From: Ignavibacteriales bacterium
GTDB lineage: Bacteria; Bacteroidota; Ignavibacteria; Ignavibacteriales; SURF-24
Length of the DNA stretch: 32,913 nt
Direction: 5' to 3'
Assembly (NCBI GenBank): GCA_026390815.1
Contig: JAPLFH010000011.1
Span: 66,122-99,034, forward strand
The stretch's first letter is position 1; each line of letters starts with the position of its first letter. A program made the translations under genes and the position numbers. Of this stretch, positions 1 through 32,913 are shown piece after piece. The notes under the pieces were generated by a model that saw only the letters and a program-made list of their open reading frames with translations, did not search any database and was not told the origin of the DNA.

Positions 1-2187
1 AGAAGGATCAAACTCGAATCCATTTCTTGATCTGTTTAAGAATGAATATGACCCTACAACTTGAAAAGTCATATTAAGTGGTTCAATTTTTTTTGTTTTA
101 AGTATGAACTCGATACCTTTTGAGATCGTCCAACCCAGGTTTTTAATTACTGCATAGTTGTCTATATAATAATTTTTTTCTACTCCATTTACTATAGTAT
201 TAACAAAAACTGGTATTGGCTGTTCTTCAAATTCATTTCTTCTTTCCTTATAATAAAAAGATAAAGTAACACCGATTGCTTCCCTGAATTTCTGATCGTA
301 CGATATTTCAAGCTGCTTTTCTTTAAATCCCTTTAAATCCGGTGCAAAGCGGTTATAGCGCAAATAAACAATGCTATTGTTATTTGGATTTCTCCATTTA
401 AGAACATCCTCTGGTAAATACAAGTAATTTAATGCCGGGGATTTTGAAGTTGTTCCGTAATTAATTCTTAATTGATTAAATTCTGATAAGGGAACAAACA
501 AACTTAATCTTGGATTAAAAAAAGAACCATGTTTCGATTGAACCAAATCTCCATTTCCAAAAATTCCGCTAATATTAAATGAGGTTGGTCTATACATTTC
601 ATAGCGGAATCCGATGGTAAGATCAAAATCAAATGGAAATTTGCCGGTAATAATATCTTCCGTAAAGAGACTAAACAAAATTTGTTTTGGTGTATTTTCA
701 TAACTATATGGTCGCTTGCCGGATTCAACACCATAGTAACTAAACAGCGTATCAAAGACGATTCCTTTACCAGTATTTGTTTCATATCGTAATTCGGTTC
801 CAGCTAAAATACGATGAAGAAAATCTCCGGTAAAAAAATAATTGTTATATGTTAAATTTGCGCCAACCAGCCATTCATTTCCTTTCGTTTCCACTTTGCC
901 AATATATGAAGAAACTGTATCACCATTTGGCAAAATTCTTAAATCGGATTGAATAAGCCGGGACATCATGGAATTTTCTTTCCTCAAGTTGATATAACCA
1001 TTAAACTCAATGTTATTAGATTTATCCTCGGTTAGAAAATATTTTCCCCAAGTTGAATACCCAATATCAAATCCCCGGTTATAATTTTTTATTCTGTAAA
1101 CATCACCTTTAGGTTCTTCTTCATCAAAAATAATTTGATAACCAACTTTATGGTTAACAGAAAGATTATCTATTAAAATTGGATTTGAAAATATAAGTTG
1201 CCCGGTTAATCGTGAATACTCATCTCCTACTTTTCTAACATCGCGTTCACTTCTGGCAAAGTTAAAATTGTAATTAAGTTTTCTTTCCTGAAAAGAAAAT
1301 CCACCACCCAAATTCAATTCGCGTGTATCAGGATTATTTTTTATTTTCAACCGTTGTTTCTGAATCCCGGTTTTTGTTTTAATATTTATTAATCCTTCCG
1401 TCAAATCACCATATTTTACAGATGGAAGACCTGAAACCACTTCAATTGATTCAATATTATCAGCGGGAATTGTTCTTAGATCCACACCACCACCGAGGTT
1501 TGAAATTCCAGTATTGATATTTTGCATCCTTTCAAATTGCATGTTTGCGTTGTTAGAAATTGGCATCCCGTCAACCATTACAAAAGTACCAAGTGAAGAT
1601 AATTTATCTGTTTCATCACCACGGATTGCCGCTTGACTAAATTTTCCCAAATTCGAATTATCAGTTTTCTGAATTCCAGGTACCAAATCCAAAACATCTT
1701 TTACACTTGAAGCCTGATAATGCTCAATTTCTCCACCATAAATATATGTTTTTGATGCAGCTTCGGTTGGAATTAATTCACTCGATGCGATTACTTCTAT
1801 TCCACCAATTAGGAACGATGTTGATTTCAATTGAATATTCATTTCTGTTGTTTGATCAGAAGTGATAATAATATTTTTTGTTAGTGTTTCAAAAGCAATG
1901 TGAGAAATTTTAATATTATAATTTCCTGCAGCAATATTTTTAATTAAGAACCGCCCTTTTTCATCAGAAGTGGTGCCACGCAAATTTTCCAAAATAATTA
2001 TATTTGCATTCGGGATTGCAATTCCTTTTTCATCATAAATATATCCTTGAATATTTCCAGTTTCTACTTCAGGATACAGAGCAAAATCCTTAGAATTTAC
2101 TAATGGATTGAATTGACTGAAAGAATCCATTGGTAAGAGAAAAGTTATAAACCAAGCAAAAAAAAGTAATAAAATTCTAAAGTTCAT
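1..2187 (-). CDS. TonB-dependent outer-membrane receptor, carboxypeptidase-regulatory N-terminal domain (3' end outside window)
   Basis: I translated the minus strand from 2232 to the window edge without meeting a stop, so the C-terminus lies beyond position 1. Counting from the ATG at 2187, residues 1-25 form a signal peptide (MNFRILLLFFAWFITF...). A CarboxypepD-regulatory-like beta-sandwich follows at about 44-125 (GNIQGYIYDEKGIAIPNANI, then DEKGRFLIKNIAAGNY). A TonB plug follows at about 140-260 (VKDVLDLVPGIQ, AAIRGDE, MVDGMPIS, IESIEVVSG). The rest is beta-barrel-like with alternating aromatic strands. The family imports substrates such as siderophores, vitamins or glycans across the outer membrane with TonB energy; the substrate cannot be read here. 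An in-frame ATG at 2232 would add 15 residues before the signal peptide, so 2187 is preferred. It is divergent from the OsmC gene. Confidence 0.9.
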   Translation of the reverse strand, partial: MNFRILLLFFAWFITFLLPMDSFSQFNPLVNSKDFALYPEVETGNIQGYIYDEKGIAIPNANIIILENLRGTTSDEKGRFLIKNIAAGNYNIKISHIAFETLTKNIIITSDQTTEMNIQLKSTSFLIGGIEVIASSELIPTEAASKTYIYGGEIEHYQASSVKDVLDLVPGIQKTDNSNLGKFSQAAIRGDETDKLSSLGTFVMVDGMPISNNANMQFERMQNINTGISNLGGGVDLRTIPADNIESIEVVSGLPSVKYGDLTEGLINIKTKTGIQKQRLKIKNNPDTRELNLGGGFSFQERKLNYNFNFARSERDVRKVGDEYSRLTGQLIFSNPILIDNLSVNHKVGYQIIFDEEEPKGDVYRIKNYNRGFDIGYSTWGKYFLTEDKSNNIEFNGYINLRKENSMMSRLIQSDLRILPNGDTVSSYIGKVETKGNEWLVGANLTYNNYFFTGDFLHRILAGTELRYETNTGKGIVFDTLFSYYGVESGKRPYSYENTPKQILFSLFTEDIITGKFPFDFDLTIGFRYEMYRPTSFNISGIFGNGDLVQSKHGSFFNPRLSLFVPLSEFNQLRINYGTTSKSPALNYLYLPEDVLKWRNPNNNSIVYLRYNRFAPDLKGFKEKQLEISYDQKFREAIGVTLSFYYKERRNEFEEQPIPVFVNTIVNGVEKNYYIDNYAVIKNLGWTISKGIEFILKTKKIEPLNMTFQVVGSYSFLNRSRNGFEFDPS

Positions 2188-2354
2188 ATTCAATCGAAAT
2201 AAAAGTGCAATACATTTTAGATGTTGAAACATAATCGAAATGATAATTTTAACCAAGAAAGAAATTTAATTTTATGAAAGAATGAAGCTGTCATATTTTA
2301 CAATTGAATCCTTGTTGATCAAAATTCATCTTACTTAAAAAAAATGGAGAAATA

Positions 2355-2762
2355 ATGGAATTAGTAATTACTCTTCCGGAAGGAAAAAAAGTTGATGCAA
2401 ATTATAATGGTTACATTATTCACACAGATCAGCCAATACAAGTAGGCGGAGATGGAACTGCACCAGCGCCGTTCGATTTATTCCTGGCATCGATTGGTAC
2501 GTGTGCTGGAATTTATGTTAAAGGATTTTGCACATCCCGCGGAATACCCACAAAAGACATTAAAATCATTCAGAATATGAACTTTAATCCTGTAACTCGT
2601 TTAGTTGATAATATTCACCTTGATATTCAGTTACCGGAAGATTTTCCGGAAAAATTTAAAGACGCTGTTATTAACGCTGCAGAATTATGCGCAGTTAAAA
2701 AGCATTTACAAACTCCGCCAAAGTTTAGTATTCAAACAAGCGTATTAAATAGTGTTTTATAA
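2355..2762 (+). CDS. OsmC/Ohr-family thiol-dependent peroxidase-like protein
   Basis: The 135-aa product matches the OsmC-like fold in length and layout. The N-terminal strands carry the typical GGDGTAPAPFDLFLASIGTC segment, and the two family cysteines are C50 (IGTCAG) and C112 (AELCAVKKHL). In characterised OsmC/Ohr proteins these two cysteines reduce organic hydroperoxides; many relatives of the YhfA subgroup have no proven substrate, so the peroxidase role here is inferred. It is probably cytoplasmic, as there is no signal peptide. The ATG at 2355 is supported by GGAGA at 2346-2350, four bases upstream. It stands alone, divergent from the TonB receptor and convergent with the next minus-strand gene, 23 bp away. 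Confidence 0.85.
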   Translation: MELVITLPEGKKVDANYNGYIIHTDQPIQVGGDGTAPAPFDLFLASIGTCAGIYVKGFCTSRGIPTKDIKIIQNMNFNPVTRLVDNIHLDIQLPEDFPEKFKDAVINAAELCAVKKHLQTPPKFSIQTSVLNSVL

Positions 2763-2785
2763 TCTGAGACAGAAACGGGCGGAAT

Positions 2786-3916
2786 TTATTTTTCGATCTT
2801 TAGGATAAAGGATTCTTTACCTCTATCTTTTAAAAAACTTCCTAAGCTGGAAGATGATTTGAATAGATCAACTAATTTATTTTGTTCGGATTCTGAATTT
2901 CCGGAATTTTTTTCTTGTTTAATATTTTGTTTTTTCTTTTGTAGAAAATCGCTAATGGAAGATTTTGTCTTTTCTTTATCGGAAAATTTTTCCTGAATAA
3001 GAGTTTCATTTTTTCTTTTATTGGAATCAGGAATATTTTTAGATACTGCTTTATATTCTTTAATCTTTCCTTGATCGACATTAAAAGGTTCTCTAAAATT
3101 TATAGTTTCGCTTTCTTTAGTCCTAAAATCAACATTTTTAGGTTCAACTTTTTTGGGAACAATTGTTCCCGATTCAACACTAACTTGCTTTTCAGTTCTC
3201 TGTTCCACATTGTTATGAACTTGTTCTTTATTCTTGTCCTCTTTCAATTGGATAATTTCTTTCTTTACAGTAACAGTGTTTTCAATGGTTGGTTTATCCT
3301 TAAAATCTATTTTAGCCCGGACAAATACTTTAGAGGAATCAGTTGATAATTTAGAAATATCATGTTCATTTTTTATTATCGGTATTTCTTCAACTGATTT
3401 TGCCTCCTCACCAGAAAAAGAAATGTCAAATGCAAAAATAGCTTCAGCATATACTCTGTCATTTTGATTTTTCGCTTCTTCAGCTTTTAAATCGAAAGCA
3501 TAGATTTCTGAAAAATCCAGGTAGCTTCCCATTTTTGAATTTGAAGTGAGACCGACCTGCTGTATTTTGAATCGAAATGTTTCGAAGTTTATATTGTTTT
3601 TTATATGCTCAATATCTTTAATTGCAAAGATTGGGTCAAAATAAATTAATTCAACGTTACCTTGGATTTTAAGGAAGAAACCGTATTTAGTTATATTTGC
3701 ATTAAACGAAGGTTGATTTGTAAGGAGACGATATACAATCAAACTTTTGGGAACTGGGGCATTGATAAAATTCCCAACCTCATTAAGACTTATAGTAACA
3801 GGTTTTTTAGAAGATTTTTGTTTATAGCAAACTTTAAAATTATTCTGAAGATCAAACTTGTTTTCAGAAAAAATTAAAACGTCATTCTTTTTAATATCCA
3901 ACGTTTCTAACAGCAT
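2786..3916 (-). CDS. Unrecognised charged protein, coupled to glucan phosphorylase
   Basis: I do not recognise this 376-aa protein. Residues 1 to about 185 look like a folded, strand-rich domain with no signal peptide or membrane segment. From about 190 to 345 the sequence is low-complexity and rich in Lys, Glu, Asn and Ser, probably a disordered linker. Two similar short helical motifs sit near the C-terminus: ISDFLQKK (321-328) and LGSFLKDR (358-365), separated by a polar stretch and an LVDLF segment. The gene begins 4 nt after the stop of the alpha-glucan phosphorylase gene on the same strand, with no clear SD of its own, which suggests translational coupling. A link to glycogen metabolism is inferred from position only. 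Confidence 0.8.
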   Translation of the reverse strand: MLLETLDIKKNDVLIFSENKFDLQNNFKVCYKQKSSKKPVTISLNEVGNFINAPVPKSLIVYRLLTNQPSFNANITKYGFFLKIQGNVELIYFDPIFAIKDIEHIKNNINFETFRFKIQQVGLTSNSKMGSYLDFSEIYAFDLKAEEAKNQNDRVYAEAIFAFDISFSGEEAKSVEEIPIIKNEHDISKLSTDSSKVFVRAKIDFKDKPTIENTVTVKKEIIQLKEDKNKEQVHNNVEQRTEKQVSVESGTIVPKKVEPKNVDFRTKESETINFREPFNVDQGKIKEYKAVSKNIPDSNKRKNETLIQEKFSDKEKTKSSISDFLQKKKQNIKQEKNSGNSESEQNKLVDLFKSSSSLGSFLKDRGKESFILKIEK

Positions 3917-3920
3917 AAAA

Positions 3921-6488
3921 CTATGCCCAGTTTATTAATCCCAAATCGAAGGGAGTTCTTAATAATGAATGCTTTGGTAATATTCTGGCAGTAAATCCAT
4001 ACTGTCCACTGTTCTGTGTAACAATTGATCCTTTATAGGTATAAATATTATTTGTCTGTTTATTCTTTTCCAGATGCATTGAAACAAAAGAATTTGCATG
4101 TGCAATAAATTGTTTATCAATTGAGCCATAATATATCTGAAGTTCAACATCATCTGGAACTAATTCTCCCAGAAATATTTCAGCTTTAACAACAAACTCA
4201 TTTCCAACTTTAACTTCCGTAGAACTTCCATCGAAACCAACATTAATGAACTTGATTTGACCCCAGTTTTTCTTTACTTTTTTCTTCCACTCGGAAAGTA
4301 ATTTAGCCTGTTGAAATGAATTTTTGATCAAGGTTTTTCTACTCTCATAAGAAGTATGGTAAAATTTAGTAAAATATTGTTCTACCATTCTATTTGTATT
4401 AAATATAGAACCTAAAATTCTAATTGAAGCTTTCATTTTACTCAGCCAGGCACGTGGTAATTTATCCTCACTTCTATTATAAAATAATGGCACAATCTCT
4501 CTTTCTAAAGTATTATATAACTGGTTCGATTCAACTTCATTCTGATAATCCAAATCTAAATATTCTTCACCATTGCCAATCTTCCAACCAACTTCTGGAT
4601 CGTAACCTTCGTCCCACCATCCATCAAGAACACTAAAATTCAAACCACCATTTGCAATTACTTTCATACCTGATGTTCCGCTTGCTTCCAGGGGTCTTCT
4701 GGGATTGTTAAGCCAAACATCGCAACCTTCAACCATATACCGCGCAACGTTCATATCATAATTTTCTAAAAAGACAACTTTTTTCCTGAATCTTTCATCC
4801 TGAGCAAATTGAACAATCTCCTGGATTAACTTTTTTCCTTCTTCATCCTTTGGGTGAGCTTTACCAGCAATAATTAATTGTACGGGTTGGGTAGGATTGT
4901 TAAGAATTTTTGATAGCCTATCCAAATCCTGGAAAATAAGAGTTGCTCTTTTATAAGTGGCAAACCTGCGTGCAAAACCGATGGTAAGTGCACCTGGGTC
5001 CAATACTTCACTTGCTGCAGCAATTTCAAACTGAGAGCCGCCTCTTGCAAGAACCTGTTTTCGCAATCGGCTTCTGGCAAATGCTACAAGTCTTTCTCTT
5101 CGTCTTTCGTGTGTACGCCATAATTCTACGTCAGGAATTTTCTCTACGCGTTCCCAAATACTTTGATCTTCCGGCTTCATAACAAATTTTTCACCCAGAT
5201 ATCTATAAAGAAGTTCTCCCATATCGGTAGAAATATGACTGCGTGTATGAACTCCATTTGTAATATAATCAATCGGAATTTCATCAAATGGAACACCTTT
5301 AAATCCGGAAACCCACATTTTTTTAGATACTTCACCATGCAGCCGGCTAACGCCATTTACATATCCAGCAGTGTTCATAGCAAGGTGTGCCATATTAAAA
5401 TTAGTTGGAGGTGCATCGCGATTAATCGTTCCAAGCTGGTAGAAATCCCGGTCAGAAACCTTTAACTCGTTTCGATAATAATCGCCAAAATATCTTTCAA
5501 CCATTTGATTATCGAATATATCTATTCCAGCAGAAACAGGTGTATGTGTTGTAAAAATGTTTGAATAATATCCAACTTCTTTCGCTTCATCAAAAGTTAA
5601 TCCATCTTCCTGTATTAGAAAACGCATTCTTTCCAAAGATAAAAATGCAGAATGTCCTTCATTCATATGACATACCTGCGGTTTGATGCCCATTGCATGA
5701 AGTGCTCTAAGTCCACCTATTCCCAATATAATTTCCTGTTGAATTCTGGTTTCGTTATTACCACCATAAAGAGTACGGGTAATTTTTCTGTCTTCTTCAC
5801 CATTCTCAGGAATATTTGTATCCAATAAAAAAAGTGGAACACGCCCAACATCAATCCTCCAAATCTGAAAATAAACGGGTCTTCCAGGAAAATTTAATTT
5901 TATTTTACGCGGAGCTTTTTGCTCATCAAGTTCAAGTGTCATTGGTAAATTGTAAAAATCGTTCAACTCATAACGTTCCTGCTGCCAACCATCTGAGGTA
6001 AGATATTGCTGGAAGTAACCTTCTTTATAAAGCAATCCAATTCCCACCAAAGGTAATCCAAGTTCGGAAGCAGATTTAATATGATCACCTGCCAAAATTC
6101 CCAATCCGCCGGAATAAGTTTGCAGGCATTCTGTCAATCCAAATTCCGCAGAAAAATATGCAATGAATGGTTTGCCATTTCCTTTAAAATTTTTCTGGTA
6201 CCAATTTGACTGTGTTAAATAAGTCTTAAGCTGATTATATGAACGGCTCATATGAGCTATAAAACCATCATCATTAGAAACTTCAATTAATCTTTCCTGG
6301 CTAATTTTTCCAAGCATCATTACCGGGTTATGATTTGTAGATTCCCATAATTCTCTATCGAGTCGTCTAAAAAGTTCAAATGATTCCTGGTTCCAGGTCC
6401 AATGTAAATTATTTGCTAATTCCCTCAGCGGTTCTAAATTTTTTGGTAAAGAAGGAGTTACATTAAAGGTTCCAATGAAATTCGCCAT
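3921..6488 (-). CDS. glgP: Alpha-glucan (glycogen/maltodextrin) phosphorylase, GT35, DUF3417 N-terminus
   Basis: This 855-aa cytoplasmic enzyme releases glucose-1-phosphate from alpha-1,4-glucans by phosphorolysis. It belongs to the shorter bacterial/archaeal GT35 branch that starts with a DUF3417 domain (about 1-110, LRELANNLHWTWNQES). Glucan- and phosphate-site segments follow: YFSAEFGL (111-118), GGLGILAGDHIKSASELG (127-144), MNEGHSAF (275-282) and FARRFATYKRA (505-515). The pyridoxal-phosphate lysine is K609 in EASGTSGMK (601-609). The last 120 residues form a beta-rich domain usual in this branch. The ATG at 6488 has a GGGAG ribosome site just upstream. The gene for an unknown charged protein follows after 4 nt. 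The 295-bp gap upstream (6489-6783) should hold its promoter, and contains the terminator of the preceding gene. Confidence 0.96.
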   Translation of the reverse strand: MANFIGTFNVTPSLPKNLEPLRELANNLHWTWNQESFELFRRLDRELWESTNHNPVMMLGKISQERLIEVSNDDGFIAHMSRSYNQLKTYLTQSNWYQKNFKGNGKPFIAYFSAEFGLTECLQTYSGGLGILAGDHIKSASELGLPLVGIGLLYKEGYFQQYLTSDGWQQERYELNDFYNLPMTLELDEQKAPRKIKLNFPGRPVYFQIWRIDVGRVPLFLLDTNIPENGEEDRKITRTLYGGNNETRIQQEIILGIGGLRALHAMGIKPQVCHMNEGHSAFLSLERMRFLIQEDGLTFDEAKEVGYYSNIFTTHTPVSAGIDIFDNQMVERYFGDYYRNELKVSDRDFYQLGTINRDAPPTNFNMAHLAMNTAGYVNGVSRLHGEVSKKMWVSGFKGVPFDEIPIDYITNGVHTRSHISTDMGELLYRYLGEKFVMKPEDQSIWERVEKIPDVELWRTHERRRERLVAFARSRLRKQVLARGGSQFEIAAASEVLDPGALTIGFARRFATYKRATLIFQDLDRLSKILNNPTQPVQLIIAGKAHPKDEEGKKLIQEIVQFAQDERFRKKVVFLENYDMNVARYMVEGCDVWLNNPRRPLEASGTSGMKVIANGGLNFSVLDGWWDEGYDPEVGWKIGNGEEYLDLDYQNEVESNQLYNTLEREIVPLFYNRSEDKLPRAWLSKMKASIRILGSIFNTNRMVEQYFTKFYHTSYESRKTLIKNSFQQAKLLSEWKKKVKKNWGQIKFINVGFDGSSTEVKVGNEFVVKAEIFLGELVPDDVELQIYYGSIDKQFIAHANSFVSMHLEKNKQTNNIYTYKGSIVTQNSGQYGFTARILPKHSLLRTPFDLGLINWA

Positions 6489-6706
6489 TAAAAATCTCCC
6501 GGATAAATTTACTAATGTAAATAATCATTTTATATTAAATCTTATACTTTAAAATGACCAACTACAACAAAGCGCAAATAAATAGCTCTTAAATGCGTTT
6601 GTAAATATAAATAAAATCTGTATCCAAAAGAAGTTTTAGAAAAGAAGTAAGGTAAAATGAAAAGGCAGGTAATCGAATTTAGTTAGTTTTTTTCATTTAA
6701 GTATTT

Positions 6707-6762
6707 TCTAAAAATAAAACGCTGGATAACAATCAGTAAAATATTAATGATTATTATCCAGC
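6707..6762 (-). terminator. Rho-independent-type terminator after the T9SS metalloprotease gene
   Basis: The arms at 6721-6735 (GCTGGATAACAATCA) and 6748-6762 (TGATTATTATCCAGC) pair over 15 bp, with one G-U pair when read as minus-strand RNA, around a 12-nt loop. On the minus strand the stem is followed by GTTTTATTTTTAG. It lies 22 bp past the stop of the 1202-aa gene. Apart from this hairpin and the presumed glgP promoter I see nothing in the gap 6489-6783. Confidence 0.75.
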
Positions 6763-6783
6763 TGGAAACATTGGCGAAATGAT

Positions 6784-9700
6784 TTATTTTGTTAAAACCA
6801 TTTTCTTTCTTAAAGTAGTTTTATTTATTCCCTGCGCTGTAAATTCCAACTGATAGAAATATAAACCGCTGGCAAAATTAGTTGCATTCCATTTTTCAAT
6901 ATGGCTTCCTGCGGATCTGTTTCCATTAACCAGTGCTTTCACTTCCCTTCCCAAAATATCAAAGACCATAAGTTTTACAAAACCATTTTCCGGAATATTA
7001 TATTTAATGCTGGTAGAAGGATTGAAAGGATTTGGATAATTCTGATCCAGCATAAGTTTAACAGGAATATCAGTTTTATTTGTAAGCACACCGGTTGTAG
7101 TATCGGCATACATAGCCAGACCCATTACTCCTCTGAATGCAACATCACCAATCTGAGTTGCTAAACCTGTTGACATATCGATTGATAAAAACGTACTCGA
7201 TTGTGTATCTTCACCAACAACACCATACAAATTTCCTTTTTCATCAAACACTAAACCACGCGTTATTTTTCCAAGACCGGTTTTACCTATGTAGAATGTA
7301 TCTGCAGTATTAACATCAATCCGGTATAATTTATCCTTATTGGATGATGCATCCACGCTTGCAATGATATTCCCGGTTTTAGGTTCAATGGTCATTGCTC
7401 CAACCTTAAATCCAATTTCGCCAATGAAAGTTGAGTCGCCTGTTTCAATATTCAGTTTAAATAATTTCTTATCATCAGAAGCAGCATATAGATTGTTCTT
7501 ATCATCAAAAACAATGGCGCTTAATTTAAAGCTCGACTCGTATTTAAATAATCCATATCCGTCCTGCGAATTTACCAAAACAATTGAGGATGGAATAAAT
7601 GTGCTGGCATTTAATCCATAAAGTTCGTGGCTTTCAGGAGAAATCGTAATACTTTTTAATGGTTCAAAACCTGAAGTTCCAATCTCAGTTCCAGCGCCAG
7701 TATTTTTATTGATGATTAGTAATTTTCCTTTAGCTGCGGTACCTCTACCGGTTGAAGCATAAAGCACATTTTTTTGTACAGGCTCAATAGTGAAATTTTT
7801 AATTGCGAATGGAACTGAAAATTCTGGTTTTACAGGATCGTTACTTAGCATCGACAAAGATCCTTTATAATAACCTGCCGCAATTTTTTGAGAATTTACA
7901 AAAAGCTTTACAAGATTAGTTTCATTTAAGCCGGTAATTTTTCCTCCCTTAACATCTGTGTAATATGAATTGGAATTTTTAATAACGCTTAGCTGAACAT
8001 CATCTATAAACCAGCCTTCCTTTTCAATCAATTGATCGCTTGTAAATCTGAATGCGAATTGAACTGGATTAGTATTGCCAGATAAATATGGCAGTTGCAA
8101 AGAAACTGATTGCCATACAGAATCGTTTTTAATAATCCCGCCGTTTGATGTTGCAACTTCTTCAAAGGATTTTCCTCCATCAATAGAAATTAAAACTGAA
8201 GCAAAGTCATAGCCTTCTTCTGCCTGTAAGTAATAATTGAATGATAAAGTAACTAAATCTTCCGGCAATATTTTACTAAGGTCAAAACTTTTACTCGTAA
8301 GGTAAACATCAGAATAGTTACGGTACTTTATTGAATCGATGTAGTCAATTCCAAAATGTGCTGATGTTGGCTTTGAATGACCATCCAACAATGATGGACC
8401 AGTAGTTATTCTATGCCAATCTTCAGAATTAATTCCTTTAAAAGTAAACTCATTAAAATCAGTTTCAAAATCTGCATTAAATAAAACTACAGCATCATCA
8501 AGAGCTTCCGCACTATAAAAATGTGATAATATATTATTCTCATACTTCCCACTTGTTTTTTTCAATCTTGTGTCATATGGTCGATTGCTTTTATCAGTCA
8601 AGGAAAGTAAAAGTCTGTACTCCAACGGAAGATTACCAAAATTTTTAATTGTTAATTCTTTTGAGCTTAACTGGCTGCCAGATTTATTATCAAAAACGAA
8701 ATTACCAAGATTAGTTTTATCTGTTACAATTGTTGGTTCAATTGCTCCGCCAACAGATACTTTAAAAGGAATATCAATAACTAATTTATTTTCATCGTTG
8801 GTATGGATTCGCAAGATACCAAAGAAGATAGAAGGAGCTGTAGCGTTTGCCGCAACCAAATTTATTGTAGTGTTTCCACCGCTACCAATTGATCCGGACA
8901 ATGCATCCACACTAATATCAGCAGATGCATCTTCTGGTCTTTTGGTTATTATTTCAATTTCAGTTTCATAATTAAGCATGTTGTTCAAATCAAGATTAAT
9001 TATTTTTATGCTAACCATCTTAGATCCATTAAGTGGTACATCTTTTATCTTGATTGTATCTTGTGATTTATCCAGGTCTAACGTATCGCTGCCTTGCACC
9101 AGCATTACTGATGCAAAGCTTGGCTGATAATCTATTTCATAACCGATAACTTCAAGCATGCGTAAATCATTAATACCAATTTCTTCGCGTGTACCTGCGT
9201 TAGCAGTTGGATCCATAATTCCAATATGTCTTTTATCTCCAAGCGAAGGCGGTCTTAAGTCATCATCACGCCAGTGAGAAGCTTGTTGACCATCACCACC
9301 TACTCTGCTTCCAGTGGCGGTAGATAATTCAATTTCGTTTAAGCCATCAAAAAAAACCTGGTTGCTTTTGAAATATTTAACTCCATTCTCTGTAACCTGC
9401 ACAATTGATGACGGAGGACCAGGTGTAATTATTCTGTCAGTTGTTTTAAATCCATCAAGATTATTTGGTTCTACAGAATCCGGACGAACTCTAAAAAGAT
9501 CCCATGGAGTAAAATAATTAGTCGGGGCACCACCATTTCCAATTATGGAATTAAAACCTAATGCATGCCCAATTTCGTGCGTAACTACAGCATCAAAATC
9601 CTGCCAACCGAGTGATATTCCGTCAGAGGGATCCATATCAAAACTAAAAGATGAATTGAATCCTATTGAAGGAACTGAGCCTAATGGATTTATTTGAGGA

Positions 9701-10392
9701 TCGGGATTGATTTCAGCATTAAGCAATCCTAATTCCTGAAAATTAATTAATCCACCAACTGCACAGTTAAGGTTTGTACCGGCACTGCTTGGAGTAGGAA
9801 TAGGAATGGCATTATAAAGTGCCTGTAGCTGGGCATCTGCCGGATGTTTTAATTTGAGTGCCTGCACTATATCAGTTACTTTGGCAGAATCTCCGTTTTG
9901 GAAAAGCACAATTTTATAAGCGGAATTTGTACTGCCAAGAACACCAGCTGCCCAAGGTTCTCCCCATCTTGTTGTACCGTAATCAACATCAATTACAACT
10001 GTAATTTTAGTTTGAATAAATCTTTCCCATCTTGCGGCAGCCCGCCTAAATGCTAATAGTGCTTCTTTGTTGTTAAGCAACTGATCAGTTGCTCTTAATA
10101 AAACTTTTAGTCCGCGCACAGAGTTTGGATTATTAAGTGAATTAACAACTGTTAAATGAGGTTGAGTATTTGCATTTAAGAGAAAAGATTCTCTTTCTTC
10201 TCTTTCTTCTCTTTTCATTTCCTGGCAAACTAAATTACCCGAATCGTCAATTCGTAAAATATTGTATCCTAAATATTCTATCTCTTTTGGTGTGGACTGA
10301 TATTTCCCAATTGGTGATTGAGGATAAAAATTAATCGCGGTTAATAAGAAGAGAAGAATTAATAATAGTAATTGAGATTTTATTTTTCTCAT
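6784..10392 (-). CDS. Secreted zinc metalloprotease-like protein with T9SS C-terminal sorting domain
   Basis: The product is 1202 aa. Residues 1-26 are a signal peptide (MRKIKSQLLLLILLFLLTAI...). The protease-like part (about 75-420) holds HEIGHALGF at 272-280, giving zinc ligands H272 and H276 and catalytic E273. The metzincin third histidine is absent three residues after G279. H373 (ASHW) and the Met-turn-like GIMDP (391-395) are the likely substitutes, as in related 'HEIGHALGF...SHW...IMDP' proteins (inference). Next come an Ig-like/choice-of-anchor region (about 430-600), a MAM/choice-of-anchor-J-like segment (about 640-800, FNADFETD, EDWHRI) and a region of propeller-like repeats (about 880-1100). 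The C-terminus (about 1115-1202, YPNPFNPSTSIKYNIP...GLYFYQL) is a type IX sorting tail. It should be exported and anchored or released outside. SD GGAGG lies 10 nt before the ATG. The 227-bp gap upstream shows no other gene. Confidence 0.92.
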   Translation of the reverse strand: MRKIKSQLLLLILLFLLTAINFYPQSPIGKYQSTPKEIEYLGYNILRIDDSGNLVCQEMKREEREERESFLLNANTQPHLTVVNSLNNPNSVRGLKVLLRATDQLLNNKEALLAFRRAAARWERFIQTKITVVIDVDYGTTRWGEPWAAGVLGSTNSAYKIVLFQNGDSAKVTDIVQALKLKHPADAQLQALYNAIPIPTPSSAGTNLNCAVGGLINFQELGLLNAEINPDPQINPLGSVPSIGFNSSFSFDMDPSDGISLGWQDFDAVVTHEIGHALGFNSIIGNGGAPTNYFTPWDLFRVRPDSVEPNNLDGFKTTDRIITPGPPSSIVQVTENGVKYFKSNQVFFDGLNEIELSTATGSRVGGDGQQASHWRDDDLRPPSLGDKRHIGIMDPTANAGTREEIGINDLRMLEVIGYEIDYQPSFASVMLVQGSDTLDLDKSQDTIKIKDVPLNGSKMVSIKIINLDLNNMLNYETEIEIITKRPEDASADISVDALSGSIGSGGNTTINLVAANATAPSIFFGILRIHTNDENKLVIDIPFKVSVGGAIEPTIVTDKTNLGNFVFDNKSGSQLSSKELTIKNFGNLPLEYRLLLSLTDKSNRPYDTRLKKTSGKYENNILSHFYSAEALDDAVVLFNADFETDFNEFTFKGINSEDWHRITTGPSLLDGHSKPTSAHFGIDYIDSIKYRNYSDVYLTSKSFDLSKILPEDLVTLSFNYYLQAEEGYDFASVLISIDGGKSFEEVATSNGGIIKNDSVWQSVSLQLPYLSGNTNPVQFAFRFTSDQLIEKEGWFIDDVQLSVIKNSNSYYTDVKGGKITGLNETNLVKLFVNSQKIAAGYYKGSLSMLSNDPVKPEFSVPFAIKNFTIEPVQKNVLYASTGRGTAAKGKLLIINKNTGAGTEIGTSGFEPLKSITISPESHELYGLNASTFIPSSIVLVNSQDGYGLFKYESSFKLSAIVFDDKNNLYAASDDKKLFKLNIETGDSTFIGEIGFKVGAMTIEPKTGNIIASVDASSNKDKLYRIDVNTADTFYIGKTGLGKITRGLVFDEKGNLYGVVGEDTQSSTFLSIDMSTGLATQIGDVAFRGVMGLAMYADTTTGVLTNKTDIPVKLMLDQNYPNPFNPSTSIKYNIPENGFVKLMVFDILGREVKALVNGNRSAGSHIEKWNATNFASGLYFYQLEFTAQGINKTTLRKKMVLTK

Positions 10393-10619
10393 TTTGCAAT
10401 AACCTCCATAGTTTGATGTTCTAATTTTAATCTTACAATAAATAAATAATAATGGTTTGTCAAGAAGTGAATAAGAAAATCTCTGGATGTATTTGAAGCA
10501 GAATTTAATCCGTTGAGCAGATGTTTACTTTGATTATTTAAAGGGAAAATTGCGAACGAATTTGCTTCAACTTTAAGTAAATAACCAATTAGAAGATAAA
10601 CAATCCTTAAGCGGAATAT

Positions 10620-11561
10620 TTAGAATTTGATTTTCTTAAAGTAATCAATAGTAATTTTAAGTCCTTCTTCCCTACCAACTTTTGGTTCCCATCCTAAAAT
10701 AGTTTGCGCTTTTGTAATATCCGGTTGGCGAACTTTGGGATCATCCTCCGGTAAATCTTTGTAAACAATTTTACTTTTTACTCCGGTAATTTTAATAACT
10801 TCTTCAGCAAATTGTTTTATAGTTATCTCCGAAGGATTACCAATGTTTACCGGATCAGTTTCATTAGATAAAAGAAGTTTGAATATTCCATCGATCAAAT
10901 CACTAACGTAACAAAAACTTCTTGTTTGAGAACCATCTCCAAAAACAGTTAAGTCTTCGCCACGCAAAGCCTGCCCAACAAAAGCTGGCAAGGCTCTGCC
11001 ATCATTTAAACGCATTCGTGGTCCATAAGTATTAAATATCCTAACAATTCTTGTTTCCACTCCGTGGTAACGATGGTACGCCATCGTAATTGCCTCAGCA
11101 AATCTTTTGGCTTCATCATAAACTCCGCGCGGACCAATTGGATTAACATTCCCCCAATAGTCTTCTTTTTGTGGATGAATTGCTGGATCGCCATAAACTT
11201 CGGAAGTTGATGCAAGAAGAATCCTTGCTTTTTTTTCCTTTGCCAATCCTAATACTTTATGCGTTCCAAGTGAACCAACTTTTAAGGTTTGAATTGGAAA
11301 TTGCAGATAATCGATTGGACTTGCAGGAGAAGCAAAATGAAGAATGTAATCCACTCTTTCCGGAACGTGGATAAAATTTGTAACATCATGCTTGATAAAT
11401 GAAAAATCATCTCTACCAAAAAGATGAGCAATATTATCCGGATTACCGGTAATTAAATTATCTATGCAACAAACTTTTAATCCTTCCGAAAGAAGACGAT
11501 CACAAAGATGGGAACCTAAAAAGCCTGCTCCCCCGGTAACAACTGCAGTTGGTTTATACAA
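10620..11561 (-). CDS. UDP-glucuronate decarboxylase-like (UDP-xylose synthase) NAD-dependent epimerase
   Basis: This 313-aa extended short-chain dehydrogenase has a Rossmann motif GGAGFLG at 10-16, STSE at 118-121 and the catalytic pair Y148/K152 (YDEAK). The segments [30 protein letters not shown] and [10 protein letters not shown] are those of UDP-glucuronate decarboxylases, which convert UDP-glucuronate to UDP-xylose via an NAD-bound 4-keto intermediate. A 4,6-dehydratase or 4-epimerase remains possible. It is the last gene of the polysaccharide export run and would supply a nucleotide sugar for the exported polymer. The start is a TTG (11559-11561) preceded by GGAGAG at 11566-11571, four bases away, and 12 nt past the stop of the Wzz-like gene. 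Confidence 0.88.
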
Positions 11562-11565
11562 TTCA

Positions 11566-11571
11566 CTCTCC
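11566..11571 (-). promoter_or_regulatory. Ribosome binding site fixing a TTG start
   Basis: On the minus strand this reads GGAGAG, four nt before TTG TAT AAA, the first codons of the sugar-nucleotide decarboxylase. There is no ATG nearby that would keep the Rossmann motif close to the N-terminus. Confidence 0.7.
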
Positions 11572-11573
11572 TT

Positions 11574-12716
11574 TCATTTACTCATTAAAAATTTTCTCTT
11601 ATTCTCCGCATATAAAACAATTGAAGAAGTAAGAAGAAAAATAATTAGAGCGCCTAATAAAGTATGAAAAATTAATCTTGGACTTTTAGCTTGTAATGGT
11701 GGAAGAGCTTTATCCAGCACTTCAATTGTGGGAACGTCCTTATTCTCTTGAATTTTTTCTGAATAAAACTGTTTTTGCAATAACAAATAAACTTCATTTT
11801 GAATCTTGACTTCACGGTAAAGTCTTGCAAGATCTAAACTCATTTCTGGAATTTTACTAAATGCTGGTAAATAATCAGTGTTAAGTTTTTCACCAAATTC
11901 TATTTGTTGATATTGTTTTTTTAATTCTTCCAACTTTCTTTCAATTCCTTCAAGGGAATTGCCATTTTCAACTAAGTTAGTTTCAAGAGTTCCTTTTTGA
12001 ATTTCAGTAAAAATAATCTCGCTTTTTAATTTAGCAGCAGTTTGAATAGCTGCTGTAAGTTGTTCCGGAAGAGAAATGGCTTTGTTCTTTTCCTGGAAAG
12101 TTTTGAAAGCGACTTCAGCAGAATCCATATTTATTTTTGTTTGAACTAATTGTTTCTCCACATATTCCCTGGAGCGTTTAGCACGGGAGTTCAACTTTTC
12201 CTGGTTAATTTTATCCAGCGCTTCCACAAACGTATTAGAAATACGTGCAGAAAGTATTTTAATCGAATCATTAACTGAATTGAATCTTCCAAATAATGGA
12301 GTGGAAACATCTACTTCTAAAGAAACAATCCCTTCTTTATTTACTTCCACCTCAACTAATTTGGAAAGCCTTGAAGCGGCTAACTGCGTATCTTTTGTAC
12401 TAAAATAGTTCATCAGATTACATTTATTTATCACGTATTCTGCAGATGTTCTGCTCTTAAGTAGTTCAGCAAATAATTGAGAATTACCGCGGGAACCACC
12501 CGAATTTAAAAGACTTAAGAAATCAGTATTAGCAACAAGATTACTTATACTGCTCATTTTATTTTCTTCAGGTGGAAGAATTTTAACTACTGAGGAATAT
12601 GTGATAGGATAAATGAATACAAGAATTATAAAAAGAAATAAGGTGGAAATTGAAGTTATCTTCAGAATTATTTTTCTATTGAAAATTAATATATTTAGAA
12701 TTTCATGATACGTCAA
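11574..12716 (-). CDS. Wzz-type polysaccharide co-polymerase / chain-length determinant without kinase domain
   Basis: The 380-aa product has the classic co-polymerase plan: a membrane helix at about 17-37 (ILKITSISTLFLFIILVFIY), a long periplasmic part rich in predicted coiled coil (about 190-300), and a second helix near 347-367 just after a Pro-containing stretch (LPPLQAKSPRL). No Walker motifs follow, so unlike the neighbouring BY-kinase it cannot phosphorylate. Such proteins set polymer length with Wzy or bridge the inner membrane to the outer-membrane export channel. The start is TTG at 12714-12716, one nt after the OPX stop, with AAGGAA six nt upstream. It is part of the export operon. 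Confidence 0.85.
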   Translation of the reverse strand: MTYHEILNILIFNRKIILKITSISTLFLFIILVFIYPITYSSVVKILPPEENKMSSISNLVANTDFLSLLNSGGSRGNSQLFAELLKSRTSAEYVINKCNLMNYFSTKDTQLAASRLSKLVEVEVNKEGIVSLEVDVSTPLFGRFNSVNDSIKILSARISNTFVEALDKINQEKLNSRAKRSREYVEKQLVQTKINMDSAEVAFKTFQEKNKAISLPEQLTAAIQTAAKLKSEIIFTEIQKGTLETNLVENGNSLEGIERKLEELKKQYQQIEFGEKLNTDYLPAFSKIPEMSLDLARLYREVKIQNEVYLLLQKQFYSEKIQENKDVPTIEVLDKALPPLQAKSPRLIFHTLLGALIIFLLTSSIVLYAENKRKFLMSK

Positions 12717-12717
12717 T

Positions 12718-14325
12718 TTATTTCCTTACAGCTATAATAACAGCAACTGTAGCAGCAATTACTGTTGCAACTTGGCCAAATACGGCTAAGGTTCGTTGAA
12801 AAACTTCCCAGAATCTTGGGTTAGGTGGATCTTCGGGTACCCAGATAATATCACCAGGTTCTAAATTTTCTACATCGTCTTCATCAACCCATTCACCTGT
12901 ATTTGCTTTTATAACTCTGATATCACCCTTCAAAGCCCGCCATCCGAATCCGCCAGCCAATTGTATATAATCTTCAATTGTTAAGGCAGGTCTGAAAATA
13001 ATATTTCCAGGATTTATAACCTGTCCAACAAGCGACACATATTTTTTTTCTTCCGGAACGAAAATTTCATCTCCTCTTTTAAGTATCAGATTTTCTGACA
13101 GATCATTCATATTAAATAATCTTTCAAAATCAACAACCATTTTACCTTTTATGGTTCTTGATTTTTGCTTTAAGTAATCATATTCATCATCTGTCATATC
13201 TGCGCGGGGAATCGATTTTAACCTATCTAATTCCGGATCTTTTTCATTTGAACCTACAGTTCTAATTACATAAGCATCCTTTAAAGAACAATTATCCAAA
13301 AAGCCACCAACATCCTTTGTAATCAATTCCTTAAGAGTAGTTTTATCTTTAGTAATCTTGTAAATCCCTTGATATTTGACAAAACCGGATACTGTAACAA
13401 ACTGCTCAATTAAATATTCAGGCTTTTCACGAATGATTAATCGATCCCCTCTTTGTAAAATGATATTATTGTTTAATAAATCTTCGTAAGAATAATAAAA
13501 GCTTTTAATTGTTTTATAATCATCAAGAAATCTTGTCAATTCAAGTGTATCGGTGCGTGCTTTGTCTAAAAAACCACCGGCAAGTTCAAGAAGATGAGCA
13601 GCAGTTTCATTATTAACAAACTCAAATGTACCTGGATTTTTAACTGCACCAACAATTGAAACAGTTTTATCAATACTTGTAATTATAACTAAATCACCTT
13701 CACGTAAATATGGGTTACACTCTTTGTTCCCTAATCGAAGGAATGAAACCAGATCATAATATTTAGTCTCTCCATCCTTATCAATAATTTTTATGTTCCT
13801 CAAATCGCTATTACTTTGCAGCCCATAGGATTGAAGAATAAGGTCTAGTAATTTACTATTTGAAATTAGAACATAGGAGGCAGGTTTAGTTACAATCCCA
13901 ATGAATGTAACTTTTATTTTTCTAATGTCAAGCAATGATATTTGAATTTCAACATTTTTGTAGATGTCCAATATTTTTTCTTTAATTGAACTTTTAGCAG
14001 TTTCTAAAGATTGGTTAAGCAGACTAATTAACCCAACTTTAGGAATATATAATCCGCCCTCCTGATTAATTTGCAGATTAAAATTTTGCTCAACTATCCC
14101 TCTAATTGAAATAAATATTTTATCCCCAGGACCAACAAAATACAATTTAGGATTTATACTTCCTTCACCTGGAGAAACATCTGACAGGTAACCTTTGAAA
14201 AGTGTGTCTTTGTTTGTTGTTAAACTTCTTTCTAAATAATCCGGGAAGGATTGGGAAAACGTGTTGATAAACAATATAAAGCTAACAAACAATAGCGGTA
14301 ATGGTTTTACGGCTTTTACAATCAT
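12718..14325 (-). CDS. Polysaccharide export outer-membrane protein (OPX/Wza-like) with four SLBB repeats
   Basis: Numbering is from the GTG at 14361 (547 aa). A signal peptide spans about 13-37, a polysaccharide-export (PES) domain about 70-150 (YFVGPGDKIFISIRG), and SLBB repeats begin near 151 (VTFIGIVTKPASY), 234 (VSIVGAVKNPGTF), 322 (VTVSGFVKYQGIY) and 442 (VSLVGQVINPGNI). A hydrophobic helix ends the protein (525-545). The protein would form the outer-membrane/periplasmic conduit for the polymer, docking to the Wzc and Wzz co-polymerases encoded beside it. Two starts are possible: GTG at 14361, overlapping the Wzc stop by 4 nt, or the ATG at 14325, where the signal peptide begins directly. 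I chose 14325; neither has a clear SD. Confidence 0.9.
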   Translation of the reverse strand: MIVKAVKPLPLLFVSFILFINTFSQSFPDYLERSLTTNKDTLFKGYLSDVSPGEGSINPKLYFVGPGDKIFISIRGIVEQNFNLQINQEGGLYIPKVGLISLLNQSLETAKSSIKEKILDIYKNVEIQISLLDIRKIKVTFIGIVTKPASYVLISNSKLLDLILQSYGLQSNSDLRNIKIIDKDGETKYYDLVSFLRLGNKECNPYLREGDLVIITSIDKTVSIVGAVKNPGTFEFVNNETAAHLLELAGGFLDKARTDTLELTRFLDDYKTIKSFYYSYEDLLNNNIILQRGDRLIIREKPEYLIEQFVTVSGFVKYQGIYKITKDKTTLKELITKDVGGFLDNCSLKDAYVIRTVGSNEKDPELDRLKSIPRADMTDDEYDYLKQKSRTIKGKMVVDFERLFNMNDLSENLILKRGDEIFVPEEKKYVSLVGQVINPGNIIFRPALTIEDYIQLAGGFGWRALKGDIRVIKANTGEWVDEDDVENLEPGDIIWVPEDPPNPRFWEVFQRTLAVFGQVATVIAATVAVIIAVRK

Positions 14326-14357
14326 AATAAAGCTATTATTTAAAAATAATGATTGAA

Positions 14358-16613
14358 TCACGACTCAGACTTTTTGGATTTTTTCTTTGTACCATCTGCT
14401 GGTCTGGAGTAATAATAGTAATATTTATAATAAGAACCATAACCACTCTTATAACTAAAGTTATTAAGCAACACACCAATAAAGGTATTTTGTTCATGTT
14501 TAAGCAATTCAACGGATTTTTGCATAACATCAACTTCAGTGGTATTAGCAGAAACAACAAGTATTGTTGCATCAACCAATCTCGATATAATTTCAGAATC
14601 CGTAACAGCAATAATCGGTGCAGAGTCAATAACTATCATATCAAATTCATTTTTAACTTTTGCTAAAAATTCTTCCATCTGGTAAGAACCTAACAATTCA
14701 GAAGGATTTGGTGGGATAGTTCCAGCAGTAATAAGAAATAAATTGTTTATCCCGGTATTTCTTAATATTTCATTAAATGTAGCTTGACCGAAAAAATAAT
14801 CGGTAAAACCAGGGAATCTGTTTGTTTTAAAAATAGAATGTTGTCTTGGTTTTCTTAGATCGCAATCAATTAGCAAAGTTTTTTTATTTGCTTGTGCAAA
14901 ACTGCCGGCAAGGTTAACAGAAACAACTGATTTACCTTCTTGCGGTGCAGATGAAGTAACTAGTACTGTTTTAATAGCCTCTTTATCTATTTTAGAAAAT
15001 TGAACCCGAGTTCTTAATGCTCTGAAAGCTTCGCTTGGAATTGAATCCGGTTTTTTAGAAACAATAAATTCAAATTCCTTATTTCCATTTTGACCGATTC
15101 CTTCAATCATTGGAATCCAGGCTAGAACATTAATGTTTCTGTTTGTTATATCTTCAGGCGTTTTAATTGTGTTATCGAAATAATTTTTTACAAATGCAAA
15201 ACCAAAGCCCATTCCGAGACCCAATACAAAACCAATAATTACTATTAATGTTCTATTTGGTTTGGATGGTCTGTAAGGTATACGTGCTGAATCAACTATG
15301 AGCACATTCCCTGGTTGAGATTGCTCGTTTATTAACGCTTCCTGATATTTTTCTTCTACAAGTAAGTACATCTTTTCAAAGGCTGATCTATCACGCGTTA
15401 ACTTCGCTAATTCGATTGTAGCCCTGGGTAAGGAATTGAACCTGGTATCGTAAGACCGAACAATTGTATTCAATTCCTGCAATGATGCACCTGCCGATTG
15501 TATTTTTGTTTCTTCTTCTATTATTTTTTGTGTCAACGCTTTTATTTCTTCTGGACTCGAGGCAAAAATTCCAGCTTTATAGACAGTCATTTTTTCTGTT
15601 ACTTTATCCTTCAGGTTCTTAATTTTTGCTTCGTAATCAGATACAGCAAGTCTGGAGTTAGTATTATCTGAACCTTTGCTTGCAAGAGCTACATCTCTTT
15701 TAGTTTCCAGCTTGGCTATTTCTTCTTGTAAAGATTTTAAGTAAGGTTCAGCGGCAAAGCTCTGAAGATAATCAGCAAGTCTGGGATCTTGTTTCAACAA
15801 TTCATCTTTATACTGTGTAAGATTCTTTTTAGCAACTGTAAGTTCAATATTTGCGGCATTTTTTTGCGCTTCAAAGTTTGTCAACTGGTCTATAAGAGAT
15901 TTTGCTTGCTCATCTAAAGCAATTATTCCGCCCTTTTGCTGGTAATTTCGCAGGCTATCTTCAGACCTGGTCAACTCGCTTTGTTTTTCCTTTCTTTGAT
16001 CGGATAAAAAGTTTTTAACGTTAGTTAGTTGTATTCGGTTAGTTTGTAAGTTTAAAAGGTTATAAGCAGCTGCGTATTCATTTGCAATTAAAGCAGATTC
16101 ATAAGGAGAGGGAGATTCCACTGAAATTTCAATAATATCTAACCCCCTCTTCTGATCTATTGATACAACACTTTTCAACATATCAATTATTTGTAAAGAT
16201 GATTTTACCGGTGTAGTTACAGTTCTTTCTTTACCAAACTCTTTGTTGATAATTAAATTAAAACTGTCCCTAATATTGCTGTTCTTATACAAATCCAACA
16301 AAGTTTGCGCAACTCTTTCTCTTAAAGAATAACTCTTTAATATTTCCATTTCATTAGCAATGAACCGGTCGCTACCAAAATCCTGAAACTCCGGCATTAA
16401 AGGGGAGTTTAAAATGCTGCCGCCAGGTTTAGAAACCTTCAATGATGTTGTGGCTTTATAAATATTAGGAGCGTTAATAGCATATACAATAGCAACTGCA
16501 AGACCGGTGAGAGTAATAAGAATTATTGGTACAAGATTGTTTCGTATTAAATTTATGTAATCTTTAAAGGAACTTCCTTCACTCTGTCGTATATTAATTT
16601 TTGAATCTTCCAC
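14358..16613 (-). CDS. Wzc-like bacterial tyrosine kinase / polysaccharide co-polymerase
   Basis: This 751-aa protein joins a Wzz domain (membrane helices about 27-47 and 455-475, periplasmic coiled coil between) to a cytoplasmic BY-kinase. The kinase has Walker A SSAPQEGKS (554-562, K561), Walker A' LIDCDLRKP (581-589) and Walker B MIVIDSAP (659-666). The C-terminus holds nine tyrosines within Y721-Y735, the usual trans-autophosphorylation cluster. In Wzc, cycling of this phosphorylation controls octamer assembly and capsule or exopolysaccharide export. It starts at GTG (16611-16613) with a GAGG-containing site upstream and lies 15 nt after the mini-OPX gene. The stop overlaps the possible GTG start of the next OPX gene by 4 nt. 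Confidence 0.95.
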   Translation of the reverse strand: MEDSKINIRQSEGSSFKDYINLIRNNLVPIILITLTGLAVAIVYAINAPNIYKATTSLKVSKPGGSILNSPLMPEFQDFGSDRFIANEMEILKSYSLRERVAQTLLDLYKNSNIRDSFNLIINKEFGKERTVTTPVKSSLQIIDMLKSVVSIDQKRGLDIIEISVESPSPYESALIANEYAAAYNLLNLQTNRIQLTNVKNFLSDQRKEKQSELTRSEDSLRNYQQKGGIIALDEQAKSLIDQLTNFEAQKNAANIELTVAKKNLTQYKDELLKQDPRLADYLQSFAAEPYLKSLQEEIAKLETKRDVALASKGSDNTNSRLAVSDYEAKIKNLKDKVTEKMTVYKAGIFASSPEEIKALTQKIIEEETKIQSAGASLQELNTIVRSYDTRFNSLPRATIELAKLTRDRSAFEKMYLLVEEKYQEALINEQSQPGNVLIVDSARIPYRPSKPNRTLIVIIGFVLGLGMGFGFAFVKNYFDNTIKTPEDITNRNINVLAWIPMIEGIGQNGNKEFEFIVSKKPDSIPSEAFRALRTRVQFSKIDKEAIKTVLVTSSAPQEGKSVVSVNLAGSFAQANKKTLLIDCDLRKPRQHSIFKTNRFPGFTDYFFGQATFNEILRNTGINNLFLITAGTIPPNPSELLGSYQMEEFLAKVKNEFDMIVIDSAPIIAVTDSEIISRLVDATILVVSANTTEVDVMQKSVELLKHEQNTFIGVLLNNFSYKSGYGSYYKYYYYYSRPADGTKKKSKKSES

Positions 16614-16628
16614 TTATATCCTCACTCA

Positions 16629-17150
16629 TTATTTTACGATATTAATGACCAATATTGCTAATGAAATTAATGTAGAAACAATAGATAGTGTCATAGAAAA
16701 ATAATCCCTATAATAAAGCTTTGGCTCACCGGGAATAACAAGTAAATCACCAACTCTAAGATCGGGAACCATCTCTTTAACTTTGGTTAATTTTTCTGAG
16801 TACATTAAATCATTATAATCAAACTTGTACATCACTGATGTAGAATCCTCAAGAACTCTGTAAATACGCATATCATTCATAAAAGCATCACTTGTTGGTC
16901 CACCAGCATATGATAATAAATCTCTAACATTAATGTAAGCTGGGACTAAATATCTGCCGGGAAACCTAACATATCCCCACACAGATACCTTAATGTTTAA
17001 TGCTTCTGGATCCGAATAATCGTAGAATGCGCCCTGTGCATTTCGTAACATACTCATATCGGCGCCAATTTTAATATCCCCGGTTTGTGCAATAGAAGGA
17101 ACCGCAATTACTAATAATAAAAGACTCAAATAAAAAAACATTTTTTTCAT
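16629..17150 (-). CDS. Short single-SLBB exported protein (mini-OPX)
   Basis: The 173-aa product has a signal peptide (1-22, cleavage near IAQTG) and one SLBB repeat at about 53-86 (VSVWGYVRFPGRYLVP...LLSYAGG). After VGDLLVIPGEP it ends with a hydrophobic helix (about 151-171). It lacks the PES domain needed to form the OPX ring crown. Its tail copies the plan of the last quarter of the full OPX protein encoded two genes later: SLBB, 'GD.[IL]..[VI]P.[DE]P', then a terminal helix. It probably interacts with the co-polymerase periplasmic domain, but its role is inferred. First gene of the export set, 65 bp after ftsX, with a GGGGATCC site upstream. Confidence 0.85.
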   Translation of the reverse strand: MKKMFFYLSLLLLVIAVPSIAQTGDIKIGADMSMLRNAQGAFYDYSDPEALNIKVSVWGYVRFPGRYLVPAYINVRDLLSYAGGPTSDAFMNDMRIYRVLEDSTSVMYKFDYNDLMYSEKLTKVKEMVPDLRVGDLLVIPGEPKLYYRDYFSMTLSIVSTLISLAILVINIVK

Positions 17151-17162
17151 ATAATAGGATCC

Positions 17163-17195
17163 CCTATAAAAGATTAAAAATTGGTTGTTTAATCT
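17163..17195 (-). terminator. Weak terminator-like hairpin between ftsX and the export genes
   Basis: The arms AGATTAAA (17171-17178) and TTTAATCT (17188-17195) form an 8-bp stem with a 9-nt loop. On the minus strand TTTTATAG follows. The stem is A/T rich, so termination may be partial. It would separate the ybaB-recR-ftsX genes from the polysaccharide genes. Confidence 0.4.
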
Positions 17196-17215
17196 ACTAA
17201 AATATCACATTCTAA

Positions 17216-18094
17216 TCAAAGAATAATTTTGTTAATTCTGTGCGAAATTGAACTGGTGGCAATTATACTGCCGATTAGTCCAATGAGTATTCCACTAATT
17301 ATAACTGAAATGAAAAATGAAGGATTATTGATAAATACTAACAAGAACGAATCAAAATTGTTCTTAAATATGATTGACAGAAGTTTAATTGTTAATATGG
17401 TTAATAAAGAGGAAATTGTTCCAATTGCCATCCCACTAATCAATAATGGGATCTTAATCGTTGAGATTTTTGCACCAACAAGTTTCATTGCTTCTAGTTG
17501 AGAAAATTTGGATTGAATTATCAATCTATTTGTGCTATAAACTATGTATGTAGAAACTAAAAAAAAGAATATGGAGATTAAAAGGATATAAAGTTTTATA
17601 GCTCGTAATGAATCTAATAATTTTTTAATTAGACTGCTTTGAATAACTACATCCGAGACTCCACTAAATTTTTTTATTGATTTCTCTAATTTATTAATCG
17701 ATTCTTCATTAACGAATTCACTGCGAAGTTTGATTTCGAAGGAAGAAGGAAGCGGATTGTAATCAAGTAGATTTTTGAAATCGTTTCCAGTTTGATCAAT
17801 AAATGTTTTTTCTGCTTCTTCTTTACTTATAAATTCAAGCGATTTAATAATTTTGATTTCATTCAGATATACCTGAATTCCAGATATTTTTTCATTACTT
17901 AAACTATCGTTTAGAAAAACATTTAAAGTAATTCTTTCTTTTATTTTTTCTTCAATAACACCTGAAAAGCTTAATAAAATAAAACTCAGCGAAACTAAAA
18001 ATACAGCGATACATGTAATGGATAGTGATAATAAGAAAGATAATTTTGCTTTTCTTATCGAATTAAATGATTCTTTCAAATAAAAATAAATCAT
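17216..18094 (-). CDS. ftsX: FtsX-family cell-division permease
   Basis: The 292-aa membrane protein has the FtsX layout: a cytoplasmic N-terminus, TM1 at about 18-44, and a periplasmic domain (about 45-165) with ERITLNVFLND and KEEAEKTF segments. Three more helices lie near 168-188, 213-240 and 255-280, with SQLEAMKLVGA, the typical FtsX coupling-helix region, between TM2 and TM3. With the ATPase FtsE it forms a complex that activates septal peptidoglycan hydrolases. No ftsE is present in the window. The gene is 27 nt downstream of a small lipoprotein gene on the same strand. The ATG at 18094 has no clear SD. Confidence 0.9.
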   Translation of the reverse strand: MIYFYLKESFNSIRKAKLSFLLSLSITCIAVFLVSLSFILLSFSGVIEEKIKERITLNVFLNDSLSNEKISGIQVYLNEIKIIKSLEFISKEEAEKTFIDQTGNDFKNLLDYNPLPSSFEIKLRSEFVNEESINKLEKSIKKFSGVSDVVIQSSLIKKLLDSLRAIKLYILLISIFFFLVSTYIVYSTNRLIIQSKFSQLEAMKLVGAKISTIKIPLLISGMAIGTISSLLTILTIKLLSIIFKNNFDSFLLVFINNPSFFISVIISGILIGLIGSIIATSSISHRINKIIL

Positions 18095-18121
18095 AAATAA
18101 TTATTTTAAATTGATAGTGAG

Positions 18122-18622
18122 TTAAAAATTTGATTCATCAATCCACCTTACAATTTGCCATTTATTAATAGTATTTTTTCTTAAAGTTAAATTAACTTTT
18201 CCATCTACTCGTACAATATCTGTTGGATTAAAAGTAATTGTTAAATTAAAACTTCTTACAATATTAGTTGAATCACTTGAAATTAGCAGAATGTTATTCC
18301 AGATCAAATCAAGCCGTTGAGAATTTTGAAATAAACCATTTGTTACTCTCATCTCATCATCTCTTCCCCAAGAAACATCAAATCCAAGGTCATAATCTCT
18401 ATATGTAAAATTAAAATCGTTAGCCACTAAATCACCATAAATTGTTGTATCCTTAAAAGAATATGCATATTGTAAGTTTTGAAAGATTCCATCAACTTTT
18501 GTTAAATCAGAAATAGGCGAATTATTTGAATTTAGATTTTCATCCAATTCGGGAGCAAATGGATTGAAACATCCTGACATAAATATTATTGGGAAAAGAT
18601 ATATCATTAACTTTTTTTTCAT
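18122..18622 (-). CDS. Small lipoprotein, unknown function (NTF2-like features)
   Basis: A 166-aa product with an N-terminal lipobox (IIFMSGC, lipidated C18). The rest is one globular domain of alternating strands ending in NKWQIVRWIDESNF. The length and the C-terminal 'KWQI..W' strand resemble SnoaL/NTF2-like domains and match the gene just upstream, so the two are probably paralogues. I cannot name a ligand. The preferred start is the ATG at 18620-18622, which overlaps the preceding stop by one base (TGATG); a TTG one codon earlier would also work. It lies between the second lipoprotein and ftsX in the operon. Confidence 0.8.
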   Translation of the reverse strand: MKKKLMIYLFPIIFMSGCFNPFAPELDENLNSNNSPISDLTKVDGIFQNLQYAYSFKDTTIYGDLVANDFNFTYRDYDLGFDVSWGRDDEMRVTNGLFQNSQRLDLIWNNILLISSDSTNIVRSFNLTITFNPTDIVRVDGKVNLTLRKNTINKWQIVRWIDESNF

Positions 18623-19197
18623 CAATAATATCTTCCTTTAAGTTCACTCCAGCTTGGGAAAGTTTCATCTTTAATATCCTGCCAATTTGAAATAGACCAT
18701 TGCAATCTACCATCGCGAATTAATGTGAAATGCAAATTACCTTCATAATATTTTGGTTTTTGTTCATCCAATGTTGGTATTGAAATGGAATAGCTTGCTG
18801 TATATGAAGTGCTATCGCCTAAAAAATTTTTTTCTTCATTAATAAAACTCAGCACAATATTATTGTTTTTGTCGATCGAGTTAATCAAATTAATAAAGTA
18901 TTGTCTTTCACCCTGCAGATTCCAACTTAATAGAAATATGTATTTGGAACCTGAACCAGCAGATGGATAAAACCTAAACTTCTTATCTGAAAAAGATGAA
19001 TCGACAAAACAGGAAAGATAATTCTCAACAACTTTATCTTTAAATGAATCTTTTAAGTTTTGGATAAGAATTTCAGGAGTGGTGGCAGTTTGATTATTAG
19101 TCCTTGGCGTTTCCGGTTTTTCCGCTGATCTTGTTGAAAAAATATCGCACGATACAAAGATAAAAGTTGTTAGACAAAAAATAATAATCTTTTTCAT
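18622..19197 (-). CDS. Small lipoprotein, unknown function, probable paralogue of its neighbour
   Basis: This 191-aa protein has a lipoprotein signal ending FIFVSC (C17), a Ser/Thr/Pro linker (about 24-40) and a globular domain. The domain begins with a helix (EILIQNLKDSFKDKVVENYLSCFVD) and ends with the strand 'LQWSISNWQDI'. A helical start followed by strands ending near a Trp is typical of NTF2/SnoaL-like folds that bind small ligands or partner proteins, and the following gene shares it. Function is unknown. It starts with ATG overlapping the methyltransferase stop by 4 nt (ATGA), so the genes are translationally coupled. Confidence 0.82.
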   Translation of the reverse strand: MKKIIIFCLTTFIFVSCDIFSTRSAEKPETPRTNNQTATTPEILIQNLKDSFKDKVVENYLSCFVDSSFSDKKFRFYPSAGSGSKYIFLLSWNLQGERQYFINLINSIDKNNNIVLSFINEEKNFLGDSTSYTASYSISIPTLDEQKPKYYEGNLHFTLIRDGRLQWSISNWQDIKDETFPSWSELKGRYY

Positions 19198-19928
19198 TTT
19201 GATGCAAAGACTACTAATCTTTGAGAAGTATTAATGTTAAATTCCGCACCACGATAACCACCAAATATTTTAATTATTTTTAATCCAGCATCTGTAATGG
19301 CTGTAACTAATTCATTTTTATTATACAGACGAACTGATTCTGTAAAATTTTTTACTTCATTACATTTTCTGATAGTAATATTTTTCTTTACTCTATTCAT
19401 GTCAAAATATCTTTCCTGGATTATTTCCTTTCCATCAAACACCTCAATACTTTTATGAACAAGATTTTGTCTTAGATATTCTGAATTAAAATAATCAAGA
19501 ACGAAAATGCCATCATCTTTAAGGCAAAAATTAACCTCCTGAAAAAGGGCAAAATTCTCTTCATCATTTTCAAAATAGCCAAAACTTGTAAAGAGGTTTA
19601 TAATTAGATCAAATTTTTTCTTTATTGCTAAATAGCGAATATCAGCACAGAAAAGATCAATATTTAATTTTTGTTCAAGCGATTTATTTTTTGCTACCCG
19701 CAATAAATTTCTACTTAGATCGAATGCTGTAACATTAAATCCTTTTTCAGCAAATAACAAAGAATGCCTGCCTGCTCCACAAGCAATATCCAGAACTGTC
19801 TGATCATCTTGAGAAGGAACATTTTCAAGAACTAACTTTAACAATAGTTTTGCGTCTTCATCATCTCTATGTTTGTAAATTTCTAAATACTCTTCTGATT
19901 CAAACCAGTTCTTAAACCATTCTGCCAT
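19194..19928 (-). CDS. Class I SAM-dependent methyltransferase
   Basis: The 244-aa protein carries SAM motif I VLDIACGAGRH (45-55), then FNVTAFDLS (motif II acidic residue D70) and a motif IV-like FDLIINLFTSFGYF. This is the small-molecule methyltransferase type fold (Methyltransf_25/11). The substrate cannot be read from sequence. The ATG at 19928 overlaps the recR stop by one base (TAATG), and its own stop overlaps the next lipoprotein start by 4 nt. Position next to recR is likely operon convenience rather than a shared pathway. Confidence 0.88.
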   Translation of the reverse strand: MAEWFKNWFESEEYLEIYKHRDDEDAKLLLKLVLENVPSQDDQTVLDIACGAGRHSLLFAEKGFNVTAFDLSRNLLRVAKNKSLEQKLNIDLFCADIRYLAIKKKFDLIINLFTSFGYFENDEENFALFQEVNFCLKDDGIFVLDYFNSEYLRQNLVHKSIEVFDGKEIIQERYFDMNRVKKNITIRKCNEVKNFTESVRLYNKNELVTAITDAGLKIIKIFGGYRGAEFNINTSQRLVVFASK

Positions 19929-20524
19929 TATATAATAATTCTTCCCAAAACAGCTCTGCCAATTGTAGCTTCATCAGCAAATTCAAAATCGCCTCCAATT
20001 GGTAATCCGCGGGCAATCCTTGTAACTTTAATATCGAATGGTTTAATTAACTTTGCCAAATAAAGACAAGTTGTTTCTCCTTCTGTATCGGGATTTAAGG
20101 CAAGGATTACTTCAATAATTTTTTCTTTTTCAAGCCTAAACATTAGCTCTTTTATTTTTAGGGCATCTACACCAGTTCCGCTTAAGGGGGAAAGAACTCC
20201 GCCAATTACATGGTACAATCCATTGTATTCGTTAGTTCGTTCGATGGCAATAACATCATTAACTTCTTCAACAACACAGATTGTTTTTCTATCCCGTTTT
20301 TCACTTTTGCATATATCACAAGTATCATCTACAGAAATATTAAAACAAATATTACAGAATTTTAATTTGGTCTTTAACTCAGTAATTGCTTTTATAAAAC
20401 TATCAACCTCAGAAATGTCGCTCTTCAATATATGCATAGCAAGTCTTTGAGCAGACTTTTTTCCAATTGTGGGTAATTTACACAATTCATCAATTGCTTT
20501 TTGTAAGGGTTCAGCTATTTGCAA
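19928..20524 (-). CDS. recR: Recombination mediator protein RecR
   Basis: The 198-aa protein has the full RecR order: a helix-hairpin-helix (LCKLPTIGKKSAQRLA, about 14-29), a C4 zinc finger (C57, C60, C69, C72), a Toprim domain (about 80-175, CVVEEVNDV, ALNPDTEGE) and a C-terminal Walker-B-like segment (RIARGLPIGGDFEFADE). With RecO/RecF it loads RecA onto gapped single-stranded DNA. It starts at TTG (20522-20524) with AGGA seven nt upstream, two bases after the ybaB stop. This is the widely conserved ybaB-recR pair; dnaX is not next to them here. Confidence 0.96.
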   Translation of the reverse strand: MQIAEPLQKAIDELCKLPTIGKKSAQRLAMHILKSDISEVDSFIKAITELKTKLKFCNICFNISVDDTCDICKSEKRDRKTICVVEEVNDVIAIERTNEYNGLYHVIGGVLSPLSGTGVDALKIKELMFRLEKEKIIEVILALNPDTEGETTCLYLAKLIKPFDIKVTRIARGLPIGGDFEFADEATIGRAVLGRIII

Positions 20525-20525
20525 A

Positions 20526-20852
20526 TTAAAATCCTGGAATGTTTAATCCTGGTGGCAAGATACCTTTTGTTACTTTAGCCATTTCATCTTCAGCCAGTTT
20601 ACCAGCAGATTCCAGAGCTTTATTAACCGCGGCAACAATCAAATCTTCCAACATTTCTTTATCACCACCACCTATTACCTCATTATCAATTTGGATAGAG
20701 ATAATTTCCTTTTTTCCATTGGCGGTAGCTTTAACCATACCTCCTCCAGCTTCTTCTGTAACAGTTTTGTTTCCCAGTTCATTCTGAACACGCTCCATCT
20801 CAGCCTGCATTTTTTGAACTTGTTTCAACATTCCTTGCATACCACCTTTCAT
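20526..20852 (-). CDS. YbaB/EbfC nucleoid-associated protein
   Basis: A 108-aa protein matching YbaB/EbfC in length and pattern: a Met/Gln-rich N-terminal helix (MLKQVQKMQAEMERVQNEL), a central sheet (GMVKATANGKKEIISIQIDNEV) and a C-terminal helix (LEDLIVAAVNKALESAG) followed by GLNIPGF. Family members are dimers that bind DNA and cover the nucleoid. The ATG at 20852 follows a strong GGAGG site. It is the first gene of the minus-strand run and is divergent from the PurC-like gene. Confidence 0.95.
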   Translation of the reverse strand: MKGGMQGMLKQVQKMQAEMERVQNELGNKTVTEEAGGGMVKATANGKKEIISIQIDNEVIGGGDKEMLEDLIVAAVNKALESAGKLAEDEMAKVTKGILPPGLNIPGF

Positions 20853-20915
20853 TTATCCTCCAAAATAATGTGTTTTTCAATAAATTTTTCTAAAAACAAA
20901 ATACTAAAATCTTAT

Positions 20916-20944
20916 TTGACTTTGAATACCTATTTATTTAATAT
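20916..20944 (+). promoter_or_regulatory. Candidate sigma-70-type promoter of the purC-like/psd/pur operon
   Basis: TTGACT (20916-20921) and TAATAT (20939-20944) are separated by 17 bp. Transcription would begin near 20951, about 26 nt before the TTG start of the first gene. It lies in the 124-bp divergent gap with ybaB. The group's real promoter consensus is unknown to me. Confidence 0.35.
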
Positions 20945-20976
20945 TTCCGCAACAAAAACAAAGAGCATTTCTACTT

Positions 20977-21672
20977 TTGAAATCTAAGAAAAATATTGTT
21001 TACGAAGAAACCGGAAAGATCATTTATCTTTGTGAAGATGAAAATTACTTTTCAATTGAATATACCGACGATGTTAATCTGAATTCCAAAGAAATAGTTA
21101 AGATAAAAAACATCGGAGCAAAATTTACATTATCAAATTCTTTTTTCCTCGATTATTTGAATGCTTACAATATTCAAACTGGTTATAAAAAGGTTGAGGA
21201 AAATTCCATTGTTTTAAATAAGCATTATCAATTTCCATTTTATATAAAGATTCTTAATATAATTGATAAAAGAACAGCGAAAATATTTAATAAACAGGAA
21301 GGCTCAAATCTTCAAATTCCACTTCTTACTTTTCATTTCGGTAATTCACCTGATAATATGATTTCTGAAAACCACCTGATGGCTCTTGAATTATGTCTAT
21401 TAGAAGATATAAAAGTGATGAAACGGATTTGCTCCAAAGTGAACGCTGTACTCAAATCTTTTTTTGAAAGACGGAATACAACTCTGGCAGAGGTTAACTG
21501 CTACTTTGGTAAGGAAGATGAAAAAGTGTTTATAGTAGATGATTTTACTCCGTTGAGTTTAAAAATTCTTCAGACAAATTCAAACGGAAATACAATTAAC
21601 CCGTACAAAATAAAATCCGCAGAAGATATAAAAAATTATTCTGAATTTTTACTAACCTTAATTTCCAGCTAA
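20977..21672 (+). CDS. Degenerate PurC (SAICAR synthetase) homologue, probable pseudoenzyme
   Basis: This 231-aa protein aligns along its length to PurC, which ligates aspartate to CAIR in purine synthesis. IVYEETGKIIY (7-17) corresponds to PurC LLYEGKAKKVY, and PFYIKILNIIDKRTAKIF (87-104) to the VVVRNVAAGSLAKR region. ISENHLMAL (129-137) matches NEDHILAL, and LAEVNCYFG (170-178) the signature [D].K.EFG. IVDDFTPLSLKI (186-197) matches ADEISPDTCRLW. Length and order are normal, but the signature residues are mostly changed: the Gly-Lys of the ATP loop, the Arg and Gly-Ser of the middle segment, Lys and Glu of signature 1, Asp and Arg-Trp of signature 2. The frame is open, so it looks maintained rather than decaying. 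The start is TTG at 20977; no ATG lies between the last upstream stop and it. It heads the operon containing purS and purQ. Confidence 0.75.
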   Translation: MKSKKNIVYEETGKIIYLCEDENYFSIEYTDDVNLNSKEIVKIKNIGAKFTLSNSFFLDYLNAYNIQTGYKKVEENSIVLNKHYQFPFYIKILNIIDKRTAKIFNKQEGSNLQIPLLTFHFGNSPDNMISENHLMALELCLLEDIKVMKRICSKVNAVLKSFFERRNTTLAEVNCYFGKEDEKVFIVDDFTPLSLKILQTNSNGNTINPYKIKSAEDIKNYSEFLLTLISS

Positions 21673-21677
21673 ACAAA

Positions 21678-22325
21678 ATGACAAAATACGGTTACTCAAC
21701 CATTGGTATTGTGGCTATAATTGTGTTCTTTCTTTTCGCAAGCGCAATTTTTCTCAACAATAGTTATTTACGAATTCCACTTATCGTAATTGGTCTTTTT
21801 TTACTTATCTTTACGTTGAATTTTTTTAGAGACCCGGATAGAACACTGCCTGCAAGAAAAGATGTTGTTGTTTCTCCTGCAGATGGAACTGTAATTTTAA
21901 TAAAGGAAGTAGCAGAAGAAAAGTTTATAAAAGGTAAATGTTTACAGCTATCTATCTTTATGTCTCCATTAAACGTTCATGTAAACAGAATTCCAATTGA
22001 TGGCAGAGTTGAATATTTGAATTATGTGCAGGGTGATTACCTTGTTGCCAGCAACGATAAAGCATCACTTGAAAATGAACGAGCAGAATTTGGAATTTCT
22101 AACAAGAATGGCAAAATATTTTTTACTCAGGTTGCTGGATTTGTTGCCAGAAGAATTATTTATGAAATTAATATTGGCGACGAAGTAAAAATTGGAGAAA
22201 GATTTGGTATGATTAAATTTGGCAGTCGTGTAGATGTTGTAGTTCCACTCAACTGGAAAGTAAAAGTTAAGAAAGGTGATAAAGTTACTGCTGGTGAAAC
22301 AATTTTATTTGAGTATAACAAATAA
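21678..22325 (+). CDS. psd: Phosphatidylserine decarboxylase (short Psd type)
   Basis: The 215-aa proenzyme has two N-terminal membrane segments (about 9-27 and 33-50), then RDPDRTLPA, SPADGTV and the family block MSPLNVHVNRIP (95-106). It self-cleaves at G182-S183 in FGSRVDVVVP, with S183 becoming the pyruvoyl group. The short form without the usual LGST-type longer architecture is the archaeal-like/PSD-A class common in Bacteroidota and relatives. It makes phosphatidylethanolamine from phosphatidylserine at the inner membrane. It is directly followed by pssA (TAATG overlap), which supplies its substrate. Confidence 0.95.
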   Translation: MTKYGYSTIGIVAIIVFFLFASAIFLNNSYLRIPLIVIGLFLLIFTLNFFRDPDRTLPARKDVVVSPADGTVILIKEVAEEKFIKGKCLQLSIFMSPLNVHVNRIPIDGRVEYLNYVQGDYLVASNDKASLENERAEFGISNKNGKIFFTQVAGFVARRIIYEINIGDEVKIGERFGMIKFGSRVDVVVPLNWKVKVKKGDKVTAGETILFEYNK

Positions 22326-23062
22326 TGAAAAACATCCGAATTACCCGTTCAGTTATCCCGAATCTTTTTACAACGCTAAATATGTTCAGCGGATTTGTAT
22401 CCATTATTTATTCGCACGATAGGAATTTTACACAAGCCGCAATTTTAATTATTGTAGCTGCAGTTTTTGATGCTTTAGATGGAATTATGGCAAGGTTAAC
22501 AAAATCCAGCAGCGAATTTGGTGTTGAACTGGACTCTCTTTCAGATCTGGTTAGCTTTGGTGTGGCTCCTGCATTTTTAGTTTACCAAATATATTTAAAC
22601 CAATTTAACATATTTGGAATTGTTTTAAGCTCATTTATTATGATTGCCGGAGGACTAAGACTTGCCCGTTTTAATGTTCAGCTTGTGGGGTTTGATAAAT
22701 CTTCCTTTGTAGGATTACCAATTCCATCTTCTGCAATTACAATAGCTTCTTTCGTTTTAATCTATTTTAGAGATGGGGCGTTCATTCCTCCATTTGAAAA
22801 TTTTGTAATTCCCATGGTAATTGTTCTTGCATTTTTAATGGTAAGCAAAATTCGTTACGAAACAATTCCAAAGTTTACAAAAAAGGGAATAAAGGACAGA
22901 CCGTATTCCTTTGGATTTATTTTCCTATCATTTGTTTTAATGATATTTACAAAAGGTAAGGCATTGTTCTATATCTTTGTTTTCATTATTCTTCTCGGTA
23001 TTTTAAGATACATTTATACTCTGCTTTTTAGTAAAAATAATTATGGAATTGATTCGCATTAA
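22325..23062 (+). CDS. pssA: CDP-diacylglycerol-serine O-phosphatidyltransferase
   Basis: A 245-aa integral membrane enzyme with the CDP-alcohol phosphotransferase motif D49-x2-D52-G53-x2-A56-R57-x8-G66-x3-D70-x3-D74. It transfers phosphatidyl from CDP-diacylglycerol to serine. About eight hydrophobic segments cover the chain. The length, the start IRITRSVIPNLFTTLNMFSGF and GLPIPSSA favour the serine enzyme over the glycerol-phosphate one, and the one-base overlap with psd agrees. Together the two genes encode the phosphatidylethanolamine route. Confidence 0.95.
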   Translation: MKNIRITRSVIPNLFTTLNMFSGFVSIIYSHDRNFTQAAILIIVAAVFDALDGIMARLTKSSSEFGVELDSLSDLVSFGVAPAFLVYQIYLNQFNIFGIVLSSFIMIAGGLRLARFNVQLVGFDKSSFVGLPIPSSAITIASFVLIYFRDGAFIPPFENFVIPMVIVLAFLMVSKIRYETIPKFTKKGIKDRPYSFGFIFLSFVLMIFTKGKALFYIFVFIILLGILRYIYTLLFSKNNYGIDSH

Positions 23063-23070
23063 AATTATTT

Positions 23071-23076
23071 GAGGAA
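23071..23076 (+). promoter_or_regulatory. Ribosome binding site deciding the purS start
   Basis: GAGGAA sits four nt before the TTG at 23081. A TTG at 23069 in the same frame overlaps this site and would add four residues absent from typical PurS, so 23081 is preferred. Confidence 0.65.
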
Positions 23077-23080
23077 CAAT

Positions 23081-23332
23081 TTGTATAAAGCAACTGTAAT
23101 AATTAAAAGAAGAGAATCGATACTTGATCCGCAGGGAAAAGCAGTTGAACAAGGTGCTAAACTTCTTGGTTTTAACAATATTGAACAAACCAGAATCGGA
23201 AAGTATATAGAATTTTTTATTAATATAAATGATAAATCTCTTGCGGAAAAAGAAGTAAAAGAATATTGCCATAAACTTTTAGCAAATCCAATTATGGAAG
23301 ATTATGAATACAAACTTGAAGAGGCACAATGA
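23081..23332 (+). CDS. purS: Phosphoribosylformylglycinamidine synthase subunit PurS
   Basis: An 83-aa protein beginning [20 protein letters not shown], the usual PurS opening, with [12 protein letters not shown] and the C-terminal strand following. PurS bridges PurQ and PurL in the three-part FGAM synthase, helping ammonia move from glutaminase to synthetase. The start is TTG at 23081. The stop overlaps the purQ ATG by 4 nt, so the subunits are coupled. PurL is not in the window. Confidence 0.94.
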
Positions 23333-24030
23333 GCGTTAAGTTTGGAGTTGTTGTATTTCCCGGTTCCAACTGCGATCACGACGCTTACTATTCACTTAAA
23401 AAGGTGCTTGGTTACGACGTTACTTTTTTGTGGCATAAAGACAAAGATTTAGAAAACTCAGATGTAATAATTCTTCCAGGTGGATTTTCTTATGGTGATT
23501 ATCTAAGAACAGGCTCTATTGCCAGATTTTCTCCAATTATGGAAAAAGTAATTTCATTTGCAGAAAATGGTGGATACGTGATTGGAATTTGTAATGGTTT
23601 CCAGATTTTACTTGAAGCTGGATTATTGCCCGGCGTTATGATTAAGAATGATTCACTAAAGTTTATTTGCAAGGATGTTTATCTATCTGTTGAAAATTCT
23701 GATACAGCTTTTTCGAAACAGATAATGAAAAAAGTAATAAAGATACCTATTGCTCATGGCGATGGTAATTACTTTAACGATAATGATGCCTTGGTTGATC
23801 TGGAAAAGAATAATCAGATCGTTTTTAAATATTCATCACCAGAAGGAATAATCTCTGAAAAGTTTAATGCAAATGGATCTCAAATGAATATTGCTGGTAT
23901 AATTAATAAAAAAGGTAATGTTCTTGGAATGATGCCTCATCCAGAAAGAGCTTGCGATCCAATCCTTGGAAAAACTGATGGAGCAATGATTTTTAATTCA
24001 ATAGCAAAAAATATATTTGCGGAAGTATAA
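23329..24030 (+). CDS. purQ: Phosphoribosylformylglycinamidine synthase glutaminase subunit PurQ
   Basis: This 233-aa class I glutamine amidotransferase has the nucleophile C88 in GICNGFQ and the other triad members H204 and E206 in MMPHPERA. The [13 protein letters not shown] oxyanion segment lies at 50-62. It hydrolyses glutamine and passes ammonia to PurL for FGAM formation. The length is that of stand-alone bacterial PurQ. It follows purS with an ATGA overlap and precedes tatA by 24 nt. Confidence 0.96.
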
Positions 24031-24054
24031 ATAATTTAAAAAGAGGAAAATAAA

Positions 24055-24240
24055 ATGTTTGGAAACTTAGGAACAGGCGAAATAATACTTATAATTATTG
24101 CCATCCTTATTTTATTTGGAGCTAAGAAAATTCCAGAATTAGCACAAGGTATTGGGAAAGGCATGAAAGAATTTAAGAAAGCATTGAAAGATGTTGAAGA
24201 AGATGTAAAGGATCCAGATAAACCAACAAAAAAAGAGTAA
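24055..24240 (+). CDS. tatA: Sec-independent (Tat) translocase protein TatA/E
   Basis: The 61-aa protein has a short periplasmic start, one membrane helix (about 8-21, GEIILIIIAILILFG), the FGAKKIPELA hinge and an amphipathic helix with GKGMKEFKKA, then an acidic tail. TatA oligomerises to form the pore for folded twin-arginine proteins. TatB is similar, but the tail here is too short for it. AGAGGAAAA precedes the ATG. tatC is not in the window. Confidence 0.93.
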   Translation: MFGNLGTGEIILIIIAILILFGAKKIPELAQGIGKGMKEFKKALKDVEEDVKDPDKPTKKE

Positions 24241-24251
24241 TTTCGTTTCAC

Positions 24252-24290
24252 ATTCTCTTTGTCCCTTTTTATGAATGGGACAAAGGGAAT
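24252..24290 (+). repeat. Strong hairpin at the tatA-gatA junction
   Basis: The arms 24252-24265 and 24277-24290 pair over 14 bp with one U-G pair around an 11-nt loop (TTTTTATGAAT). The core is CTTTGTCCC/GGGACAAAG. It begins 12 nt after the tatA stop. The loop contains an ATG in frame with gatA but no ribosome site. There is no T-run after the right arm, so a simple rho-independent terminator is not certain; it could be an attenuator or mRNA-stability stem between the two genes. Confidence 0.7.
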
Positions 24291-24318
24291 ATACAAATCT
24301 CAACTTTCAAATCAGATC

Positions 24319-24322
24319 GAGG
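24319..24322 (+). promoter_or_regulatory. Ribosome binding site deciding the gatA start
   Basis: GAGG lies eight nt before the TTG at 24331. The ATG at 24271 in the same frame has no SD and sits in a hairpin loop. Confidence 0.55.
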
Positions 24323-24330
24323 CTAATCTG

Positions 24331-25779
24331 TTGCACAACTATAAAAACTATTCTGAAAAAATTGAAAAAATAAAATCAGGTGAAATTTCTCTCGTTGAGA
24401 ATGTTCAATCATTTATTAATCGCATAGATAAGGATAAGCATTTAAATGCATTCAACTTTATTTTTGCAGAAGATGCTTTGAACAATGCTGAAAGAATAAA
24501 CTTAAAAATACAAAATGGAACTTATGGTAAGCTTGCTGGGATGGTTGTGGCTGTTAAAGATGTACTCGCAATAAAAGATAAACCTCTTACTTGCTCATCA
24601 AATATTTTAAAAGAATTTATTTCTCTTTATAGTGCAACCGCAATTAAAAAATTATTAGATGAAGATGCAATTATTATTGGAAAAACTAACTGCGATGAAT
24701 TTGCAATGGGTTCTTCAAATGAAAATTCTGCATTTGGGAATGTACTCAATCCTATTGATAATTCAAGAGTTCCCGGCGGCTCAAGCGGAGGTTCTGCGGT
24801 TGCTGTTGCAGCAGATCTATGCGATGCTTCACTTGGAACTGATACAGGCGGATCAATAAGGCAGCCAGCATCTTTTTGCGGAATTTATGGTTTGAAACCA
24901 ACTTATGGTAGAGTTTCCCGCTACGGATTAACGGCGTTTGCTTCATCATTCGATTCCATTGGTCCATTTGCAAAAAACGTTGAAGATATTGCTCTGTTGC
25001 TTCAGGTTATTTCCGGCAAAGATGAAAAAGATTCAACTTCAATTGAAAAAGAAATTCCACATTATTTTAACATTCTTTCCAATAAAAATTTGATTGAAGA
25101 ATTTAAAAAGAAAAAGCCACGCATAGGAATTCCCAAGGAATATTTTGCTGCAGGATTGAATTCGGAAGTTAGAATTGCTATCGAAGAAAAGATAAAGCAA
25201 CTGAAGGATGATGGTTTTGAAATTATAGAAATCAGTTTACCAAATACTGAATATTCCATTGCTACTTATTACATTCTAACAACAGCAGAAGCATCTTCTA
25301 ACTTAGCACGGTACGATGGAGCAAGGTATGGTTATCGTCATCCGGAAAGTGGAAATCTTAAAGAGATGTATACAAATTCCCGCACAGAAGGATTTGGGGT
25401 TGAAGTTAAGAGAAGAATTATGCTTGGCACTTACGTTCTTTCTGCCGGTTATTATGATGCTTATTACCGTAAAGCACAAAAAGTTCGCCGTCTTTTAAAA
25501 AATGATTTTGATGAAGCATTTAAAAAAGTTGATTTAATCTTAACACCCACCTCCCCCTTCCCTGCTTTTAAGATTGGAGAAAAATCCAACGATCCACTGG
25601 AAATGTATTTGAGTGATATTTACACTACGTCTGCAAACTTAGCTGGTATACCCGGGATCAATCTTCCAATTGCAAAAAATTCCGAAGGATTGCCGATTGG
25701 AATGCAATTGATGGCAAACCAATTTGATGAGCTGACATTGTTGAAAATGAGTTACTATTTACACCATAGCATGATTTAA
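24331..25779 (+). CDS. gatA: Asp-tRNA(Asn)/Glu-tRNA(Gln) amidotransferase subunit A
   Basis: The 482-aa amidase-signature enzyme hydrolyses glutamine and hands ammonia to GatB for amidation of misacylated tRNA. The Ser-cisSer-Lys triad is K76 (VAVKD), S151 (PGGSSGGS) and S175 (DTGGSIRQPA), each three lower than the K79/S154/S178 I recall for S. aureus GatA, which supports the TTG start at 24331. GLKPTYGRVSRYGL follows. An upstream ATG (24271) or TTG (24259) in the same frame would add 20-24 atypical residues encoded by a hairpin. GatB and GatC genes are not in the window. Confidence 0.95.
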   Translation: MHNYKNYSEKIEKIKSGEISLVENVQSFINRIDKDKHLNAFNFIFAEDALNNAERINLKIQNGTYGKLAGMVVAVKDVLAIKDKPLTCSSNILKEFISLYSATAIKKLLDEDAIIIGKTNCDEFAMGSSNENSAFGNVLNPIDNSRVPGGSSGGSAVAVAADLCDASLGTDTGGSIRQPASFCGIYGLKPTYGRVSRYGLTAFASSFDSIGPFAKNVEDIALLLQVISGKDEKDSTSIEKEIPHYFNILSNKNLIEEFKKKKPRIGIPKEYFAAGLNSEVRIAIEEKIKQLKDDGFEIIEISLPNTEYSIATYYILTTAEASSNLARYDGARYGYRHPESGNLKEMYTNSRTEGFGVEVKRRIMLGTYVLSAGYYDAYYRKAQKVRRLLKNDFDEAFKKVDLILTPTSPFPAFKIGEKSNDPLEMYLSDIYTTSANLAGIPGINLPIAKNSEGLPIGMQLMANQFDELTLLKMSYYLHHSMI

Positions 25780-25858
25780 ATAATACCTGATCAGAACCAT
25801 TTTATATTTTATTTGAAATGTAATCCTTCCTAAAAAAGAATTTTTGTTATATATTAAA

Positions 25859-25882
25859 GCATAAAAAGAAATTCTTTTATGC
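25859..25882 (+). promoter_or_regulatory. Inverted repeat over the HEPN start codon, candidate operator
   Basis: GCATAAAAAGAA (25859-25870) and TTCTTTTATGC (25872-25882) are complementary arms with one extra A. The right arm contains the ATG of the HEPN gene, and a TATATT (25850-25855) sits just upstream. Position at the presumed transcription start fits autorepression or translational control of a toxin-antitoxin-like operon. Confidence 0.45.
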
Positions 25883-26259
25883 TTGATGTTATTAAACAAA
25901 TCGACTACTGGAAAGCGGGTGCAATAAACGACATTGAATCTGCCGAGATCCTACTTGAAAAGAAAAAATACCTTCACGGTTTATTTTTCTGTCATTTAAC
26001 TATTGAAAAAGCATTAAAGGCTAATTACGTTAAAGCAAATAATAAATTGGCACCTAAAACACACCAATTAAGATATCTTCATAATAACTCTAATATCAAA
26101 TTAAACATAGAACAAGAAGAACTTCTTGGCATTTTAATGAACTACCAAATTGAAGGCAGATATCCCGAATATAAAATACAACTACCTAATTCTGAATTAG
26201 TAAAAGAATATCTTAAAAGAACAAAAGAATTATTGAAATGGTTAGTAGAGAAATTATAA
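25879..26259 (+). CDS. HEPN-domain protein (PF05168 type)
   Basis: A 126-aa all-helical HEPN protein: SAEILLEKKKYLHGLFFCHLTIEKALKA (helices 2-3), PKTHQLRYL and NYQIEGRYPEY are the usual landmarks of the PF05168 group. In MNT/HEPN pairs the HEPN member can be an RNase toxin, but the RX4-6H catalytic motif of HepT is not present here: R65 is followed by H68 only three residues on. RNase activity should therefore not be assumed. It overlaps the downstream nucleotidyltransferase gene by 22 nt. There is no SD; the ATG lies in an inverted repeat. Confidence 0.88.
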   Translation: MLDVIKQIDYWKAGAINDIESAEILLEKKKYLHGLFFCHLTIEKALKANYVKANNKLAPKTHQLRYLHNNSNIKLNIEQEELLGILMNYQIEGRYPEYKIQLPNSELVKEYLKRTKELLKWLVEKL

Positions 26260-26558
26260 AAACAATTAAACTATACCTTAATGAAGTTGCTAAAAAAGGT
26301 ATTAGTATAAAAAAAGCATATTTGTATGGGAGTCATGCAAGAGGTGAGGCTACGTCTGATAGTGACATAGATTTATTATTAGTCTCACCATTATTTGAAG
26401 AAAGAAATGACAAATTAAAAGCTCAGCTTTGGCTGATTGCTGGTGATATAAATTATAAAATTGAGCCTTATGCAGTAGGCGAAAAAAAATTTTTGGAAGA
26501 TGATCATTCTCCATTGTTAGAAACTGTAAGACAAGAAGGAATTGAAATAAGTTTTTAA
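26238..26558 (+). CDS. MNT-type minimal nucleotidyltransferase
   Basis: The 106-aa protein carries the pol-beta-like motif GSHARGEATSDSDIDLLL, with GS at 31-32 and metal-binding D43 and D45. A third acidic position could be E77 in INYKIEPYAV. In characterised MntA/HepT (type VII) systems this enzyme AMPylates the HEPN partner to silence it; in HI0073/HI0074-like pairs the role is unknown. The 22-nt overlap with the HEPN gene shows the two are one unit. Confidence 0.9.
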   Translation: MVSREIIKTIKLYLNEVAKKGISIKKAYLYGSHARGEATSDSDIDLLLVSPLFEERNDKLKAQLWLIAGDINYKIEPYAVGEKKFLEDDHSPLLETVRQEGIEISF

Positions 26559-26566
26559 TTCAATGT

Positions 26567-26641
26567 TTATTTTTTCAAATTGCTTAAAAAAATCAATCCA
26601 AAGATTAAACTCATTACTCCAAGCAAATATTTTTTTATTTA
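26567..26641 (-). pseudogene. Possible decayed 3' end of a membrane-protein gene
   Basis: On the minus strand a short frame reads KKYLLGVMSLIFGLIFLSNLKK and stops at 26567. It resembles the last transmembrane helix and tail of a transporter. Just upstream, a different frame across a seven-A run continues with KAGKIVDYLN, as if one base had been added. No start codon or longer frame exists. Chance AT-rich hydrophobic coding cannot be excluded. Nothing else is seen in the 259-bp gap before sucD. Confidence 0.2.
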
Positions 26642-26817
26642 AATAGTCAACAATTTTTCCAGCTTTAGTTATAAGAAAATTCTATTTGATATTATTTTAA
26701 ATGTAGAGGAACAACAAATAGGGCTATTCCACAAATTTATTTTTCTTAATAAACTATTATTTTATTTCCTTATTTTTGAACAAGAAAAAATATACCAAAG
26801 AAATCATAGGAATTAAT

Positions 26818-27786
26818 ATGAGCATTCTTGTAGATAAAAAAATCCGACTTGTGGTTCAAGGAATAACCGGCGGCGAAGGTTCATTTCATACAAAACAAAT
26901 GATTGAATATGGAACAAATGTAGTTGCAGGTGTTACTCCTGGCAAAGGTGGACAAATATTAGAAGGAGTTCCAATTTTTAATTCAATTGAAGAAGCTGTT
27001 AAAGAAAAGAAAGCTAATGCTTCTGTGATTTTTGTACCGCCTCCATTTGCTGCAGATGCTATTTTGGAATCAGCCAACTCAGGAATAAAATTAATCATTT
27101 GCATTACTGAGGGTATTCCAGCAAAAGATATGGTAAATGTTTTCAATTCACTAAAATCTAAAAACGTAAGATTGATCGGTCCAAATTGTCCTGGAGTTAT
27201 TTCACCCGGTAAAGCAAAAATAGGAATAATGCCCGGCTTTATACACAAAGCTGGTAATGTTGGTGTTGTTTCGCGCAGCGGCACTTTAACTTATGAAGCA
27301 GTAAAACAATTATCAGATTTGAACATTGGACAATCCACATGCGTAGGAATTGGTGGTGATCCGGTAGTCGGTTCTCAGTTTATTGATATTATTAAACTCT
27401 TCAATGATGATCCAGGCACTGATGGAATTATAATGATTGGTGAGATTGGTGGAACCGCTGAAGAAGAAGCGGCATCATTTATTAAAAAGAATGTTAAGAA
27501 ACCAGTTGTTGGTTTTATTGCTGGAAGAACTGCTCCTCCAGGAAGAAGAATGGGACATGCCGGAGCAATTATTTCTGGTGGAAAAGGAACAGCAACTGAA
27601 AAGATGGCAGCTTTGAAAAAAGCAGGAATTAAAGTAGTGGAAAGTCCTGCGGAGATTGGTGTAACAATGCAAAAGGCTTTGAATGCATTTAAACCAAAAT
27701 TAGAGAAAAAGAAAAATGTTCTAAAATTAAAATCAATTATAAAATCCGTTAAGAAAATTAAATCCACAACCAGGAAGAAAAAATAA
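26818..27786 (+). CDS. sucD: Succinyl-CoA synthetase alpha subunit, with basic C-terminal tail
   Basis: This 322-aa protein has the CoA-binding Rossmann start ([17 protein letters not shown], 12-28), CITEGIP (95-101), [11 protein letters not shown] and the phosphohistidine H247 in [10 protein letters not shown]. With SucC it interconverts succinyl-CoA and succinate with nucleotide triphosphate formation in the TCA cycle. The usual alpha subunit ends near residue 290; here about 30 further residues are Lys-rich ([15 protein letters not shown]...TTRKKK). sucC is not adjacent. The ATG at 26818 fits the family; a TTG at 26776 would add 14 atypical residues. Confidence 0.95.
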
Positions 27787-27875
27787 TAAACGGATAAATT
27801 TTTATCATCATATTTTGTAATAATTTTTTGAAATAGCATTACCGTTTAGAACAATGCGGTTTAACAACATTAAAT

Positions 27876-27880
27876 GGAGA
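27876..27880 (+). promoter_or_regulatory. Ribosome binding site deciding the ndk start
   Basis: GGAGA lies five nt before the TTG at 27886. The in-frame ATG at 27874 overlaps this site and has none of its own, so the TTG, giving [12 protein letters not shown], is favoured. Confidence 0.6.
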
Positions 27881-27885
27881 ATCAT

Positions 27886-28317
27886 TTGAGCAACAGAACA
27901 CTTGCAATATTAAAACCTGATTGTGTTAGAAAAAATTTGGTTGGACAGGTAGTTACAATGATTAACAATGCTGGCTTTAAAATTAAAGCGATGAAAATGG
28001 TTCGGTTAACAAAAGATTCCGCTGCCGGATTTTATGAAGTACACAAACAGCAGCCCTGGTTTGATAACTTACTTGATTATATGACTTCCGGTCCGTGCAT
28101 CCCAATTGCTTTAGAAAAGGAAAATGCAGTTGCCGATTTCCGTAAACTTATTGGTGCAACAGATCCAATCAAAGCGGATGAAGGTACCATCAGAAAACTT
28201 TATGCTAAAGATAAAACTGAAAATATAGTTCATGGTTCAGATTCGGATGAAAATGCCAGAAATGAAATAGCACATTTTTTCCCCAGGAAAGAACTTCTTG
28301 AAAATTATTTTGATTAA
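27886..28317 (+). CDS. ndk: Nucleoside diphosphate kinase
   Basis: A 143-aa enzyme (147 from the ATG at 27874) that moves the gamma phosphate of ATP onto other nucleoside diphosphates. The N-terminal [11 protein letters not shown] and the active-site histidine H116 in NIVHGSDS are clear, and the length is normal. Helix segments [23 protein letters not shown] and [10 protein letters not shown] follow the family. It lies 99 bp after sucD on the same strand, a functional neighbour because succinyl-CoA synthetase yields nucleotide triphosphates. Confidence 0.96.
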
Positions 28318-28361
28318 TCAGAACTATTAATAAAATTCTCAAATTTAATTTTGCTGGTAAA

Positions 28362-29612
28362 ATGAAAAGAAAAATTTTTCTATCAATCGTATTGTTATTA
28401 TCAATTAACTGCTTTGCGCAAGTGCAAATTCCTAAAGCCAGAAAAGTAATTGTTGGAGCAGATTTACTTCTTTCCGAAAACTTCGACTTGATTAAGGGAA
28501 AGAGACTTGGAATTGTAACCAACCACACTGCCCTGCTTGACTCTAAGGTTCATTTGGTTGATACACTTTTCCACCGAAATGATGTAAAGATTTCTGTTTT
28601 GTTTGGACCTGAACATGGTATAAGGGGTGATAATGCTGACGGAGCTAAGATTGAAGATGGCAAAGATTCCAAAACTGGAATTCCTGTGTACTCTCTTTAT
28701 GGCAAAATAAATAAACCAACAAAAGAAATGCTTAAGGATGTTGATGTACTTATTTATGATATCCAGGATGTTGGTGCAAGATTCTATACTTTCATTTCTA
28801 CTTTATTTTATACTATCCAGGCTGCTGCAGAAAATAATATTCCAGTCATCGTTCTGGATAGACCAAATCCAATTGGGGGGCTTAATGTTGATGGACCAAT
28901 ATTAAAACAAGAACTAACTTCCTTTGTAGGAATTGCTCCAATACCAATTATGCATGGTATGACGGTTGGTGAGCTTGCAACTATGTTTAACGAAAGTGGG
29001 ATGATTGGCAAAGACTTAAAAGCAAATCTTACAGTAATAAAAATGAAAAGCTGGGAGCGCGGACTTTACTTTGATAAATGCAATATTCACTGGCTTAGAC
29101 CATCGCCCAATATTTATTATATTGTAACAGCTATTATTTATCCCGGTACTTGTTTGATAGAAGGAACTAATGCTTCTGAAGGAAGAGGAACAGAAGCACC
29201 ATTCCAGATTATTGGTGCACCATATATAAATTCGGATACTCTTTATAAAGCAATAAATAATTTGAAATTGAAAGGAGTTAAATTTGTTGCAACTGATTTC
29301 ACTCCGGTTGAAATAGCAAACGTTGCTTCCAGTCCAAAGTATAAAGGACAATTATGCCACGGAATTAAAATAAATGTAACGAATAGATATAATTTTAATC
29401 CAGTCGAATTTGGAATTTCATTGATATCAACTTTGTATAATTTATATCCAAAAGATTTTAAGTTTACAGCTTCACGTTTTGATAAATTAAGTGGAGATAA
29501 ATCGATCCGCGAACAAATAATTGCGGGTAAAACTCCAGAAGAAATTATTTCTAGCTGGCAAAAGGAATTAAATAAATTTAAAGATCTTAGAAAAAAATAT
29601 TTACTTTATTAG
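28362..29612 (+). CDS. DUF1343 / NamZ-type exo-beta-N-acetylmuramidase-like protein
   Basis: The 416-aa protein has a signal peptide (1-19, cut near CFAQ) and the DUF1343 (GH171) blocks: TNHTALL (53-59), FGPEHGIRG (81-89), YDIQDVGARFYTFISTL (132-148), LDRPNP (165-170) and EGTNASEGRGTEAPF (267-281). NamZ of Bacillus removes N-acetylmuramic acid from the non-reducing end of peptidoglycan fragments, so the protein probably works in periplasmic cell-wall recycling. E84 in GPEHG is a plausible catalytic acid (inference). It follows ndk by 44 bp and precedes a lipoprotein by 12. Confidence 0.9.
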   Translation: MKRKIFLSIVLLLSINCFAQVQIPKARKVIVGADLLLSENFDLIKGKRLGIVTNHTALLDSKVHLVDTLFHRNDVKISVLFGPEHGIRGDNADGAKIEDGKDSKTGIPVYSLYGKINKPTKEMLKDVDVLIYDIQDVGARFYTFISTLFYTIQAAAENNIPVIVLDRPNPIGGLNVDGPILKQELTSFVGIAPIPIMHGMTVGELATMFNESGMIGKDLKANLTVIKMKSWERGLYFDKCNIHWLRPSPNIYYIVTAIIYPGTCLIEGTNASEGRGTEAPFQIIGAPYINSDTLYKAINNLKLKGVKFVATDFTPVEIANVASSPKYKGQLCHGIKINVTNRYNFNPVEFGISLISTLYNLYPKDFKFTASRFDKLSGDKSIREQIIAGKTPEEIISSWQKELNKFKDLRKKYLLY

Positions 29613-29624
29613 AAGAGAACTGAA

Positions 29625-30665
29625 ATGAAAAAAATTTTAATTGTTATAATCGCTTCATTATTATTAATTAGCTGCGGAAAAAAAGATAAACCCGAAGAAA
29701 ATAAGACAACCGCAACACCTGATACTACCGGCGTTCTTAATACGGTTAAGGATGATGCACCGCCCAAAGATGTAGCAATCTCCTACCAACTGCTTAAAGA
29801 TAAGAAGTATACTTACAGGTTAACTTCAATCTCAAATACTACTCAATCAGTAATTTCAGATTCAACAATGAAGCAGAATTTGAAACAAACAATTTCTTAC
29901 ATTTTTGAATTGAATGTAACAGATGTTGATGCTGACAAAGTTATGGACATCAAAATTAATTTGTCATCTGTTAATCTTACTGCGGATGCAAACGGACAAA
30001 AGATTACCTACCAATCCGGAACAAAAATGGATTCTTTGCAGAGATTGAAATTTTTAGAATATGAAGCTGTAGTAAATAATCCCTTTGCAATTAGATTAGA
30101 TCAAAAAGGAGAAATATTGGAAATTTACCGTGTTGATAAAATCGTAAATAAATTTCTTACACTTCAGGGATTAAAAGATTCAGTTACAATCGAACAGAAG
30201 AAACAATTCCAAACAAATATTTCTGAAACCGCGCTTAAGCCTTTAATCCAGCAGATATTTAGAACTCTCCCAAAAAATAAGGTAGGGAAAGACTCTACCT
30301 GGACAAATCAATATACAACCCGGCTTGGAGTTTTTGAAATTGATAATATCGCCAAATACAAACTAACAGATTTTGCAAAATTAAATGATGAAAGGTTAGC
30401 AGTGGTTGATGCTGGATTAGATATTGTTGCAAGAGGAAAAAACAAAGTTTCTGAAAATGGTGTTAACTACGACTTTAAGAAACCGGAAGCAACTGGTTCT
30501 GGTACAATTTATTTTAATCTTAATAAAGGCTGTATTGAAAAATCAAAGACAAGCACCACATTAAAAATGTCTTTAACAATGAACATGCCTAAAACTCCAC
30601 GTGGACCGATGAAAGCTACCCGTAACGATTTTATGCTTAACACAAACGTGTTGGAATTATTATAA
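29625..30665 (+). CDS. Lipoprotein of unknown function (DUF6263-like)
   Basis: A 346-aa protein with a lipobox ILLISC-type signal (LLLISC, lipidated C17), a charged, Thr-rich linker to about residue 45 and a beta-rich domain. It contains 'NPFAIRLDQKGEILEIYRVD', 'LPKNKVGKDSTW' and 'GSGTIYFNLNKGCIEKSKTSTTLKM', a pattern I associate with DUF6263 lipoproteins of Bacteroidota and relatives. No enzymatic motif is visible. It probably sits at the outer membrane. AGAAGAGAACTGAA precedes the ATG, and the gene ends just before a long palindromic element. Confidence 0.85.
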   Translation: MKKILIVIIASLLLISCGKKDKPEENKTTATPDTTGVLNTVKDDAPPKDVAISYQLLKDKKYTYRLTSISNTTQSVISDSTMKQNLKQTISYIFELNVTDVDADKVMDIKINLSSVNLTADANGQKITYQSGTKMDSLQRLKFLEYEAVVNNPFAIRLDQKGEILEIYRVDKIVNKFLTLQGLKDSVTIEQKKQFQTNISETALKPLIQQIFRTLPKNKVGKDSTWTNQYTTRLGVFEIDNIAKYKLTDFAKLNDERLAVVDAGLDIVARGKNKVSENGVNYDFKKPEATGSGTIYFNLNKGCIEKSKTSTTLKMSLTMNMPKTPRGPMKATRNDFMLNTNVLELL

Positions 30666-30668
30666 ACT

Positions 30669-30854
30669 TTGTGTCTGTGCTTTATCGTGTCTGTTGCAGA
30701 ACTTGTCATTCTGAATGAAGCAAAGCGAGATGAATAATCTCTATACAAATAATTGCACTTACCGTTATCCGAGTGTGAACTTCTTCGCTCATAACATCGC
30801 TCAGAATGACATATCCGAGTTGTATAACCGACACTATCGATGTTATACACACAA
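30669..30854. repeat. Long imperfect palindrome, MITE/REP-like element
   Basis: Nested inverted repeats share one centre near 30760: TTGTGT (30669-30674) with ACACAA (30849-30854), GTGTC (30687-30691) with GACAC (30830-30834), and TGTCATTCTGA (30704-30714) with TCAGAATGACA (30801-30811). The inner ends (TGTCATTCTGAATGAAGCAAAGCGA...) match the 'GTCATTCTGAGCGAAGCGAAGAATCTC' style repeat known from many bacterial genomes. It fills the 193-bp gap between two convergent genes and encodes nothing convincing. Confidence 0.75.
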
Positions 30855-30858
30855 CGGA

Positions 30859-32640
30859 TTAAAGTTCAGTTTTTTCAAGCACTCTCATTACCGGGTAAAC
30901 ATTCATTTCTTTATCAAAATATTTAGAATGCTGATAAAAGAAGTCTAATCGCTTGTTGGGATCTTTTCTGAATGATTCATCCTCATTTAATTTTTTCAAG
31001 AATTCTTTTTTAAGATCAGGATCATCCTCTGCCATCTTTCTCGCAATTGGTTCCATTGAGTAATCTTCAAAATATTCTTTTTGTTCAAAGATGGCATTAA
31101 AAAATCCCCAGTTTACAAACGAATCAGGAGCTTTAGGTTCAAGCAGATTCAATATTACTCTAATTGTTCTCTGATTTGTATAAACAATATAAGTTCCTTC
31201 GGGAATTTGAACTTCCTCATTGTAACTTACCATTTCAAAACCTGGCTGATGTCTTCCTTCATATGGATTCTCTGCAAATTTAACATTGCGGAATTTATAT
31301 CTTTCAACATTTACTAATTTATTTTCTTTAACCTCTCCTATCTTTACACCGTGTAGCTTTAACCTTTCTGCAATTAAGCTCCATTGATGTGGAATCAAAT
31401 ATGCGGCGGGAGCTTTTACAGTTACTGCTGGCAGCATTTTATTGTAATATGGAATTTCCTGTGCAAATTTTTCTCCAGTATATCTTTTAATTTTTGTTCC
31501 GGTAATCCAGCTCGAATCTTCTGAATACTTGATTCCTTTAAATGAAAATGAAGTTTTATCTTCAGTTCGTTTATAAGTAACCGGTAGTGGTTGTTTATCA
31601 ATAACAAATTCATTTATAGAGTTCTGATCTGCTTCCCTGTTCATCGATTTAAGCTCTGCTGAATTTTTGTTAATAAATTCCAATGTTGAAAGCAAAGCTG
31701 ATTTAGTTGCAAGCACTCTATCCTTATACGGTTTTAACATATGTGTTTCTGTTAAAAGTGATGGTCTGTTTTGAACAGCAAAATACCCGGTGGAAAGACG
31801 AGGTAAAGAAACCCATTCAGTAACTCCATCAGAAACATTATCGCTTTTAAAACCAACATATGGAGAAACCATATATCCCTGCTTCTCTACCGATTTGGTA
31901 AAATAAGGAACAAATTTATCCATCAACCAGGCTGATGTTTTTCTATAAATATTTTGATGCTTCTCAACTTCATAATTGAGTGTATATTGAAAATCTAATC
32001 CATCGGTTGTGTGTGTATCGATTACAAAATCCGGGAGCCAGGAAGTAAACAATTTTAATAATGCCTGCATTTCCGGAGAATCTGCTTTCATATAATCTCT
32101 GTTTAGATTTAAGTTCTGTGCAGTTGTTCGCCATCCCATTTCTTCCGGACCATTCTGATTTATCCTGTTGAACGCACCTATCCGCTCATGACCATCAACA
32201 TTAAATACTGGAATGACAAGAAGGATTATATTATCCAGTAAATATTCTTTTTCCTTACTAACCAAAATATCGCGTAGCAATAACATAGACGCATCTTTGC
32301 CTTCAATTTCACCAGCATGTATTCCATTTTGAATTAATACAACTGCCTTTTTGCTGTTTGCAGCTTTTTCTTGAGTGAATGCCTTTTCTTTAGAGACAAT
32401 TAGACATTGCAATTCCCTGCCCTGCGGGGTTTGCCCAAAGTTAATTAGCTTAGCTGATGGGAATTTTTCGAATTTTTTAAAATAAATTATCGACTCATCA
32501 TAATTTGGTGTTTTTAAAAAATTAGATTTTTCAAAAAAAGTTTGCCACTCTTTATTTGGAATTTCTTGTGCAATAGAAAATGAGGATGAAATAATGATCA
32601 CTATTAAAAAGTAAAAACAGAGATTTAGAAACTTCTTCAT
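30859..32640 (-). CDS. Secreted M14-family zinc carboxypeptidase
   Basis: Counted from the ATG at 32640 (593 aa), residues 1-25 are a signal peptide (MKKFLNLCFYFLIVIIISSS...). The M14 site is complete: H108 and E111 in GIHAGEIEG, the substrate-binding N180-R181 (LNLNRDY), third zinc ligand H210 (IDTHTTDG) and catalytic E298 in LLTETH. About 250 further residues form beta-rich domains. It should cut C-terminal residues from peptides outside the cytoplasm. The SD AAAGGA before 32640 and the signal peptide favour this start over an ATG 30 codons upstream (32730). It converges on the palindromic element, which begins five bases past its stop. Confidence 0.95.
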   Translation of the reverse strand: MKKFLNLCFYFLIVIIISSSFSIAQEIPNKEWQTFFEKSNFLKTPNYDESIIYFKKFEKFPSAKLINFGQTPQGRELQCLIVSKEKAFTQEKAANSKKAVVLIQNGIHAGEIEGKDASMLLLRDILVSKEKEYLLDNIILLVIPVFNVDGHERIGAFNRINQNGPEEMGWRTTAQNLNLNRDYMKADSPEMQALLKLFTSWLPDFVIDTHTTDGLDFQYTLNYEVEKHQNIYRKTSAWLMDKFVPYFTKSVEKQGYMVSPYVGFKSDNVSDGVTEWVSLPRLSTGYFAVQNRPSLLTETHMLKPYKDRVLATKSALLSTLEFINKNSAELKSMNREADQNSINEFVIDKQPLPVTYKRTEDKTSFSFKGIKYSEDSSWITGTKIKRYTGEKFAQEIPYYNKMLPAVTVKAPAAYLIPHQWSLIAERLKLHGVKIGEVKENKLVNVERYKFRNVKFAENPYEGRHQPGFEMVSYNEEVQIPEGTYIVYTNQRTIRVILNLLEPKAPDSFVNWGFFNAIFEQKEYFEDYSMEPIARKMAEDDPDLKKEFLKKLNEDESFRKDPNKRLDFFYQHSKYFDKEMNVYPVMRVLEKTEL

Positions 32641-32799
32641 AAAAATCCTTTGGGCTGAATTGTTAATTTTTATGAAACGAAAATAAATTGGTTGGAAGTA
32701 ATATCCAAATTTTGTTTTATTTATTTCCATTTAGATTCTAACAATGAATCCCATTTTATTTATATCTTCAATGAACTAGTATAACGTTTCACAAATAGC

Positions 32800-32849
32800 T
32801 TTACAAATAGAAATAAAAGAGTTATATTTACTTCTGAAAAGAAAAGGAG
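32800..32849 (+). promoter_or_regulatory. Promoter with direct repeats and ribosome site for the right-edge gene
   Basis: TTTACA (32800-32805) and TATATT (32823-32828) are 17 bp apart, with GGAG at 32846-32849 before an ATG at 32855. The direct repeat ACAAATAG occurs at 32791-32798 and 32803-32810, overlapping the -35 box, where a regulator could bind. The rest of the 214-bp gap 32641-32854 shows no gene. Confidence 0.5.
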
Positions 32850-32854
32850 TAAAT

Positions 32855-32913
32855 ATGTCCAGAAAAAGTAGTCGTCCACGATTAAAATTGGATGAAAAAG
32901 AATTAAATAAGTT
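32855..32913 (+). CDS. Start of a gene cut by the window edge, possibly IS630-type transposase
   Basis: Nineteen codons are visible: MSRKSSRPRLKLDEKELNK. The basic start followed by RPRLKLDEKE resembles the opening of IS630-family transposases, whose first helix-turn-helix begins this way. Nineteen residues cannot prove it, and I see no terminal inverted repeat, since only one end is in the window. The reading frame and start are supported by SD GGAG five nt upstream and a near-consensus promoter. Confidence 0.45.
   Translation, partial: MSRKSSRPRLKLDEKELNK

Follow-up and report, generated by a model that had tools for sequence, protein, structure and literature searches.

The 376-residue protein encoded immediately behind an alpha-glucan phosphorylase gene in an Ignavibacteriales genome belongs to a real, well-conserved and lineage-specific protein family, whose members usually, but not always, sit beside that gene. 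The reading we favour, tentatively and at close to even confidence, is that it is a lineage-specific alpha/beta module with a self-latching tail, whose role does not require the neighbouring DUF3417-type phosphorylase (GlgP). According to this proposal, one alpha/beta domain of approximately 170 residues would be followed by a charged linker, disordered over most of its length, and then by a conserved tail, which would fold back and add the last strand to its own domain, thereby forming an internal latch. The protein would act as a binding module, its tail covering its own binding edge until displaced by a partner or ligand; it would usually share a transcript with the DUF3417-type phosphorylase and would keep its function where that enzyme is absent. 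The features of the window, that is, the whole 32,913-nucleotide stretch of DNA analysed, are the following.

2786-3916, minus strand: ORF under study, 376 aa, member of an unnamed conserved family found only in its order among the genomes searched
3401-3916, minus strand: predicted N-terminal alpha/beta domain, residues 1-172, delimited by alignments and by AlphaFold block means mostly above 90
2897-3391, minus strand: linker of variable sequence, charged and mostly disordered, residues 176-340
2789-2896, minus strand: conserved C-terminal tail, residues 341-376, with the DLFKS helix, a second helix and a terminal strand
3917-3920, minus strand: gap of 4 nt between the glgP stop and the ORF start
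3921-6488, minus strand: glgP, encoding a DUF3417-type alpha-glucan phosphorylase of 855 aa (PF11897, 3.9e-39; PF00343, 2.6e-37)

The ORF proved to be real, as a preliminary description of this DNA had assumed, and is present as a single copy in the 4.52-Mb genome. Its start 4 nt past the glgP stop was borne out by the junction, which reads TAG-TTTT-ATG. The upstream GlgP has an intact ASGTSGMK segment, invariant across eight aligned homologues, the lysine of which binds PLP. Translational coupling to glgP, also part of the preliminary description, matches the spacing at this locus but did not hold up as a general trait: where the two genes are direct neighbours (42 pairs), the gap ranged from 0 to 429 nt with a median of 24 nt, measuring 10 nt or less in 11 pairs and more than 100 nt in five. 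Because the 4-nt spacing is not general, tight coupling would apply to some members at most. Most family genes are probably co-transcribed with glgP.

Searching with the single window protein recovered relatives in 93 of the 164 genomes of the order. With a profile built from 50 members, two wider samples were scanned: 391 genomes of the class, of which 54 matched, and 395 of the phylum, of which 28 did. All matches were from the same order, and no family member was detected outside it in either sample. An alignment-based scan of a named genome collection yielded 74 loci, while a single-sequence scan of the same collection confirmed no relative. The titles of the 74 loci named Ignavibacteria, Ignavibacteriae, Ignavibacteriales, Ignavibacteriaceae, Melioribacteraceae, Melioribacter and Stygiobacter, or carried labels that were broader or gave no placement (Bacteroidetes, Chlorobiota, bacterium); the one locus labelled Chlorobiaceae (L197) appears to correspond to G070:C36, which is counted within the same order. 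The 60 loci fetched first came from these 93 positive genomes; 33 positive genomes were not among them, seven of which (G005, G012, G014, G015, G064, G077 and G155) were fetched later. Alignment A1 comprises 50 of the 60 first loci, and alignment A2 has 60 rows, namely 55 first loci (without L036, L040, L058, L071 and L085) and five later ones, with L154 and L155 left out as contig-edge fragments.

Neither the window protein nor any of 50 members gave a credible match in Pfam or NCBIfam, and these searches revealed no recognisable carbohydrate-binding module. An isolated DUF5752 match (9.4e-5) occurred in one of the 50 members and was absent among 20 members compared with Pfam singly, which gave nothing credible either. 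Profile comparison with PDB sequences returned no credible match, and plasmid and phage records held no match to the family. Literature searches on glycogen in Ignavibacteria or Melioribacter, on DUF3417 and on glgP/HPr brought up nothing on this protein in the titles and abstract starts of the matches listed; judged from these searches alone, the family seems undescribed.

Gene order around the family gene is conserved. In 42 of 60 loci, glgP directly precedes the family gene on the same strand; in five more, one short ORF lay in between, and in one (L040) glgP was cut by the contig end. As glgP thus lies just upstream in 48 of 60 loci, the link between the two genes is genuine, and for a gene unrelated to the enzyme such adjacency would be strong, which counts against our favoured reading. 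The same gene order speaks for the function suggested in the preliminary description, namely an adaptor docking to GlgP, whose C-terminal peptides would hold the enzyme or bring it to glycogen granules. Homologues do not, however, always neighbour glgP, as 12 of the 60 loci had none beside the family gene: in one of these (L057) the genome encodes its GlgP on another contig, and the genomes behind the remaining 11 have no DUF3417-type GlgP. We rejected other neighbours as the true partner, as the next most frequent was found in only 27 loci compared with 47 for glgP. Recurring neighbours were a trypsin-like PDZ protease (27/60), plsY (25/60) and an adenylosuccinate-lyase-like gene (24/60); an AAA/VWA pair, glycosyltransferases and secretion-tail proteins were rarer, each in at most ten of 60 loci, and contig ends limit all of these neighbour counts. 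The intervening ORF encodes a 23S rRNA intervening-sequence protein in four of five cases and is a 72-aa ORF without a match in L063. These insertion-like PF05635 ORFs lie in the glgP/family gap at L035:6605-6958 (4.2e-28), L041:6548-6868 (5.9e-18), L045:1726-2154 (5.8e-21) and L046:6579-6941 (1.1e-23).

Enzyme and family part company in a number of genomes. DUF3417-type GlgP was detected in 105 of the 164 genomes of the order (E 1e-50 or better). Both protein and enzyme were found in 72 genomes, the family only in 21, GlgP only in 33 and neither in 38; presence of the two is associated (Fisher P = 7e-5), which counts against our favoured reading, though the genomes are related and adjacent genes are lost together. 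Setting aside three contig-edge cases (G020, G146 and G155) left 18 genomes that keep the family without a DUF3417-type GlgP, 11 of which are at least 90% complete (including G010, G013, G036, G076, G080 and G081). Conversely, a single-sequence search detected no family member in 33 genomes with GlgP. The glgP regions of 32 of these (G073 was left out) gave no family profile match at E 1, with the downstream side off the contig in five regions and approximately 490 nt of it left in a sixth. Hence, homologues are not confined to the glgP context, and GlgP also occurs without a detected family member, which argues against a docking adaptor on both counts.

The family also appears to have stayed useful in the absence of the enzyme. 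In an N-domain tree (quick method, 60 A2 rows), the GlgP-less state of 11 rows needs five changes, at least three of them forced by well-supported (starred) branches; loss or gain as the direction of change is not given by the tree. In G080/G081, a pair lacking GlgP, the N-domain dN was 0.005 and dS 0.36, giving a dN/dS of 0.014 and indicating that the protein is under very strong purifying selection in that genus although DUF3417-type GlgP is absent, again to the detriment of a docking adaptor. Two glgP-linked pairs gave values of 0.027 (dS 0.63) and 0.031 (dS 0.48). Of the 13 pairs run, only these three had an N-domain dS below 1, so that selection without GlgP rests on one pair; in five other GlgP-less pairs, dS was saturated or not computable. 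Across the order, DUF3417-type and classical phosphorylases are distributed patchily, with some genomes having both and others only one.

As for the protein itself, AlphaFold block means range from 82 to 96 over residues 1-170 of the window protein and support the folded N-terminal part that had been expected. All 16 columns invariant over the 60 rows fall within residues 1-153 (in window numbering M1, E4, S17, N19, F27, Y62, R63, L65, G79, D94, P95, Q119, G122, E137, E147 and D153). The long disordered linker of the preliminary description was likewise recovered for the most part, with pLDDT below 50 at residues 185-205, 212-217 and 243-315. Mean column entropy was 2.70 bits for residues 176-315 versus 1.59 for residues 1-175. 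A short linker strand is predicted at residues 223-226 of the window protein and 181-184 of a 250-aa homologue, near a recurring IxED motif. This homologue (L044:5914-6666, from G134), which has 45% identity with the window protein, was modelled from the 60-row alignment with a mean pLDDT of 86 and a pTM of 0.83. The protein is presumably cytoplasmic, no signal peptide being apparent by eye.

The C-terminal tail is the second conserved element. In the window model, confidence rises again after the disordered linker (pLDDT 71 for residues 351-360 and 91 for residues 361-376), and the tail of the 250-aa homologue, which ends in a strand, was again confident (last blocks 82 and 92). Since the family is kept in GlgP-less genomes and the tail is predicted to fold on the protein itself, with its end modelled confidently in models that contain no partner, the protein is probably not a dedicated GlgP adaptor. 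Two peptides had originally been singled out as similar docking motifs, ISDFLQKK (residues 321-328) and LGSFLKDR (358-365). Their similarity is no better than chance, which removes a further argument for an adaptor: they share two of eight residues with a BLOSUM62 score of 14, and shuffling residues 301-376 produced some eight-residue pair scoring at least 14 in 500 of 500 trials, while 239 of 500 reached 21, the top pair score within the actual tail. What stood was the conservation of the tail region as such, a point in the adaptor's favour; the strongest columns over 60 rows lie outside both peptides (F352, 95%; K353, 91%; L372, 98%; K373, 76%), compared with weaker ones within them (F324, 58%; L325, 47%; F361, 27%; L362, 46%).

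The terminal ILKL-type strand pattern was seen in 53 of 60 loci, and none of 500 shuffled sets showed it in more than one of 60; this control covers composition effects only, as the tail patterns were written after viewing the sequences. The strand occurred in ten of 11 loci from GlgP-less genomes versus 43 of 48 beside glgP (P = 1.0); being equally common with and without GlgP, it looks internal to the protein. DLFKS, in contrast, was found in six of 11 loci from GlgP-less genomes versus 41 of 48 beside glgP (Fisher P = 0.036, among related sequences), a trend that would fit GlgP contact through DLFKS, favours the docking adaptor and weighs against our own reading. Three of the five misses come from one genus (L083-L085) and one (L088) reads QMFKS. 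Also awkward for the self-latching module are L086 and L087 (genus g34), which lie beside glgP and have no recognisable tail, L086 being near a contig end. Among the inner branches of the tree, the one that unites the N-domains of these two is the longest (1.55); tail loss coincides with fast N-domain change.

From model confidence and alignment ranges, the tail apparently packs on its own N-domain. In both models, the top alignments with cyclase domains extend as far as the final residue, which suggests, at Z values of only 3.2-3.3, that the tail lies against its own domain; alternatively, the tail may be swapped between the domains of a dimer, or its placement may be an artefact of modelling. 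Displacement of such a latch by a partner would follow the proposal above. Taken together, the self-latching module is consistent with a terminal strand that is common irrespective of GlgP and with a family that is kept where the enzyme is missing.

A somewhat unlikely alternative is that the protein assists alpha-glucan metabolism in general as an accessory factor, binding glucan or either phosphorylase type and tuning degradation; where the DUF3417-type enzyme is absent, it could then persist with a classical phosphorylase doing the work. The conserved pairing with glgP fits this idea, as do PF00343 matches elsewhere in all 18 GlgP-less family-positive genomes, which are of the strong classical kind (partial in G012, G014 and G061, and only a 78-position fragment in G011), and GT5 glycogen synthase matches in 162 of 164 genomes, which make the pathway near universal in the order. 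Glycogen phosphorylase of E. coli is of the classical type. A precedent from that species is HPr, which is reported to interact with this phosphorylase and to regulate its oligomeric state and activity (PMC11046441). HPr would be a parallel, if the glucan role is right, in being a small non-enzymatic protein that affects a bacterial glucan phosphorylase; our family differs in that its gene adjoins a DUF3417-type phosphorylase and occurs without that enzyme in 18 genomes.

Several observations weaken the accessory factor. Phosphorylase matches (PF00343) were found in 144 of 164 genomes, including 55 of the 71 family-negative ones, so that their presence is hardly informative; together with GT5 and CBM48 (153/164), they are too common in the order to discriminate. 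The family and any phosphorylase occurred together in 89 genomes, the family only in four, phosphorylase only in 55 and neither in 16 (P = 5e-4), the four exceptions lying at contig ends or on fragments; we did not count this co-occurrence as support because missing sequence removes both genes together. CBM48 is the usual domain of branching enzymes. Among the family-positive genomes, seven (G032-G035 of genus g11, G064, G088 and G143) matched neither CBM48, a short domain that may be missed at E 1e-5, nor GH57. The firmest of them are G035 (98% complete) and G064 (99%). This is suggestive, rather than proof, of a family role outside branched glycogen. Five genomes of genus g11 lack both matches. 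In the same genus, the DUF3417-type phosphorylase at L079:3743-5893 (G035) ends approximately 130 residues early, and the GlgP matches of G033-G035 end near position 720-724. The lack of any credible carbohydrate-binding family match points in the same direction, and any tie of the family to glucan metabolism is putative.

It is less probable, and on balance unlikely, that the protein is an enzyme or a nucleotide-responsive domain, with E4, R63, D94, Q119, E137, E147 and D153 forming an active or ligand site and the adjacency to glgP being incidental. The number of invariant columns among 60 diverse sequences would suit such a role, as would a very weak resemblance to class III nucleotidyl cyclase domains, the best VIA-align match of both models: residues 55-376 of the window protein aligned with a Z of 3.2 (r.m.s.d. 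4.4, 112 aligned) and residues 53-250 of the 250-aa homologue with a Z of 3.3 (r.m.s.d. 4.5, 118 aligned). However, these Z values are at noise level, lower than the tool itself describes as usual for models lacking any clear match, and identity is 8%; we claim no kinship. Foldseek returned nothing at E 0.001 or better, either against the PDB (two models) or against viral models (one model), and no named family matched credibly. Structural hits to kinesin, Cdc13 and cyclase were dismissed as noise. The absence of a structural match does not establish that the fold is new.

A combined version, in which an order-confined family of unrecognised fold regulates alpha-glucan breakdown with either phosphorylase and is switched by its self-latching C-terminal tail, appears improbable. 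The dedicated GlgP-docking adaptor, finally, is in light of the evidence given above very unlikely.

Some lineage-restricted families of unknown function are co-transcribed with housekeeping enzymes and combine a narrow distribution and no named domain with a conserved operon position. The present family has these traits in common with them; it differs in its predicted folded-back tail and in its presence without the operon partner. If it tunes glucan breakdown, it would give this little-studied group a control point specific to the lineage; if it has no glucan role, it would serve as a warning that operon position alone misleads, as the gene recurs without its usual neighbour enzyme. Either way, the family adds a domain that is conserved and unnamed, is modelled confidently (pTM 0.83, short homologue) and comes with the prediction of a tail latch.

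Elsewhere in the window, two ORFs overlapping by 22 nt (25879-26558, plus strand) encode a HEPN protein (PF05168, 1.8e-18) and a nucleotidyltransferase (PF01909, 4.2e-12), a pair that looks like a HEPN-MNT toxin-antitoxin system. Two adjoining lipoprotein-like ORFs of 167 and 191 aa, which gave no Pfam match, are located at 18122-19197 on the minus strand.
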